Of a stretch of 64,000 nt of DNA, positions 1 to 64,000 are shown piece by piece. Numbering within the stretch: position 1 is the stretch's first letter; each line of letters begins with the position of its first letter. Under the pieces are notes generated by a model. It was not told the origin of the DNA, did not search any database, and saw only the letters and a list, made by a program, of their open reading frames with translations. A program made the position numbers and the translations under genes. Source of the DNA: Phyllobacterium sp. YR531 (GTDB lineage Bacteria > Pseudomonadota > Alphaproteobacteria > Rhizobiales > Rhizobiaceae); assembly GCF_000282595.1 (NCBI RefSeq), contig NZ_AKIZ01000035.1, positions 1-64,000 on the forward strand, read 5' to 3'.

Positions 1-1
1 G

Positions 2-364
2 GCCCCCCTTGCCTATCGTCGCGGCTTGCGTGTCATCATCGGCGGCATGTGCGAAACAGATTATTCCGGTTACCCGGATTGCCGGGATGATACATTGAAA
101 GCCCAGCAAGTGGCACTGTCGCTGGGGCTGGACCGTCGCATCACCATAGAAACGCCGCTCATGTGGCTGGACAAGGCAGAAACCTTTGCACTCGCAAAAG
201 AGCTTGGTGGCAAGCCCTTGCTCGAGCTAATCGTCGAAAACAGCCATACCTGCTATCTCGGCGACCGTAGCAAACGCCATGATTGGGGCTATGGTTGCGG
301 TAAATGCCCTGCTTGCGACCTGCGGTCAGCTGGCTGGCAGAAGTTCAAGGCGGAGGCAGCGTGA
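2..364 (+). CDS. queC: 7-cyano-7-deazaguanine synthase QueC, 3' part only
   Basis: C-terminal half of QueC, the ATP-dependent enzyme that turns 7-carboxy-7-deazaguanine and ammonia into preQ0 in queuosine synthesis. The reading frame is open from base 2, so the start and the N-terminal ATP-binding loop lie outside the window. Visible are the [14 protein letters not shown] segment and the C-terminal zinc-binding cysteines (HTCY, then GCGKCPAC), both typical of the family. The TGA stop at 362-364 overlaps the GTG start of queE, so the two are probably translationally coupled. Identification is firm; only the 5' extent is unknown. Confidence 0.93.
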
Positions 365-1014
365 CCTACGCCGTCAAGGAAATCTATCTGACGCTGCAAG
401 GCGAAGGCAACCACACCGGACGCGCCGCTGTGTTCATGCGTTTTGCCGGCTGCAACTTGTGGACCGGACGGGAACAGGACCGGGCAACAGCCACATGCCA
501 ATTCTGCGATACGGATTTTGTTGGTGTTGACGGTCCTGGCGGTGGCAAGTTCAAAACGGCCGACGCGCTGGCCGATGCGGTTGCCGCCGCATGGCCGCAG
601 GGCGGCGGCGGGACACCCTATGTCATTTGCACGGGCGGCGAACCTTTGTTGCAACTCGATGAACCGCTCATAGAAGCCTTCCATGCGCGCGGCTTCGAGG
701 TGGGAATAGAGACCAATGGTACGATTGAGGCTCCAGCGGGTATTGACTGGATATGCGTATCGCCAAAGGCAGCAGCCCCACTCGTGCAAACCAGTGGCAA
801 TGAGCTGAAACTGGTCTTTCCGCAAAAGGAAGAAGAGACGCATCCTTCGCGTTTCGAACAGCTTTCATTCCAGCATTTCTATCTGCAACCTCTTGACGTC
901 ATCGGTGATCCGGCGCAAACCGCCGCGCATGTTGCATCTGCAGCGGCCTATTGCCTCGCACACCCGCTTTGGCGGCTGAGCACGCAGACACATAAGATGA
1001 ACGGCTTACCATAG
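361..1014 (+). CDS. queE: 7-carboxy-7-deazaguanine synthase QueE
   Basis: Radical SAM enzyme that contracts 6-carboxytetrahydropterin to 7-carboxy-7-deazaguanine. I place the start at GTG 361, inside the queC stop (GTGA overlap), because the protein then opens with [19 protein letters not shown], the normal QueE N-terminus; an ATG further upstream would add non-homologous residues. The iron-sulfur cysteines are C31, C46 and C49, that is CX14CX2C rather than the classical CX3CX2C. This spacing is known from the Burkholderia multivorans type of Que[10 protein letters not shown] glycine-rich SAM motif follows. Length 217 residues. It is the second gene of queCEDF. Confidence 0.93.
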
Positions 1015-1083
1015 GGCAAACCCTTTCGGTGCCGTGTTTGATATTGCGGGCGCCTGTATTGCGCCAATGCGAATGGAGCACTT

Positions 1084-1470
1084 ATGAGAATCTTCAACGA
1101 ATTCACGTTTGAGGCGGCACATCATTTGCCGCATGTCTTTCCTGATGGCCACGTCAATACGAGACTGCACGGACATAGTTTCCGTGTGCGCGTGACACTT
1201 GAAGGAAAGCCCGATGCAAGAACCGGCCTTATCGCCGATCTTGGGCTGGTAGAGACTGCATTCGGCAGCGCCCGCGACAAGCTCGACCATCGTTATCTCA
1301 ATGAAATTGAAGGGCTCGAAACCCCGACGCTGGAAAACATCGCCATGTGGTTGTGGCGGCATTTCCAGCATGATTTGCCAAGCCTCGCGCAGATCGGTGT
1401 TTATCGTGATACTTGCGGCGAAGGCTGCGAATATCAGGGAGAATATGAAACGCGGAGGGCAGCAGCATGA
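1084..1470 (+). CDS. queD: 6-carboxytetrahydropterin synthase-like QueD, catalytic Cys absent
   Basis: 128-residue member of the PTPS/QueD family, which makes 6-carboxytetrahydropterin from dihydroneopterin triphosphate. The zinc-ligand pattern is clear: AAHHLPH at 11-17 and LHGHS at 28-32, and the C-terminal [11 protein letters not shown] matches the E. coli end. In E. coli QueD the catalytic cysteine sits four residues before the HGH histidine (CGRLHGH). Here the matching residues are NTRLHGH, so the cysteine is replaced by Asn25. No glutamate of the PTPS-III type is present either. An SD-like TGGAGC precedes ATG 1084, and the stop overlaps queF. Operon context argues for a real QueD role; the residue change is unexplained. 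Confidence 0.85.
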
Positions 1471-1925
1471 GCCATTATGCAGAAAGCTCAACCATGCTGG
1501 GCAAGGAGGTCAAACTCCCGCAGCATCCCGATGAAGCGATACTTGAGGCTGTTCCCAACCCTCAGGCCGGAACCTTGTTCCTCACGCGCTTTGCATGCCC
1601 CGAGTTCACTTCGCTATGCCCCGTAACCGGACAGCCGGATTTCGGCCATCTGGTTATCGACTATGCACCGGGTGAGACTTTGCTCGAATCCAAATCGCTG
1701 AAACTGTTTCTCGGCAGCTTCCGCAATCATGGCGCGTTTCACGAGGATTGCACTGTAAGTATCGGCAAGCGCATCGTCGAGACAGTCAAACCCTTGTGGT
1801 TACGTATTGGCGGCTACTGGTATCCGCGTGGCGGCATTCCAATTGATGTGTTCTGGCAGACAGGCCCAATACCTGAGGGATTATGGTTGCCGGATCAGGG
1901 CGTGCCAAGCTACCGGGGACGGTAG
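1467..1925 (+). CDS. queF: NADPH-dependent 7-cyano-7-deazaguanine reductase QueF
   Basis: Reduces the nitrile of preQ0 to the amine preQ1, the last free-base step before insertion into tRNA. At 152 residues it is the short, single-domain (Bacillus-type) QueF. The nucleophile is C51 ([10 protein letters not shown]), the proton donor D58, and the family NADPH motif ESKSLKLF spans 74-81, followed by FHE with E93. Start ATG 1467 overlaps the queD stop by 4 nt (ATGA), so queC, queE, queD and queF look like one transcription unit. A 45-bp inverted repeat begins 26 bp after its stop. Confidence 0.95.
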
Positions 1926-1950
1926 GTTTGCTCTGATTGCATTCGTATTG

Positions 1951-2114
1951 TGCGTGGTTCGCCCCTCGACAAGCTCGGGAGGGCTCACCATGAGGAAGGT
2001 AGGTTGATTGCGGGACGCCTTTGCAAGCAACGCAGCAGCACCGATATCAGTGTGCAGCCCATCCACCCTCCTCATGGTGAGCCCTCCCGAGCTTGTCGAG
2101 GGGCGAACCACGCA
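1951..2114. repeat. Inverted repeat, 45-bp perfect arms
   Basis: The arms at 1951-1995 and 2070-2114 are exact reverse complements over 45 bp, separated by 74 bp. The arms contain the core CTCGACAAGCTCGGGAGGG. The element fills the gap between the convergent queF and leuC genes and could form a long hairpin in either transcript. Similar motifs (CTCGACAAGCTC next to CACCATGAGG) recur, as I recall, as intergenic repeats in other Alphaproteobacteria. I see no ORF worth calling and no second copy in this window. Confidence 0.9.
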
Positions 2115-2142
2115 AAACAAATCTGCAGCAACAACAGCTAAC

Positions 2143-3552
2143 TTACTTCCATTCGCGAATGTCGACAAAGTGTCCGGCAATTGCCGCAGCCGCTGCCATG
2201 GCTGGCGATACCAGATGCGTGCGGCCCTTAAAGCCTTGACGGCCTTCAAAGTTGCGGTTTGACGTTGATGCGCAACGTTCACCCGGCTTCAGGCGATCAT
2301 CGTTCATAGCAAGGCACATGGAGCAGCCCGGCTCACGCCAGTCAAAACCTGCTTCCTTGAAAATCTTGTCGAGCCCTTCGGCTTCGGCCATTTCCTTGAC
2401 CAGACCCGAACCTGGCACGATCATCGCATCAACGGTTTCGCTGACCTTGCGGCCTTCAACAACCTTGGCAACAGCGCGAAGATCCTCAATGCGGCCATTG
2501 GTGCACGAACCAATGAAGACACGATCAAGCTTGATATCGGTGATCGGAGTTCCCGGCTTCAGGCCCATATAGTCGAGAGCGCGCCACTTGGATGAACGCT
2601 TGGTCTCGTCAGCGATATCGTCGGGATTAGGCACGGCGCCCATGACGGAAATGACGTCTTCCGGCGAAGAACCCCAGGAAACGATTGGTGGCAGGTCTGC
2701 AGCATTCAGCACGACAACCTTGTCGAAATGCGCACCCTCATCGCTTTGCAAAGTCTTCCAATATTCGACAGCCTGATCGAACTGCTCACCTTTCGGCGCA
2801 CGCGGCTTGTCTTTCACATAGGCGAATGTGATTTCGTCTGGAGCGATCAGGCCGGCACGCGCGCCGCCTTCAATCGACATGTTGCAGATGGTCATGCGGC
2901 CTTCCATCGAAAGCGCACGAATAGCTTCGCCCGCATATTCAATGACGTATCCCGTACCGCCAGCAGTTCCGATTTCGCCGATAATGGCGAGAATGATGTC
3001 CTTGGCGGTCACGCCTTCCGGGAGAACGCCGTCCACACGCACCAGCATGTTCTTGGCCTTGGACTGGATCAGCGTCTGGGTTGCGAGCACATGCTCGACT
3101 TCCGACGTGCCAATGCCATGCGCCAAAGCACCAAAAGCGCCATGGGTGGAAGTGTGGCTGTCACCGCAGACAATAGTCATGCCCGGCAGGGTAAAACCCT
3201 GTTCCGGCCCGATAATGTGCACGATGCCCTGACGTATGTCTTTTTCCGAATAGTACTCGACGCCGAAGTCCAAAGCATTCTTGGCAAGAGCTTCAACCTG
3301 AATGCGGCTTTCGTCGTTCTTGATGCCATTGACGCGATCCGGCGAAGTTGGAACATTATGATCCACAACCGCAAGCGTCTTTTCCGGGTGGCGAACCTTG
3401 CGGCCGGTCAGGCGCAGACCTTCAAAAGCCTGCGGGCTGGTAACCTCATGCACAAGGTGGCGATCAATATAGAGCAGGCACGTGCCGTCATCCTGCTGAT
3501 CGACCAAATGGTCATCCCAAATCTTGTCATAAAGTGTGCGTGGCGCAATCAT
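2143..3552 (-). CDS. leuC: 3-isopropylmalate dehydratase large subunit LeuC
   Basis: Large subunit of isopropylmalate isomerase (leucine biosynthesis), which works with LeuD. It is 469 residues, normal length, with aconitase-family [4Fe-4S] ligands C350 (FIGSCTNGR) and C410/C413 (CSMCLAMN), and the substrate loop around [13 protein letters not shown]. The start [15 protein letters not shown] is the usual N-terminus. A good sigma70-like promoter lies upstream (3596-3624). Its partners leuD and leuB are not adjacent but sit at 59.5-61.4 kb of this window. Confidence 0.97.
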
Positions 3553-3595
3553 CGCGATATCCTGGCAGTAGGGTCTTTTCGATTATTTCGTGGGA

Positions 3596-3624
3596 CATAT
3601 GCACTCGAGGCCGGTCAACGTCAA
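3596..3624 (-). promoter_or_regulatory. Predicted sigma70-type promoter of leuC
   Basis: On the minus strand TTGACG (3624-3619) and CATATG (3601-3596) are separated by exactly 17 bp, about 45 bp upstream of the leuC start. This is a pattern call only; no transcript data are available. Confidence 0.45.
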
Positions 3625-3695
3625 GAAACAAGCTTTAAAAGTGACAATGCGCCGCTGTTTGCTGGCAGAAAACCAGACAAAATTACGTGAGGCGG

Positions 3696-4562
3696 CTAAT
3701 ACCGGGTTCGTTGATCAAGACGGCGTTCAACCCATCGCAACAGCAGCGAGAGGCCAATGGTCAAAATGAGATAGATATAGGCCACCACAGAATAGGTCTC
3801 AAAGAAGCGGAACGATCCGGAAGCATAGACCTTCCCCATCTGCGTGATATCGACAACGCCAAGCACTGATACGAGTGACGAATCCTTGACCATGGCTATG
3901 AAGTCATTTCCATAGGGCGGAAGGATCGTGCGGGTAGCCTGCGGCATGACGATAAGTCGAAAACGCGGAAAACGGCGCAGCCCGAGCGACTTTGCCGCTT
4001 CTATCTGACCGGCATCGACAGACTGGATACCTGCACGGAAAATCTCGGCGAGAAAAGCTGAATAGGCAAGCACGAGCGCAATGATTGCGCGCCACAGCAA
4101 GGAGAAATCACGCACCAGCAGCGGTTCCAGAATGCCGGCGTTCTGCAGCGGCTGCGTAACGAAGTTCCATAGGTAAATAGCGGCAGGTGCGCCAACGAAC
4201 GCGATATAAAACAGCAGCACCAGCAACGGCACGCCGCGCATGATTTCCACATAGAAGCGCGCGATCTGTCTTACGGCGATATATTCCGAACGGCTCATGA
4301 TAGCCAAAGCGAGACCCAGCGCTGATGCCAGGAAAAACGCCACCACAGACACCCAGATTGTTATCCAGATACCTTGAGCAACTGTGGAGAATACCTGCCC
4401 GTAAAGAGGATTGACGATGATCGCCATGCCGAGCGCAATGGCAATTGCCGCGGCGACCACGAGCCACCACGGAAAATCAGCCTTTTCCGCCGAACGCGAT
4501 GGGGCTTCAGGTTTCAAGAACCCAAACTCACCTACTGGCCAAGCTTGTAATCGAGGAACCAC
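3696..4562 (-). CDS. Amino-acid ABC transporter permease (HisM/GlnP type)
   Basis: Polar amino-acid type permease with a hydrophobic helix at about residues 32-52, several further segments, and the EAA-like loop EAAKSLGLRRFPRFRLIVMP that contacts the ATPase. The frame opens at ATG 4562, 31 nt inside the upstream binding-protein gene. A TTG at 4517, 9 nt after AGGTGAG, is an attractive alternative start that would drop 15 residues and begin KPEAPSRS. It forms a pair with the binding protein gene. No second permease or ATPase gene is nearby, so an ATPase from elsewhere must serve it. Confidence 0.88.
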   Translation of the reverse strand: MVPRLQAWPVGEFGFLKPEAPSRSAEKADFPWWLVVAAAIAIALGMAIIVNPLYGQVFSTVAQGIWITIWVSVVAFFLASALGLALAIMSRSEYIAVRQIARFYVEIMRGVPLLVLLFYIAFVGAPAAIYLWNFVTQPLQNAGILEPLLVRDFSLLWRAIIALVLAYSAFLAEIFRAGIQSVDAGQIEAAKSLGLRRFPRFRLIVMPQATRTILPPYGNDFIAMVKDSSLVSVLGVVDITQMGKVYASGSFRFFETYSVVAYIYLILTIGLSLLLRWVERRLDQRTRY

Positions 4563-5326
4563 TTCTTGTTCAGCGCATCGAATGTGCCGTCTGCCTTTAG
4601 TGCGGCGATAGCAGCATTGACCGGAGCGACAAGATCAGAGCCTTTAGGAAAGATGAAGCCGAAATCTTCCGCACCAAGCGGTCCACCAATCAGCTTCAAC
4701 GCACCGCCGGATGCATCAACATAACCTTTGCCCGCCGTGCTGTCGGTCAGGACGAGATCAACATCGCCCGTCTTCAGCGCCTGAATGGTTGCACCGAATG
4801 TTTCGAACAGTTTGATGCGCGTATTCTGCTCGTTGCCATCGAGCACATTGTAGACAGCAACATAGAAATTGCTGGTTCCGGGTTGTGCACCGACCAGCGT
4901 ATCTTTGGATTCCGAAAAGCTTTTCGCATCGGTGAAACGCTTCTCGTCGCTGCGAACCAGCATGAACTGCTCGGAACGCATATAGGGTTCAGAGAAATCC
5001 ACCTTCTGCTTGCGCTCATCATTGATGGTGATGCCTGTCATACCAACCTGATACTGGTTGTCAGACACGGCCTGAATCATCGCATCCCAACTGGTGTTGA
5101 GATATTCGATCTTGAAATTCAGGCGCTTGGCGATTTCGTTCATCGCATCATATTCCCAGCCAACCGGTTTGCCGGTCTTGGGATCGACAAATTGCAGCGG
5201 CGGATAGGCGTTTTCCGTCACGACGGAAACCTGCTTGCCGCCCAGATTCGGTAGATCGGCGGAGAAGGCGGAGATAGGAAACATGGCCAGCGCAATCGCT
5301 GCCAGAAAAACGGATCGCAAGCTCAT
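4532..5326 (-). CDS. Amino-acid ABC transporter periplasmic binding protein (SBP family 3)
   Basis: Secreted solute-binding protein of 264 residues. The start is ATG 5326, preceded by AGGGGA at a good distance, and gives the signal peptide MSLRSVFLAAIALAMFPISA with cleavage near FSA-DLPN; the longer upstream frame lacks a signal. The mature part has family-3 hallmarks: AYPPLQFVD, GWEYDAMNEIAKRLN, GMTGITINDERKQKVDFSEPY. It probably binds a polar amino acid, but the substrate cannot be read from sequence. Its stop overlaps the start region of the permease gene. Confidence 0.9.
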   Translation of the reverse strand: MSLRSVFLAAIALAMFPISAFSADLPNLGGKQVSVVTENAYPPLQFVDPKTGKPVGWEYDAMNEIAKRLNFKIEYLNTSWDAMIQAVSDNQYQVGMTGITINDERKQKVDFSEPYMRSEQFMLVRSDEKRFTDAKSFSESKDTLVGAQPGTSNFYVAVYNVLDGNEQNTRIKLFETFGATIQALKTGDVDLVLTDSTAGKGYVDASGGALKLIGGPLGAEDFGFIFPKGSDLVAPVNAAIAALKADGTFDALNKKWFLDYKLGQ

Positions 5327-5450
5327 CGGAGTCCCCTGTCGTACAATAAACTTTGGCAAACTGATTTCACCTTGTAACCAGCGCGTCAATCCCCGCAAGC
5401 ATCTCAGTTTCTAGTAATGGTTGCGATATTGGAAAAATTGCCCAAAACAG

Positions 5451-5476
5451 AAAAGGCGGCCCGAAGACCGCCTTTT
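5451..5476 (-). terminator. Rho-independent terminator after rplS
   Basis: A 9-bp stem, AAAAGGCGG (5451-5459) with CCGCCTTTT (5468-5476), around an 8-nt loop. It lies 22 bp past the rplS stop, and the minus-strand copy ends in a T run. Confidence 0.8.
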
Positions 5477-5497
5477 CCTAAAACTCATGCACAGCGC

Positions 5498-5950
5498 TTA
5501 TTCAGCAGCTGGTGCCTTTGCAACGGTTGCTTCTGTTACTGTCTCGGCAGTGCCGGTTGCAGGAACGGAAGTCTTGTTCTTGCGGTTGTCTTTCTTCTCA
5601 ACGATACGAGCAGCCTTACCAGTAAGACCACGCAGATAGTAAAGCTTCGCACGACGTACCTTACCGCGGCGAACAATCTCAACACCTTCAACCAGCGGTG
5701 AAATGATCGGGAATACGCGCTCTACACCTTCACCGTAGGAAATCTTGCGAACTGTAAAGTTCTCGTTGATGCCGGCGCCATTACGGGCAATGCAAACGCC
5801 TTCATAGGCCTGCACGCGAGTACGTGTACCTTCAGTAACACGTACGTTTACACGAACTGTGTCGCCTGGCTTGAAATCTGGAAGCACGCGCTTGGCTTCG
5901 ATTTTAGCTCTCTGTTCGAGATCGAGCTGGCGAATGATATCGACGGCCAT
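5498..5950 (-). CDS. rplS: Large ribosomal subunit protein bL19
   Basis: bL19 sits at the interface of the 30S and 50S subunits. The first ~115 residues match the family well ([42 protein letters not shown]). The protein then runs to 150 residues with a Lys-rich segment and an Ala/Val/Thr-rich acidic tail ([19 protein letters not shown]), a C-terminal extension common in Rhizobiales. It is downstream of rimM-trmD on the same strand, but a 177-bp gap suggests it may also have its own promoter. Confidence 0.97.
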
Positions 5951-6127
5951 TGTCTTATCCTTTTATTGTTCAAACAGTCAGAGCGTCCACACTGGAAAGC
6001 AGCATCATTGGCCGCATTTCTATGCCTCGAGAGAGGCAGGGGCGAATTCACCATTCATTGATTAACAGACTTCGGATTTTCCGAGTTGGCGGGCAGATAC
6101 ACCATAAAACCCGCTTTGTCACCTGTT

Positions 6128-6811
6128 TTACCGATTCTTTTTATCCCAAAGATCCGGCCGCCGCTCACGCGTCAGCCTTTCCGCCTCGGCACGCCGCCAT
6201 TTATCGATAGCGCCATGGTTGCCGGAAAGGAGCACGTCCGGAATCCGGCGCCCCTCCCATTCTTGCGGCTTGGTATAATGTGGATGCTCAAGCAACCCGG
6301 TTTCAAAGCTCTCGGTTTCGCCGGAAAGACTATTGCCCATGACACCGGGCAGCAGCCGCACAATCGCGTCCAGCACCACGATGGCAGCCGTCTCACCACC
6401 TGAAAGTATATAATCGCCGATGGAGACTTCCTCGAAATCACGGCCCTCGATGAGGCGCTCATCCACGCCTTCAAAGCGGCCGCAAAGCAGGATCGCACCC
6501 GGTCCTGCTGCCAATTCACGCACCCGCTCCTGTGTCAGCGGTTTGCCGCGAGGGCTCATGAAAAGCTTCGGCCGCTCATCCGCCACATGATCCACGGCAC
6601 GCCCGAGCACATCAGGTTTCATCACCATGCCTGCACCACCACCGGCAGGCGTATCATCGACCATCCGGTGCCGGTCAGTGGCAAAATCGCGTATCTGCAC
6701 GGTCTCCAGCGACCAGGCACCTTCCGACAATGCCTTGCCAGCCAGCGAAATGCCAAGCGGTCCGGGAAACATTTCCGGGTAGAGCGTCAAAACGGTGGCG
6801 CGGAAACCCAT
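6128..6811 (-). CDS. trmD: tRNA (guanine37-N1)-methyltransferase TrmD
   Basis: SPOUT-class enzyme that methylates G37 of tRNAs and so prevents +1 frameshifting. At 227 residues it has the family signatures [12 protein letters not shown], the [10 protein letters not shown] loop, [13 protein letters not shown] and the SAM-knot segment [12 protein letters not shown], followed by the [10 protein letters not shown] substrate motif. Its ATG overlaps the rimM TGA by one base (TGATG), implying translational coupling. It ends DLWDKKNR. Confidence 0.97.
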
Positions 6812-7386
6812 CAGGACTTGTCTTTCCCTTCGCCGCCAAGCTGCCTGCGACGCTCTTCATCTTCGTTCTCATCGGGAAGAAGGCCAGCGGCGGCAGGGTC
6901 AACCACTATATGACCTGCTTTGACATCGACTTGCGGAACTGCAGCCAACGTGAATGGAATAAGCATTGGCCGTTTGCCGGGAATGGTCAATTCGAGCAGA
7001 TCACCGCCGCCGAAATCGAACATGGCAGACACCTTTCCGTGCCTTTTGCCTTCCGCATCAACGGCCTCAAGTCCAATCAGGTCAGAGTGATAATACTCAT
7101 CTTCATCCAAGTCCTGCGGCAACTGTGCCCGCTCGATAAACAAGGTGGTTCCGTTCAGGGCTTCGGCCATGTTGCGATCATTGACACCGCGAAAACGTAC
7201 AACAACCACGGTCTTTGCCGGGCGGATGTCCAGCACTTCAAATGCCCTGCCGGTCACATCGTAAAGAGGCCCGTAATCGCCAAGCGCCATGGGATCTCCG
7301 GTGAAGGTTTTCACCCTGAGTTCACCTCGCGTTCCATGCGCCGCGCCGATCACTGCCAACTGAACCGGATCATTCAATTTCGCCAT
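6811..7386 (-). CDS. rimM: 16S rRNA processing protein RimM
   Basis: Assists maturation of the 30S head through binding uS19. The N-terminal RimM domain ([20 protein letters not shown]) and a C-terminal PRC-barrel ([19 protein letters not shown]) are evident; the C-terminus is acidic then basic ([12 protein letters not shown]). I start it at ATG 7386, giving MAKLND; an in-frame GTG four codons upstream (7398) is possible. In many bacteria rpsP comes first in this operon, but here the upstream neighbour is the divergent xerC. Confidence 0.95.
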
Positions 7387-7509
7387 TGTTCTATCCACTT
7401 AAATTCTCTTAAGCCCGAATTAGAGCAAATGCCTGATAAAACCAAGGCGAAACGTTCTCGTAAGGGTTCCTATGCCATTGTTGTTGCATCAAAGCCAAGG
7501 AGCGATGCC

Positions 7510-8466
7510 ATGGGCGTCCGACTGCCAACCGAAGAGTTTCTCGTCTCTGCACGCGCCGACCTGATCGATGCGCGTGAGGACTGGCTGAAATCGCTCAAAA
7601 ATACCCGCCGTCTGGCAACGAACACGCTTGAGGCCTATGAGCGCGACACAAGACAATTCTTCCAGTTTCTAACCGGGCATCTGGGTGAACCTCCAGCATT
7701 GAAAGATGTTGCGACACTGCGTATTGCCGATCTGCGTTCATTCCTGGCACGGCGGCGCAATGACGGTGCAGGTGCACGCACGCTTGGACGCGGACTGGCT
7801 GGTATTCGCTCTTTCCTGCGCTACCTTGAAAAGCAGGGCATGGCCAATGCTGCGGCATCCATTGCCATGCGGGCACCGAAACAACCGAAATCGCTCCCCA
7901 AACCGCTGACAACGATTGATGCAAGGCGTGTTGTGGAGATCGGCGAACAGCTCAACGAAGAACCATGGATAGCCGCCCGCAATGCTGCCGTGTTGACGCT
8001 GCTTTATGGCTGCGGCTTGCGCATATCCGAAGCGTTGGGCCTTGATGGTGGCAAATTGACCGACCCCGGCGCTCGTTCGATCCCGATTACCGGCAAAGGA
8101 GGCAAGACACGCATGGTTCCCCTGCTTCCGATTGTGCATAGGGCGATTGCAGAATATCGCAGGCTTTGTCCCTATGACCTTGAAGATGGCAAGCCGCTGT
8201 TTCGCGGTGCGCGGGGGGGTGAACTGCACCCGGCTATTATCCAGCGTGATATGCAGAAAATGCGCGGGGCGCTTGGCCTGCCCGATACCGCAACACCACA
8301 TGCATTGCGCCATTCCTTTGCAACGCATCTGCTGGGTCGCGGGGGTGACCTGCGTACCATTCAGGAACTGCTGGGTCATGCCAGCCTTTCAACGACACAG
8401 GTCTATACTGGTGTCGATACAGACCGCTTGATGGAAATTTACGACAGGGCGCATCCGCGTGCCTGA
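7510..8466 (+). CDS. xerC: Tyrosine recombinase XerC
   Basis: Site-specific recombinase that, with XerD, resolves chromosome dimers at dif. Start ATG 7510 is chosen because AAGGAG lies 7 nt upstream (7497-7502) and the protein then has XerC length (318 residues). The open frame runs far upstream, antisense to rimM, and an alternative ATG exists at 7429. The catalytic set is complete: R171, K196, H264, R267, H290 and nucleophile Y299 (TTQVYTGVD). The N-terminal SAM-like core-binding domain covers about 20-110. It looks like the housekeeping enzyme rather than an integrase of an island: no att repeats or mobile genes flank it. Confidence 0.93.
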   Translation: MGVRLPTEEFLVSARADLIDAREDWLKSLKNTRRLATNTLEAYERDTRQFFQFLTGHLGEPPALKDVATLRIADLRSFLARRRNDGAGARTLGRGLAGIRSFLRYLEKQGMANAAASIAMRAPKQPKSLPKPLTTIDARRVVEIGEQLNEEPWIAARNAAVLTLLYGCGLRISEALGLDGGKLTDPGARSIPITGKGGKTRMVPLLPIVHRAIAEYRRLCPYDLEDGKPLFRGARGGELHPAIIQRDMQKMRGALGLPDTATPHALRHSFATHLLGRGGDLRTIQELLGHASLSTTQVYTGVDTDRLMEIYDRAHPRA

Positions 8467-8487
8467 TTGAAGCAATTGAGATCCGCC

Positions 8488-9546
8488 ATGGACAATGATA
8501 CCCTATCTCCGATCGATCGTTATGCTGATGCTTTGTTACGACTTTGCGCCTTTCTTGGCTGGCTTGTGCTGGCATCATTTTTTGCTGTCGCTTTCAGCGC
8601 CACTTATGCCCGTGCGCAGGAAGTATCCTGCGGCGGCAATAATCTTATCGAAGAAATGGCCAAGTCAGACCCGGCAAAACTCGAAACTTTGCGCAAGGAG
8701 GCTGATGCTACATCCAATGGCCATGGTCTGTTGTGGAAGATCGAAAAGCCCGGCGCGAAACCCTCATGGCTCTATGGCACGATGCACCTGACCGACCCGC
8801 GCGTTCTCAAACTTTCTGATGCTGCGGAGCAGGCATATAGTTCTGCTGATACAGTCGTTATCGAGACCGATGAAATCCTCGACCCGAAGGGGCTTTTCAA
8901 AGTCATGGCCGAATCGCCGGAACTGATGATGTTTTCTGACGGTACAACGTTGGAAAAGATTATCCCCGCCGACAAACTCGACGCTGTAAAAGCCGCATTG
9001 TCAGAACGCGGAATCTCGTTGGGCTCCATAAACAAGATGCAGCCCTGGATGCTGACAAGTATGCTCGCCCTGCCGGCATGTGAACTGGCCCGCAAGAATC
9101 AGGGTATCGCATTTCTTGATATCAAGCTGGCGCAGGATGCAAAGGATAAAGGCAAACAGATCGCGGGGCTGGAAACCATCCGCGATCAGCTCGGAGCAAT
9201 GGCAGCATTGCCGGTAAAATTTCACATAGATGGTGTCATCGAGATGCTGGCGCTCGGACCGAAAATGCCGGACATATTCGAAACGATGACCGTGCTCTAT
9301 ACGCAAGGGGATGTCGGCATGATTTTTCCGCTGATGAAGTCGATCTCGCCCGACGCAACTGGTCAAAACTATGCAGAATTTGAAGAAAGAATGGTCAATG
9401 CACGTAATCGCACAATGGCCAAGAATGCAGAACCAATAATAGCCAAAGGAAATGCATTTATAGCTGTTGGTGCATTACACCTTCCCGGTGACCAGGGCTT
9501 GGTATCTCTTCTGAAGAAGCAGAACTATACAGTCACCGCGCAGTAA
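8488..9546 (+). CDS. TraB/GumN family protein with N-terminal membrane anchor
   Basis: 352-residue protein with an N-terminal hydrophobic segment (LCAFLGWLVLASFFAVAFSA) ending at ARAQ, so either anchored in the membrane or exported. The two family motifs are present: SWLYGTMHLTDPRV near the start of the domain and FIAVGALHLPGDQGL near the end. Such proteins resemble TIKI-type metalloproteases with GxxH motifs, but their bacterial role is poorly known. ATG 8488 follows a short GAG-containing leader; a TTG at 8467 would add seven residues. It begins 21 bp after xerC on the same strand. Confidence 0.85.
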   Translation: MDNDTLSPIDRYADALLRLCAFLGWLVLASFFAVAFSATYARAQEVSCGGNNLIEEMAKSDPAKLETLRKEADATSNGHGLLWKIEKPGAKPSWLYGTMHLTDPRVLKLSDAAEQAYSSADTVVIETDEILDPKGLFKVMAESPELMMFSDGTTLEKIIPADKLDAVKAALSERGISLGSINKMQPWMLTSMLALPACELARKNQGIAFLDIKLAQDAKDKGKQIAGLETIRDQLGAMAALPVKFHIDGVIEMLALGPKMPDIFETMTVLYTQGDVGMIFPLMKSISPDATGQNYAEFEERMVNARNRTMAKNAEPIIAKGNAFIAVGALHLPGDQGLVSLLKKQNYTVTAQ

Positions 9547-9638
9547 AAGCGCTTCGTGGATGCGGGCGCTTGGAACTTTACACAGCAACACCCGTTATTC
9601 CTTCATCGGCATCGTTTGAGTGCCATGGAGGATAAAAC

Positions 9639-9986
9639 ATGACCTACGATCCAAACCTGCAACGTCCAGTCGACGATCCGTTGAATCCGGCCAATCCGGC
9701 AAAACCCCATACAACGGTTGTCAACAATAAGAGCGGTGGCGGCGGAACCTATCTGATCGCCGGCATCATTATCGCTGCGATTGTTATCGGTGGTTATTAT
9801 TTCATGAGCGGCAGCACTGAAATGAACGCTCCTGCACCAACAGCGCCAGCAACAGATACGACCACACCGCCAGCGGCAGCACCAGCGCCCGCAGCTGAGC
9901 CACCTGCTTCAACTGCACCGGCACCTGCGCCAGCTGATCCCGCTCCTGCGCCAGCTCCGGCCCCTGCACCGGCTCCAGCAAACTAA
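9639..9986 (+). CDS. Small Pro/Ala-rich single-pass membrane protein
   Basis: 115 residues: a Pro/Asn-rich N-terminus, a Gly-rich hinge (KSGGGG), one strong transmembrane helix at about 38-56 (YLIAGIIIAAIVIGGYYF), then a tail that is almost entirely Ala, Pro and Thr with repeated PAPAPAP units. ATG 9639 follows GGAGG at a normal distance, and a terminator follows the stop. The likely topology puts the Pro/Ala tail outside the inner membrane, perhaps as a spacer through the periplasm. Proteins of this plan occur in Brucella relatives, but I know no function. Confidence 0.75.
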   Translation: MTYDPNLQRPVDDPLNPANPAKPHTTVVNNKSGGGGTYLIAGIIIAAIVIGGYYFMSGSTEMNAPAPTAPATDTTTPPAAAPAPAAEPPASTAPAPAPADPAPAPAPAPAPAPAN

Positions 9987-10005
9987 TAGGCTTGGTTGAA
10001 AATAC

Positions 10006-10033
10006 AAAAAGGCCCGAATTTTCGGGCCTTTTT
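10006..10033. terminator. Bidirectional terminator between convergent genes
   Basis: A 12-bp stem, AAAAAGGCCCGA (10006-10017) pairing with TCGGGCCTTTTT (10022-10033), 4-nt loop, A/T runs on both sides. It serves both the small membrane protein gene (plus) and lpd (minus). Confidence 0.85.
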
Positions 10034-10054
10034 CATGTGCATTAGCGGAAATGG

Positions 10055-11461
10055 TTACATGTGGATCGGCTTGGCGAAGGTAGCCAAAGCAGCTTCGCGT
10101 ACGGCTTCCGACATTGTCGGGTGAGCATGGGTCGTGCGCGCGAGATCTTCCGAAGACCCGCCAAACTCCATGAGGACAGTCGCCTCGTGGATCATCTCGC
10201 CTGCTCCATAACCAAGGATATGGACGCCGAGAACACGATCTGTCTTCTTGTCCGCAAGGATCTTGACGAAGCCATCCGTGTGCAGCATGGCGCGCGCGCG
10301 ACCATTGGCTGTGAATGGGAACTTGCCGGACTTGTACTCGACACCGGCAGCCTTCAGTTCTTCCTCAGTCTTGCCAACTGAAGCCACTTCCGGCTGCGTG
10401 TAGACGACGCTTGGGATCGCGTCGTAATTGACGTGTCCGGCCTGACCAGCGAGGATTTCGGCAACAGCAATGCCTTCGTCTTCAGCTTTGTGCGCCAGCA
10501 TCGCGCCCTTGACCACATCGCCAATGGCGTAAATACCCGAAACATTGGTCTGCCAGTGATCATTGATCGCAACGCGGCCCCGATCATCCACCTCAACGCC
10601 AGCCTCTTTCAGTCCGAGGCCGTCCGTATAAGGCTTGCGACCTGTCGAAACGAGAACCACATCGGCTTCAATTGTCTGGGCATCGCCGCCTTTGACCGGC
10701 TCGAACGTGACCTTTGCGCCCTTGTCGGACTTGTCTACCGCAGTAACCTTGGCAGAGAGCTTGAACTCGATGCCCTGCTTTTCCAGCATGCGCTGGAACT
10801 GCTTTGAAACTTCGCCGTCCATTGGTCCGAGAATCTTGTCGAGAAACTCGACCACGGTAACCTTGGCACCAAGGCGCGCCCATACGGAGCCGAGTTCAAG
10901 ACCTATGACACCGCCGCCAACAACAACAAGGTGTTCCGGGACAGCTTGAAGCTCGAGTGCGCCTGTCGAGGAAATGATGATTTTTTCGTCGAATTTGACA
11001 TCAATTCCTGGAATGCCTGCTACATCGGAGCCGGTGGCAATCACGATGTTCTTGGCTTCAACTTCCTGAACCTTGCCATCCTCGCTCGTCACCGAGACTT
11101 TGCCCTCAGCGACAACCTTGCCGGTACCAATAAATGTGTCGATCTTGTTCTTCTTGAACAGGAAGGCGACGCCATTCACATTGGCATCAACAGTCGCCTG
11201 CTTATGGGCAAGCATTGCCGGAAGATTCAACTTCAACGAGCCTACTTCAACACCAAGCGTCGCATGCGAATGGCCGGCTTCGTGGAAAACTTCTGAAGCA
11301 TGAAGCAGTGCCTTTGACGGGATGCAGCCAATGTTCAGGCAGGTTCCGCCAAAAGTTGCGCGCTTTTCGATGACTGCGGTTTTCAGACCGAGCTGTGCTG
11401 CCTTGATGGCGCACACATAGCCGCCGGGGCCTGATCCGATAACGACGACATCATATGCCAT
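10055..11461 (-). CDS. lpd: Dihydrolipoyl dehydrogenase (E3 of 2-oxoglutarate dehydrogenase)
   Basis: FAD disulfide oxidoreductase that reoxidises lipoyl groups with NAD+. I start it at ATG 11461 (AAGGAA upstream), giving MAYDVVVIGSGPGGY with the FAD motif at once; an in-frame start 30 nt upstream adds unmatched residues. The redox pair is C41/C46 (GGTCLNIGCIPSK). The NAD motif is VVGGGVIGLELGSVW, and the C-terminal active-site base lies in HAHPTMSE. 468 residues. It is last in the odhA-odhB cluster, which supports its assignment to the OGDH complex. Confidence 0.96.
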   Translation of the reverse strand: MAYDVVVIGSGPGGYVCAIKAAQLGLKTAVIEKRATFGGTCLNIGCIPSKALLHASEVFHEAGHSHATLGVEVGSLKLNLPAMLAHKQATVDANVNGVAFLFKKNKIDTFIGTGKVVAEGKVSVTSEDGKVQEVEAKNIVIATGSDVAGIPGIDVKFDEKIIISSTGALELQAVPEHLVVVGGGVIGLELGSVWARLGAKVTVVEFLDKILGPMDGEVSKQFQRMLEKQGIEFKLSAKVTAVDKSDKGAKVTFEPVKGGDAQTIEADVVLVSTGRKPYTDGLGLKEAGVEVDDRGRVAINDHWQTNVSGIYAIGDVVKGAMLAHKAEDEGIAVAEILAGQAGHVNYDAIPSVVYTQPEVASVGKTEEELKAAGVEYKSGKFPFTANGRARAMLHTDGFVKILADKKTDRVLGVHILGYGAGEMIHEATVLMEFGGSSEDLARTTHAHPTMSEAVREAALATFAKPIHM

Positions 11462-11491
11462 GATTGATTCCTTTGTTGTAACCCGTATCAA

Positions 11492-12016
11492 TTATTGTTC
11501 GGGAACGCATTCCTTGAAGCGAAATACTTCCCACGGAAATGTTTCGATTGGTTTTTCTAGTTTGAAATTAAAATTGCTCATTGCGCCGGAGAGGTTGGGC
11601 AGCAAAAGGGCCTGAGCGGCAGGCTCCTTGGCTTTTGGCAGATATTCCGCATCCACACCGTCTTTCAAAGCGTAGGGAACGCCTTCCCAGACCGTACAAG
11701 CTGCCAACTCGTCGCCGGTCGCATCGCCGCTAGGGCAATTGAACATGATGAGCCCATTTGGCCGTGCAGCTTGATCGCGCATGACAACGCCGTCCAGCTT
11801 CAAGTCCGTCTCGTTACGTTGCAGCACGAATTCATTCGATGTCGCGACAGGCTGATCTTCCGGAAAGTGCTTGAAGGTCAGCGTATAGTCATCATCCCGA
11901 TCCGTATAGACAGCGCGGTCCTGTGTGCATGCCGCATAGGCAGGGGACGCAAATGCGATTCCCAGCGCAGATATCACTGCAAGGCTTCGTCTGGTGGAGC
12001 GGAAGAAGACCGTCAT
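11492..12016 (-). CDS. Secreted four-cysteine protein of unknown function
   Basis: 174 residues with a clear signal peptide (TRRSLAVISALGIAFASPAYA, cleaved near residue 28-29). The mature protein has four cysteines, C30, C94, C107 and C170, so two periplasmic disulfides are likely. I recognise no catalytic motif and no family. It lies between the LysE gene and lpd, 30 bp from lpd, apparently inside the TCA operon, although nothing in the sequence ties it to that metabolism. Confidence 0.75.
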   Translation of the reverse strand: MTVFFRSTRRSLAVISALGIAFASPAYAACTQDRAVYTDRDDDYTLTFKHFPEDQPVATSNEFVLQRNETDLKLDGVVMRDQAARPNGLIMFNCPSGDATGDELAACTVWEGVPYALKDGVDAEYLPKAKEPAAQALLLPNLSGAMSNFNFKLEKPIETFPWEVFRFKECVPEQ

Positions 12017-12023
12017 GTGAGCC

Positions 12024-12662
12024 CTAGCTTGCCTGACTGGTCGCTAGCTTGATGCCAAGCCCGATAAAAACCATACCTGTTACACGGTTGAACCACTTGC
12101 CCCAGGAAACAAAGCGATCACGTACCGACTGGATGGTGAAGAATGTCGAAACTGCAACAAACCACGCGATCAGAGCTATCGCCATGAACACGCCGTAGCT
12201 GGCCTGCACGAGCGCAGGTGTTTCGTGACTTACAAGCGCCGAGAACAAGGACAGGAAGAACAGAACAGGCTTTGGATTGAGTGCATTCGTCACGAATCCC
12301 ATCAGAAAAGATCGCCCATCGGAGATTTGCTTGTGATCAGCATCCCTGACGATTTCTGCCGGAGCTTCCATCGCTGGAGCACGCAGGGCCTTGATACCCA
12401 GATAGACAAGATATGCCGCGCCAGCCCATTTCAGCATGCTGAAAAGCAGCAAAGACTTGGACACCAGAAGCCCGAGTCCGAGGATCGTATAGCTGATATG
12501 GAAAAGCAGGGAGGAGCCAATGCCGAGGCTGGTCATAATCGCACTGCGACGGCCATGCACAATGCTCTGCCGCACGACAATCGCAAAGTCGGCACCCGGC
12601 GAGACGATCATGATCGAAAAGACCGCCATAAGGCCGAGAAATTCGTACATGTAGTGCGACAT
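12024..12662 (-). CDS. LysE/RhtB family amino-acid exporter
   Basis: 212-residue inner-membrane protein with about six hydrophobic helices. It has the family's N-terminal signature SPGADFAIVVRQSIVHGRR and the later segment GFVTNALNPKPVLFFLSLFS. Family members export amino acids or homoserine lactones; the substrate is not predictable. It stands between odhB and the secreted four-cysteine gene on the same strand, 7 bp from the latter, so it is probably cotranscribed with the TCA genes. A second member of the family is at 49672-50316. Confidence 0.9.
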   Translation of the reverse strand: MSHYMYEFLGLMAVFSIMIVSPGADFAIVVRQSIVHGRRSAIMTSLGIGSSLLFHISYTILGLGLLVSKSLLLFSMLKWAGAAYLVYLGIKALRAPAMEAPAEIVRDADHKQISDGRSFLMGFVTNALNPKPVLFFLSLFSALVSHETPALVQASYGVFMAIALIAWFVAVSTFFTIQSVRDRFVSWGKWFNRVTGMVFIGLGIKLATSQAS

Positions 12663-12734
12663 GCTTATTCTCCAGAGACAACATATCGGGACCGGCCTGC
12701 TTAACTGGAGCAGACCGGTACCAGCTTTTATTGC

Positions 12735-14045
12735 TTAGAGATCGAGAACGAGACGCTCCGGATCTTCGAGGCTTTCCTTGACGCGAACAAGGAAAGTAAC
12801 CGCCTCCTTGCCGTCAACGATGCGGTGATCATAGCTGAGCGCGAGATACATCATCGGACGAATGACAATCTGCCCGCCAACAACAACCGGACGCTCCTGA
12901 ATCTTGTGCATGCCAAGAATGCCGGACTGCGGTGCGTTGAGGATTGGTGATGACATGAGCGAACCGTAAACGCCACCATTGGAGATGGTGAACGTACCGC
13001 CCTGCATGTCGGCCATCGACAATGCGCCATCGCGGGCCGCTTTGCCCAGACGACCGATATCCTTTTCAATCTCGGCAATTGACATCTGATCGGCATTGCG
13101 CACAACCGGAACGACAAGACCCTTGTCCGTGCCAACGGCAACGCCAACATGGGCAAAGTTCTTGTATATGATGTCAGTGCCGTCAATCTCGGCATTGACT
13201 GCGGGGATTTCTTTCAAGGCATGGGTAACAGCCTTGGTGAAGAAGCCCATGAAGCCAAGCTTGACGCCGTGCTTCTTCTCGAAGATTTCCTTGTAGCGAT
13301 TGCGCAGATCCATGACCGCCGACATATCCACCTCATTATAGGTGGTAAGCATGGCTGCAGTGCTCTGCGCATCCTTGAGGCGGCGCGCAATTGTCTGCCG
13401 CAACCGGGTCATCTTCACGCGCTCCTCGCGGGATGCATCATCAGGCGTGGAAGCCGGACGTGCACTTGCCTTCGGTGCTTCGGCAGCAGCGGCGGGCTGT
13501 GAAGTGAAGCCCTTGGCAACGGCGTCCAGCACATCACCCTTGAGAACCTGACCGCGCTTGCCCGAGCCTTCAACCTGTGAGGCGGAAACGCCCTTCTCGC
13601 TCAAAAGCTTGGAAGCAGCTGGCGAAGCCGGCATCTCGCTTGGCTTGCGCTCGGAGATTGGCGTATTGCCGGCAACTTGGCCTGCCTTGTCTTCTGCCTC
13701 TGCAGTCGATGCGGCAGCACCGGCACCTGATGCCTGAGCAACGGAGTCTGGCTTGGCTTCTTCTTTCTTCGGCTCTTCCTTCTTGGCGGGCGCGGCGGCA
13801 GCGCCATCACCCGAACCAATCATACCGAGCAATGCACCGACCTCAACCGTATCGCCTTCTTTGGCGGTAATCTCAGCGAGCGAGCCAGCAGCGGCGGCAG
13901 GCACTTCAATTGTGACTTTATCGGTCTCAAGCTCGACCAGCGGTTCGTCGACAGCAATAGCTTCGCCGACCTTCTTGAACCATTTGCCGATCGTTGCTTC
14001 GGAAACGGATTCGCCCAGTGTTGGGACGCGGATTTCGGTTGCCAT
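12735..14045 (-). CDS. odhB: Dihydrolipoyllysine succinyltransferase (E2 of OGDH)
   Basis: E2 core of the 2-oxoglutarate dehydrogenase complex, transferring succinyl groups to CoA. Domains in order: one lipoyl domain with modified K43 ([13 protein letters not shown]), an Ala/Pro/Lys-rich linker (about 80-140), a peripheral-subunit-binding domain (about 142-180), a second linker, and the catalytic acyltransferase domain with H407 and D411 in [10 protein letters not shown]. 436 residues, normal for sucB. A Rhizobiales-type palindromic repeat lies in the gap before it. Confidence 0.96.
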
Positions 14046-14111
14046 GTTCTCAGCTCTCGTTGATCTAAATAATTGTTCAGAGCGACGTCACGCCGCCCTA
14101 TTTTCTACTAC

Positions 14112-14155
14112 GCAATTCCGGACGAAAAACCGGTTCCCACTTTTTCTGGAATTGC
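14112..14155. repeat. REP-like palindrome between odhA and odhB
   Basis: GCAATTCC (14112-14119) and GGAATTGC (14148-14155) are the ends of an imperfect palindrome with inner segments GACGAAAAACCGG and TTCCCACTTTTTC. From memory it resembles a short repeat scattered through intergenic regions of Brucella and rhizobial genomes. It lies in the 112-bp gap between the odhA stop and the odhB start and would form a hairpin in their joint mRNA. Confidence 0.65.
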
Positions 14156-14157
14156 TC

Positions 14158-17100
14158 TTAAGAACCCAAAGCATCTTCAAGGAATGCTTCAAGTTGTGCA
14201 AGGTGCTTGGACATCAGGCCGGTTGCGGTCGAGGCAGCGGCAGGACGTCCGGTGTAGCGAACGCGCTGATGTTTGGCATCGATATGCGCCAGTACCCATT
14301 CCAGATACGGATCGATAAAGGCCCAGGCACCCATGTTCTTCGGCTCTTCCTGACACCAGACCATCTCTGCATTGCGGAAACGCGACAGTTCGGTGATCAG
14401 CGCTTTTGCCGGGAACGGATAAAGCTGTTCGACACGCAGCAGATAGACATCATCGATACCGCGCTTTTCACGTTCCTCGTAAAGGTCGTAATAAACCTTG
14501 CCCGAACAGAGAACGACACGGCGGATCTTCGAATCCTTCTGCAGCTTGATCGGCTGATCCTTCAGCAATTGTGCATCATCCCACAACAAGCGGTGGAACG
14601 AGGAATCGCCAGTAAAATCACTGATGGAAGAAACGGCACGCTTGTGGCGAAGCAGAGACTTCGGTGTCATCAGGATCAGCGGCTTGCGGAAATCACGCTT
14701 CATCTGACGGCGCAGAATGTGGAAGTAATTGGCAGGAGTCGTGCAGTTTGCAACCTGCATATTGTCTTCCGCGCAAAGCTGCAAATAGCGCTCCAGACGG
14801 GCCGACGAATGCTCCGGTCCCTGACCTTCGTAGCCATGCGGCAACAGGCAAACGAGACCCGACATACGCAGCCATTTACGCTCGCCTGACGAGATAAACT
14901 GGTCGAAAATGACCTGTGCACCATTGGCGAAATCGCCGAACTGAGCTTCCCAAAGAGTCAAGGCGCGCGGATCGGACAGCGAATAGCCATACTCAAACCC
15001 AAGCACAGCCTCTTCCGAAAGCATCGAGTTGATGACTTCGTAGATGGCCTGTCCCTTTTGCAAATTGTTCAGAGGGATATAGCGCTGCTCGGTATCCTGA
15101 TCGTAAAGTACGGAATGCCGCTGGCTGAATGTGCCGCGCTCGACATCCTGACCTGACAGGCGAACCGGATGGCCTTCGATAGCGAGCGAACCAAATGCCA
15201 ATGCTTCCGCCGTCGCCCAGTCAAAACCTTCGCCGGTCTCAACCATCTTGGCGCGATTATCCTGAAAACGCTGGATCGTGCGATGAACATTGAAGCCTGC
15301 TGGAACTTCCGCAAGCTTCTTGCCGATTTCCTTGATCGTCTTCAGAGGAAGACCGGTCTTGCCGCGACGCTGCTCATCAGCATTGTCAGCCGTGCGCAAG
15401 CCACTCCACGCGCCATCCAGCCAATCGGCCTTGTTGGGCTTGTAGTGCTGACCAGCTTCGAATTCCTGTTCAAGGTTCTCGCGCCATGTGGCACGCAACT
15501 TCTCAAGATCAGCCTCTGTGATGAGGCCTTCTTCGATCAGCTTGGAGGAGTAAAGCTGTACAGTGGTTTTCTGGCCACGGATGGTCTTGTACATCAGCGG
15601 CTGCGTGAATGCAGGCTCATCGCCCTCATTGTGACCGAAGCGGCGATAGCAGAACATATCGATGACCACCGGCTTGTGGAAGGTCATCCGATATTCCGTT
15701 GCGATCTTGGCCACGTACACAACGGCTTCCGGATCATCGCCGTTAACATGGAAAATCGGTGCTTCGATCATCTTGGCCACATCGGACGGATAAGGCGAAG
15801 AGCGCGAGAAACGCGGATTGGTGGTGAAACCAATCTGGTTGTTGATGATGAAATGCACTGTACCGCCAACGCGGTGACCGCGCAGACCGGAGAGGCCAAG
15901 ACACTCGGCAACAACACCCTGACCGGCAAATGCAGCATCGCCATGCAGCAGCAGCGGCATGATCTTGGCACGCTCGGACAATGGCACAACTTCATCGCGG
16001 TCGCGGCCAACTAAAAGGTCCTGCTTTGCGCGCGCCTTGCCCATGACGACCGGGTTGACGATTTCCAGATGCGATGGATTGGCTGTCAGCGATAGATGCA
16101 CCTTGTTGCCATCGAATTCGCGATCCGATGAGGCACCAAGATGATACTTGACGTCGCCCGAACCTTCCACATCATCCGGTGCGTAGGAACCACCCTTGAA
16201 CTCATGGAAAATGGCGCGATGCGGCTTGCGCATGAATTGGCTGAGTACATTGAGACGGCCGCGGTGAGCCATGCCAAGGACGATCTCCTTGAGGCCCATC
16301 GAACCACCGCGCTTGACGATCTGTTCAAGCGCTGGAATGAGCGATTCCGCACCATCAAGGCCGAAACGCTTGGTACCCTTGTATTTGACGTCAATGAACT
16401 GCTCGAAGCCTTCAGCTTCGACCAGCTTGGAAAGAATGGCCTTCTTGCCCTCAGCGGTAAAGGCAACACCCTTATCCGGTCCCTCGATACGTTCCTGAAT
16501 CCAGGACTTTTCCACCGGATCGGAGATGTGCATGAATTCGACGCCTATCGTCGAGCAATAAGTGCGCTGGAGAATATCGAGCATCTGCGGGATGGTCGCA
16601 TATTCGAGACCAAGCACATTATCGATGAAAATCTTGCGGTCATAATCGGCCGGTGAGAAGCCATAGCTCTCGGGCGACAGCTCGTTATAATCTTCCTTGA
16701 CTTCGGCAAGGCCCAGCGGATCAAGCTTGGCATGCAGATGGCCACGCATGCGGTAAGCGCGGATCATCATGATGGCGCGAACGGAATCGCGTGCCGCATG
16801 GATGATGTCGGAATCGGATACAGCCGCCTTTGCAGCGGCTCCATTTGCAGGAGCAGCGCCGTTAGCACCCTTCGACTTCAGCTTGTCGGTAATGTGCTTT
16901 TCGACTTCACCCCAATTGCCATCAAGAGCCGAAACAAGTTCACCATTGCCGGCGATTGGCCAGTTTGGCTTTTCCCAGGATGCGCCCTTGGCGTTCTTCT
17001 GGATATCGTCTTTGTTATCACCGAGATTGGCAAAAAACTCTTGCCACTCCGCATCCACTGATGACGGGTCTTTCTCGTACTGTGCGTGGAGTTCCTCGAT

Positions 17101-17172
17101 ATAGTGGGCATTGCCGCCATAGAGAAATGAAGTGAGGGCAAAAAGATCGTTGGCCTGTTCTTGACGTGCCAT
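14158..17172 (-). CDS. odhA: 2-oxoglutarate dehydrogenase E1 component
   Basis: Thiamine-diphosphate-dependent E1, which decarboxylates 2-oxoglutarate and succinylates the E2 lipoyl arm. At 1004 residues it is the full alphaproteobacterial size. Seen are the N-terminal segment that contacts E2 (FLYGGNAHYIEELHAQYEKD), the MAHRGRLNVL motif, the ThDP/Mg site GDAAFAGQGVVAE, and the C-terminal transketolase-like part (QFGDFANGAQVIFDQFISS). It is upstream of odhB and downstream of sucD on the same strand. Confidence 0.97.
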   Translation of the reverse strand: MARQEQANDLFALTSFLYGGNAHYIEELHAQYEKDPSSVDAEWQEFFANLGDNKDDIQKNAKGASWEKPNWPIAGNGELVSALDGNWGEVEKHITDKLKSKGANGAAPANGAAAKAAVSDSDIIHAARDSVRAIMMIRAYRMRGHLHAKLDPLGLAEVKEDYNELSPESYGFSPADYDRKIFIDNVLGLEYATIPQMLDILQRTYCSTIGVEFMHISDPVEKSWIQERIEGPDKGVAFTAEGKKAILSKLVEAEGFEQFIDVKYKGTKRFGLDGAESLIPALEQIVKRGGSMGLKEIVLGMAHRGRLNVLSQFMRKPHRAIFHEFKGGSYAPDDVEGSGDVKYHLGASSDREFDGNKVHLSLTANPSHLEIVNPVVMGKARAKQDLLVGRDRDEVVPLSERAKIMPLLLHGDAAFAGQGVVAECLGLSGLRGHRVGGTVHFIINNQIGFTTNPRFSRSSPYPSDVAKMIEAPIFHVNGDDPEAVVYVAKIATEYRMTFHKPVVIDMFCYRRFGHNEGDEPAFTQPLMYKTIRGQKTTVQLYSSKLIEEGLITEADLEKLRATWRENLEQEFEAGQHYKPNKADWLDGAWSGLRTADNADEQRRGKTGLPLKTIKEIGKKLAEVPAGFNVHRTIQRFQDNRAKMVETGEGFDWATAEALAFGSLAIEGHPVRLSGQDVERGTFSQRHSVLYDQDTEQRYIPLNNLQKGQAIYEVINSMLSEEAVLGFEYGYSLSDPRALTLWEAQFGDFANGAQVIFDQFISSGERKWLRMSGLVCLLPHGYEGQGPEHSSARLERYLQLCAEDNMQVANCTTPANYFHILRRQMKRDFRKPLILMTPKSLLRHKRAVSSISDFTGDSSFHRLLWDDAQLLKDQPIKLQKDSKIRRVVLCSGKVYYDLYEEREKRGIDDVYLLRVEQLYPFPAKALITELSRFRNAEMVWCQEEPKNMGAWAFIDPYLEWVLAHIDAKHQRVRYTGRPAAASTATGLMSKHLAQLEAFLEDALGS

Positions 17173-17230
17173 GTTCGTTGACCGGAGCTGCGCCCCGTCT
17201 CCCTTGATAAGAGCGCATCAGCCTTCTGAT

Positions 17231-17324
17231 GCCGCCCTGGGTGAGGCCACTTTGGCCCCGCGGATTGATCAGGGCGGAAGCCGCCCTAATCCTTCTTAGC
17301 TCTGATAAAGGCGAAAGTTCGCCT
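17231..17324 (-). other. Intercistronic hairpins between sucD and odhA
   Basis: The 163-bp gap holds compact stems: AGGGCGG/CCGCCCT (17271-17287), with a further GCCGCCCT copy at 17230-17238 that could compete for pairing, and AGGCGA/TCGCCT (17309-17324). The last is followed on the minus strand by TTTATC, a weak terminator-like end. These may tune the sucCD to odhAB mRNA ratio; this is inference. Confidence 0.4.
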
Positions 17325-17335
17325 CTTTCAAGGTC

Positions 17336-18250
17336 TTATCCCTTGAGGACTTCGACCAATGTCTTGCCAAGCTGCGCAGGCGATGGCGAAACGCGGATGC
17401 CCGCTGCTTCCATGGCTGCAATCTTGTCTTCAGCGCCGCCCTTGCCGCCGGAAATGACCGCACCGGCATGACCCATCGTGCGTCCGGGAGGAGCTGTGCG
17501 TCCGGCAATGAAACCGGCCATTGGCTTCTTGCGGCCGCGCTTTGCTTCATCAGCGATGAATTGCGCCGCATCTTCCTCTGCCGAACCGCCAATTTCACCG
17601 ATCATGATGATCGACTTGGTTTCTTCGTCCGCAAGGAACATTTCCAAAACGTCGATGAACTCGGTACCCTTCACAGGGTCACCGCCGATGCCGACAGCTG
17701 TCGTCTGGCCAAGGCCTTCATTCGTTGTCTGGAACACTGCTTCATAAGTAAGCGTGCCGGAGCGCGATACAACACCCACGGAACCCTTCTTGAAGATATT
17801 GCCCGGCATGATGCCGATCTTGCATTCTTCAGGTGTCAGGACGCCCGGGCAGTTTGGTCCAATCAGGCGCGATGCGGAGCGGTCAAGGCGGGCCTTGACG
17901 CGAACCATATCCATGACCGGAATGCCTTCCGTGATGCAGATGATCAAAGGAATTTCGGCCTCAATGGCTTCCAGAATTGCTTCTGCAGCGCCTGCTGGCG
18001 GAACATAGATCACGGAAGCGTTTGCCCCGGTACGATCCTTGCCTTCAGCTACGGAAGCAAAAATCGGCAATTGTGCACTTGAACCGGTCGGCAGATTGCC
18101 TTCCCAGGTCTCGCCACCCTTCTTCGGGTGAATACCACCAACCATCTGCGTACCGTAATAGGCCAAAGCCTGTTCGGTGTGGAATGTGCCGGTCTTGCCG
18201 GTCAGGCCCTGAACGAGAACCTTGGTGTCTTTGTTAACAAGAATAGACAT
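17336..18250 (-). CDS. sucD: Succinyl-CoA synthetase alpha subunit
   Basis: Carries the phosphohistidine that passes phosphate from succinyl-CoA cleavage to ADP or GDP. 304 residues with the CoA-binding N-terminus ([19 protein letters not shown]), [11 protein letters not shown], and the active-site histidine H261 in the [17 protein letters not shown] motif. Three bases separate its start from the sucC stop, so the pair is coupled, as usual for this heterodimeric enzyme. Confidence 0.97.
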
Positions 18251-18253
18251 GCC

Positions 18254-19450
18254 TTAGTTTCCCTTCACAGCCTTGACGATTTTCTGCGCCGCATCATCCA
18301 GATCGTCGGCGGAGACGACATTCAGACCACTTTCATTGATGATCTTCTTGCCGAGTTCAGCATTGGTACCTTCAAGACGTACGACCAGCGGAACCTTGAG
18401 ACCAACTTCCTTGACCGCAGCGATCACGCCTTCAGCGATGATGTCGCATTTCATGATGCCGCCGAAGATATTGATCAGGATGCCCTTAACCGCCGGATCG
18501 GCAGTGATGATCTTGAATGCTGCTGTTACCTTCTCCTTGCTGGCGCCACCGCCAACGTCGAGGAAGTTTGCTGGCTCCGCACCATAGAGCTTGATGATGT
18601 CCATGGTTGCCATGGCAAGACCGGCACCATTGACCATGCAGCCAATATTGCCATCGAGAGCAACATAAGCGAGGTCGTACTTGGATGCCTCGATTTCCTT
18701 CTCGTCTTCTTCAGTGGTGTCGCGCAGCTCGACCACATCCGCATGACGGAACAGAGCATTGCCATCGAACGAAACCTTGGCATCGAGAACGCGCAGACGG
18801 CCATCTTTCATTACGATCAGCGGGTTCACTTCGAGTAGGCTCATGTCCTTCTCGGTGAAGGCCTTGTAAAGGATCGGGAAAAGCTTCTCGCCATCAGCGC
18901 GCGCTTCGCCGGTCAGGCCATAGGCATCGCTGATCTTGGCGATATCATCTGCCGTCACGCCCTTTTCAGGATCGATGGCAACAGTAATGATCTTTTCTGG
19001 CGTATCATGGGCAACGGCTTCAATGTCCATGCCGCCTTCAGTGGAAACCACGAATGCAGGACGGCCAACAGCGCGATCAACCAGAATCGACAGATAAAGT
19101 TCGCGGTCAATATCAGCGCCATCTTCGATGTAGAGGCGGTTGACCTGCTTGCCTGCCGGGCCGGTCTGCTTGGTGACGAGGGTGTTGCCGAGCATTTCCT
19201 TGGCATTGGCAACAACTTCCTCGACGGACCTTGAAAGGCGTACACCGCCTTTGGCATCCGGACCGAGTTCCTTGAACTTGCCCTTGCCGCGCCCGCCAGC
19301 ATGAATCTGGCTCTTCACCACATAAAGCGGACCGGGCAGCGTCTTCGCCCATTCTTCCGCCTGTTCGACGGAGTAAACGGCAACGCCGTTGGCGATCGGT
19401 GCACCGAAAGTGTGCAGCAGACGCTTGGCCTGATATTCATGAATGTTCAT
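18254..19450 (-). CDS. sucC: Succinyl-CoA synthetase beta subunit
   Basis: ATP-grasp subunit that binds nucleotide and succinate. 398 residues, standard length, beginning [19 protein letters not shown]. The ATP-grasp elements [18 protein letters not shown] and [15 protein letters not shown], and the succinate-side [15 protein letters not shown], are present. It lies between mdh and sucD in the mdh-sucC-sucD-odhA order familiar from Rhizobiales. Confidence 0.97.
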
Positions 19451-19520
19451 ATGGTATTTCCTCTACGAATAATCCTGAGCCGTAGCCCAGGATCGTTTCA
19501 GAATTGTTTCGTGAGCCGAA

Positions 19521-20903
<1,383 letters not shown>

Positions 20904-21512
20904 ATGGACACTCTTTTAGGTTTTGTATCAGCGCTTGCCGCTGTGGTCGGAATTCCCCTCAGTGTTTATTTTTACAGAAAAGAAACAGCGAAAGCTGCCT
21001 TACGTGACGTAGAGCTTGTGGCGCGTGAACGCGACGCTGCCGCTCGCGCATTGCTTGTTGCGCTCAATGATCAAAAAATTGCATCGCAGGCACAGAAGAT
21101 AGCAATTGAATTCGTGGGACGTGGAATAAAAGAAAATTCGGTATGGCATGCACACGAAGATGCTCACATTGCTCTCAAAAATTTGAGCTTCACGCTGCAG
21201 AAAACGATCCTGTCGAAGAAACCAAACTTCAAAGAAAGCTTGTGGAAAGAGCTGGATAAAGACCCAAGGAGTTTTCGCGTCTTTCATGCATACGCAGAAA
21301 TGATCAATGAACTGATCAAGCAACCATTTGATAATATCGATACATTGGCGAAATACGATCTGGCAAACCATAGATCAATAGTACTCTATCAATCTGCATA
21401 TGCGTTACTAACCAATCGTACGCACAAATTATCATCCGAGAATGCCAAGTTGAAATACAAGGACTTGGGTGGACGAGAATGGGAAACGAGCATCAATGCC
21501 CCGACAAAATAG
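20904..21512 (+). CDS. Orphan membrane-anchored protein, unknown family
   Basis: 202 residues. One hydrophobic segment at about 4-24 (LLGFVSALAAVVGIPLSVYFY) is followed by a charged helical stretch that may be a short coiled coil (about 28-70), then a largely helical, Lys-rich remainder with many Asn. The plan is a membrane-anchored cytoplasmic protein. No motif identifies it. Its codon use is A/T-rich compared with mdh and the DUF3422 gene, it has no strong ribosome binding site, and it stands alone between housekeeping genes, which suggests horizontal acquisition. No defence or toxin partner is adjacent. Confidence 0.65.
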   Translation: MDTLLGFVSALAAVVGIPLSVYFYRKETAKAALRDVELVARERDAAARALLVALNDQKIASQAQKIAIEFVGRGIKENSVWHAHEDAHIALKNLSFTLQKTILSKKPNFKESLWKELDKDPRSFRVFHAYAEMINELIKQPFDNIDTLAKYDLANHRSIVLYQSAYALLTNRTHKLSSENAKLKYKDLGGREWETSINAPTK

Positions 21513-21737
21513 GAATCATCTCCGTCCGTGAGTCATTGGCTGGAAGCGATATTTCATTGAAGGTAATTTGTTGGCGCTGGCGACCAATATTTGTCGCGTA
21601 AGGCCACACCACAATACATAACACCTTGATAGAATGGCAGTGCAAGAGGCTGGATCAAGTGAAGCTGCGTCAAAGCGCTGTTTTCCTTTTACCGTATGCC
21701 TTGCTATCGATGAAAAACAGCATTCGAGGGGATATCG

Positions 21738-23015
21738 ATGCCGCAGGGGACATTTGCATTTCCAACTGCCGTCAACCGGACGCAAGCGCTCGGCGAAATC
21801 CATGCACGCCCCTATGTTTTGGTGCCCTCACCCCGTGTAATCTTTCAGCTGGCCTTCATGACGGATGGTGGCTCCGGCGTTGACCATGCCGTACTTTCAG
21901 AAATTTCGCGTGCAAGGGGAATGGCTCCACCCGCCCGCGATGCCAACCATCACGCCATTCCTTGGGGTCAAGGAACCTTGCGCTGGGAGCGGCATACCGA
22001 GTTCTCAACCTATTTCTGGGATGGACCTTTGCCGAAACAATTTGGCGGTGAGGTTCCTGTACATCCCTTTGGTGACGGCTTTTCTCCGCCCGGAACGTTG
22101 ATTTCCGGTATTCGGCTGGAGATACGGTCGGAATCGACCGAAACGCAGGCTGCCATCGCCGTGTTCGACCCTACCAGCCTTTGTCATAGTGAAGTGAAGA
22201 ACGGGCAAGCGGCTATTCTTACCGACTTTCGCCAGAATGGTGACGGGTTGACCCAAATTCTCGTGATTGATCGCGGAATGACAAATGCCGGCACCGGCGC
22301 GTTGGTGCAGCGGTTACTCGACATCGAAACCTATCGCACGCTCGCCATGCTCGGCCTGCCACTGGCCCAATCGCTGTCTCCCGAGATGCGCCGTATTGAA
22401 GATGGCCTGACTGCGGTCACCTTGAAAATGAAATCCAATGCGCGTGAACATGCGGATGCGATGTTGGAAGAGATAACCCGCCTTGCGGCCGGACTGGAAG
22501 CAAATGCAGCCTCAACACTTTATCGGTTTGGTGCAAGCAGAGCCTATTACGGCATTGTGCAGGAACGCATTCGCACCCTCGCGGAAACTGCTGTGCCCGG
22601 GTATGAGACGCTTGGCTTCTTTCTGGAACGCCGCCTTGCACCTGCCATGCGCACCTGCCAATCAATAGAAGAACGACAGGCCAACCTTTCCCGAAAATTG
22701 GCAAGAGCAACGGCGCTTTTAAGAAGTTGGATCGACGTTGCACTGGAGCGCCAGAACAGTGCGCTGCTTCTATCGATGGATCGACGTGCCAAGTTGCAGC
22801 TGCGCCTTCAGCAAACGGTTGAAGGCCTTTCGGTTGCAGCAATTTCCTATTATGTCGTTGGTCTTTTCGGCTATCTGGCGAAGGCGCTCGAAAAACTGGG
22901 GTTCCCGGTCGAGTCAAACATGCTGACAGGCCTGTTCGTTCCCGTGGCCGTGCTTTCAATCTGGTTCGTGGTACGTTCGATCCGTAAGCGGCACGAAGAA
23001 GAAGATCGCGCCTGA
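21738..23015 (+). CDS. DUF3422 family membrane protein
   Basis: 425-residue conserved proteobacterial protein. The N-terminus has the family pattern NRTQALGEIHARPY and the WERHTEFSTYFW segment. The middle is helical. Two hydrophobic segments near the C-terminus (GLSVAAISYYVVGLFGYLAKAL and MLTGLFVPVAVLSIWFVV) would anchor it in the inner membrane, ending in a basic RSIRKRHEEED tail. GAGGGG precedes ATG 21738. Function unknown. It converges with zapE, with a one-base gap. Confidence 0.9.
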   Translation: MPQGTFAFPTAVNRTQALGEIHARPYVLVPSPRVIFQLAFMTDGGSGVDHAVLSEISRARGMAPPARDANHHAIPWGQGTLRWERHTEFSTYFWDGPLPKQFGGEVPVHPFGDGFSPPGTLISGIRLEIRSESTETQAAIAVFDPTSLCHSEVKNGQAAILTDFRQNGDGLTQILVIDRGMTNAGTGALVQRLLDIETYRTLAMLGLPLAQSLSPEMRRIEDGLTAVTLKMKSNAREHADAMLEEITRLAAGLEANAASTLYRFGASRAYYGIVQERIRTLAETAVPGYETLGFFLERRLAPAMRTCQSIEERQANLSRKLARATALLRSWIDVALERQNSALLLSMDRRAKLQLRLQQTVEGLSVAAISYYVVGLFGYLAKALEKLGFPVESNMLTGLFVPVAVLSIWFVVRSIRKRHEEEDRA

Positions 23016-23016
23016 G

Positions 23017-24189
23017 CTAGGCAACTCCGGGTGCGCGGCTTGCATCTGCCGTTTCCAGATACTCTTCACTCTGCATCTCGAACAGACGCGATGCGGTGCG
23101 GTCAAATTCGAAGGCTTCCGTTCCCCGGGTAGCGACATAAAGCTTATCGGGTGGAGCCGCGGCTGAGATCACCACATGCACATGGTGATGGTAAAGAATG
23201 TCAATCAGAATGATAAAGCGCTTTGCTTCGTTGCGCCGCGGGTGATCGAGAACAGGCACCTCGTCAATGAAAATTGTCTTGTAGCGTTGAATGATTGCTG
23301 TGTAATCGGCAGCACCAAGCGGCTTTGAACAAAGATCAGTGAAGGTAAAGCGCGCCACGTGGCGAGCAGCTTTGGGGATGACCACGGTACGGCCTTTGAC
23401 GGTCACGCTGTCCTGCACGACAGAGGCTCCATCCGTCGCGGCATGCCACGCCTGCTCCATCAGACGCGCATTCTCGTCATTTAATGGCGAGAGGTAGACC
23501 GGCATACGATTGAGCTTTTCAAGCCGGTAATCTGTCCTTGCATCCAGATTGACCACATCAACATGGGTTTTGAGAAGATCGATAAATGGCAGAAAAAGCT
23601 GACGATTAAGACCATCTCTATAGAGGTTGTCTGGCAAAACATTGGAGGTGGCAACAAGCACGACACCACGCTCAAACAGAGCGCGGAACAACCGCGACAA
23701 GATCATTGCATCGGCGATATCGGTAACAGTGAACTCGTCAAAGCACAGAACCCAGGATTGCTCCGCAAGGGCGTCAGCGACAGGCGGTATGGGATCGTCC
23801 TGCTTTGTTTCGCCATTCTTGAGCGCCTGACGATGCGCATTGATACGCTCGTGAACATCCGCCATGAAATCCAGAAAATGCGCCCGGCGCTTGCGTTTGA
23901 CCGGTACAAGCTCATGGAACATGTCCATCAGCATGGTTTTGCCACGCCCGACTTCGCCATACACATAGAGACCCTTCACGATCTCGTTGCGTGGTGATTT
24001 CCGGCTGAAGAGCCAGCCCAGAGCACTCGATTTTGTCGCAAGGCGTTTCGTCGCGACATCCCGGATAAGCCGGTCAAATCGTAACGCAAGCTGCTGCTGT
24101 GCGGGATCCGCATCAAGATCCCCGGCTTGAACGAGCGCCTGGTAGCGCTCGCTCACCGAAGGGAACACTTTCAGATTATCATGCGACAT
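23017..24189 (-). CDS. zapE: Cell division protein ZapE (AFG1-like ATPase)
   Basis: P-loop ATPase related to mitochondrial AFG1/LACE1; in E. coli ZapE joins the division ring late and acts on FtsZ. 390 residues. Walker A is GEVGRGKT (78-85) and Walker B is WVLCFDEFTVTD, followed by the sensor-like VVLVATSNVLPDNLY. This gene beside mdh/sucCD and omp19 is, as I recall, the arrangement in Brucella. Start MSHDNLKVFP is unambiguous. Confidence 0.93.
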   Translation of the reverse strand: MSHDNLKVFPSVSERYQALVQAGDLDADPAQQQLALRFDRLIRDVATKRLATKSSALGWLFSRKSPRNEIVKGLYVYGEVGRGKTMLMDMFHELVPVKRKRRAHFLDFMADVHERINAHRQALKNGETKQDDPIPPVADALAEQSWVLCFDEFTVTDIADAMILSRLFRALFERGVVLVATSNVLPDNLYRDGLNRQLFLPFIDLLKTHVDVVNLDARTDYRLEKLNRMPVYLSPLNDENARLMEQAWHAATDGASVVQDSVTVKGRTVVIPKAARHVARFTFTDLCSKPLGAADYTAIIQRYKTIFIDEVPVLDHPRRNEAKRFIILIDILYHHHVHVVISAAAPPDKLYVATRGTEAFEFDRTASRLFEMQSEEYLETADASRAPGVA

Positions 24190-24227
24190 GCGAAAAGCAG
24201 TCTCTTAAGGCAGCGCCTTGTTAATTA

Positions 24228-24767
24228 TCAGCGCGAGAGAGTGAGGTTCTGTCCACCGGAAGTCTGACCATCAAACTTCGATGCACCCGATGAATAAAGC
24301 CGCGCTACTGTGCCACCAGCTGCATCATACAGGGTAAGCTGCTTGCCGCTGACCGCCCAAGAGGAAAGCGTTGCAAGTTCACCCGGGCAACGGAGCGGGC
24401 CAGCACGATAACCTTGGCCGAACTTGGTCTGCGGTGTCGCAATCTTGCAGCTCTGGCCGCCCATATTGGCATTCCAGACACCGGCAACACTGCCAGCCGT
24501 AAGATCGGGCGCATTTTCCGGAGGCAATGAAGCGACTTGCGTATTGCCTTGCGTGCCCGGAGCAGCCGTGTTGGTCGTTGGCGCTGTAGGAAACTGGTTG
24601 CCACCGGGGGGCGGCAGCTGACTCTGGCTGACTGAGCCGGAAGGTGCCGCTTGCAACGGTGCTGGTGCCGAAGGACTGTCCATCGGATCCATCCGCGAAC
24701 TCTGGCATCCAGCCAACACCATGCCAACAGCGGCAACGGTCAGCAAATTGACCTTCAAAGTTCCCAT
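24228..24767 (-). CDS. omp19: Outer membrane lipoprotein Omp19 (protease-inhibitor fold)
   Basis: Strongly resembles Brucella Omp19, an immunogenic surface lipoprotein reported to inhibit host proteases. I start it at ATG 24767, which gives a lipoprotein signal with lipobox LAGC and lipidated C21; the longer open frame has no signal. A Pro/Gln/Thr-rich linker spans about 30-90. The C-terminal Inh-type beta-barrel domain carries AGVWNANMGGQSCKIATPQ, RAGPLRCPGELATL and YDAAGGTVARLYSS, with one disulfide expected between the two cysteines. 179 residues. It is a useful marker that this is a Brucella relative. Confidence 0.93.
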   Translation of the reverse strand: MGTLKVNLLTVAAVGMVLAGCQSSRMDPMDSPSAPAPLQAAPSGSVSQSQLPPPGGNQFPTAPTTNTAAPGTQGNTQVASLPPENAPDLTAGSVAGVWNANMGGQSCKIATPQTKFGQGYRAGPLRCPGELATLSSWAVSGKQLTLYDAAGGTVARLYSSGASKFDGQTSGGQNLTLSR

Positions 24768-25104
24768 AACGTCAGTTCTCCATCTGCATAATCTGATTCG
24801 GGGAATGCAAATCCATCCCGCATGATTAACCATGATACAATGGCATCTGGCCGAAATTCTCAACCCGGACTCCGAAAAAACCGCCGTTTCAATGGCGTTT
24901 CCCTTGGTAAACGGCCCCAAAAACTGACCAGACTTGCAATATCGCCACACCTTTGCGGACCAACCCTTTCGTCATGATCAACCCGCATTAACCAATTTAA
25001 GCATTTCAAGGTGAATAAAGTCTTATTATGTTCTGCCCACTCATGACGAAAATTTAACGCCGAGACCCATTGAACTTGGCGAAGCGGCGGCGTATTTCCT
25101 GACT
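24768..25104. other. Intergenic region between omp19 and a divergent SIP gene
   Basis: 337 bp carrying the divergent upstream regions of omp19 (minus) and the siderophore-interacting protein (plus). No ORF, repeat or convincing Fur/Irr-type operator is visible. The part near 24980-25060 is AT-rich, as expected of a promoter. Confidence 0.45.
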
Positions 25105-25911
25105 ATGTCAGTCATAAATAAAACTCCTCAAAGAATCCGCCACGAAATCCGTATCCGCGTTGTGGAAGTACAGGCCGTAAGACATTTGACGCCGCTCATG
25201 CTGCGCGTCACGCTTGCAGGCGACGACCTCGAAGGCTTCGTCAGTCCCGGCTATGGTGACCATATCAAGATATTGTTCTCCCCTTTGGGCGAAGATCTGA
25301 TCGTCCCCACCTTGGGCCCGAACGGCGTTATCTTTCCCGAAGACAGGCCCAAGCCGGAAATGCGCGATTACACGCCTCGCAATTATCACGCGGCAACCAA
25401 TACCCTCGATGTTGATTTTGTCCTGCACGGAGACGGCCCTGCATCCAGCTGGGCAGCGCAGGCAGCAGTTGGGCAAAAACTTGTCATTGGTGGCCCGCGC
25501 GGCTCGATGATCATTCCTGATGCTTTTGACTGGTATCTGCTGGCGGGCGATGAAACGGCGCTGCCTGCAATCGGCCGCCGATTGGAAGAATTGCCCGCTT
25601 CATCAAAGGTCGTTGCGGTGATCGAAGTAGCCGGCAAGGAAGAAGAGCAGACATTCGACGTGAAGGCGAATGCTGAAATCATCTGGGTCCATCGCAACGG
25701 TCTGGAGCCGGGCAACAACGATCTTCTGCTCCGCAAGCTCGAAACGCTCACACTGCCAGAAGGCGATTGTTACGCATTTGTCGCTGGGGAAAGCACTATT
25801 TCCAAAGCAATCCGCGGACATCTTGTTGAAAGACGCGGCCTCAATGATGAATGGATCAAGGCTTCCGGCTACTGGTTGCGCGGTGTTGCGGATGCTCACG
25901 AGCCTCACTAG
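25105..25911 (+). CDS. Siderophore-interacting FAD-binding protein (ViuB-like)
   Basis: Cytoplasmic flavin-dependent ferric-siderophore reductase of the SIP family, 268 residues. The FAD-binding motif is RDYTPRNY. The NAD(P)H side starts with LLAGDETALPAIGRRLEEL, and the family's C-terminal pattern FVAGESTISKAIRGHLVERRGL is intact. No siderophore transport genes are adjacent. Its stop is unusual: TAG is made of the TA target dinucleotide plus the first base of a MITE-like element. Without the insertion the stop would read TAA. Confidence 0.9.
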   Translation: MSVINKTPQRIRHEIRIRVVEVQAVRHLTPLMLRVTLAGDDLEGFVSPGYGDHIKILFSPLGEDLIVPTLGPNGVIFPEDRPKPEMRDYTPRNYHAATNTLDVDFVLHGDGPASSWAAQAAVGQKLVIGGPRGSMIIPDAFDWYLLAGDETALPAIGRRLEELPASSKVVAVIEVAGKEEEQTFDVKANAEIIWVHRNGLEPGNNDLLLRKLETLTLPEGDCYAFVAGESTISKAIRGHLVERRGLNDEWIKASGYWLRGVADAHEPH

Positions 25912-26176
25912 GGTCAGGACCCATTAATCTGATCGAAATGGCGTCTGAAACGGCAAGAAGATGCGAGGAGAAGCGCGGAGGGCGGGGTCTTCCCCCCGGC
26001 CAAGCGGTTCGACACTGCAGCTTGCAGCCGTTTCGGCGTCCAAAGGATAAGGTCTTTTCGCCCGTCCAGTTTGTCGCAAAGTCTCGACAATGAACCACAT
26101 TGCCTTCGCCTTTGCTCCTCCTGGACAAACGAAAAGCCTCATACCATTGCGACCAGATTAATGAGTCCTGACCCTA
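25909..26176. mobile_element. MITE-like element with 25-bp terminal inverted repeats and TA duplication
   Basis: The ends 25911-25935 and 26150-26174 are inverted repeats matching at 23 of 25 positions and beginning GGGTCAGGAC. TA flanks the element on both sides (25909-25910 and 26175-26176), the signature of IS630/Tc1-mariner-type insertion. The 264-bp body has no transposase gene and no supported ORF, so it would need a transposase supplied elsewhere. It sits exactly at the stop codon of the siderophore-interacting protein gene. Confidence 0.75.
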
Positions 26177-26242
26177 AGCCTTCAAGCGTTGCCGGGGTTG
26201 AATGGCTAGGTTAGGCTGAATGTCGATCTTGAAGGAGCATCC

Positions 26243-27259
26243 ATGTCCCAGCTAGTAAATACCCGCATCGTTTTGGCCTCACGCCCGGAAGGTCGGGTGA
26301 AAGCGGATAATTTCCGGGTGGAACAGGCAGAAATCCCGATTGCCGGTGACGGCGAAATACTGCTCAGAATTCTTTACCTATCGCTCGACCCCTATATGCG
26401 CGGCCGAATGGATGATGCGAAGTCCTATGCGGCGCCGGTTGCCATCAATGCTGTGATGGAAGGCGGCACTGTTGCAGAAGTCATCGAGAGCAGAAACCCT
26501 GCCTATCGCGTGGGCGACATAGTGCTCTCGCATTCCGGCTGGCAAAGTTATGCACTGTCCGATGGCAACGGTCTGCGCAAGCTCGATCCCGAAATCGCGC
26601 CACTTTCAACAGCTGTCGGTGTTCTCGGCATGCCGGGTTTCACCGCTTATACGGGGCTTCTCACAATCGGTCAGCCCAAGCCCGGCGAAACTGTTGTCGT
26701 AGCAGCAGCCAGCGGCCCTGTTGGCTCCGCAGTTGGTCAGATCGCCAGGATAAAAGGAGCCAGGGCCGTAGGAATCGCTGGCGGGCAGGACAAATGCGCT
26801 TTCATCAAGAATGAACTCGGATTCGATGCAGCCATCGACCACCGCGCACCGGATTTTGCTGAACTGTTGAAACAGGCTTGTCCTGACGGCATTGACGTCT
26901 ATTTCGAGAATGTCGGCGGCGCTGTCTGGGACGCCGTCTTTCCGCTGCTCAATACATATGCGCGGGTACCCGTCTGCGGGCTGATCGCGCAATATGATGG
27001 CCTCGACACATCCGGCAAGGACCGTTTGCCCTATGTCATGCGGGATGTCCTGAAAAAGAGCCTGCTGATACGTGGCTTTATTCAACGTGAATTCGTGGAT
27101 CAGCGCCCTGCCTTTGCACAGGCCATGGCAGGATGGCTCCGAAGCGGCGAAGTCAAGTATCGCGAAGACATTGTTGATGGCCTTGCCAATGCACCGCAAG
27201 CCTTTATGGGGCTGCTTCAGGGACATAATTTCGGAAAACTGGTCGTCCGTGTAGCATGA
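26243..27259 (+). CDS. Zinc-free NADP-dependent oxidoreductase (MDR, CurA/PTGR-like)
   Basis: 338-residue medium-chain reductase without zinc-ligand cysteines. The N-terminal catalytic domain has the SLDPYMRGRM motif typical of the leukotriene B4 dehydrogenase/CurA group. The Rossmann fold has AAASGPVGSAVGQIAR and then VYFENVGGAVWDAV. Such enzymes reduce the C=C bond of alpha,beta-unsaturated carbonyls, probably in detoxification; the true substrate is unknown. GAAGGAG precedes ATG 26243. It stands alone between the MITE-like element and dapF. Confidence 0.9.
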   Translation: MSQLVNTRIVLASRPEGRVKADNFRVEQAEIPIAGDGEILLRILYLSLDPYMRGRMDDAKSYAAPVAINAVMEGGTVAEVIESRNPAYRVGDIVLSHSGWQSYALSDGNGLRKLDPEIAPLSTAVGVLGMPGFTAYTGLLTIGQPKPGETVVVAAASGPVGSAVGQIARIKGARAVGIAGGQDKCAFIKNELGFDAAIDHRAPDFAELLKQACPDGIDVYFENVGGAVWDAVFPLLNTYARVPVCGLIAQYDGLDTSGKDRLPYVMRDVLKKSLLIRGFIQREFVDQRPAFAQAMAGWLRSGEVKYREDIVDGLANAPQAFMGLLQGHNFGKLVVRVA

Positions 27260-27364
27260 TCGCCAAATGATACGCGTTGCGAATGCTTGCCGGGACTGGC
27301 AATTCTTCACCTTTTCCGCCATATAGGCGCGATAGACAACAATCCGATGCAGGAACTTGACGGC

Positions 27365-28252
27365 ATGACAACGCGCGCACCCTTCGCGAAGATGAACGGG
27401 CTCGGTAACGAAATCATCGTTGCCGACATGCGCGGTCGTGCGGACAGAATTACCCCGGAAGCAGCAATTGCACTTGATCGCGATCCGGCAACCAAGTTCG
27501 ATCAGATCATGGCCATCCATTCACCCCGCAATGATGGCACTGACGCCTATGTTGAGATCATCAATTCGGATGGCAGTCAGGCTCAGACCTGCGGCAATGG
27601 TATGCGCTGTGTCGTGCAGGCTCTTAGCGCCCAATCCGGCAAGCGCGAATTTACCTTCGAGACAATTGCCGGAATCCTGACAGCCAAAGAGCATCCCGAT
27701 GGCCAGATATCCGTCGATATGGGTAGGCCCCATTTCGGCTGGCAGGAAATACCGCTTTCCGAACCTTTCCACGACACGCGAAAGATCGAACTGCAAATCG
27801 GACCGATAGACGCGCCGGTTCTGCATTCTCCTTCTGTCGTCAGCATGGGCAATCCCCACGCGATTTTCTGGGTCGATCAGGATGTCTGGACCTATGATCT
27901 GGAGCGTTTCGGGCCAATGCTCGAAAACCATCCCATGTTTCCGGAACGGGCTAATATCTCGATCGCACATGTGACGAGCCGCAATGCGATCACGCTTCGG
28001 ACCTGGGAACGTGGTGCAGGACTTACCCGCGCATGCGGTTCTGCTGCGTGCGCTGCAGGTGTGTCTGCTGCACGCACCGGCAGGACGGAGCGAGCTGTCA
28101 CGGTTACGGTTCCCGGTGGTCCGCTGATCATTGAGTGGCTGGAAGACGATCATGTATTGATGACCGGACCGGCCGAGTGGGAGTTTTCAGGTAATCTCGA
28201 TCCTGAAAATGGCAGCTGGGCACGCGATGAAGACGCACAGGGAGCAGCCTGA
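27365..28252 (+). CDS. dapF: Diaminopimelate epimerase
   Basis: Converts LL- to meso-diaminopimelate for lysine and peptidoglycan. ATG 27365 is used (AGGAA upstream), because [17 protein letters not shown] is the expected N-terminus; the open frame extends 26 codons further without homology. The two catalytic cysteines are C76 (QTCGNGMRC) and C224 (TRACGSAAC). 295 residues. Its TGA overlaps the mtaB ATG by one base, the first link in dapF-mtaB-ftsY-ispZ. Confidence 0.96.
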
Positions 28253-29547
28253 TGGCTGTGGATGTCGTCACCTTTGGCTGCCGCCTCAATACCTATGAAT
28301 CCGAGGTGATGAAGCGCGAGGCTGACGCTGCCGGTCTTGGCACGCTGGAAAATGGTGCGATTATTTTCAACACCTGCGCTGTAACCAGTGAAGCGGTGAG
28401 GCAGGCGCGGCAGGCAATCCGCAAGGCGCGGCGCGATAATCCCGAAGCCCGTATTATTGTGACCGGTTGCGCTGCCCAGACAGGTGCAGATGATTTTGCT
28501 GCCATGGACGAGGTCGACCTTGTTTTGGGCAATGAGGAAAAACTCAAGTCCAATTCCTATCGCATGCTGCCGGATTTCGGCGTCAACCAGTTTGAAAAAG
28601 TACGCGTCAACGACATCATGGAAGTGCGCGAGACCGCTTCGCATATGGTTGATGCCATTGAAGGGCGTGCGCGGGCTTTCGTGCAGGTGCAAAATGGTTG
28701 CGACCATCGCTGCACTTTCTGCATCATCCCCTACGGCCGCGGCAATTCCCGCTCGGTGCCGATGGGCGGCGTTGTGGAGCAGGTCAAGCGGCTTGTCGGC
28801 AATGGGTATCACGAGGTGGTGCTAACAGGGGTCGACATGACCAGCTACGGACCGGATCTTCCCGGGAATCTGCGGCTCGGCAAATTGGTCAAGACAGTGC
28901 TCCGGGAAGTGCCGGACCTGCAGCGCCTGCGCCTGTCATCCATTGATTCCATTGAAGCCGATGAGGATTTGATGGAGGCGCTGGCGACAGAAAGCCGCTT
29001 GATGCCGCATCTGCATCTCTCGCTTCAATCCGGCGACAACATGATCCTTAAACGCATGAAGCGTCGTCATTCACGCGAAAACTCAATCGAGTTCTGTGCG
29101 ACTGTGCGGAGCATCCGCCCCGATATCGTATTCGGTGCCGATATTATTGCCGGATTTCCGACAGAAACCGATGAAATGTTCGAGAATTCGATACGGATTG
29201 TCGACGAATGCGGCCTGACAAACCTTCATGTTTTTCCATTCAGTCCGCGTGAGGGAACACCCGCCGCGCGCATGCCACAAATGAACCGCAGGATTATCAA
29301 GGATCGCGCTGCCCGGCTAAGGTCTGCGGGTGATGTGGCTTATGAAAACCACTTGCGCAGTCTTGTTGGCACACGGCAGAAAATTCTCATCGAGCACGAC
29401 GGTATTGGCCGCACAGAAGGCTTCACGCTTGTGGGCGTTGATGCCGGTGCGGCAGGAACGATCATTGAGCGCAACATAACAGGGCATGACGGTGATAAAC
29501 TGTTGGCCAACGCCAGTGACAATGGCAGCAATCGCCACGCGGCATAA
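28252..29547 (+). CDS. mtaB: tRNA t6A37 methylthiotransferase MtaB
   Basis: Radical SAM enzyme that adds a methylthio group to t6A37 in tRNA. 431 residues. The N-terminal cluster uses C10, C42 and C73, and the radical SAM cluster C150, C154 and C157 (NGCDHRCTFCIIPYGRGNSRS). A C-terminal TRAM-like domain is visible after about residue 360. The motif set fits MtaB better than MiaB. Overlap with dapF indicates coupling. Confidence 0.93.
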   Translation: MAVDVVTFGCRLNTYESEVMKREADAAGLGTLENGAIIFNTCAVTSEAVRQARQAIRKARRDNPEARIIVTGCAAQTGADDFAAMDEVDLVLGNEEKLKSNSYRMLPDFGVNQFEKVRVNDIMEVRETASHMVDAIEGRARAFVQVQNGCDHRCTFCIIPYGRGNSRSVPMGGVVEQVKRLVGNGYHEVVLTGVDMTSYGPDLPGNLRLGKLVKTVLREVPDLQRLRLSSIDSIEADEDLMEALATESRLMPHLHLSLQSGDNMILKRMKRRHSRENSIEFCATVRSIRPDIVFGADIIAGFPTETDEMFENSIRIVDECGLTNLHVFPFSPREGTPAARMPQMNRRIIKDRAARLRSAGDVAYENHLRSLVGTRQKILIEHDGIGRTEGFTLVGVDAGAAGTIIERNITGHDGDKLLANASDNGSNRHAA

Positions 29548-29564
29548 AAAGTAAAGCAGCATTC

Positions 29565-31043
29565 ATGGCTCTGGGTTTTATCAAGAAGATATTCTCGTTC
29601 GGCAAGAAGGAGGTTCAGGAGACCCCTGTCGATGTGCCTCTGATCGAGGTGGAAAAGCCTGAAACGGTTGAACACGCCTATGAGGATACGACCGCACAGG
29701 AAGTATTGCCCGTTGCGGAAGAAGCTTTCACTGTCGAGGTAGAGCCTGTTCCACAGGACGAGCCGGATGTGATTGCTGATGAACCAGCGCCCGAACCTGA
29801 AATACTTCCCGAGCCAGCGCCTGAAATCATTCCGCAGGTAAATATCGAACCGACAGAACCTCTTGAGCAAGCGATAATTGAGGCGCTCCCACCTGTTGAA
29901 GTTGACGTTCCTGAAGAAAAGTTCGAGCCCATTGCTGAACCAGAACCAGAACCTGCTCCGGAACCCGAAAACAGTCCTGAGCCGGAGCCAGTTGCAGAAA
30001 CGCCGCTCATCGTCGCTCCGGTAGAGCCCGTTCAAGCGCCCAAGCCCGTCGCGAAAAAAGTTACCGTTTCGAAGACTGTTGAGGAAAAGCAGGACGCGGA
30101 GCCGCAACCGCTAGAGCCGGAAAAGCGTATCAGCTGGTTTGAACGGCTTCGCAAAGGTCTGTCACGTTCCTCGCAGCAGCTTGGCGATTCAATTGGTGGC
30201 ATATTTACACGCCGCAAACTCGATGAAGACACGCTCCAGGATCTTGAAGATGTTCTGATCCAGGCGGATCTTGGCATGGAAACGGCTATCCGCATCACTG
30301 GTGCTTTGAGCGCCACACGCTATGGCAAGGATATCAGCACTGACGAGGTGCGCACTATCATGGCAACGGAAATCGAGAAGGTGCTGGGACCGGTTGCCAA
30401 ACCGCTGGAACTTGACCTTTCACACAAGCCGCATGTCATTCTGGTTGTGGGCGTCAATGGTACCGGCAAGACGACAACAATCGGCAAGCTGGCCGCCAAG
30501 CTCACAGCCGGTGGATTGAGTGTCATGCTGGCAGCAGGTGATACATTCCGTGCCGCCGCTATCGAACAGCTTCACATCTGGGGCAAGCGCACAGGTGCAC
30601 CTGTCGTTTCCAGCAAGCTTGGCGCTGATGCTGCCGGGCTAGCATACGACGCCTGGAAACAGGCCAAGGAGGCTGGCAGCGACGTGCTGATCATCGACAC
30701 TGCGGGACGCCTGCAAAACAGGGCAGAACTGATGGAAGAGCTGGCAAAGATCGTTCGCGTTCTCGGCAAGCACGACCCGGAAGCGCCTCACACTGTTTTG
30801 CAGACACTCGATGCCACCACCGGCCAGAATGCGCTTAATCAGGTTGAGATTTTCAGAAACATTGCTGGAGTTAATGGCTTGGTTATGACCAAGCTTGACG
30901 GTACGGCGCGCGGCGGCATTCTTGTTGCCATCTCGGCAAAACACAAATTACCGGTCTACTTTATTGGTGTAGGCGAACAGGTTGATGACCTTGAGCCATT
31001 CGCTGCGAGCGATTTTGCCAAAGCCATTGCTGGAGTTGCATGA
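29565..31043 (+). CDS. ftsY: Signal recognition particle receptor FtsY
   Basis: SRP GTPase that docks ribosomes at the inner membrane. 492 residues: a short basic start ([15 protein letters not shown], probably lipid-binding), then a very acidic Pro/Glu-rich A region (about 20-165, many PEPEPAPEP-like units), then the NG domain. GTPase motifs: P-loop [10 protein letters not shown] near 295-304, [19 protein letters not shown] and [10 protein letters not shown]. The stop overlaps the ispZ start (ATGATG). Confidence 0.96.
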
Positions 31044-31711
31044 TGAACGAACCTATTTTTGAACGAGATCCTTCGGATCCTGCACACAAGCAGATCAACC
31101 CATTGTTGAAGCTGCTACTGGAAATGGGTCCGTTGATGGTCTTTTTCTTTGCCAATGCAAAGGGTGATTGGCTGTTGGAGCGGTTCCCGGTACTTGCCAA
31201 CATTGGCGAGCCAATCTTTATCGCGACCGCGCTGTTCATGGCCGCAACATTGATTGCGCTAGGTGTTTCATGGGTACTCACGCGAACGCTACCGATCATG
31301 CCGCTTATATCCGGCATCGTTGTACTGATATTCGGGGCGCTGACGCTCTGGCTGCATAATGAAACCTTCATCAAAATGAAGCCGACAATCGTCAATACCC
31401 TGTTCGGCGTGATCCTGCTTGGCGGGCTTTATTTCGGCAAAGCGCTTCTGGGTTATGTCTTCGACAGTGCTTTCAAGCTCAATGCTGAAGGCTGGCGCAA
31501 ACTGACTTTGCGCTGGGGTATCTTCTTCCTGTTCCTTGCTGTGCTGAACGAAGTGGTCTGGCGGAGTTTTTCAACTGACTTCTGGGTTGCGTTCAAGGTT
31601 TGGGGCACAATGCCGATTACCCTGCTCTTCACTTTTGCACAGATGCCGCTGATCATGAAATACTCGACTGAACCGCTGAATGGCGAAAAGGCTGCCAGCA
31701 AGAAAACTTAA
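31040..31711 (+). CDS. ispZ: Inner membrane septation protein YciB/IspZ
   Basis: Intracellular septation protein A family, an inner-membrane protein tied to cell elongation and division in enterobacteria. 223 residues with about five to six helices and the family segments [34 protein letters not shown] and [18 protein letters not shown]. The start is ATG 31040, or the adjacent ATG 31043. It overlaps ftsY. Confidence 0.93.
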
Positions 31712-31813
31712 GGCCAAAAACGACCACAATTTTTACGTGATCGCGACGAAATCCCGCCGCGATCCAAGCTCAAGAGTCGGTGATTATCAACGATTCTTGA
31801 GAAAGCACCCTCC

Positions 31814-32230
31814 ATGAAAACCGCCCTCATCGTAATGACCCTGATGGGTTGCGACTGCGATGCCAAAGTCTGTGAATACATCAAGACAGCGGACACGGGA
31901 TGGACAACCATGGAGACATGCCGCGCCGATCTGGAAGCGCAGATACAAAAAACTGGAAAAGTTGACTACCCGCTGATCACAGCATCATGCTCCACAAGCT
32001 CCCAGCCCGGAATCGCCGTCGCCAGCCGCTCGTTCAAAATCCCTGCGCCAGCAATAGATCGTCCAATTGAAACCATCGCCATGGGAACATCCATTGAGCC
32101 GCAGAGACAAGTTGAAAAGCGCTCTTTGAGCTACAGATTAATCACCATGCCGTTCAATCAGGCCGTTGATGGCACGGCAAGCGTCGTGGGTCGCACCGCC
32201 GGATGGGTAAGGCATTACGCCTCGCTTTAG
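31814..32230 (+). CDS. Conserved hypothetical, cysteine-rich N-terminus
   Basis: 138 residues. The N-terminus MKTALIVMTLMGCDCDAKVC is weakly hydrophobic, with cysteines at 13, 15 and 20 and more at 36 and 59. The middle is polar and the C-terminus is VVGRTAGWVRHYASL. It could be a poor signal peptide or a small metal- or thiol-active domain; I recognise no family. A CCCTCC stretch just upstream is not a ribosome binding site. The stop overlaps the convergent ccmG end by 4 bp. Confidence 0.65.
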   Translation: MKTALIVMTLMGCDCDAKVCEYIKTADTGWTTMETCRADLEAQIQKTGKVDYPLITASCSTSSQPGIAVASRSFKIPAPAIDRPIETIAMGTSIEPQRQVEKRSLSYRLITMPFNQAVDGTASVVGRTAGWVRHYASL

Positions 32231-32826
32231 TTTGGCTTTAGCGCGGCTTCAATTGCTGGCATCAAATCTGTACGGATGGTCTCTTCGGAAAAGGGACCAA
32301 CATGCTTGTAGGCTATGATGCCATCGCGCCCTATGAGGAATGTTTCCGGTACACCATAAACGCCCCACTCAATCGCTGCACGGCCATTAAGATCAGCACC
32401 AACGGCGGAATATGGATTGCCAAGATCACCCAGAAAACTGACAGCATTTTCCGGCTTGTCCTTGTAGTTAAGACCAGCCAGGACAAATCGCTTATCCTGC
32501 GCAAGTTTCATCAGTAGCGGGTGTTCAACACGGCACGGCACGCACCAGGAGCCAAATATATTGACCAAGGTTACCTGCCCCTTGAATTTCGCCGGATCAA
32601 GGCCGGGTACAGCCTGGCCGTCCTTCATGAGACCCATAACCGCGGGAAGCGCAACAGCCGGAGCCTGTTTGCCAATCAGTGCTGACGGAATGACTGATTC
32701 ATCCCTTCCGGATGCCAATTGAAGTGCGAAGATCGCCGCCAGCACCCCAAATAAAATCAAAGGCAGGAAAACAAAAAACGGACTGCGCTTGCGGCGCGTT
32801 ACCTCCGCTTGCATTTCTCCACTCAT
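32227..32826 (-). CDS. ccmG: Thiol:disulfide interchange protein CcmG (DsbE)
   Basis: Periplasmic thioredoxin-fold reductant that keeps apocytochrome c CXXCH cysteines reduced. 199 residues with one N-terminal transmembrane anchor (about 16-36) and the active site W94-C95-V-P-C98. The family's acidic loop follows. Its ATG overlaps the ccmD stop (ATGA). The cytochrome c maturation operon runs ccmA-B-C-D-G on the minus strand; ccmE, ccmF and ccmH are not in the window. Confidence 0.95.
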   Translation of the reverse strand: MSGEMQAEVTRRKRSPFFVFLPLILFGVLAAIFALQLASGRDESVIPSALIGKQAPAVALPAVMGLMKDGQAVPGLDPAKFKGQVTLVNIFGSWCVPCRVEHPLLMKLAQDKRFVLAGLNYKDKPENAVSFLGDLGNPYSAVGADLNGRAAIEWGVYGVPETFLIGRDGIIAYKHVGPFSEETIRTDLMPAIEAALKPN

Positions 32827-32990
32827 GACGCGCTATCCGTGCCGGAACGGCGGCGGACACCCCGCGCCTCAAGTTCCCGCAACGCATTTCGCTGGCTGCG
32901 CTGATCAATGAAAATCCATGCAATCAAGCCCGTCAAGGCAATGGCTGCAGAAAGGTATGAGGCAAGGACGAATGCTGTATGGCTGCTCAT
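32823..32990 (-). CDS. ccmD: Heme exporter protein CcmD
   Basis: 55-residue single-pass protein, recovered by translating the gap between ccmC and ccmG. It begins MSSHTAFVLASYLSAA, has one helix at about 7-28 ending LIAWIFID, then the QRNALRELEARGVRRRS stretch typical of CcmD. CcmD stabilises the CcmABC haem-handling complex. The start overlaps the ccmC stop (ATGA) and its stop overlaps the ccmG start (ATGA), so all three are coupled. Confidence 0.93.
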   Translation of the reverse strand: MSSHTAFVLASYLSAAIALTGLIAWIFIDQRSQRNALRELEARGVRRRSGTDSAS

Positions 32991-33754
32991 TGGCCCGCCT
33001 TTCGTTCTGCACTACGCGCTGCAATGCGGCGCATGGCAGTAACACGCCGACGCCAGATTTCATTGCGCATGGCCATGACGTGCAATGTGAAGAAGAGCAG
33101 TGTGAATCCTATTGCCATTACCAGCAGCGGCCGCAGATAGGATGGGTCCAACGTAGAACCGCCCACGCGGATAACCGATGCCGGCTGGTGCAAAGTATTC
33201 CACCAATCGACAGAAAACTTGATGATCGGGATATTGACGAATCCGACAAGCGTGAGGATGGCTGTCACTTTTGCAGACTTGGCCGGATCACCCATGGCAC
33301 GCGTCAGCGCGATAACACCCAGATACATGAGAAAAAGCACAAACACCGAAGTCAGGCGCGCATCCCAAACCCACCATGTCCCCCACATGGGCTTGCCCCA
33401 GAGAGAACCGGTGATCAGGGCCAGAGCCGTAAACACAGCGCCGATAGGTGCAGCGGCCTTTGCAGCAACTTCAGCAAGCGGGTGACGCCAAACCAGCGTT
33501 CCAAGCGCAGCAATCGACATCACTGTGTAGCACATCATGGAGAGCCAAGCGAAAGGCACATGAATGAACATGATCTTGACTGTGGAGCCTTGCTGATAGT
33601 CATCCGGCGCTGTCATTGACATCCAGAAGCCGATGGCAAGTGTGATCAATGTAATTCCGCCGAGCCATGGCAGCACGATACCCGCAAGATTCAAAAATCT
33701 TGTCGGGTTGGCCAAGTCAATCCACCGCCCGGGCTTGGATGCCACTTTACTCAT
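32987..33754 (-). CDS. ccmC: Heme exporter protein CcmC
   Basis: Six-helix membrane protein that loads haem onto CcmE. 255 residues from ATG 33754. The haem-binding tryptophan-rich WWD motif WGTWWVWDARLTS is present and flanked by the histidines expected (IHVPFAWLS before; NTLHQPAS after). Forty-five bases separate it from ccmB upstream. Confidence 0.96.
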   Translation of the reverse strand: MSKVASKPGRWIDLANPTRFLNLAGIVLPWLGGITLITLAIGFWMSMTAPDDYQQGSTVKIMFIHVPFAWLSMMCYTVMSIAALGTLVWRHPLAEVAAKAAAPIGAVFTALALITGSLWGKPMWGTWWVWDARLTSVFVLFLMYLGVIALTRAMGDPAKSAKVTAILTLVGFVNIPIIKFSVDWWNTLHQPASVIRVGGSTLDPSYLRPLLVMAIGFTLLFFTLHVMAMRNEIWRRRVTAMRRIAARSAERKAGQ

Positions 33755-33799
33755 CAAAATCTCTCAGCTTTTCCAAATTCACCAAACATTCAATACTCT

Positions 33800-34465
33800 T
33801 CAGTCTGCCGATGATTTCAGCGCGGCAGCAGCAGCCCAAGGCCCCAGAACGGCGAAAAACAAGGTAATCGCACTGAGGATAAGGAAGGGTGCCAGAAAGG
33901 GTGCCGGGTCTTCAATTGCGCCATAGGACGCAGATACGCCAAAAATCAGGACTGGTATCGTCAAAGGCAGGACAATGACCGAAACGAGCAGCCCGCCCCG
34001 CGGCAGCGAGACTGCAACCGCTGCTCCCACGGCGCCTATGAGGGTGATTGCCGGAGTGCCAACGAGCAGTGTCAGAGTTGTTGCGACGATCGCGGCTGGT
34101 TCCATATTCATGAACAGCCCAAGCAGTGGCGCTGCAACTACCAGCGGCAAAACACTCACCGTCCAATGAGCAATGCATTTGACGAGTATAGTGAGCGCCA
34201 GCATATGCCGCTCGGACGCCATTATGAGAAGATCGAGAGAGCCGTCTTCGCGGTCGGCTTGAAACAGCCGGTCGAGACCAAGCAAAGTGGCAAGGAGTGC
34301 ACCAATCCACAGCATGGCGGAGCCAATGCGTGCCAGCAATTTAAGATCCGGGCCGACACCAAAAGGCACGACGGCAATGACTGCCAGAAAGAAAAGTATT
34401 CCAACAAGCGCACCACCCCCGGCACGCAAACCCAATCTTGCATCACGGATGAACAACGCGCCCAT
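33800..34465 (-). CDS. ccmB: Heme exporter protein CcmB
   Basis: Membrane subunit of the CcmAB ATPase, which releases holo-CcmE. 221 residues, about six helices. The N-terminus is typical (LFIRDARLGLRAGGGALVGILFFLAVIAVVPFGVGPD), followed by DREDGSLDLL. Its start overlaps the ccmA stop by one base (TAATG or similar), so the two are translationally linked. Confidence 0.95.
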   Translation of the reverse strand: MGALFIRDARLGLRAGGGALVGILFFLAVIAVVPFGVGPDLKLLARIGSAMLWIGALLATLLGLDRLFQADREDGSLDLLIMASERHMLALTILVKCIAHWTVSVLPLVVAAPLLGLFMNMEPAAIVATTLTLLVGTPAITLIGAVGAAVAVSLPRGGLLVSVIVLPLTIPVLIFGVSASYGAIEDPAPFLAPFLILSAITLFFAVLGPWAAAAALKSSAD

Positions 34466-35073
34466 CAGTTAATCACTCTGATCATCAGTTCACGGGAACT
34501 GAGCAATCCAAGCGGCAGATGGGTTGCCGCCAGGATAATGCCTCCTGCATCGAGATGTGATTGCATAAGACCCGAGAATTGCGATTCCGATGCCTTGTCC
34601 AACCCCGCCGTAGGCTCATCGAGTAGCCATACGGGCCGTTCGCTGGCCAAAAGTCGCGCAATGCCGGCACGGCGCTTTTGCCCGGTGGACAGATAGCCGA
34701 ATGGCAAATGGCCAATATCGGCCAGTCCAACCATTTCTAATGCCTGCAAAACCGTTATTTGCCCGATTCCATAGAAGGATTGCCAGAAACGAAGATTCTC
34801 TTCCAAAGTAAGTGCGGACTTCATCGCATTCATGTGGCCGAGAAAGTGACAAGCACCGCCAAGACTTTCAAACTCGCCTACTGAACCACGAAGATGAACG
34901 GAACCTTCTGTCGGATGCAAAAGCCCGGCGGCGATTCGAAGCAGTGTCGATTTTCCGACGCCATTGGGTCCAGTGACAAGGAGCGCCTGACCAGCATCGA
35001 CGGTAAAGTTGAGCCCGGAAAACAAGATTTCCCCGCCCCGCTCTCCGCTCAACCCTTCGGCGACTAACTGCAT
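34465..35073 (-). CDS. ccmA: Cytochrome c biogenesis ATP-binding protein CcmA
   Basis: ABC ATPase of the Ccm system, 202 residues from ATG 35073 (the open frame starts 28 codons earlier without homology). Walker A GPNGVGKST (35-43), signature YLSTGQKRRAGIARLL with the Ccm-type STGQ in place of SGGQ, Walker B WLLDEPTAGLD. It is the first gene of ccmABCDG and divergent from acnA, with which it shares a 288-bp promoter region. Confidence 0.95.
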   Translation of the reverse strand: MQLVAEGLSGERGGEILFSGLNFTVDAGQALLVTGPNGVGKSTLLRIAAGLLHPTEGSVHLRGSVGEFESLGGACHFLGHMNAMKSALTLEENLRFWQSFYGIGQITVLQALEMVGLADIGHLPFGYLSTGQKRRAGIARLLASERPVWLLDEPTAGLDKASESQFSGLMQSHLDAGGIILAATHLPLGLLSSRELMIRVIN

Positions 35074-35361
35074 GAAAATCCCGCCTTTTCTGGTTCCAAT
35101 GCGGCCAAATGACCATTTCGCCGCAGTACGCATTTTTGCACTTAGCCGGTCTGGCACAAATCGCGGAAAAACTCTATATACCAGTCAACCATGCCAGCGG
35201 TCGGCGTGGAAACAATTTTGGCCGATCTCTAGCGAATACTTTCCCGGTATTTGCTGCGGGACGGACAGCGGAAATGACTGCACCCGCACCTTAGCGCGTC
35301 CTTGAAACGCGGCAAAGGCGTTCGTCCCGGGTTTAGGCCTCAGCATAAGGACGAACGCAAA
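35074..35361. other. Divergent upstream region of ccmA and acnA
   Basis: 288 bp between two divergent operons. TTGCGT- or TATATA-like boxes (a TATATA at 35176-35181) are present, but I cannot assign promoters with confidence. AAGGACG 8 nt before 35362 is the acnA ribosome binding site. No other gene is present. Confidence 0.4.
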
Positions 35362-38049
35362 ATGTCTCAGATTGACAGTTTTAAATGCCGTAAAACCCTC
35401 ACCGTAGGGGACAAGGAATATGTTTATTTCAGTTTGACCGAAGCCGAAAAGAATGGATTGGAAGGGATTTCCGCACTTCCGTTCTCCATGAAAGTTCTCC
35501 TCGAAAACCTGCTTCGCTTTGAAGATAACCGCTCGGTTTTCAAGAAGGACATTGAAAGTGTAGCCAAATGGCTCGTTGATCGTGGCTCTGCCGGCGCTGA
35601 AATTGCCTACCGCCCTGCCCGCGTTCTCATGCAGGACTTTACCGGCGTTCCAGCAGTCGTTGATCTTGCAGCCATGCGCGATGCCATGGTCAATCTCGGT
35701 GGCGACCCTGAAAAGATCAATCCGCTCGTCCCGGTAGATCTGGTCATCGATCACTCGGTTATTGTCGACGAGTTCGGCAATCCTCAAGCCTTCAAGCGCA
35801 ATGTCGATCTCGAATATGAGCGCAATGGCGAGCGCTACCGCTTCCTGAAATGGGGCCAGCAGGCATTCAAGAATTTCCGCGTAGTACCACCCGGCACGGG
35901 CATCTGCCATCAGGTTAATCTGGAATACCTCGCGCAAGGCGTGTGGACCAAGGAAGAAGACGGCGTGACCATCGCCTATCCTGACACTTGCGTCGGCACC
36001 GATTCGCACACCACCATGGTCAACGGTCTTGGTGTTCTCGGTTGGGGCGTGGGCGGTATTGAAGCCGAAGCTTCCATGCTTGGTCAGCCTGTTTCCATGC
36101 TTCTGCCGGAAGTTATCGGTTTCCGCCTGACCGGCAAGGTCAAGGAAGGCGTAACAGCAACCGATCTCGTTCTCACTGTCGTGCAGATGCTGCGCAAGAA
36201 GGGCGTCGTCGGCAAGTTCGTCGAGTTCTTCGGCCCCGGCCTTGATTCGATGACGCTGGCTGATCGCGCCACCATCGGCAATATGGGCCCGGAATATGGC
36301 GCAACATGCGGCTTCTTCCCGATTGACGGCGAAACCATCAACTACATGCACATGTCAGGCCGCGATGAAGACCGCCTGGCCTTGGTCGAGGCCTATTCCA
36401 AGGCGCAGGGCATGTGGCGTGAAGCAGGTGCTGCCGATCCGGTCTTCACTGATACGCTTGAACTGGACCTCGGCACAGTCGTTCCATCCATGGCTGGTCC
36501 AAAGCGCCCTGAAGGCCGCATCGCACTGGAAGGTATCGCATCAGGTTTCCGTGAATCCCTGCAGAAAGAATACAAGAAGACCGAGCAGCTCGATGCACGC
36601 TATCAGGTCGAAGGTGAAGATTTTGACCTTGGACACGGCGACGTTGCCATTGCCGCCATCACATCCTGCACCAATACGTCAAACCCGAGCGTTCTGATTG
36701 CCGCTGGACTTCTGGCCCGCAACGCAGCTGCAAAGGGTTTGAAATCCAAGCCTTGGGTAAAGACTTCGCTTGCTCCCGGCTCGCAGGTTGTTGCGGCCTA
36801 TCTGGAAAGCGCAGGATTGCAGGTTGAACTCGACAAACTGGGCTTCAATCTGGTGGGCTTCGGTTGCACCACATGCATCGGCAATTCCGGTCCGCTGCCT
36901 GCACCGATCTCCAAGACAATTAATGATAAGGGGCTGATTGCTGCTGCCGTTCTTTCCGGCAACCGTAACTTCGAAGGCCGTGTGTCGCCGGACGTTCAGG
37001 CGAACTATCTTGCATCGCCGCCTTTGGTTGTCGCCTACGCTTTGGCTGGCACGGTTACCAAAGACCTGACCACCGAACCTCTTGGTGAAGATCAGAACGG
37101 CAATCCTGTTTTCCTCAAGGACATCTGGCCTTCCAGCCACGAAATTCAGGAGTTCATCACCAAGAACGTCACCCGCAAGCTGTTTTCAGCGAAATATGCG
37201 GATGTGTTCAAGGGCGATGAGAACTGGCAGAACGTCAAGGTACCAGCAGGCCAGACATATGCATGGGACGATAACTCGACCTATGTGCAGAACCCGCCAT
37301 ACTTTGTCGGCATGGGCAAAACTCCAGGCATAGTCAACGACATCAAGGGCGCACGCATCCTTGGCCTGTTTGGCGACAAGATCACAACCGATCATATTTC
37401 GCCGGCCGGTTCGATCAAGGCTGCTTCACCTGCTGGCCAGTATCTGACAGATCACGGCGTCGCTCCGCTGGACTTCAACCAGTACGGCACACGTCGTGGC
37501 AATCACGAAGTCATGATGCGCGGTACGTTTGCCAATATCCGTATCCGCAATCACATGCTTGGTGAAAACGGGCGCGAAGGCGGTTACACCATCCATTATC
37601 CGACCAAGGAAGAAATGCCGATCTATGATGCGGCAATGGAATATCGCCGTGAGAATGTGCCGCTGGTAATTTTCGCCGGTGTGGAATACGGCAACGGCTC
37701 ATCACGCGACTGGGCGGCGAAGGGCACCAACCTGCTCGGCGTTCGTGCTGTCATCTCACAATCGTTCGAGCGTATTCACCGTTCCAACCTCGTCGGCATG
37801 GGCATTGTTCCATTCGTTCTCGAGGAAGGCACCAGCTGGCAGTCGCTTGGCCTGAAGGGTGATGAAATCGTCTCCATCGAAGGTCTTGCCACCATCCAGC
37901 CACGCCAGAAAACACTAGCCACGGTCACGTTTGCCGACGGACAGGTGAAGCAGGTTCCGTTGATCTGCCGGATCGATACCATCGATGAACTCGAATACCT
38001 CAAGAATGGCGGCATTCTGCAGTACGTTCTGCGCGATCTCGCTGCTTGA
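35362..38049 (+). CDS. acnA: Aconitate hydratase AcnA
   Basis: Iron-sulfur enzyme isomerising citrate to isocitrate. 895 residues, the long AcnA/IRP-type class. ATG 35362 has AAGGACG upstream and gives MSQIDSFKCRKTL. The [4Fe-4S] ligands are C436 (TSCTNTSNPS) and C502/C505 (GCTTCIGNSG). The substrate motif CVGTDSHTTMVNGLG and the swivelling C-terminal domain with EYGNGSSRDWAAKG are intact. It completes the first half of the TCA cycle, next to the ccm genes, and is followed by a terminator. Confidence 0.97.
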   Translation: MSQIDSFKCRKTLTVGDKEYVYFSLTEAEKNGLEGISALPFSMKVLLENLLRFEDNRSVFKKDIESVAKWLVDRGSAGAEIAYRPARVLMQDFTGVPAVVDLAAMRDAMVNLGGDPEKINPLVPVDLVIDHSVIVDEFGNPQAFKRNVDLEYERNGERYRFLKWGQQAFKNFRVVPPGTGICHQVNLEYLAQGVWTKEEDGVTIAYPDTCVGTDSHTTMVNGLGVLGWGVGGIEAEASMLGQPVSMLLPEVIGFRLTGKVKEGVTATDLVLTVVQMLRKKGVVGKFVEFFGPGLDSMTLADRATIGNMGPEYGATCGFFPIDGETINYMHMSGRDEDRLALVEAYSKAQGMWREAGAADPVFTDTLELDLGTVVPSMAGPKRPEGRIALEGIASGFRESLQKEYKKTEQLDARYQVEGEDFDLGHGDVAIAAITSCTNTSNPSVLIAAGLLARNAAAKGLKSKPWVKTSLAPGSQVVAAYLESAGLQVELDKLGFNLVGFGCTTCIGNSGPLPAPISKTINDKGLIAAAVLSGNRNFEGRVSPDVQANYLASPPLVVAYALAGTVTKDLTTEPLGEDQNGNPVFLKDIWPSSHEIQEFITKNVTRKLFSAKYADVFKGDENWQNVKVPAGQTYAWDDNSTYVQNPPYFVGMGKTPGIVNDIKGARILGLFGDKITTDHISPAGSIKAASPAGQYLTDHGVAPLDFNQYGTRRGNHEVMMRGTFANIRIRNHMLGENGREGGYTIHYPTKEEMPIYDAAMEYRRENVPLVIFAGVEYGNGSSRDWAAKGTNLLGVRAVISQSFERIHRSNLVGMGIVPFVLEEGTSWQSLGLKGDEIVSIEGLATIQPRQKTLATVTFADGQVKQVPLICRIDTIDELEYLKNGGILQYVLRDLAA

Positions 38050-38073
38050 TCTGACAATAGTTTGTACGTTTGA

Positions 38074-38100
38074 GGGTCGCCGGGCAACTGGCGGCCCTTT
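38074..38100 (+). terminator. Terminator after acnA
   Basis: Stem GGGTCGCC with GGCGGCCC (one G-T pair), short loop, followed by TTTAATTT. It begins 25 bp past the acnA stop. Confidence 0.65.
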
Positions 38101-38237
38101 AATTTAAGAGGATGTAATATTCGTGATCGAATTCACCTCAAAGTGACTTCCTCTTGACCAAAGGGGCTCTTATCAATCGTCTGGCAATCAATACACCCTA
38201 TAATTTTCAGATATTCCGGGAAAGAAAGCTCGCCACC

Positions 38238-39008
38238 TTGCTATCGCGTACCACAACAAAACTCTTGGCTGTCGGCCTGCCTCTTATGGCAGTGGTAGCT
38301 TATGTGATGCCGGTCTGCGCGGAAGATGCGGGAGCGAAGCCCGAGGGTGTGATTGAGCTTTATACATCGCAGGGATGCGGTTCATGTCCGCCTGCCGATG
38401 CCGTGCTTAAAGAACTTGCGACCGAGGGAAAGGTCGTGGCACTGGCTTTCCACGTTGATTATTGGGATTACCGCGGCTGGACCGACAATCTTGCTTTGCC
38501 CGAAAACACCGAACGCCAGAACGAATATCGCAAGGCCTTAAGTCTCAATGGCGTTTATACGCCTCAAGCCATTATCAATGGCCGTGAGCATGTAAACGGG
38601 CAGGACGAGACAAAAATCCGCCGCCGCATTGCGGATATGCGCGATACGCCCTCAGGCCTGACTGTGCCGGTTTCCATAGAAAAAGCCTCCAAGAATAGAT
38701 TGCTGATTGATATCGGCTCCGGCCCGGTAACGACAAATCCAGTGCGCGTTGTGCTCGCCTATTTCAACCGTGAGAGTATTGTTTCAATTCCGGGCGGCGA
38801 AAATGTCGGGCGCATGGTAAGTTATGCCAATAGCGTGCGGGCGATGGAAACTGTCGGTATGTGGGATGGCAATGCTCAGAAGATCGAAATTCCGATGAGC
38901 GAACTTGCGAGCAAGAAAGCCTCCGGCTGTGCTGTGCTGTTGCAGGAAATGCTGGGTGATGGCAAACCCGGGCCAATTATCGGCGCGTCAATTATGGCGG
39001 CGAAATAA
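38238..39008 (+). CDS. DUF1223 family secreted thioredoxin-like protein
   Basis: Exported protein with a thioredoxin-type motif. The start is uncertain: no ATG precedes the signal region, and TTG 38238 gives a good signal peptide (LLSRTTTKLLAVGLPLMAVVAYVMPVCA); the frame is open back to TTG 38154. The mature protein has ELYTSQGCGSCPPADAVL (CXXC) and FHVDYWDYRGWTD, the DUF1223 hallmarks. The CXXC suggests a redox role in the periplasm, unproven. Confidence 0.85.
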   Translation: MLSRTTTKLLAVGLPLMAVVAYVMPVCAEDAGAKPEGVIELYTSQGCGSCPPADAVLKELATEGKVVALAFHVDYWDYRGWTDNLALPENTERQNEYRKALSLNGVYTPQAIINGREHVNGQDETKIRRRIADMRDTPSGLTVPVSIEKASKNRLLIDIGSGPVTTNPVRVVLAYFNRESIVSIPGGENVGRMVSYANSVRAMETVGMWDGNAQKIEIPMSELASKKASGCAVLLQEMLGDGKPGPIIGASIMAAK

Positions 39009-39392
39009 TAGCTCTACCGAAACAAAAACAGGCCGGATAAATCCGGCCTGAGCTATTGGGGCATGTTGCCAATAAATGAGAACTATTGGCCTTCTCTGAA
39101 CAATCCGCTTGGGCGGGGGGCTTGGGTAATCGAACTGCTCCGGTAAAGCCGCCTCTGGCAACACAATGCGATGTTCGGTTTGAAATCCGGCGGCAATGCG
39201 TGCAGAAGATGGCGACAATGTGATGAGTCATCACCATTAACTTCACATCGTATTGGTTCGTGAGACGCAAGAATATGCACGTTAATTTCATAAAATCTGT
39301 GCTGGCGAAAACTGCAAGCTTGTAAAATTGTCTGGATAGGGTCACCTTACTGTCATCCAGGTGTCACACGACAAATCAAAGGCGGTTGATTG
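39009..39392. other. Intergenic region with a minus-strand-oriented terminator
   Basis: 384 bp between the DUF1223 and DUF2794 genes. It holds the hairpin at 39029-39050. Open frames on the minus strand here are poor in composition and match nothing I know, so I do not call a gene. It may encode a small RNA on the minus strand. Confidence 0.4.
39022..39050 (-). terminator. Terminator-like hairpin, minus orientation
   Basis: CAGGCCGGA (39029-39037) pairs perfectly with TCCGGCCTG (39042-39050). On the minus strand it is followed by TTTTTGTTT; on the plus strand there is no T run. No minus-strand CDS precedes it. Confidence 0.6.
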
Positions 39393-39764
39393 ATGGAAAG
39401 CAATGCAGGTGGCGACGATTCGCAACGTCAGGCGAAACTCATCCCCCTCGTTCGAAACAATGACCTGCCTGTTACCTTTGACCGGCGCGAGCTCAACCAG
39501 ATTTTGCGGGTCTATGGTTTTATGGTTTCTGCCGGTGAATGGCGTGACTATGCGATCGACCATCTCTCTGACAGGGCGATCTTTTCTGTTTTCCGTCGCA
39601 CCAGCGAGGTGCCGATGTTCCGCATCGAGAAGAATCCCAAGCTGTCGCGCAAACAGGGCATTTACAGCGTGATCGCCGCAAGCGGACTCATACTTAAGCG
39701 CGGGCACGAGCTTGACCGCGTCCTGCGCGTATTCGACAAGACACTGAGTATCGTTCGAAGCTGA
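39393..39764 (+). CDS. DUF2794 domain protein
   Basis: 123-residue cytosolic protein conserved in Alphaproteobacteria and of unknown function. The family core is clear: PVTFDRRELNQILRVYGFMVSAGEWRDYAIDHL, then VFRRTSEVPMFRIEKNP and KLSRKQGIYSVIAASG. ATG 39393 follows an in-frame TTG; GG-rich sequence (AAGGCGG) upstream is the likely ribosome binding site. It abuts the convergent GNAT gene with no gap. Confidence 0.9.
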   Translation: MESNAGGDDSQRQAKLIPLVRNNDLPVTFDRRELNQILRVYGFMVSAGEWRDYAIDHLSDRAIFSVFRRTSEVPMFRIEKNPKLSRKQGIYSVIAASGLILKRGHELDRVLRVFDKTLSIVRS

Positions 39765-40310
39765 TTACTTAAGCGGCGCCCTGTCGGGTAGCGTTGCCGC
39801 CCCGCCGTTCATATCAAGCTGCATCAGAACCGTATCCAGCCAGCGGCCATGCTTGAAGCCGGAGGCTTCGATCTTGCCGCAATGGCGGAAGCCCGCCTTG
39901 GTATGAAGACGAACGGACGCAGATCCCTCATGACCATCGCCGATAACGGCTATGAACTGACGAAAACCCAGTGCAGTGCAATCGTCGATAAGCCGCTGGA
40001 TGAGGATTTTACCCAACCCCTTCCCCTTGGCTTCCGGAGCAATGTAGATCGAGTCTTCAACCATCCACCAATAGGCCGGACGTGCGCGGAAATAACTGGC
40101 ATAGGCATAGCCAATAACTTCGCCGTTTTGCTCAGCCACGACATAGGGGAAGCCATCCGACTTAAGCGAATGAAACCGGTTGGTCATTTCCGTAAGATCA
40201 GGCGGATCAATCTCATAGGTGGCGGTGCCATGCAAAACAGCATCGCGATAGATTTCGGTTATAGCGGGCAGATCGGCAGGCTGTGCGGAGCGGATATGAA
40301 TATCGGACAT
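39765..40310 (-). CDS. GNAT N-acetyltransferase, phosphinothricin acetyltransferase-like
   Basis: 181 residues. The opening IHIRSAQPADLPAITEIYRDAVLHGTATYEIDPP is typical of the Pat/Bar branch. The acetyl-CoA motif is VEDSIYIAPEAKGKGLGKILI, followed by the ENxxS-like segment and FRHCGKIEASGFKHGRWLDTVLMQ. It may acetylate methionine sulfone/sulfoximine-like compounds or other amines; the substrate is unproven. Confidence 0.88.
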   Translation of the reverse strand: MSDIHIRSAQPADLPAITEIYRDAVLHGTATYEIDPPDLTEMTNRFHSLKSDGFPYVVAEQNGEVIGYAYASYFRARPAYWWMVEDSIYIAPEAKGKGLGKILIQRLIDDCTALGFRQFIAVIGDGHEGSASVRLHTKAGFRHCGKIEASGFKHGRWLDTVLMQLDMNGGAATLPDRAPLK

Positions 40311-40419
40311 GGATTTCGCTTGAAGGTGGGTTTCTGACTACTTTTCATGCACCCGTTCGACATAGAATTAAAGGGCGCACCGAGAGATTGTCGATCAATA
40401 ATCCTTATACAGTGCATAA

Positions 40420-40446
40420 AAAAGGGCAGCTGAAAGCTGCCCTTTT
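40420..40446. terminator. Terminator after the Bax inhibitor-1 gene
   Basis: An 11-bp stem AAAAGGGCAGC (40420-40430) with GCTGCCCTTTT (40436-40446), loop TGAAA; it lies 21 bp beyond the minus-strand stop at 40468. Confidence 0.85.
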
Positions 40447-40467
40447 CATCATTTTTTCAGTGTAAAG

Positions 40468-41244
40468 CTATTCGCGGTTGCCCAGGAACTGCAACAGGAA
40501 CATGAACATGTTAATGAAGTCGAGGTATAGACGCAGAGCACCCATGATTGCCTTGCGGCCATAGGAGTCTGTATCGTCGCCTTCATAATACATTTCCTTG
40601 ATCTGCTGCGTGTCGTAGGCTGTCAGGCCTGCAAATACCAGCACACCAATTGCCGAGATGGCAAACTGCAATGCGCTCGATTGAAGGAATATATTGACCA
40701 CCGAAGCGAGCAGAATGCCGATCACGCCCATGAACAGGAACGAACCGAAACCGGAGAGGTCGCGCTTGGTCGTGTAGCCATAGAGCGAAAGTGCGCCAAA
40801 CGATGCGGCAGTGATGAAGAACGTCTGGACGATGCTTCCCGAGGTATAGACCAGGAAGATCGACGACAGCGATGCACCGACAAGAGCGGCATAGACCCAG
40901 AACGTGGTCTGGGCGGCAGCGACACTCATCGAGTTGATGCGGAAGCTCAGGAAGAACACTGCAGCCAGCGGCGCGAGCATTACGACCCACTTTAACGGCG
41001 AAACGTAGAACGTAACACCGAAGCTGGTCAGCATTTTACCGTTAGGCAATGTTGCAGCCGCAAGCGACGCGTCATTGGTTGTTGTCAGATATACGATTGC
41101 GAGGGCGGCAAGACCGGTCACTGCAAGACCGATCGCCATAAGATTGTAGACCTTCAGCATGTAGCTGCGCAGACCTTGATCGATCCCCGCGTCCACACGC
41201 ACTCCGGCCGAATTCTGGGCCTGGATGTTGCGATAGTCAGCCAT
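40468..41244 (-). CDS. Bax inhibitor-1/YccA family membrane protein
   Basis: 258-residue protein with seven hydrophobic helices. ATG 41244 is chosen (GAGGAAAA upstream); it gives MADYRNIQAQNSAGVRVDAGIDQGLRSYMLKVYNLM, a normal N-terminus for alphaproteobacterial members, whereas the open frame continues 43 codons upstream. The end has the conserved acidic segment (YDTQQIKEMYYEGDD and ALRLYLDFINMFMFLLQFLG). Related proteins act as pH-sensitive calcium leak channels; the bacterial role is not fixed. Confidence 0.92.
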   Translation of the reverse strand: MADYRNIQAQNSAGVRVDAGIDQGLRSYMLKVYNLMAIGLAVTGLAALAIVYLTTTNDASLAAATLPNGKMLTSFGVTFYVSPLKWVVMLAPLAAVFFLSFRINSMSVAAAQTTFWVYAALVGASLSSIFLVYTSGSIVQTFFITAASFGALSLYGYTTKRDLSGFGSFLFMGVIGILLASVVNIFLQSSALQFAISAIGVLVFAGLTAYDTQQIKEMYYEGDDTDSYGRKAIMGALRLYLDFINMFMFLLQFLGNRE

Positions 41245-41435
41245 GGTTTTCCTCATTGCTTCGTCCCGTCGGGTGTCGGGGACTATCCCCAGGCTCCGCT
41301 GGCGGGACCCCAGCATGCCTTGACAAGAATTATGGTGATTATCCCGCCCTATAACAAGTCCTGTTTTGCTCAAGATTATGTGCGAAATCGCAAATTGCCG
41401 CTCAGATTGCCGATAATTACATGCTTTTAATCATT

Positions 41436-44000
41436 TCAAAGAGCTCTGAGCACTGGCGCTGCCTTCTGTCCCAGAATCCGCCAGGTTCCTGCAAGGCCAA
41501 ATCCCACAGTCAAAATCAGCGCTACGGCAACCGTCATCACTGCAACCTCCGGCTGGAAAGAGGCAGGCAGTGTCATGACCCGGACGATCACATACCAGGC
41601 CGCCAGACCGCCAGCCAGCAATGCAAATATTGCAGTTGAAAGCCCTAGCAGCACATATTCGAGCGTGAAGGCCTTGATAAGCGTTCGCCGCGTTGCCCCC
41701 AGCGTTTTCAATACCACCGCATCATGAATGCGCGCTCTGTTCCCGGCGGCCAAAGCGCCACCCAAGACCAGAATTGAGGCGATTAATGCAACGGAAGCAG
41801 CTGCGCGGATCGCCACAGCCAACTGATCTACAAGTTCGTTCGCAATGGTGATCGCGTCTTTCACACGCACCGAAGTGACTGCCGGATATGCCGTGGTTAC
41901 TGCCCGCATGACGCCAGCTTCCTCAGCCGTCGTGGCAGTTGGGTCGGTCAAGGTTGCCAGCCACGCATGGGGCGCTCCGGCAAATGTATTGGGCGAAAAG
42001 ACCATGACAAAATTGATGGCGAGCGATTCCCATTGCACTTCACGGAAATTGGCGATCCGCGTCGTCATGTTCCGTCCAAGTACATTGACTGTCACAGTGT
42101 CGCCGATCTTGAGACCGAGATTACGACCCTCTTCGGCCGAGAATGATACCAGCGGCTCGCCAGTATAGTCGGCTGGCCACCAGCTCCCTTCCGTCAATGT
42201 TGAGTTCTCCGGAACATTTTTCGCATAGGTTATGCCCCTATCACCACGAAGCACCCAGGCACCCTCCGGCGGAATGGTCATCTTGGTAATATCCGTCCCA
42301 TTGAACGCAACGATACGGCCGCGCAGCATGGGAGCACTGACGATCTTTCCGTTGGGAGCGGATTTTTGCAGCAAATCCTTGAACTGATCGATCTGCCTGC
42401 TTTGAATATCGACAAAGAAAAAGTTGGGAGCTTTCTCGGGCAAATTGCCAGCCAGTTGCTGTCGGAGGCTACCGTCAATCAGAGCCAGTGAAACGAGCAA
42501 AGTCAGACCGAGCCCCAGCGACAGGACAACCGAAGGTGTAAGGGCACCGGGACGATGAATATTGCCGATTGCAAGTCGAAGTGCTGTCGATGACACGCGC
42601 GGAGCACGTCGGGCCAGCCATTGAACGAGGCTTGAAACTGCCCGCAAAATCACGAATGAAAACGCAACAGCACCAACAAACACAATCGCGATACGTCGGT
42701 CATAGGCAAAATAGACGGCTAGCAGGCACAGCGCCCCCATCAGCATGATTGCTATTCCGATATAGACCGGTTTCGGCCAGCCTCGCTGGTCAAACCCTTG
42801 TTCCCGGAACAAGGCAGTGGCAGGCACGTCGCGAGCACGCCCCAAGGGAAGTATGGCGAAGGCCAATGTGGTCAGAAGGCCAAACAGGGCAGACCAAAGC
42901 AGCGCGCCAGGATAGAAGCCGCCTGCTCCAGCAATCGGAAGTATATTTTGCAGAGCATATGCCGCCAGATAGGGTATCGCTGCAGCTGCAACAAGACCGA
43001 TGACGATGCCAACGACGGCAAGGATAATGATCTGGAAAAGATAGACCGCAATAACGAACCAGCCGGGTGCTCCGAGTGATTTGAAAGTGGCAATAACACC
43101 GCGCTTGCCATCGAGGTAGGAGCGAACGGCATTGGCAACACCCACGCCACCAACCACGAGTGCCGTCAGTCCGACCAGAGTCAGAAACTGCGAGAAACGT
43201 TCAATATTGGAACTGAGCGAGGGCGCCGCATTTGTGCGGCTGCGTATTGTCCAGCCAGCTTGCGGAAACTTTTCCTGCGCCTCGTCGCGGATGGCCGTAA
43301 TGGCCAGCTCGCTTGCGCCGGCTGGCAGCGAAATTTTGTAATTGTGATCGACCAGACTGCCAGGCTGCACGAGACCGGCAGCATCAAGACCCGCCGTCGA
43401 AACCATGAAGCGCGGTGCAAAGCCAAAACCGTCAGACAAGGCATCGGGCTCATTGACTATAACAGATCGCACCTCGAAACTGGCAGAGCCAAGGAGAATG
43501 CGATCTCCAAGTTTCAAATGCAGTCGCTCAAGAAATATTTCCGCAACGGCAGCTCCATAAGCGCCATCTTTCTCCGCAAAAAGCGCCTGATGGTCCAATG
43601 ATGGCGCGGTCTCAAGCGTTCCGTTCAAAGGATAAGCATCATCGACGGCCTTCACTTCGACCAGCGACTGATCAGATCCATCCGGAAGACGGGCCATGGA
43701 GCGCATGTTTGCGCTTACCGCCACCTTTCCCTTGCTGTCGAGAAAGGTGCGCTCATCAGCTGTAACTTCACGCTGGTTAAGCTGGAAACGGACATCACCA
43801 CCCAGAATGCTCTGGCCTTGCGTCGAGATACCGGACGTTACGGAGTTGGCGACCGAATTGACACCGCCGATAGCAGTAACGCCGAGCGCGATACAGGCGA
43901 GAAAGATGTAAAAGCCGGATAGACCGCCACGCATTTCACGTAAAGCGAAACGCAAAGCCAGTTTCAAGGTTGGACCGGATCCCAGTGACAGACTGCTCAT
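41436..44000 (-). CDS. ABC transporter permease, YbbP-like (two FtsX domains)
   Basis: 854-residue membrane protein: a TM near 20-45, a long periplasmic part, three helices at about 270-400 (first FtsX domain), further helices, a second periplasmic part, and three C-terminal helices (AIRAAASVALIASILVLGGAL and after). This is the MacB/YbbP type, which couples ATP use to extraction or export of envelope lipids or peptides rather than transport through a pore. Its start overlaps the ATPase gene stop by 4 bp. Confidence 0.9.
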   Translation of the reverse strand: MSSLSLGSGPTLKLALRFALREMRGGLSGFYIFLACIALGVTAIGGVNSVANSVTSGISTQGQSILGGDVRFQLNQREVTADERTFLDSKGKVAVSANMRSMARLPDGSDQSLVEVKAVDDAYPLNGTLETAPSLDHQALFAEKDGAYGAAVAEIFLERLHLKLGDRILLGSASFEVRSVIVNEPDALSDGFGFAPRFMVSTAGLDAAGLVQPGSLVDHNYKISLPAGASELAITAIRDEAQEKFPQAGWTIRSRTNAAPSLSSNIERFSQFLTLVGLTALVVGGVGVANAVRSYLDGKRGVIATFKSLGAPGWFVIAVYLFQIIILAVVGIVIGLVAAAAIPYLAAYALQNILPIAGAGGFYPGALLWSALFGLLTTLAFAILPLGRARDVPATALFREQGFDQRGWPKPVYIGIAIMLMGALCLLAVYFAYDRRIAIVFVGAVAFSFVILRAVSSLVQWLARRAPRVSSTALRLAIGNIHRPGALTPSVVLSLGLGLTLLVSLALIDGSLRQQLAGNLPEKAPNFFFVDIQSRQIDQFKDLLQKSAPNGKIVSAPMLRGRIVAFNGTDITKMTIPPEGAWVLRGDRGITYAKNVPENSTLTEGSWWPADYTGEPLVSFSAEEGRNLGLKIGDTVTVNVLGRNMTTRIANFREVQWESLAINFVMVFSPNTFAGAPHAWLATLTDPTATTAEEAGVMRAVTTAYPAVTSVRVKDAITIANELVDQLAVAIRAAASVALIASILVLGGALAAGNRARIHDAVVLKTLGATRRTLIKAFTLEYVLLGLSTAIFALLAGGLAAWYVIVRVMTLPASFQPEVAVMTVAVALILTVGFGLAGTWRILGQKAAPVLRAL

Positions 44001-44701
44001 GCGGTTTTCGCCAGTACAGATGCGCCTTCATCAGCTTCTATCAGGCCGGATCGGACACGGATTTCCCGATCGCAACGTGCAGCAAGGCTTGTGTCGTGGG
44101 TTACGAGAACAAGCGTAAGCCCCAATTCCCGTTGTTTCTCGAAGAGAAGATCCGCAATTTGCCGCCCTGTAGCTGTATCAAGATTGCCGGTTGGTTCATC
44201 AGCAATGAGGATTTTGGGAGATGGAGCAAGCGCTCTGGCAATCGCCACGCGCTGTTGCTCACCGCCAGAAAGTTCGCCTGGATAGTGAGTAACACGCTCT
44301 GCCAATCCAACGGCTGCAAGCATGCGTTCTGCAATGGCGAAAGCGTTGGGGTTTCCGGCCAATTCCAGCGGAACGGCAACATTTTCGAGCGCCGTCATGT
44401 TTGGGATAAGATGGAATGATTGAAAAACAATACCGATGTTCTGACCGCGAAACGCAGCTGTTGCATCTTCGCTCAGTGTTTCAAGTTTTGTGCCGGAGAT
44501 TTGCACCGAACCTGAATCAACATGCTCGAGTCCGGCCAGAACCATCAAAAGGGTAGATTTTCCTGAACCTGAAGGCCCGACAATGCCAACGGATTGACCC
44601 GTATCAATATCCAGGGAAATACCCTTGAGGACATGCACGGCAGAAGCGCCTGTGCCCAGTGTCAACTCAATGTGATCGAGCTTGATAACGGATTTCGTCA
44701 C
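43997..44701 (-). CDS. ABC transporter ATP-binding protein, YbbA-like
   Basis: 234-residue ATPase of the LolD/MacB/YbbA class. I start it at GTG 44701 because AAAGGAAG lies 7 nt upstream, giving TKSVIKLDHIELTLG. Walker A GPSGSGKST, signature LSGGEQQRVAIARAL, Walker B ILIADEPTGNLD. It is coupled to the large permease gene. The divergent TesA-like esterase next door reproduces the tesA/ybbA/ybbP arrangement of E. coli. Confidence 0.92.
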   Translation of the reverse strand: MTKSVIKLDHIELTLGTGASAVHVLKGISLDIDTGQSVGIVGPSGSGKSTLLMVLAGLEHVDSGSVQISGTKLETLSEDATAAFRGQNIGIVFQSFHLIPNMTALENVAVPLELAGNPNAFAIAERMLAAVGLAERVTHYPGELSGGEQQRVAIARALAPSPKILIADEPTGNLDTATGRQIADLLFEKQRELGLTLVLVTHDTSLAARCDREIRVRSGLIEADEGASVLAKTA

Positions 44702-44770
44702 GAAAAGGCTTCCTTTGCGATATGGTCGACACAACATGCAGTGCAACTGGTCTGATATGGGTGCCCCGAA

Positions 44771-45448
44771 ATGATATTCAAACCGTTGATAAGAATTGTT
44801 GTTTTTCTAGGACTTGTTGCCTTGCCTGTTTCGGCTTTGGCCAATCAAAATACCGTGTCCGGACAGCCCCTGGCGGTCGTGGGCTTTGGCGATAGTCTTA
44901 TGTCAGGCTTCGAACTGCCTGTTCAGGATTCCTTTCCGGCCCAGCTGGAGAAAGCTCTCAAAGACAAGGGCATCAACGTCACGATTGCCAATGCAGGCGT
45001 GGCCGGCGAGACAACAACCGATGCTGTGAGCAGGCTTGACTGGTCCGTGCCGGAAGGTACCGGGTTAGTCATTCTTGAATTTGGCGCAAATGATGCGTTG
45101 CGCGGGATATCGCCGGAAATAAGCGAGAAGAACCTCGCCGAAATCATAGAGAAACTGCAACAGCGTAAGGTTCAGGTCATACTTGCCGGAATGCTTGCAC
45201 CCCCGAATATGGGCGGTGATTACGAGGACAAATTCAACGCAATCTTCCCGCGACTGGCGCAGAAATACAATGTCCCGCTCTATCCGTTTTTCATGGAAGG
45301 TGTCGCGGCGCAGAAGTCATTGCAACTGGAAGATGGCATGCATCCCAACACACAGGGAGTTGCCAAAATGGTGGAAGGCTTTCTTCCAGTCATTGAAAAA
45401 ACCATCGCAAGCAAAAGCTCATCTGATAGCCCAAACGCTTCACAATAA
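44771..45448 (+). CDS. Secreted SGNH esterase / acyl-CoA thioesterase-like (TesA)
   Basis: 225 residues with a signal peptide (PLIRIVVFLGLVALPVSALA, cleaved near 24). SGNH blocks: VVGFGDSLMSGFELP with S42, the Gly block in VAGETTTDAV, Asn in LEFGANDALRG, and the Asp/His pair in LEDGMHPNTQG. It resembles E. coli TesA (lysophospholipase L1/thioesterase I) and acts in the periplasm. It is divergent from the YbbA/YbbP pair, with about 70 bp between the start codons. Confidence 0.92.
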   Translation: MIFKPLIRIVVFLGLVALPVSALANQNTVSGQPLAVVGFGDSLMSGFELPVQDSFPAQLEKALKDKGINVTIANAGVAGETTTDAVSRLDWSVPEGTGLVILEFGANDALRGISPEISEKNLAEIIEKLQQRKVQVILAGMLAPPNMGGDYEDKFNAIFPRLAQKYNVPLYPFFMEGVAAQKSLQLEDGMHPNTQGVAKMVEGFLPVIEKTIASKSSSDSPNASQ

Positions 45449-45583
45449 ACGGGATTTCAAGTTGGCTGTTGGAGTTCACCGTGTCCAATTTGTCGCGCGG
45501 CAGAAGAATATAAACTTATGGCTTGCCCGCAGACAGGTTCGATGATTCTCTAGGTGTGCAACTCGATTCGGGGAGGATGCCTT

Positions 45584-46180
45584 ATGCCGCGTCTCTTTAC
45601 TGCCCTCGAAATTCCGCGCGACGCCGCACTCTCGCTGTCGTTGTTGCGCGGCGGACTCCCCGGAGCCCGATGGATTGATGTCGAGAATTATCACATCACA
45701 TTGCGATTTATCGGGGATGTAGAAGGCCATGTCGCTGACGAGGTGGCCAATGCGCTGGACCGGATAAGACGTCCGGAATTCACGCTCTGGTTGTCGGGTG
45801 TCAACGCTTTCGGATCAAAGAAGCCGCATAGTGTTGTGGCTTCGGTTGCACCCTCGCCTGATATCCAAGCGTTGCAAGCCGAAATCGAACGCATCTGCCA
45901 AAGATTGGCGCTTGCACCTGATCCCCGTAAATTTACACCACACGTTTCTCTTGCCAGACTGCGTAATGTCCGAAACGAAGAGATCGCGCACTACCTTTCC
46001 TCAAGGGGTAATTTTTCCACAGCGCCCTTCTCTGTCGGGCGTTTCGTACTGATGTCATCGCGCGATTCTGTTGGCGGTGGTCCCTATATCGTTGAAGAAG
46101 CGTGGCCTCTGGAATCACGCCGATCTTCTTATCAGAACCTTGCGGAGAGGCCTTTCGAGGCTGCAAGGATCATCCGGTAG
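45584..46180 (+). CDS. thpR: RNA 2',3'-cyclic phosphodiesterase ThpR (LigT-like)
   Basis: 198-residue two-histidine phosphoesterase. ATG 45584 after GGGAGGA gives MPRLFTALEIP, the expected start. The two HxT/S motifs are H37-I-T39 (NYHITLRFIGD) and H120-V-S122 (FTPHVSLARL). Opens 2',3'-cyclic phosphates on RNA ends in vitro; its cellular role is unclear. The last 49 bp overlap the convergent LMW-PTP gene. Confidence 0.92.
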   Translation: MPRLFTALEIPRDAALSLSLLRGGLPGARWIDVENYHITLRFIGDVEGHVADEVANALDRIRRPEFTLWLSGVNAFGSKKPHSVVASVAPSPDIQALQAEIERICQRLALAPDPRKFTPHVSLARLRNVRNEEIAHYLSSRGNFSTAPFSVGRFVLMSSRDSVGGGPYIVEEAWPLESRRSSYQNLAERPFEAARIIR

Positions 46181-46602
46181 ATCGCTTCGAAATCTGCATC
46201 GGTACCGTAGTAGGGATCAGGAATTTGCTTGGCGTTGCCGAGCGCAATTTCATAAAACAGACCGGTTATCGCCGTAGCGTTGCCTGGGCGGCGTCTCTCA
46301 ATTGCAGTGATATTCATCTGGTCCATACCGACAATCAGGTCGAAACGGGTAAAATCACCGGCAACAAGCTGCCTGCAATGTTGATCGGAAATATCGACAC
46401 CATGCCGCCCAGCGACCTTGATCGATCTTGAATCGGGCTTTTCTCCGGTATGATATCCATTGGTTCCAGCAGAATCGACGAGAACCCCGTCGGCCTTGCC
46501 GTCGCCCTCCAGCACCGATCTGAATACTCCCTCCGCCATTGGTGAGCGGCAAATATTGCCGAGGCAAACAAACAGAACAGAGCTAAATGGCGAAGTTTTC
46601 AT
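46132..46602 (-). CDS. Low-molecular-weight protein-tyrosine phosphatase
   Basis: 156 residues from ATG 46602. The CX5R phosphate loop is C13-LGNIC-R19-S, and the general acid lies in IPDPYYGTDADFEAIY. These are all the catalytic elements of the family. No BY-kinase or exopolysaccharide genes are adjacent, so the substrate is unknown. Its 3' end overlaps thpR on the other strand by 49 bp. Confidence 0.93.
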   Translation of the reverse strand: MKTSPFSSVLFVCLGNICRSPMAEGVFRSVLEGDGKADGVLVDSAGTNGYHTGEKPDSRSIKVAGRHGVDISDQHCRQLVAGDFTRFDLIVGMDQMNITAIERRRPGNATAITGLFYEIALGNAKQIPDPYYGTDADFEAIYRMILAASKGLSARF

Positions 46603-46734
46603 ATTTTTGCACCATGGAAAGAAGATCAGGCTACGAAAAGCCTTTACCAAAGAATTCACATCATTGTGAGCAAAACTCTTGTACCTCCCGATATCCCTTC
46701 CCATGTTCTTGCTGAACAAACTGAAGGAAAAGGA

Positions 46735-47121
46735 ATGGACGAGATCAAGATCGGTGAAATTCTGGAACCGGGTAGCGCGCATCAGCAGCGTTCCCGGGAG
46801 GAGCGCGTTCGTGCTTCATTCTGGAAAACCGTGCGTAAGGCAGCAGAGAACATCCCGTTTCTGGATGAACTGGTCGCTGGCTATTTTTGTGCGCTTGATC
46901 CTACCACGCCGACCAAAGTCCGCGGTATATTGCTGGCTTCGCTGGCTTACTTTGTTCTGCCGTTGGATTTCATTCCGGACTTCATCCTGGGGCTCGGCTT
47001 TACCGACGATGTTGCGGTAATGATGGCTGCGCTGAGCGCCATCCGCAACAACATTACGCCGGCACACAGGGCTGCTGCGCGGCAGGCGATCAAGGATCTC
47101 GATAAGGACGAGAAAGCCTGA
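46735..47121 (+). CDS. YkvA family (DUF1232) membrane protein
   Basis: 128 residues from ATG 46735, which has GAAGGAAAAGGA directly upstream; a GTG at 46666 would add 23 residues. The DUF1232 core is GILLASLAYFVLPLDFIPDFILGLGFTDDVAVM, with the PLDxIPD signature. One or two hydrophobic helices; function unknown. It is divergent from the LMW-PTP gene. Confidence 0.9.
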   Translation: MDEIKIGEILEPGSAHQQRSREERVRASFWKTVRKAAENIPFLDELVAGYFCALDPTTPTKVRGILLASLAYFVLPLDFIPDFILGLGFTDDVAVMMAALSAIRNNITPAHRAAARQAIKDLDKDEKA

Positions 47122-47379
47122 CCGAGATCACAAGACTGTGAAAATATGAAACGTCAAAGTCTCGCCGCTTTTATTTGGCTGGTGTTACCGCATCGGACTT
47201 GAATGAGGCTGTGACCTTTTTGGCTCTAAAAACTGCTTTTTTGACCTGTCTTCACCGTTTGGTAACCCAGATTAAGTCAAATTAAGACAAGCGAACTGGA
47301 CAATACGGCATCTGGATTACCTTCCGGGCCATTGCCGGTTCATGAGTTATGAAGTGTACAAATAAAACTGGTAGGTATC

Positions 47380-47883
47380 ATGTTTGGAAAATCAATCGTA
47401 GCGACCTCTGTGCTCATGCTTGGGCTGGCGGGAACAGCTCTTGCCCAGACCCCGAGTCAGATTAGCCAGTTCAACGCGTGGGGTGCTTATAGCTACCAGC
47501 AGGGTAAGGGCAAAGTCTGCTACGTCCTGTCTGTGCCGGTCGATAAGCAGCCAGCGAAGATCGACCATGGCGACAATTTCTTCATGGTAAGCCAGAAACC
47601 CGGCCAGAATGTCAGTTTCGAACCGCAATTCAAGGCTGGCTATGATCTGCAGGAAAATTCAAAAGTCCTCGTCAAGATTGATGACCGCACATTCTCCATG
47701 TTCACCAATGGCAGCCATGGCTGGATGGAAAACGCAGCAGAAGAGCCGCAGCTCGTTGCCGCCTTGCGGGCAGGACATAATATGTCGATCAACGCTGTTT
47801 CCAAGCGTGGAACCAAGACAAGCTATGCCTATTCGCTGAAAGGCGTTTCGGCAGCTCTAAAGGCGATTTCCACTTGCAAATAG
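47380..47883 (+). CDS. IalB-like secreted protein (invasion associated locus B family)
   Basis: 167-residue exported protein with a clean signal peptide (MFGKSIVATSVLMLGLAGTALA, cleavage before QTPSQ). The mature part has the family pattern FNAWGAYSYQQGKGKVCYVLSVP and ends ALKAISTCK; the two cysteines probably form a disulfide. IalB is linked to erythrocyte invasion in Bartonella, but the family is widespread in non-invasive Rhizobiales, so no virulence role follows. A terminator is downstream. Confidence 0.87.
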   Translation: MFGKSIVATSVLMLGLAGTALAQTPSQISQFNAWGAYSYQQGKGKVCYVLSVPVDKQPAKIDHGDNFFMVSQKPGQNVSFEPQFKAGYDLQENSKVLVKIDDRTFSMFTNGSHGWMENAAEEPQLVAALRAGHNMSINAVSKRGTKTSYAYSLKGVSAALKAISTCK

Positions 47884-47908
47884 TCTTAATAGCTCCATTT
47901 CTTGCGAA

Positions 47909-47934
47909 GGGCCCGGCACATGCCGGGCCTTTTT
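47909..47934 (+). terminator. Terminator after the IalB-like gene
   Basis: GGCCCGGCA (in 47909-47918) pairs with TGCCGGGCC (47921-47929), followed by TTTTT. A minimal loop forms after end pairs open. Confidence 0.8.
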
Positions 47935-48005
47935 GCTTGTAGAGGTGACGTGGCCGCTGGAACGTGATATGAGCCGCGCTTCCGTTACAAACGTTAGAAA
48001 AACCC

Positions 48006-49244
48006 ATGTCCGTTTCGCTTGACCTGACACATCCTGTTGCCCGGGATAAATCCCGTGATGCCGTTCGCGCTCCGATGGCTGAAAAGCCTTCGCTGATCGG
48101 TCTGACGCGTCCGGAACTGGCAGAGGCCCTCATTGCCGTTGGTGTGCCTGAACGGCAAGCCAAAATGCGTGTGGCACAGGTCTGGCACTGGCTTTATGTA
48201 CGTGGTGTTTCGAACTTCGACGACATGCAGAATATTTCGCGCGATATGCGTGAATTGCTGGGCCGCAACTTCAACATCGCCCGCCCGGAAATCGTTGAAG
48301 AACAGATTTCAAATGATGGTACGCGGAAATGGCTTTTCCGTTTTCCGGCCCGTGGTGCAGGCCGCCCCGTAGAAATCGAAACAGTTTACATTCCTGAAGA
48401 GGGACGTGGCACACTTTGCATTTCCAGTCAGGTCGGTTGCACCCTCACCTGCTCATTCTGCCACACGGGTACACAGAAGCTCGTGCGCAATCTGACAGCC
48501 GAAGAAATTCTATCGCAGCTTCTGGTTGCACGCGATCGTCTGGGTGACTTTCCCGATCGCAATACGCCGGATGGCACCATCGTCCCGGCAGAGGGCCGTA
48601 AAGTGTCCAACATCGTCATGATGGGCATGGGCGAGCCGCTCTACAATTTCGAGAACGTCAAAAAGGCACTGCTCATTGCTGCTGACGATGCAGGGCTTTC
48701 ACTATCGCGGCGCCGCATTACTCTATCGACATCGGGCGTCGTGCCGGAGATTTATCGTGCGGGCGAAGAGATCGGCGTCATGCTGGCTATCTCCCTGCAT
48801 GCGGTAACAGATGACCTGCGCGACATGCTGGTGCCGATCAACAAGAAGTATCCGTTGCAGGAGTTGCTTGCAGCTTGCCGTGCCTATCCAAGCTTGTCCA
48901 ACTCCAAGCGCATTACTTTTGAGTACGTCATGCTCAAAGGCGTCAACGACTCGTTGGACGATGCCAAGGAACTGGTCAGGATGCTTAAAGGCATCCCAGC
49001 CAAGATCAATCTGATCCCTTTCAATCCGTGGCCAGGTGTAAATTATCAATGCTCTGACTGGGAGCAGATTGAAAAATTCGCCGATTATGTCAACGCAGCA
49101 GGCTATGCATCGCCCATCCGTACACCGCGCGGTCGCGATATTCTGGCTGCTTGCGGCCAGCTCAAATCAGAGTCGGAACGTATGAAAAAGACTGAGCGTC
49201 TGGCATTTGAAGCAGCCATGATCGCCGGTCACGGCGAAGACTGA
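48006..49244 (+). CDS. rlmN: Dual-specificity RNA methyltransferase RlmN
   Basis: Radical SAM enzyme that makes 2-methyladenosine at 23S rRNA A2503 and tRNA A37. 412 residues. Cluster cysteines C145, C149 and C152 ([12 protein letters not shown]); the [13 protein letters not shown] motif and the late catalytic cysteine in the ILAACGQL region are present. The N-terminal extension of about 30 residues is normal in Rhizobiales. Confidence 0.96.
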
Positions 49245-49249
49245 CGCGT

Positions 49250-49669
49250 ATGGTGTACCTCGTACGTTTCGCGCTGATCGTTTTCGGATTTGTCTGCGCG
49301 ATCTTTGCCGCATCGATATTTCTCAATATGCTTCTGATCGGCAGCACGGAATGGATTGGTGGTGAAGGTCCGTTTCTTTATTTGACCATACCAGCCTTTG
49401 CCTCGGCGATTGGCTATAGCGTATTCGTCCCAGCGGCCCTTATCATCATCTATGCCGAATTGACGGCATGGCGCGACTGGCTTTTCTATGCGCTTGGTGG
49501 TGCCGCTACGGCTGTGGTCGTCATCGTTTGGAAGTGGCGTCCTCAGACCGAAGATATCAGCACATTCGCCGCCATCCTTGCCACAGGTGTTGTAGGCGGT
49601 TTCGTTTACTGGATGATCTCCGGGCGCAGTGCTGGCATTTTCCCGCCCCGCCCTACCACTACATTATAA
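49250..49669 (+). CDS. Small four-helix membrane protein, unknown
   Basis: 139 residues with four hydrophobic helices: about 5-28, 42-68, 78-93 and 105-122, and a Pro-rich C-terminus (IFPPRPTTTL). No motif. It begins 5 bp after rlmN and is probably cotranscribed with it; it converges with the LysE gene with a 2-bp gap. Conserved hypothetical proteins of this plan are found after rlmN in related genomes, as far as I recall. Confidence 0.8.
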   Translation: MVYLVRFALIVFGFVCAIFAASIFLNMLLIGSTEWIGGEGPFLYLTIPAFASAIGYSVFVPAALIIIYAELTAWRDWLFYALGGAATAVVVIVWKWRPQTEDISTFAAILATGVVGGFVYWMISGRSAGIFPPRPTTTL

Positions 49670-49671
49670 AA

Positions 49672-50316
49672 CTATTTCGCCTGGGCCAGCAGAATCTTGG
49701 CAGCAAAGGCTGAGAAAACACCGGCAAATAACCAGTCTGTAATGCGTGTTACAGTCGGGTTCTTTCTTAGCAGCATTGAAAACCTGTCGGCCGCTATGAT
49801 CATCGGTGCAACCACCGGCAATGAAAGCGGTATGAAAAGAACGCCAAGAAAAAACAGTTTGCCTGGCGCATGCGGATCGCTGGCGGAAACGAACTGTGGC
49901 AGGAACGTCATGAAGAAGAGAATGATCTTCGGGTTGAGCAGATTGATACCCAATCCGGTCAGCCAATTCTGAAATAATGTATGGGCCTGCCCGGTCTTCT
50001 TCTCAGGTGAGAACGCGGAACCGTAACGGATCGCCTGATAGGCCAGCCAAACCAGATAGCCGGCACCCACTACCTTCAGTGCAAGAAAAGCAGCGGGTGA
50101 GGCCACGATAAGCGCCGACAAGCCAATGGCCACCATTGTCGTATGAATAACGATGCCGGTGCAGGCACCCGCCATGCAGGCAAAACCCGCAGCCTTGCCT
50201 TCAGATAGCGCACGCCCGACAAAAAGCGTCATATCCGGCCCCGGCGTAATCGAGAGAACAAAAGTAGCAACTGCGAACTGCAATATAATTGGCCAGTCGG
50301 GAATGAAGTTCATCAT
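49672..50316 (-). CDS. LysE/RhtB family exporter
   Basis: 214 residues, about six helices, with the family start ITPGPDMTLFVGRALSEGKAAGF and NLLNPKIILFFMTFLPQFV. This is the second LysE-type gene in the window (the other is at 12024-12662); the two are clearly separate paralogues. The exported compound cannot be told. It is divergent from argG, with 167 bp between. Confidence 0.9.
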   Translation of the reverse strand: MMNFIPDWPIILQFAVATFVLSITPGPDMTLFVGRALSEGKAAGFACMAGACTGIVIHTTMVAIGLSALIVASPAAFLALKVVGAGYLVWLAYQAIRYGSAFSPEKKTGQAHTLFQNWLTGLGINLLNPKIILFFMTFLPQFVSASDPHAPGKLFFLGVLFIPLSLPVVAPMIIAADRFSMLLRKNPTVTRITDWLFAGVFSAFAAKILLAQAK

Positions 50317-50483
50317 GGGCTCCGAGAAAAACTGGCGGAAGCTAACGCGAAAGATGGCGTTTTGCCATACGTATTTGCTCTTCTTTGCGTTTTAGCTACG
50401 CTTGCCAATAGCGGCGCAAATGCTACAAGACCCCAATTGAAATTTCGGGATCGCGACGGCGGTCTACAGACAGGATATTTGCA

Positions 50484-51707
50484 ATGAATAAATGGAAAGA
50501 CGTCAAGAAAGTCGTGTTGGCCTATTCGGGTGGACTGGATACTTCGATCATCCTGAAATGGCTGCAGACAGAACTTGGCGCAGAGGTCGTTACCTTCACT
50601 GCGGATCTTGGTCAGGGCGAGGAGCTTGAGCCTGCGCGCAAGAAGGCCGAGATGCTTGGTATCAAGGAAATCTACATTGAAGACGTTCGCGAAGAATTCG
50701 TTCGCGACTTTGTTTTTCCGATGTTCCGCGCCAATGCCGTTTATGAAGGTGTGTACCTGCTTGGCACGTCAATTGCGCGCCCGCTTATCTCGAAACATCT
50801 TGTAGAAATTGCTGCCCGCACCGGAGCCGACGCGATAGCGCATGGCGCGACTGGAAAAGGCAACGATCAGGTTCGTTTCGAGCTGTCAGCATATGCGCTC
50901 AATCCTGATATCAAGGTTATCGCACCTTGGCGCGACTGGACTTTCAAGTCCCGTACAGATCTCCTCGAGTTCGCACGCGAACATCAGATTCCGATTGCCA
51001 AAGACAAGCTCGGAGAAGCTCCCTTCTCTGTTGATGCCAATCTTCTTCATTCTTCCTCGGAAGGCAAAGTGCTGGAAGACCCATGGCAGGAAGCCCCGGA
51101 ATATGTTCACCAGCGCACAATCTCACCTATGGACGCACCAGACAAAGTCACTGAAATCGAGATTGCCTTTGAAAAGGGTGATGCAGTCGCTATCGATGGC
51201 AAGCCGCTTTCGCCGGCAACCTTGTTGAAGACATTGAACGATCTTGGTCACGACAACGGAATTGGTCGCCTCGATCTGGTCGAGAACCGTTTCGTTGGCA
51301 TGAAATCACGCGGCGTTTATGAAACGCCCGGCGGCACGATCCTGCTTGCAGCACATCGCGCAATGGAATCAATCACGCTTGATCGCGGGGCGGCGCATCT
51401 CAAGGATGAGTTCATGCCACGCTATGCGGAATTGATCTATAATGGTTTCTGGTACTCACCTGAGCGTGAAATGCTGCAGGCCATGATCGACAAAAGCCAG
51501 GAAGACGTAGAAGGCACTGTCCGCCTGAAACTCTATAAAGGCAACGTCATGGTTTCCGGACGCAAGTCGAACAAGTCCCTCTACTCTGATGCTCTTGTCA
51601 CATTCGAAGATGACCGCGGTGCCTATGATCAGAAAGATGCTGCAGGCTTCATCCGCCTGAATGCTCTTCGGTTGCGTACGCTCGCAGCGCGCAAGCGCAA
51701 CAGCTAA
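50484..51707 (+). CDS. argG: Argininosuccinate synthase
   Basis: Joins citrulline and aspartate with ATP in arginine synthesis. 407 residues. The PP-loop is [17 protein letters not shown], with [13 protein letters not shown] and the citrulline-binding [24 protein letters not shown] intact. ATG 50484 follows ACAGGATA. A strong terminator follows at 51714. Confidence 0.97.
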
Positions 51708-51713
51708 GAATAC

Positions 51714-51740
51714 AAAACGGCGGGCTGGTCCCGCCGTTTT
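51714..51740. terminator. Terminator after argG
   Basis: AAAACGGCGGG (51714-51724) and CCCGCCGTTTT (51730-51740) form an 11-bp stem with loop CTGGT. Confidence 0.9.
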
Positions 51741-51811
51741 ACTTTTGTCGCTTGTTGTCGCCAATTTGGCACCCTAGATGATAGCCATAAGTTCATACGA
51801 CGGAGTTCCCC

Positions 51812-53860
51812 ATGCCTTCAGACAAGCCAGCCATCAATGCCGCGTTGACAAACTGGACAGGGCCTCTGGGTCTGCCGGACTTTACAGCCTTCAATGATCA
51901 CGACTTTGCCGCGGCTTTCGATGCGGCCTTGGCGGACGATCTTGCCGACATTGATGCAATTATCAGCCATCATGAAGCGCCTACAATCGAAAACACGTTG
52001 AAAGCTCTGCAGCTTTCCGGCCAATCGCTAGATCGGGTATCATCAATCTTCTGGATGCTGACCGGTGCGAACACCAACGATACGATTCAGGCACTCGAGC
52101 GAGCAATAGCTCCCAAACTGTCCCGTCATTCATCCTCCATCATGATGAATCCGCATTTGTTCGCCCGTATCGATTCCCTCTACGAACAGCGTGATCTGCT
52201 CGGGCTGGATTCTGAAACGGATCGCGTGCTGGAAAAAGTCTGGAAAGGTTTTGTACGCAGCGGCGCGCGGCTGGATGATCAGGGCAAGGCACGTCTTGCG
52301 GACATAAATGAGAAACTGGCAAGCCTCGGCGCGCAGTTTGACCAGAATGTGCTGAAGGACGAGTCTGACTGGGCGTTATTCATTACGGACGATTCTGAGC
52401 TTGCCGGTTTGCCTGATTTCGTTCGCGATGCCATGCGTGGAGCTGCTGAAGAGCGCAACCGTGCAGATGCATGGGCCGTTACGTTGTCACGCGAAATTAT
52501 TGAGCCTTTCCTATCGTTCTCGGAAAATCGTGATCTGCGCGAAAAAGCATTCCGCGCCTGGGCGGCACGGGGTGAGAATGGCGGAGCTACCGACAATGTC
52601 GCCATCGTCGCGCAGACTGTGGCTCTTCGATCAGAGAAGGCGCAGCTTCTCGGATATAAGAGCTTTGCTGCCTACAAGCTTGACGACAGCATGGCGAAGA
52701 CGCCCAAAGCAGTGATGGACCTGTTGGAACCGGTTTGGCAAAAGGCCAAGGCACGTGCCGAAGAAGAAGAGAACGATCTGCAGCAATTGATCACCAAAGA
52801 CGGGCGCAATCACAAGGTCGCGCCTTGGGACTGGCGCTTCTACGCTGAAAAGCTCCGCAGCGAGCGCTTCGCCTTCGATGCGGCTGAATTGAAACCATAT
52901 TTGCAGCTCGAAAAAATCATTGAAGCTTGCTTCGAAGTTGCGACACGCCTGTTCGGTATCACATTCAAGGAAAAGTCTGGGATCACAACCTGGCACCCGG
53001 ATGTGCGCGTCTGGAAAGTCTTCAATCCGGACGGAACGGAATGCGGCGTGTTCATTGGCGACTATTTCAGTCGCCAGTCGAAACACTCCGGCGCATGGAT
53101 GAGCGCATTGCAGTCGCAACACAAACTGGGCTCAGTACAAAAGCCGATCATCTACAATGTGATGAATTCTGCCAAACCAATAAAGGGCGAACCAGCACTG
53201 CTGTCGCTGGATGGCGCACGTACACTTTTCCATGAATTCGGCCACGCCCTGCACGGCCTCCTTTCCAATGTCACATGGCCAGCCGTTTCCGGCACATCCG
53301 TTTCACGCGACTTTGTTGAGCTTCCATCCCAACTCTATGAGCATTGGCTGACTGTACCTGCAATACTCCAGAAATACGCGATCCACTATCGCACCGGAGA
53401 AGCAATGCCAAAGGCATTGCTGGATAAAGTGCTTGCAGCCGACACATTCAACGCCGGTTTCAACACGGTGGAGTTCACCTCATCGGCATTGGTCGATATG
53501 GCATTCCATGCAGATGGTACCCCGCCGGAAAATCCGATCAAGTTTGAGGCAGCTACATTGCAGCAGCTCGACATGCCAGACGCCATTATCATGCGCCACC
53601 GTACCCCGCATTTCAAACATGTGTTCTCCGGTGAAGGATATTCCGCCGGGTATTATTCCTATTTGTGGTCAGAAGTGCTTGATGCTGATGCGTTCAAGGC
53701 TTTTGAGGAGACCGGGGATTCGTTCAACTCCGAACTCGCTTCGAAGTTGAAGAAGTATATTTATTCGGCGGGCGGCAGCAAAGACCCCGAAGAGCTTTAC
53801 AAGGCTTTCCGGGGTAAAATGCCCACGCCCGATGCCATGATCGAAAAGCGTGGGCTTTGA
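51812..53860 (+). CDS. M3 family zinc oligopeptidase (Dcp/PrlC type)
   Basis: 682-residue cytosolic oligopeptidase with no signal peptide. The zinc site is H474-E-F-G-H478 in TLFHEFGHALHG, with the downstream Glu in the SRDFVELPSQLYEHW segment, which is the M3 third ligand. The Tyr/His substrate loop near the end (YSAGYYSYLWSEVLDADAF) is complete. It could be peptidyl-dipeptidase Dcp or oligopeptidase A; size fits both, so I give no symbol. It degrades short peptides. Confidence 0.93.
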   Translation: MPSDKPAINAALTNWTGPLGLPDFTAFNDHDFAAAFDAALADDLADIDAIISHHEAPTIENTLKALQLSGQSLDRVSSIFWMLTGANTNDTIQALERAIAPKLSRHSSSIMMNPHLFARIDSLYEQRDLLGLDSETDRVLEKVWKGFVRSGARLDDQGKARLADINEKLASLGAQFDQNVLKDESDWALFITDDSELAGLPDFVRDAMRGAAEERNRADAWAVTLSREIIEPFLSFSENRDLREKAFRAWAARGENGGATDNVAIVAQTVALRSEKAQLLGYKSFAAYKLDDSMAKTPKAVMDLLEPVWQKAKARAEEEENDLQQLITKDGRNHKVAPWDWRFYAEKLRSERFAFDAAELKPYLQLEKIIEACFEVATRLFGITFKEKSGITTWHPDVRVWKVFNPDGTECGVFIGDYFSRQSKHSGAWMSALQSQHKLGSVQKPIIYNVMNSAKPIKGEPALLSLDGARTLFHEFGHALHGLLSNVTWPAVSGTSVSRDFVELPSQLYEHWLTVPAILQKYAIHYRTGEAMPKALLDKVLAADTFNAGFNTVEFTSSALVDMAFHADGTPPENPIKFEAATLQQLDMPDAIIMRHRTPHFKHVFSGEGYSAGYYSYLWSEVLDADAFKAFEETGDSFNSELASKLKKYIYSAGGSKDPEELYKAFRGKMPTPDAMIEKRGL

Positions 53861-53871
53861 GATTGTAGCAA

Positions 53872-54849
53872 TCAGGATTTGGCGAAAGCCAGAAGATCAG
53901 CGTTAAGCTTGTCCTTGTGCGTCGTGGCTAGGCCATGCGGCGCACCGGCATAGACGTTCAGGGTGGCATTCTTTACCAGCTTCACGGCTTTACGGGCAGC
54001 ATCGTCGATCGGAACGATCTGGTCATCGTCACCATGGATAAACAATGTGGGCACGTCGATCTTTTTCAGATCTTCCGTAAAGTCGGTTTCAGAGAACGCC
54101 TTGATGCAGAAATACGAGGCAGGCATTCCAGCCATCATCCCCTGTAGCCAGAAGGCGTTCCTGATACCTTCAGACTCTTTCGCACCAGTTCGATTATAGC
54201 CATAGAACGGGAGAGAGAGATCCTTGAAAAATTGCGAGCGGTCGGCAATGACGCCATCACGAATGCCATTGAAAACATCGATAGGAAGGCCTTCGGGATT
54301 TGCATCTGTCTTCAGCATAAGCGGAGGCACTGCACCGACGAGAACAGCTTTGGCTACACGTTTGGTACCGTGACGACCTATATAACGGGCAACTTCACCA
54401 CCTCCGGTTGAGTGGCCGACCATAATTGCGTCTTTGAGATCGAGTTCCTCAAACAGCTCGGCAAGATCATCGGCATAGGTATCCATATCATTGCCGTTCC
54501 AAGGTTGGCTGGAACGTCCATGACCACGCCGATCATGGGCAATAACGCGGTAGCCATTGGAGGCGAGGAAAAACATCTGGTCTTCCCATGCGTCTGAAGA
54601 AAGTGGCCAGCCATGGCTGAAAACGACTGGCTGCCCCTTGCCCCAATCCTTGTAGTAAATCTCTGTTCCATCCTTTGTAGTGATCGTGGTCATTGTTTTA
54701 TGTCCTTTCACGGGTTGGTCGGATTTTTTCTGCCTGGCTTTATCAGCCGCCACCGCAGGAAGAGATGGAAGGCTGAGAACTGCTGCCACTCCAATGCCTG
54801 CGGTCAGTACCGAACGGCGTGAGGTCAAATTCTTTAAGCTGTTGCTCAT
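53872..54849 (-). CDS. Alpha/beta hydrolase, non-haem chloroperoxidase-like, with Tat-type signal
   Basis: 325 residues. The core is a cofactor-free haloperoxidase/esterase: oxyanion [10 protein letters not shown], nucleophile Ser in VGHSTGGGE, Asp in [11 protein letters not shown], His in [10 protein letters not shown]. Ahead of it is a twin-arginine-like signal ([27 protein letters not shown]). Homologues usually begin at the residues [18 protein letters not shown], which correspond to an internal ATG at 54693 that has AAAGGA upstream, so a cytosolic form is possible. It is followed on the other strand by the peptidase gene. Confidence 0.88.
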
Positions 54850-54893
54850 GATGCTAGCTCTCCTTCATAACTCTACGGTGACGGTTTCAAGCA

Positions 54894-55316
54894 TCAATTA
54901 ATCGAAATACGTACGTCGAGATTGCTGCGGGTTGCTTCCGAGTAAGGGCAGACGATGTGGGCTGCATCGACGAGTTCGCGGGCCTGTCCAGCTTCAATGC
55001 CTGGCAATGTCACAGCAAGTGCTACGTCCAGGCCAAAGCCTTTACCGTCTTCACGCGGGCCAATTCCAACGGTGGCGGTGACGGCGGTTTCCTCGGAAAG
55101 CTTGATCTTCTTCTGCGAAGCTACAAACTTCAATGCACCGAGAAAGCAGGCGGAGTATCCCGCGCCGAATAGCTGTTCAGGATTGGTGCCCTGCGCACCG
55201 TTACCACCAAGTTCCTTTGGTGTCGAAAGCGTAACTTCCAGACGACCATCTTCACTTTTGGCACTACCGTCACGTCCGCCGGTTGCTGTCGCTTTGGTTG
55301 TATAGAGAATGCTCAT
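54894..55316 (-). CDS. ohr: Organic hydroperoxide resistance protein (Ohr)
   Basis: 140-residue thiol peroxidase of the OsmC/Ohr family; reduces organic hydroperoxides using lipoylated proteins as donors. The catalytic pair is C57 (SACFLGAL) and C123 (VCPYSEATR), with the conserved Arg and Glu in the N-terminal and central parts. ATG 55316 (AAAGGAA 7 nt upstream) is used; ATG 55322 is adjacent to the SD and less likely. It is divergent from ohrR, with a palindromic operator between. Confidence 0.94.
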   Translation of the reverse strand: MSILYTTKATATGGRDGSAKSEDGRLEVTLSTPKELGGNGAQGTNPEQLFGAGYSACFLGALKFVASQKKIKLSEETAVTATVGIGPREDGKGFGLDVALAVTLPGIEAGQARELVDAAHIVCPYSEATRSNLDVRISIN

Positions 55317-55358
55317 TTTCATTTCCTTTCGGGGTTGTGATTGTTCGATGCATATTAA

Positions 55359-55385
55359 ATTGCACGCAATTAAATTGTATGCAAT
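55359..55385. promoter_or_regulatory. Putative OhrR operator between ohr and ohrR
   Basis: An imperfect 27-bp palindrome (ATTGCACGCAATT, then AAATTGTATGCAAT) matching its reverse complement at 22 positions. It sits in the ohr/ohrR divergent gap in an AT-rich stretch, and a further half-like TGTGCAATTC follows at about 55420. Position and symmetry fit an OhrR dimer site. Confidence 0.6.
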
Positions 55386-55474
55386 AGTTATTTTCATAAA
55401 TGATGAAAAATTAAATGATGTGCAATTCAAAACACTTGGCTATTCTGTGCCAAGCTATTGAGAAGGAACAGGAA

Positions 55475-55942
55475 ATGAATATGAAAGAGAAGGGCCAGGA
55501 GTCACAGTTGAAGCTGGAGAATTTTCTTTGCTTCGCCATCTATTCCACGGCGAACGCTGTTACGCGTGCCTATCAGCCCCGCCTGACAGCGTTGAAGCTG
55601 ACCTATCCGCAATATCTGGTGATGGTGGTTTTGTGGGAAGAAGAGAACCAGACCGTTACTGCAATCGGTGACAAGCTTAGCCTGGATTCAGGTACTTTGA
55701 CACCACTGTTAAAGAGGCTTGAGGCAGCTGGGTTAATATCACGGCGGCGCGACAAGGCCGACGAGCGTCAGGTTCTGATCAACTTGACAGATGAAGGCAG
55801 GGCGATGAAAGAACGGGCTGAATCCGTGCCGATCGCAATGGGGCAGGCATTCGGTTGCACAATGGATGAGGCACGGGGCATGCGTGCCGAGCTGATCGGC
55901 TTGCGGGACAATCTTGTGGCAAGCCTCGACGAAGCAAAATAA
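55475..55942 (+). CDS. ohrR: MarR-family organic peroxide sensor OhrR
   Basis: 155-residue winged-helix repressor that releases ohr when its cysteine is oxidised. ATG 55475 with AAGGAACAGGAA upstream. The sensing Cys is C19 (ENFLCFAIYS), and C128 (GQAFGCTMDE) is placed like the resolving Cys, so this is a two-cysteine (Xanthomonas-type) OhrR. The tyrosines in AIYSTANAVTRAYQ and LTYPQYLVM that contact the oxidised Cys are present. HTH at about 60-85, wing RRRDKADERQ. Confidence 0.93.
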   Translation: MNMKEKGQESQLKLENFLCFAIYSTANAVTRAYQPRLTALKLTYPQYLVMVVLWEEENQTVTAIGDKLSLDSGTLTPLLKRLEAAGLISRRRDKADERQVLINLTDEGRAMKERAESVPIAMGQAFGCTMDEARGMRAELIGLRDNLVASLDEAK

Positions 55943-55966
55943 AAGGCGCTGTCTCCAGCGCCTTTT
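55941..55966. terminator. Terminator between ohrR and asd
   Basis: AAAAGGCGCTG (55941-55951) with CAGCGCCTTTT (55956-55966), loop TCTC; symmetrical A/T runs make it usable by ohrR and, from the other side, asd. Confidence 0.88.
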
Positions 55967-55987
55967 ACAAACAAGTGATATCGGCTG

Positions 55988-57022
55988 TTACGCAGCAATT
56001 TTCTTTGGCTGGATTAGTCCGCGTGCAACCAGAAGTTCAGCAATCTGCACAGTGTTCAGCGCAGCGCCCTTGCGAAGGTTATCCGAAACAATCCAGAGCG
56101 ACAGGCCATTTTCGACGGTGATGTCCTCACGGATACGCGAAATATAGGTCGCGTCTTCGCCGGCTGCCTCATAAGGCGTGATGTAGCCACCATCTTCGTG
56201 ACGGTCGATAACCAGGCAGCCCGGCGCATCGCTCAGGATTTCCCGCGCTTCTTCGGCACTCATCGGGCTTTCAAACTCGATATTCACGGCTTCCGAGTGA
56301 CCAATGAAAACAGGAACGCGTACACAGGTTGCTGTCAATTTGATCTTTGGGTCGAGCATCTTCTTGGTCTCGGCGACCATCTTCCACTCTTCCTTTGTAT
56401 ACCCGTCTTCCATGAAAACATCGATATGCGGAATAACGTTGAAGGCGATGCGCTTGGTAAACTTCTTCGCCTCCACAGGATCAGCCACGAACACCGCGCG
56501 TGATTGCTGGAACAACTCATCCATACCGTCCTTGCCAGCGCCGGAAACAGACTGGTAGGTCGCAATAACGAGGCGCTTGATGCGCGCCTTGTCGTGCAAA
56601 GGCTTCAAGGCAACCACGAGCTGTGCGGTCGAGCAATTCGGATTGGCAATGATGTTCTTCTTGCTGAACCCGGCAATCGCGTCTGGATTAACTTCCGGAA
56701 CAATCAACGGCACATTTGAATCGTAGCGCCAAGCCGACGAGTTATCGATGACAACACAGCCCTGCGCGCCGATTTTCGGCGACCATTCCTTTGAAATATT
56801 GCCACCAGCGGACATCAGGCAAATATCAGTGTCGGAAAAATCATAGGTATCGAGCGCTTTAACCTTAAGCGTACGGTCGCCATAGGAGACCTCTGTCCCC
56901 TGAGAACGGCGTGAAGCGAGCGCTACAACTTCGCTTACCGGAAAGCCGCGCTCCTCGAGTATTGTCAACATTTCGCGGCCCACATTGCCTGTGGCGCCAA
57001 CAATCGCAACCTTGAAACTCAT
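55988..57022 (-). CDS. asd: Aspartate-semialdehyde dehydrogenase
   Basis: Branch-point enzyme to lysine/diaminopimelate, threonine and methionine. 344 residues; NADP motif GATGNVGREML, nucleophile C130 (NPNCSTAQL), and the acid/base His in the FIGHSEAVN region. AGGAG precedes ATG 57022. A small ORF rich in Lys/Thr/Met codons and GC-rich competing hairpins lie just upstream (57061-57255), so attenuator-like control is a possibility. Confidence 0.96.
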   Translation of the reverse strand: MSFKVAIVGATGNVGREMLTILEERGFPVSEVVALASRRSQGTEVSYGDRTLKVKALDTYDFSDTDICLMSAGGNISKEWSPKIGAQGCVVIDNSSAWRYDSNVPLIVPEVNPDAIAGFSKKNIIANPNCSTAQLVVALKPLHDKARIKRLVIATYQSVSGAGKDGMDELFQQSRAVFVADPVEAKKFTKRIAFNVIPHIDVFMEDGYTKEEWKMVAETKKMLDPKIKLTATCVRVPVFIGHSEAVNIEFESPMSAEEAREILSDAPGCLVIDRHEDGGYITPYEAAGEDATYISRIREDITVENGLSLWIVSDNLRKGAALNTVQIAELLVARGLIQPKKIAA

Positions 57023-57060
57023 TTGTAATTCTCCTGTCCCTCTCCGCTGCTTATAACCCG

Positions 57061-57117
57061 CTGGCCACCGCGGGTCCTATCCCCCGGGCCGGACCCGGGA
57101 GGGGGCGAGCAGGCCAA
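57061..57117 (-). promoter_or_regulatory. GC-rich alternative hairpins upstream of asd
   Basis: Two mutually exclusive pairings are possible. Hairpin A is CCCGGG at 57083-57088 with CCCGGG at 57094-57099. Hairpin B is GGGTCC at 57072-57077 with GGACCC at 57091-57096. They share 57094-57096. Outer GGCC blocks (57063 and 57112) can pair too. No U run follows, so a classical terminator is not formed. Confidence 0.45.
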
Positions 57118-57123
57118 GGGAAA

Positions 57124-57255
57124 TCAGACCGTTTTGGTGGTCATTTTCGAGAGTTTTTTGGCCGAAATTTTAGTCAGAACAGCAGGCGCAGCAACGCAAC
57201 CGGCGAAAATGCCGGAGTCGTTCAATGAAAATAGCGATGTTGATTCGCTATGCAT
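57124..57255 (-). CDS. Possible leader peptide or small protein upstream of asd
   Basis: 43 codons from ATG 57255 to TGA 57124-57126, with a strong SD AAGGAG (57264-57269) 8 nt upstream, better than for most small spurious frames. The C-terminal part reads KISAKKLSKMTTKTV, with five Lys, three Thr and one Met in its last 15 residues; those are the end products of the pathway that asd feeds. The ORF stops about 100 nt before asd, just before competing hairpins. It could also be an ordinary small protein or chance. The frame is open 24 codons further upstream without a good start. Confidence 0.4.
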   Translation of the reverse strand: MHSESTSLFSLNDSGIFAGCVAAPAVLTKISAKKLSKMTTKTV

Positions 57256-57603
57256 GCGAGGCTCTCCTTGTCCGCTTGTGCTTGTACGCGGTTTCCTAAA
57301 AGAGTCAATTACATCTTTAACGAGCAAGAATATGTCGTGTTACACACAATTTTAGACATTTGATACAAGTTACGGGCTTTGCTTTCTTCAATATTTAGTC
57401 AACAATTCATTGGGGCATTGGGTTGTATGACCTTGGGGGAAAGAAATTCACAAGGACATTCACCAGCGCGCGATCTGCGACAGCAATAAGCCAAGCAATA
57501 AAGAGCGCGCGTATGTGTCAAAATGGGGGCATGGCACACGGTTTAGACTTATCATGTCTCTTTGAACTTGGGGCTTAATTGCTGTTTTCTGGGAGGAATA
57601 GAA
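57256..57603. other. Intergenic region upstream of the MHS transporter gene
   Basis: About 350 bp between the small ORF (minus) and the transporter (plus). It contains the promoters of both. I see no gene or repeat. GGAGGAAT at 57592-57599 is the transporter ribosome binding site. Confidence 0.5.
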
Positions 57604-59490
57604 ATGGCATCCACTACCGTGGCCGGCGCTACCAGCCGGGGGATGACGCGGGAAGAAAAGAAGGTGATCTTCGCTTCTTCTCTCGGCACTGTTTTTGAAT
57701 GGTATGACTTTTACCTGTACGGTTCTTTGGCTGCCTTCATCGGCGCCGCGTTCTTCAGTGAATATCCTGAAGCAACCCGCAATATCTTTGCTTTGCTTGC
57801 TTTCGCCGCCGGCTTTCTGGTCCGCCCATTTGGCGCACTGGTCTTCGGGCGTATCGGAGACCTCGTTGGCCGGAAATATACCTTCCTTGTTACAATCCTG
57901 ATTATGGGCCTTTCGACCTTTCTGGTCGGCATTCTGCCAGGGTCAGCAAGTTGGGGTATCGCAGCGCCGATCATCCTGATCGTCCTGCGTATGCTTCAGG
58001 GCCTTGCCCTTGGCGGTGAATATGGTGGCGCAGCGACTTATGTTGCTGAACATGCACCGAGCAACCGCCGTGGTTTCTATACGTCCTGGATTCAGACCAC
58101 AGCAACGCTGGGCCTGTTCCTGTCGCTCATCGTGATCCTGATCATACAGAATTCAATGACCAAGGAAGCTTTCTCCGCTTGGGGCTGGCGTATACCATTC
58201 ATCCTGTCATTCGTTCTCCTTGGAATTTCTGTCTGGATTCGGCTTTCGTTGAGTGAATCGCCTGCCTTCAAAAAGATGAAGGAAGAAGGCAAGGGCTCCA
58301 AGGCGCCGCTTTCAGAAGCATTCGGCCAGTGGAAGAATGCCAAGATCGCGTTGCTTGCTCTTTTCGGATTGACTGCAGGTCAGGCTGTTGTCTGGTATTC
58401 AGGTCAGTTCTACGCGCTGTTCTTCCTGCAGAACGTTCTCAAGGTTGACGGCCAGTCGGTTAACATCATGATTGCCATCGCACTATTGCTTGGCACGGGC
58501 TTCTTCGTCCTCTTTGGCTGGCTTTCCGACAAGATTGGCCGCAAGCCGATCATCATGGCTGGTCTGGCGCTCGCGATCATCACTTACTTCCCGCTGTTTA
58601 AAGCTCTGACATGGGCCGCCAATCCGGCCCTTGCTTCGGCACAGCAGAACGTAAGGGCAACCGTGACTGCGGCACCGGGAGATTGTAACTTCCAGTTCAA
58701 TCCGGTTGGCACTAGAAAGCCACTCACATCGTGTGATATCGCAACTGACTTCCTCGCGAAGAATTCCATTCCTTACGACATTGTCGCAACAGCCGCTGCA
58801 GGAACTGCTGCGACTGTCAAGATCGGAGCGGAGACAGTTGAATCCTACGATGCAACCACTGCTGGCGCTGAGGCAGCAGCAAAAGATGGTGCATTCAAAA
58901 AGGGCGTGAATATTGCGCTTCAGGATGGCGGTTATCCACTGGTACGCGACCCTGCAAAGGTTGCAGACAGCAAACTGGACGCCTTGGTGGCAGGAAATCC
59001 AAAATTGGCGCTTGATGCGGCTGCTATCCGCGCCGGTGAAAAGACTGTCGTTCCGGTTGACCAAGCCGTGAAGGACAAACTGATTACCGCCGAAGAAGCT
59101 GCCGGTGCCACAGAGGTTACGGTCTACTCCGTACCCAAAGCTGGTGCGTTCAAGATGGTAGCCGATCCGGCAGCGGTCAATTGGCCAATGGTCGTCGGTA
59201 TTCTGTTTATTCTCGTTATCTATGTGACGATGGTTTACGGACCGATTGCAGCAATATTGGTTGAAATGTTCCCGACTCGCATCCGCTACACCGGCATGTC
59301 TTTGCCATACCATATCGGTAACGGCTGGTTCGGTGGCCTGCTCCCTGCAACGGTGTTCGCGATGAGCGCTGCCAAGGGCGATATTTACTACGGGCTTTGG
59401 TATCCGATCGTGATTGCTGCGATGACATTGATCATCGGGCTGCTCTTCGTTCGCGATACGAAAGATACAGATCTGGACGAAGTTAAATAA
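57604..59490 (+). CDS. MHS-family MFS transporter with a large periplasmic insert
   Basis: 628-residue metabolite:H+ symporter-type permease (the ProP/KgtP/ShiA family is normally about 430-450). The 5' signature VFEWYDFYLYG and the cytoplasmic loops GRIGDLVGRKYTF and WLSDKIGRKPIIM are normal. After TM9 (about 314-334) an extra ~185 residues (about 340-526) separate it from TM10 (WPMVVGILFILVIYVTMVYG). The insert is Ala-rich and polar, carries C361 and C377, and should lie in the periplasm. The substrate is unknown; the family moves small acids and betaines. A strong terminator follows. Confidence 0.88.
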   Translation: MASTTVAGATSRGMTREEKKVIFASSLGTVFEWYDFYLYGSLAAFIGAAFFSEYPEATRNIFALLAFAAGFLVRPFGALVFGRIGDLVGRKYTFLVTILIMGLSTFLVGILPGSASWGIAAPIILIVLRMLQGLALGGEYGGAATYVAEHAPSNRRGFYTSWIQTTATLGLFLSLIVILIIQNSMTKEAFSAWGWRIPFILSFVLLGISVWIRLSLSESPAFKKMKEEGKGSKAPLSEAFGQWKNAKIALLALFGLTAGQAVVWYSGQFYALFFLQNVLKVDGQSVNIMIAIALLLGTGFFVLFGWLSDKIGRKPIIMAGLALAIITYFPLFKALTWAANPALASAQQNVRATVTAAPGDCNFQFNPVGTRKPLTSCDIATDFLAKNSIPYDIVATAAAGTAATVKIGAETVESYDATTAGAEAAAKDGAFKKGVNIALQDGGYPLVRDPAKVADSKLDALVAGNPKLALDAAAIRAGEKTVVPVDQAVKDKLITAEEAAGATEVTVYSVPKAGAFKMVADPAAVNWPMVVGILFILVIYVTMVYGPIAAILVEMFPTRIRYTGMSLPYHIGNGWFGGLLPATVFAMSAAKGDIYYGLWYPIVIAAMTLIIGLLFVRDTKDTDLDEVK

Positions 59491-59502
59491 CAGCTCCAAA
59501 CA

Positions 59503-59536
59503 AAAAGCCCGGCGCGAGCAATCGCGCCGGGCTTTT
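59503..59536. terminator. Terminator between MHS transporter and leuB
   Basis: A 15-bp stem, AAAAGCCCGGCGCGA (59503-59517) with its complement at 59522-59536, 4-nt loop GCAA. It can act for both convergent genes. Confidence 0.92.
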
Positions 59537-59553
59537 GATTTCAGTAATAGTGA

Positions 59554-60666
59554 TCAGACAGCCAGAGATTTGAATTTGGCGAGGATCGCATCGCCCATCT
59601 CGACAGTGCCAACCTTGATCATGCCATCCGACATGATGTCTGCTGTTCGAATACCATCGTCAAGCACTCCGGCGATTGCAGCTTCCAACCGATCGGCCTC
59701 AGCAACCATATTGAACGAATAACGCAGGCACATCGCAAAAGAAGCAATCATTGCAATTGGATTTGCCGCGCCTGTACCGGCAATGTCCGGTGCAGAACCA
59801 TGCACCGGCTCATAAAGCGCTTTACGGCTCCCGGTTTTTCCGTCTGGCGCACCAAGCGAGGCCGAAGGCAACATACCCAGCGAGCCTGTGAGCATCGCGG
59901 CAATATCCGAAAGCATGTCACCAAATAGATTGTCGGTGACGATAACGTCGAACTGCTTGGGCCAGCGTACAAGCTGCATGCCACCTGCATCGGCAAGCAT
60001 GTGATCAAGCTTCACATCGGAATATTTTGCCTTGTGCGTCGCGGTGACAACTTCGTTCCACAAGACACCGGACTTCATGACATTGCGCTTTTCCATCGAG
60101 GTGACCTTGTTGCCGCGAGTCCGCGCCAATTCGAAGGCCACGCCCGAAATACGCTCGATCTCGTATGTGTCGTAAACCTGGGTATCAATGCCACGCTTCT
60201 GGCCATTGCCGAGATCGCGAATTTCCTTCGGCTCGCCGAAATACACGCCGCCGGTCAATTCCCGAACGATGAGAATATCCAGACCTTCAACGATTTCCTT
60301 TTTCAAAGACGATGAATCTGCCAGTGCCGGATAGCAGATGGCAGGACGCAGATTGGCAAAAAGCTCCATATCCTTGCGCAAACGCAGGAGACCGGCCTCA
60401 GGGCGCACATCGTAAGGAACACTATCCCACTTTGGGCCACCGACGGCACCGAACAAGACAGCATCAGATGCCAACGCCTTTTCCATATCCGTTTCGGAAA
60501 TGGCTTTGCCATGTGCGTCATAAGCGCAGCCGCCCACCAAACCCTCCTCGAGCTCAAAGCCGGCTTTCAGCTCAGCATTCATATAGGCAATAATCTTGCG
60601 GACTTCGGCCATTGCCTCAGGACCGATACCATCGCCAGGAAGAAGGAAAAGCTTTTTCGATGCCAT
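59554..60666 (-). CDS. leuB: 3-isopropylmalate dehydrogenase
   Basis: Third specific step of leucine synthesis, oxidising and decarboxylating 3-isopropylmalate. 370 residues; start [22 protein letters not shown] with the GDGIGPE motif. Substrate Arg residues are in the [15 protein letters not shown] segment, and the metal site in [17 protein letters not shown]. Normal length. It lies downstream of leuD, with a terminator between them. Confidence 0.97.
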
Positions 60667-60794
60667 GCTGGAAACCTCGTTATGTGATCAACTCAAGTCT
60701 GGATGGCGCGTACTTAGCGCAACTTGAGCAAAGAAGAAAAGCATTTTGGGAAATTATCTTAAACACAAACTCGCGCCTGCCCTTCTACCCTGAA

Positions 60795-60820
60795 TAAAAA
60801 AGCCCGGTAAAACCGGGCCC
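60795..60820 (-). terminator. Terminator after leuD
   Basis: On the minus strand GCCCGGT and ACCGGGC pair around a short loop, followed by six T residues. It lies about 25 bp beyond the leuD stop. Confidence 0.8.
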
Positions 60821-60842
60821 CTTTTTCCATGCTGCGGACCAA

Positions 60843-61448
60843 TCAGGCCCATGGACGCTTTTCGGTATTGGATGCCTCGAAATTATCTATCTTCGAAGCC
60901 TTTTCCATGGTCAGACCGATATCGTCCAGACCATTGAGCATGCAGTAGCGGCGGAACTCATCCAGCTCGAAGCTGATCGATCCACCGTCAGGGCCTTTGA
61001 TTGTCAAGGCTTCAAGGTCAATGGACAGGGTAGCATTTGAGCCACGCTGCGCATCATCCATTAGCTTGTCCAGATTTTCCTGGCTCACACGGATCGGCAA
61101 AATGCCGTTCTTGAAGCAGTTATTGTAGAAAATGTCAGCAAAGCTGGTGGAAATGACGCAGCGGATACCGAAATCCAGCAATGCCCATGGGGCATGCTCG
61201 CGGCTGGAACCGCAACCGAAATTATCACCGGCGACAAGAATCTGCGCCTTGCGGTATGCAGTCTTGTTCAGGACGAAATCGGAATTCTCGCTGCCATCTT
61301 CATTATAGCGCATTTCGGCAAATAGCCCCGTGCCCAAGCCGGTACGCTTGATCGTCTTAAGGTAATCCTTAGGAATGATCATATCTGTATCGACATTGAT
61401 GATGGGCAGTGGAGCGGCCACGCCCGTGAGCTGGGTAAATTTATCCAT
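60843..61448 (-). CDS. leuD: 3-isopropylmalate dehydratase small subunit LeuD
   Basis: Small subunit of isopropylmalate isomerase, partner of LeuC. 201 residues from ATG 61448 (CAGGCAGC upstream), giving [31 protein letters not shown]. The swivelling-domain signature [17 protein letters not shown] is intact. LeuC is encoded some 57 kb away, so leuCDB are three separate units here. Confidence 0.96.
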
Positions 61449-61598
61449 GATAGCTGCCTGTAAGTCCGTGCGTAGATTAGAGAATACTCTTGGCTTTACA
61501 CCAGCTGCGCCACGAATCAAAGCATTTCACCTGTGGCACTTTAGGCTTGATCTATCCCGCCTCTTGCCTTGCAAACATCTTCGAGGCAAAAAGTTGTG

Positions 61599-62480
61599 AT
61601 GAGCAAGCTTTTCCGTACGCGCCGATCTGTCCTTTATGTTCCCGCATCCAATCCGAAAGCCTTGGCCAAAGTGGCATCGCTGGATGCGGATGCGATCATC
61701 TTCGATCTGGAGGATGCTGTTGCTCCGGAGGTCAAGGATGACGCCCGTGAGGCGCTGCGGGTTTATTTCAAAAGCAATCCGGATAGCCGTGCCGAGCGCA
61801 TAATTCGCATCAATCATCTCGCCAGCGAGTGGGGAAGTGAAGATCTTCTTGCTGCTCGCGCCTGTAAACCTAACGCAATCCTGCTGCCGAAAGTCGAAAA
61901 CCTGCAAGATGTGACGGGGGTAGCTGAAGTTCTTGAAGAAACCGATGCCTCCGAGAATGTGCGGCTCTGGGCGATGATAGAAACCACCCGCGGAATCATC
62001 AATGCTGATGAAATCGCTGAACTTGGTCTTCGATCTGCGGCCAGACTTGATTGCTTCGTTGTCGGCACCAATGACATAGCCAAGGAAACCGGTACAGTTT
62101 TGCAGAAAGGCCGCCAGTTCTTCACACCTTGGTTGATGCAAATCCTGCTTTGCGCCAAGGCCGGTCAGCTGGATATCATTGATGGCGTTTATAACGACTT
62201 CAAAGATCTTTCCGGCTTCGCGAGTGAGTGTGCCGAGGCCGTCAAAATGGGGTTTGATGGAAAGACACTGATCCATCCCTCTCAGATTGAACCGGCAAAC
62301 GAGGCATTCACGCCTGACGACAAATCCGTAGCTGACGCACGCTCGATTGTGGAGGCGTTCTCACTTTCTGATAACGCAGGCAAGGGTGCAATTTCATTGA
62401 ATGGTCGCATGGTCGAGCGTATGCATCTTGAGGTAGCGCAAAAGTTGCTGGCAAGAACCAAGGCAATCGGTCAGAATTGA
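61599..62480 (+). CDS. CitE/HpcH family lyase, malyl-CoA thioesterase-like
   Basis: 293 residues of the HpcH/HpaI aldolase or citrate lyase beta family. Key parts: RRSVLYVPASNPKALAKV, the metal/phosphate-side acid in DAIIFDLEDAVAP, RINHLASEWG, and the Mg-ligand Glu in WAMIETTRGI, plus LDCFVVGTNDIAKETG. Such proteins split or hydrolyse malyl-, citramalyl- or citryl-type CoA esters. No CitD/CitF genes are near, so it is not classic citrate lyase. Start ATG 61599, or GTG 61596. It is divergent from leuD. Confidence 0.87.
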   Translation: MSKLFRTRRSVLYVPASNPKALAKVASLDADAIIFDLEDAVAPEVKDDAREALRVYFKSNPDSRAERIIRINHLASEWGSEDLLAARACKPNAILLPKVENLQDVTGVAEVLEETDASENVRLWAMIETTRGIINADEIAELGLRSAARLDCFVVGTNDIAKETGTVLQKGRQFFTPWLMQILLCAKAGQLDIIDGVYNDFKDLSGFASECAEAVKMGFDGKTLIHPSQIEPANEAFTPDDKSVADARSIVEAFSLSDNAGKGAISLNGRMVERMHLEVAQKLLARTKAIGQN

Positions 62481-62516
62481 CCAACGTCAGATAAGCATAG
62501 GAATTGGAATACAGAT

Positions 62517-62726
62517 ATGAAGCTCTACAGATTTTTGACAGGCCCCGATGACGCAAGCTTTTGCCACAAGGTAACGGCTGCTCTTAACAAGGGCTGGCAT
62601 ATCTATGGCTCACCAACATATGCATTCAATTCCGTGACCGGCGTGATGCAATGCGGTCAAGCCGTGGTCAAGGATGTCGATGGTGTCGACTATGTGCCCG
62701 GAACAACAAAACTCAGCGATCATTAA
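62517..62726 (+). CDS. DUF1737 domain small protein
   Basis: 69-residue protein with the DUF1737 pattern MKLYRFLTGPDDASFCHKVTAALNKGWHIYGSPTYAFN and then MQCGQAVVKD. Function unknown. It follows the lyase gene by 36 bp on the same strand and converges with the YunG-like gene, overlapping its stop by 4 bp. Confidence 0.87.
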   Translation: MKLYRFLTGPDDASFCHKVTAALNKGWHIYGSPTYAFNSVTGVMQCGQAVVKDVDGVDYVPGTTKLSDH

Positions 62727-63064
62727 ATACCCAGCCGATACCTCAACGCCTGATATTGAGGTTCTGACGTATCGGCCATTGCCTCATCGCGGGTGGTTGG
62801 CTTGTCTTCAAAAGGTATAGGTCGGTCAAACTGGCTGACCGTCATATCCCAACGCACACCATCAATCAGATTGTAGAAATGCGTACCGCCATAAGTCTTG
62901 GTTTTGAGAATAGAACCGCCAAATATGTCCTGCACTATCAGTGATGTTACACTGCACTGTCCTTTAGCCGGGTTTTCAGTGGACCAGGAGGCTGAGCTTT
63001 CTGAACTCCATGCGGATTTGAGACTCTCATAGAGCACGTAAGGCGTGGCAAAATCGGCAGTCAA
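62723..63064 (-). CDS. YunG-like small protein
   Basis: 113 residues. The start must be TTG at 63064, since no ATG or GTG lies at the right place; GGGAGA sits 5 nt upstream. The pattern CSVTSLIVQDIFGGSILKT, then GTHFYNLIDGVRWDMTVSQF resembles the YunG family, of unknown role. Its Cys and His could make a papain-like or NlpC-like pair, but this is only inference from the fold of similar sequences. Confidence 0.7.
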   Translation of the reverse strand: MTADFATPYVLYESLKSAWSSESSASWSTENPAKGQCSVTSLIVQDIFGGSILKTKTYGGTHFYNLIDGVRWDMTVSQFDRPIPFEDKPTTRDEAMADTSEPQYQALRYRLGI

Positions 63065-63081
63065 GGCAATCTCCCGTCAGG

Positions 63082-63504
63082 CTATTCTACGCTCGCTTCT
63101 ATACGTTCCATCTCCTCGTCGGACAATCCAAAATGATGCCCGATTTCGTGAATAAGAACATGCGTGACAATATCGCCCAGACTCTCCTCATATTCTGCCC
63201 AATAATCGAGAACTGCGCGCCGATAGATCGTAATACGATTGGTTTGCTGGCCGGTCTGCAGCGAAAATCTTTCACTGATACCATTGCCTTCGAAGAGCCC
63301 CATGAGATCGAAAGGCGACTCCAGTCCCATGTCTTCAACGATCTGATCGTCGGGAAACTCTGAAATTTGCATAGTGATTTCGCCGCAAAGACTCCGAAAA
63401 GTTTCAGGCAAATGCGCATAGGCTTCGATTGCAAGCGATTCTATTTCGGCAATTGAAGGTGACAGGCGATTAGCCCAGTCAGCCGTTTGATTACTTCTGG
63501 CCAT
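63082..63504 (-). CDS. Small zincin-like metallopeptidase family protein
   Basis: 140 residues ending in the zinc motif H119-E-I-G-H123 (HVLIHEIGHHFGLSDEEMERIE), as in the short DUF1025/zincin_1 family. It lacks a signal peptide, so acts in the cytosol if active. It sits 17 bp from the YunG-like gene and is on the same strand. Confidence 0.87.
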   Translation of the reverse strand: MARSNQTADWANRLSPSIAEIESLAIEAYAHLPETFRSLCGEITMQISEFPDDQIVEDMGLESPFDLMGLFEGNGISERFSLQTGQQTNRITIYRRAVLDYWAEYEESLGDIVTHVLIHEIGHHFGLSDEEMERIEASVE

Positions 63505-63567
63505 AACAGTTCCTAATGGAGGTATTTACGGCCTATATAGTGCGTTGGAGCAAGCTATGCGAGTTTA

Positions 63568-63762
63568 TCACTCTTCGATAGCCCTAGCCTCGGAAGGCAG
63601 CATGATGGGAATGCCATCTCGCACGGGATAGGCAAGGCGCGCCTTCTTCGAGATCAGCTCGGATTTTTCCTGATCATAGATCAAAGGCCCCTTGGTCAGC
63701 GGGCAGACCAGAAGTTCCAGCAACTTTCGATCAAGCGTTGTTTCACGATCAGCTTCTGTCAT
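63568..63762 (-). CDS. Trm112 family protein
   Basis: 64-residue zinc-ribbon-like small protein: [50 protein letters not shown]. Eukaryotic Trm112 activates several methyltransferases; bacterial partners are less known. AGGGGC precedes its ATG. It lies 9 bp from the Lon-domain gene stop, so is likely cotranscribed with it. Confidence 0.92.
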
Positions 63763-63771
63763 AGCGAGCCC

Positions 63772-64000
63772 CTATTGGAGACTTGATTCATAGTCATCCT
63801 GATCTTTTGCCAGCGCAATCTCGGTAATGGCAATCAAGGTTTCGGCTCTGGTTTTCAGATCCGCAGCCTCAAGCAAGGCCTGTTTTTCCGCAGCGCCGAA
63901 CGGTGACATCATGGCAAGGGCATTAACCAGCGTCTCATTGCCGGCCCGCGATATGCCCTCCCAATCAGCTTCAAGGCTGTTTGCATCAAGATAGGCTCGA
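63772..64000 (-). CDS. Lon N-terminal-domain protein, C-terminal part only
   Basis: The minus-strand frame is open from the window edge to TAG at 63772-63774, encoding 75 residues that read AYLDANSLEADWEGI, ETLVNALAMMSPFGAAEKQALLEA and DLKTRAETLIAITEIALA. This matches the C-terminal end of the stand-alone Lon substrate-binding (LON/PUA-like) domain proteins found before Trm112-like genes in Rhizobiales. The start is outside the window. Confidence 0.85.
   Translation of the reverse strand, partial: RAYLDANSLEADWEGISRAGNETLVNALAMMSPFGAAEKQALLEAADLKTRAETLIAITEIALAKDQDDYESSLQ

Follow-up and report, generated by a model that had tools for sequence, protein, structure and literature searches.

In the classical attenuators (thr, trp, his, ilv), a short open reading frame (ORF) rich in codons for the end product is followed by mutually exclusive RNA helices. 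In the translational attenuators of the ermC type, a ribosome on the leader shifts helices on which the accessibility of the main start depends, and at tnaC Rho is kept from loading by a ribosome that is stalled where the leader ends.

Among published mechanisms, the one found to come nearest to the element described below is that of the LEU element, which lies upstream of leuA in actinobacteria (Seliverstov et al. 2005, PMC1262725). The available part of that paper gives it a leader peptide with end-product codons and a candidate pseudoknot alternating with a hairpin, in which the Shine-Dalgarno sequence is involved; it describes no terminator, and it cites mutations of the leucine codons as misfitting classical attenuation. 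Nearer in phylogeny is uORFC-8-2, upstream of cysS in Rhodobacterales, which concerns cysteine and for which transcriptional read-through is proposed in the part of the report available (PMC8632094). Then there is SEP5, a small ORF whose translation in S. meliloti was demonstrated by Hadjeras et al. 2023 (PMC10117765). The paragraph devoted to it places six Thr and three Lys codons near its 3' end and the ORF itself in the 5' UTR of a gene that it names "aspartate dehydrogenase", proposes it as a possible leader peptide, and calls it conserved only in Sinorhizobium. Beyond that paragraph, the accessible parts of the open-access matches listed describe no leader attenuator of asd, and give no account of the leaders as a wider family, of their preference for AAA or of the RNA switch considered here. 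PMC2965389 mentions none of asd, aspartate, semialdehyde, Brucella, Sinorhizobium or Agrobacterium, and the accessible parts of PMC1273637 and PMC4117421 do not describe an asd leader attenuator.

The locus at issue lies in a stretch of 64,000 nucleotides from Phyllobacterium sp. YR531, the whole of which is called the window. It carries asd (Table 1), whose product makes the precursor shared by lysine, threonine, methionine, isoleucine and diaminopimelate. I propose that asd is probably attenuated at its start site according to the supply of lysine and threonine, through the ribosome that translates a leader ORF upstream, and that the step controlled is most likely the initiation of translation.

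Table 1. Features of the asd leader region in the window.
Feature	Position	Strand	Remarks
Promoter-like pair upstream of the leader ORF	TTGACT 57308-57303, TACAAG 57286-57281 (span 57281..57308)	-	
Leader Shine-Dalgarno, AAGGAG	57264..57269	-	read in window and genus alignment
Leader ORF, 43 codons plus UGA	57124..57255	-	kept in 20/20 genus genomes; ATG start; peptide MHSESTSLFSLNDSGIFAGCVAAPAVLTKISAKKLSKMTTKTV
Conserved Lys/Thr end, last 12 sense codons	57127..57162	-	GCC AAA AAA CTC TCG AAA ATG ACC ACC AAA ACG GTC
Segment A, pyrimidine-rich, begins directly 3' of the leader stop, core UUUCCCUUGGCC	57105..57123	-	A:D pairing
Segment C, CGCCCCCUCCCGGGUCC, partner D or F	57091..57107	-	pairing tests
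Segment D, GGCCCGGGGGA, partner A or C	57080..57090	-	pairing tests
Hairpin E, GGACCCGC..GCGGGUUA	57054..57077	-	variable hairpin
Segment F, GCAGCGGAGAGGGACAGGAG, purine-rich, runs into asd Shine-Dalgarno	57031..57050	-	pairing tests
asd Shine-Dalgarno, AGGAG	57035-57031	-	
asd, aspartate-semialdehyde dehydrogenase	55988..57022	-	TIGR01296, NF011456 matches

An earlier note, made from the letters of the window, had described the leader ORF with its strong Shine-Dalgarno sequence, its stop 101 nt before the asd ATG (57022), and GC-rich pairings behind it that share bases. The coordinates and the AAGGAG are confirmed, the two family matches confirm the identity of asd, and the pairings are there. 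The 5' leader of asd contains a short ORF that looks translated and has its own ribosome binding site. No protein family in Pfam or NCBIfam matched the peptide. A search with Rfam, lysine riboswitch included, gave no match at gathering score in the window, and in 10 relatives the five matches at E <= 5 were all far under that score. Upstream of the ORF, TTGACTC and TACAAGC are invariant across the 20 genus sequences, and TTGAC occurs at -260..-120 from the leader stop in 71 of the 80 named genomes introduced below, against 3/80 after shuffling. A sigma-70 consensus scan of the window lists no promoter at the leader, so the case for this promoter-like site is one of conservation. As for the flanks, a long ORF divergent from the leader (57562-59490, plus strand; 642 aa from the first TTG) resembles by eye a major facilitator transporter with a long hydrophilic middle, and downstream of asd (54894-55942), also judged by eye, a gene like those for organic hydroperoxide resistance (minus strand) lies beside one for a MarR-type regulator (plus strand).

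What is conserved in the peptide is its end, the last 7-12 codons; the rest differs between genera. Eighty named genomes, picked by the closeness of their asd to that of the window, were compared; they include Brucella/Ochrobactrum, Mesorhizobium, Aminobacter, Agrobacterium, Rhizobium, Sinorhizobium, Shinella, Hoeflea, Roseibium and others. An end with at least six Lys or Thr codons precedes asd in 80/80, and its conserved form is K-T-T-T-K-T-V-stop: Lys at -7 in 71, Thr at -6 in 76, at -5 in 78 and at -4 in 62, Lys at -3 in 71, Thr at -2 in 76, Val at -1 in 77, and UGA as the stop in 79. Codons for two end products of the pathway, lysine and threonine, are thus both concentrated in the ORF and conserved. 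The earlier note had called the end rich in Lys, Thr and Met. Lys and Thr are borne out by conservation; Met is not, for the Met that the window has at -6 is Thr in 76 and Lys in 4 of the 80, and methionine is rejected as a sensed amino acid.

The lysine codons are constrained beyond the amino acid that they specify. Every Lys codon among the last 12 of the window, which run into a TGA stop, is AAA. Across the named genomes the tails have 219 AAA against 16 AAG (235 codons), while their asd genes have 58 against 1849 (1907 codons), and the fraction of AAA in the tail exceeds that of asd itself in 80/80. The ratio of AAA to AAG is 216:53 in tails from the family at large, compared with 31:683 in 30 family asd genes, and 61:21 in tails from the order's other families; more distant relatives thus show a weaker preference. 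It is not a general taste for codons ending in A, because ACA is rare among the Thr codons of the named tails (7/430). Those Thr codons switch between ACC and ACG, which places the constraint on the decoded amino acid.

Such codon choice bears on the simplest alternative, that the ORF encodes a small protein functional by itself and merely happens to precede asd. In its favour, S. meliloti does translate such an ORF, to judge by the part of PMC10117765 that reports it. It is very hard to credit all the same, for conservation is confined to the last 7-12 codons, and the bias between AAA and AAG would be invisible in the protein. Two Sinorhizobium leaders (L296, L307) end SKTTAKTTTKTV and, like SEP5 as that paragraph describes it, have six Thr and three Lys codons, so that SEP5 is, by these counts, very probably the S. 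meliloti copy of the asd leader. The published account, in its accessible part, includes no RNA structure, codon bias or wider family, unlike the element here.

The family of leaders is in fact much wider than the window sequence alone could reveal. A leader was counted where an ORF ending 65-175 nt before asd had at least six Lys or Thr among its last 12 codons. All 20 genus members have one (shuffled upstream fraction 0.0025; reverse complements 0/20), Phyllobacterium calauticae, P. myrsinacearum and P. trifolii among them, and so do 93 of 113 family genomes, which are mostly of different genera (shuffled 0.0000; reverse complements 0/113). It is absent from several family members with small genomes (L094, L128, L134, L139). 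In other families of the order the count is 41/80 (shuffled 0.0006; reverse complements 0/80), and therefore about half of the genomes read there lack the leader by this measure. Outside the order, within the class, a Lys/Thr tail precedes asd in only 3 of 37 readable upstreams. Loci in which no asd start was found by pattern had been excluded before counting (3/116 in the family, 4/89 in the order search, 3/40 in the class), and the order count of 80 further leaves out four loci of the same family and one short upstream. Two loci of the class outside the order, L336 and L347, have Lys/Thr-rich tails before asd, TPTTKTKTGITV and APTTTKKTKTVA; the leader may therefore predate the order or have arisen more than once.

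Several searches speak to how specific the arrangement is. Within the window, the leader is the sole ORF with at least seven Lys or Thr in its last 12 codons. The exact codon pattern for KTTTKTV-stop occurs in 33 of 121 family genomes, once in each and at asd in all 33 (the window's own genome, whose leader ends MTTKTV, falls outside these), and the reversed control pattern gave no matches in the 121. A covariance model built on the leader end and the intergenic RNA (R1) matches 89 of the 121. At E <= 0.0056 it finds 84 genomes, 83 of them at the start of asd and one (G062) a draft without an asd match; 14 weaker matches include two at asd. R1 carries only 11 pairs and behaves mostly as a sequence profile, because RNAalifold gave a poor consensus for the family alignment, a result that I ascribe to the alternative helices and the variable hairpin E. 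Upstream of homoserine dehydrogenase in the genus, no such leader was found within 300 nt in any of 17 readable loci; the remaining 3 of 20 were excluded, their starts not being found by pattern.

Behind the stop come, in order, pyrimidine strands A and C, purine strand D, the variable hairpin E and purine strand F, which lies directly upstream of the asd Shine-Dalgarno sequence or overlaps it. In 88 aligned sequences (78 family loci of other genera and 10 from the genus), A:D and C:D overlap on D by a mean of about 11 nt, and C:D and C:F overlap on C by about as much, and so D can serve A or C, and C can serve D or F, one at a time. The pairings were tested by partner swap, in which the duplex energy of each strand with its own partner is compared with that obtained with partners from other genomes. 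With 79 sequences (the 88 less nine of the ten genus members), z is -7.7 for A:D, -7.4 for C:D and -4.5 for C:F, and +0.5 for A:F. These scores are to be read with the knowledge that relatedness can inflate them, since the leader end scores -4.7 against C and -3.2 against A.

Tests less exposed to relatedness rank the helices. Of 149 sequences 145 could be segmented, and representatives were drawn from these (Table 1 gives the segments in the window). Thirty-six representatives under 65% identity give p=0.0014 for A:D, p<0.0002 for both C:D and C:F, and p=0.34 for A:F; eighteen give 0.0032, 0.0000, 0.0068 and 0.41 in the same order, and six, which are too few, 0.03, 0.03, 0.35 and 0.24. Two pairs outside the model score as well with the 36, D:F at p<0.0002 and A:C at p=0.0046. 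My reading of these, which is unproven, is that D:F reflects hairpin E, whose arms lie inside the broad limits set for D and F, that A:C reflects segment edges that adjoin or overlap, and that relatedness feeds both. Permutation inside clusters leaves A:D and C:D at p<0.0005, C:F at p=0.07 and A:F at p=0.51, and between 47 clusters the median z is -4.1 for A:D, -7.5 for C:D, -5.1 for C:F and -1.3 for A:F. A sign test on sister pairs from the 145 sequences (rows with segment E, which was empty in some sequences, went unused) favours C:D by 35 to 9 (p=0.0001); A:D at 22 to 18 and C:F at 25 to 17 are not significant, and A:C scores 18 to 2. That test is low in power, because sisters hardly differ.

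Compensation can also be followed by eye. In L116, GCUUGU in A faces ACAAGC in D; in L115 and L129, GGCU in A faces AGCC in D and CUUCC in C faces GGAAG in F. L042 has CGCUUCCC in C, CCGGGAAG in D and GGGAAGCG in F, and L133 has UUGCUCUC in C with GAGAGCAA in F. Comparison of sequences therefore supports three mutually exclusive helices, A:D, C:D and C:F, of which C:D is the best backed and the other two are less secure. A:F is rejected as a covarying helix, no swap, cluster or sister test having given it significant covariation. The earlier note had envisaged two hairpins competing for shared bases. The comparison supports exclusive structures, but the helices that covary are the three just named; pairing of C with the second hairpin, E, shows no covariation (C:E z -0.6 in the 79 sequences). 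That note had also held that an attenuator should be recognizable in relatives by conserved end codons and conserved pairing. Both are conserved, and the comparison supports its idea that asd has a leader-peptide attenuator, in a form that would respond to Lys and Thr through mutually exclusive RNA structures and would probably act on translation.

If hairpin E were an intrinsic terminator and the upstream segments its antiterminator, asd would be controlled by transcription attenuation, as the thr and trp operons are. In 5 of 20 genus members (L017-L021), U5-U6 follows E directly, and E would be a plausible intrinsic terminator in that sub-lineage; there is besides a weak A:E signal (z -1.7, p=0.046). 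In the window species, however, no U run stands behind the hairpins, as the earlier note had observed, and a terminator scan of the window finds nothing after the leader, its one hit (57251-57231) lying inside the leader ORF and being at chance level. Among leader-bearing sequences, five or more consecutive U occur on the way from the leader to the asd start region in only 6/80 named genomes, 2/93 of the family and 1/42 of the rest of the order. A conserved intrinsic terminator is rejected on these grounds. An antiterminator formed by C with E is likewise rejected, for want of covariation. I consider transcription attenuation unlikely as the general mechanism, and do not class the element with thr and trp, because the terminator was tested and found not to be conserved. 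The rarity of U5+ runs makes control at the initiation of translation the best guess. Outside the order, one locus (L359) combines a tail TATKTAGKTTGV, a stop 143 nt before the asd start, and then a strong hairpin with a U-rich tract, UUUUUGUUUUU. It counts in favour of transcription attenuation of asd, and may itself be a true transcription attenuator in another alphaproteobacterial lineage.

Termination by Rho is another conceivable mechanism. C-rich RNA after the leader stop would load Rho, and a ribosome at the leader end would block it, as at tnaC. The stretch directly after the stop is pyrimidine-rich, and the stop is UGA in nearly all named genomes (79/80), as this idea would have it. 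The stretch is kept complementary to D and F, though, for which the loading of Rho gives no reason, and Rho-dependent attenuation is accordingly given still less credence than an intrinsic terminator.

The reading that I prefer, control at the start site of asd, can be stated as a sequence of steps. When lysine or threonine is short, lysyl- or threonyl-tRNA would be in short supply and ribosomes would slow at the AAA/ACN run; I infer this from the conservation of the codons and the position of asd in its pathway. Where the ribosome stands would decide whether strand A is available. With C:D formed, F would be free, and with A:D formed, C would be free for F. The strands follow one another as A, C, D and F, so that A:D interleaves with C:F; formed together, the two helices would make a pseudoknot. 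In starvation, a ribosome held at the leader end would keep A out, C would take the nearby D, F would stay open, and asd would be translated. In plenty the ribosome would leave, both purine strands would be taken, and the asd start site would be closed, whether by A:D with C:F (interleaved and pseudoknot-like) or by A:F with C:D. The predicted C:F helix has a median span from about -28 to -16 relative to the asd ATG, beside the Shine-Dalgarno sequence; for L092, L106 and L107, folding predicts that C pairs with an AGAGAGC immediately ahead of the asd start.

Which way the switch works is a weaker matter than its parts. I lean slightly towards the direction given, because on physiological grounds the start site should open in starvation, and consider its mirror image nearly as probable. 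With the usual footprint, a ribosome halted at -3 or -7 would leave most of A uncovered, which would favour the opposite assignment of ON and OFF. Folded alone, A through D form A:D in 80 of 88 sequences. Masking the 10-16 nt after the stop lowers the predicted cost of opening the asd start from 7.4 to 6.8-6.1 kcal/mol by nested folding, a small gain, and A or C occupies F in 79/88 minima unmasked and still in 69/88 masked. These four points make the direction the weak point of the model.

The same explanation has a branch with opposite geometry, like that of trp. A stall upstream would free A, and A:D would be the ON state; a ribosome at the stop would mask A, C:D would form, and A:F would close the start. 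Several observations suit it: A begins directly after the stop, A through D alone prefer A:D, and C:D with A:F is the commonest nested minimum (34/88). Yet it needs A:F, which shows no significant covariation in the tests run, while C:F, covering nearly the same part of F, covaries in most of them. I regard this branch as less likely than not.

Returning to start-site control by Lys and Thr supply, the element belongs among the leader-peptide attenuators, as a new variant. It shares with the classical ones the ORF with end-product codons and the mutually exclusive helices, and differs from them in having no conserved intrinsic terminator, in helices that aim at the start site of asd, and in a strand order that interleaves A:D with C:F. 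In attenuators of the ermC type the signal is an antibiotic, not the supply of aminoacyl-tRNA, and the strand order is nested. The LEU element, going by the available part of its description, differs in that the run of leucine codons itself pairs with the Shine-Dalgarno sequence, and it belongs to another gene, amino acid and phylum (PMC1262725); in the asd element, the leader end does not covary with F (z +0.8, 79 sequences). From the part of its report available, uORFC-8-2 is likewise an alphaproteobacterial upstream ORF that has codons for the relevant amino acid and is accompanied by a conserved RNA motif, but it concerns cysteine and cysS, and the mechanism proposed is read-through of transcription (PMC8632094).

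If the proposal is true, then a leader-peptide switch governs the asd branch point in much of Hyphomicrobiales, soil and plant bacteria such as rhizobia, agrobacteria, Brucella/Ochrobactrum and mesorhizobia, and would probably let the cell tune its production of Lys and Thr. It would also suggest a likely role for a small ORF that S. meliloti translates and that had been taken to be specific to its genus, and the AAA-biased lysine codons would offer a clean test of codon-specific sensing of starvation. The fullest version of the model is more speculative, and I put it forward tentatively: an order-wide attenuator free of a terminator, in which AAA/ACN codons at the end of the leader would read the supply of Lys and Thr, a C:D hairpin would swap with a pseudoknot of A:D and C:F that closes the asd start, and the use of AAA would make the switch respond selectively to how far a single lysine tRNA is charged.

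The family also has leaders of a second type, which stop closer to asd (about 76-90 nt upstream of it) and whose ends, for instance TKTTIII, IKTTII or IKTSIS, have Ile beside Lys and Thr (L036, L063, L083, L100, L112, L118, L125 and similar loci). Isoleucine is made from threonine, and the composition of these ends suggests that the supply of isoleucine may be read too. The same chain of pairings can be recognized by eye behind them in other letters, as in L112.
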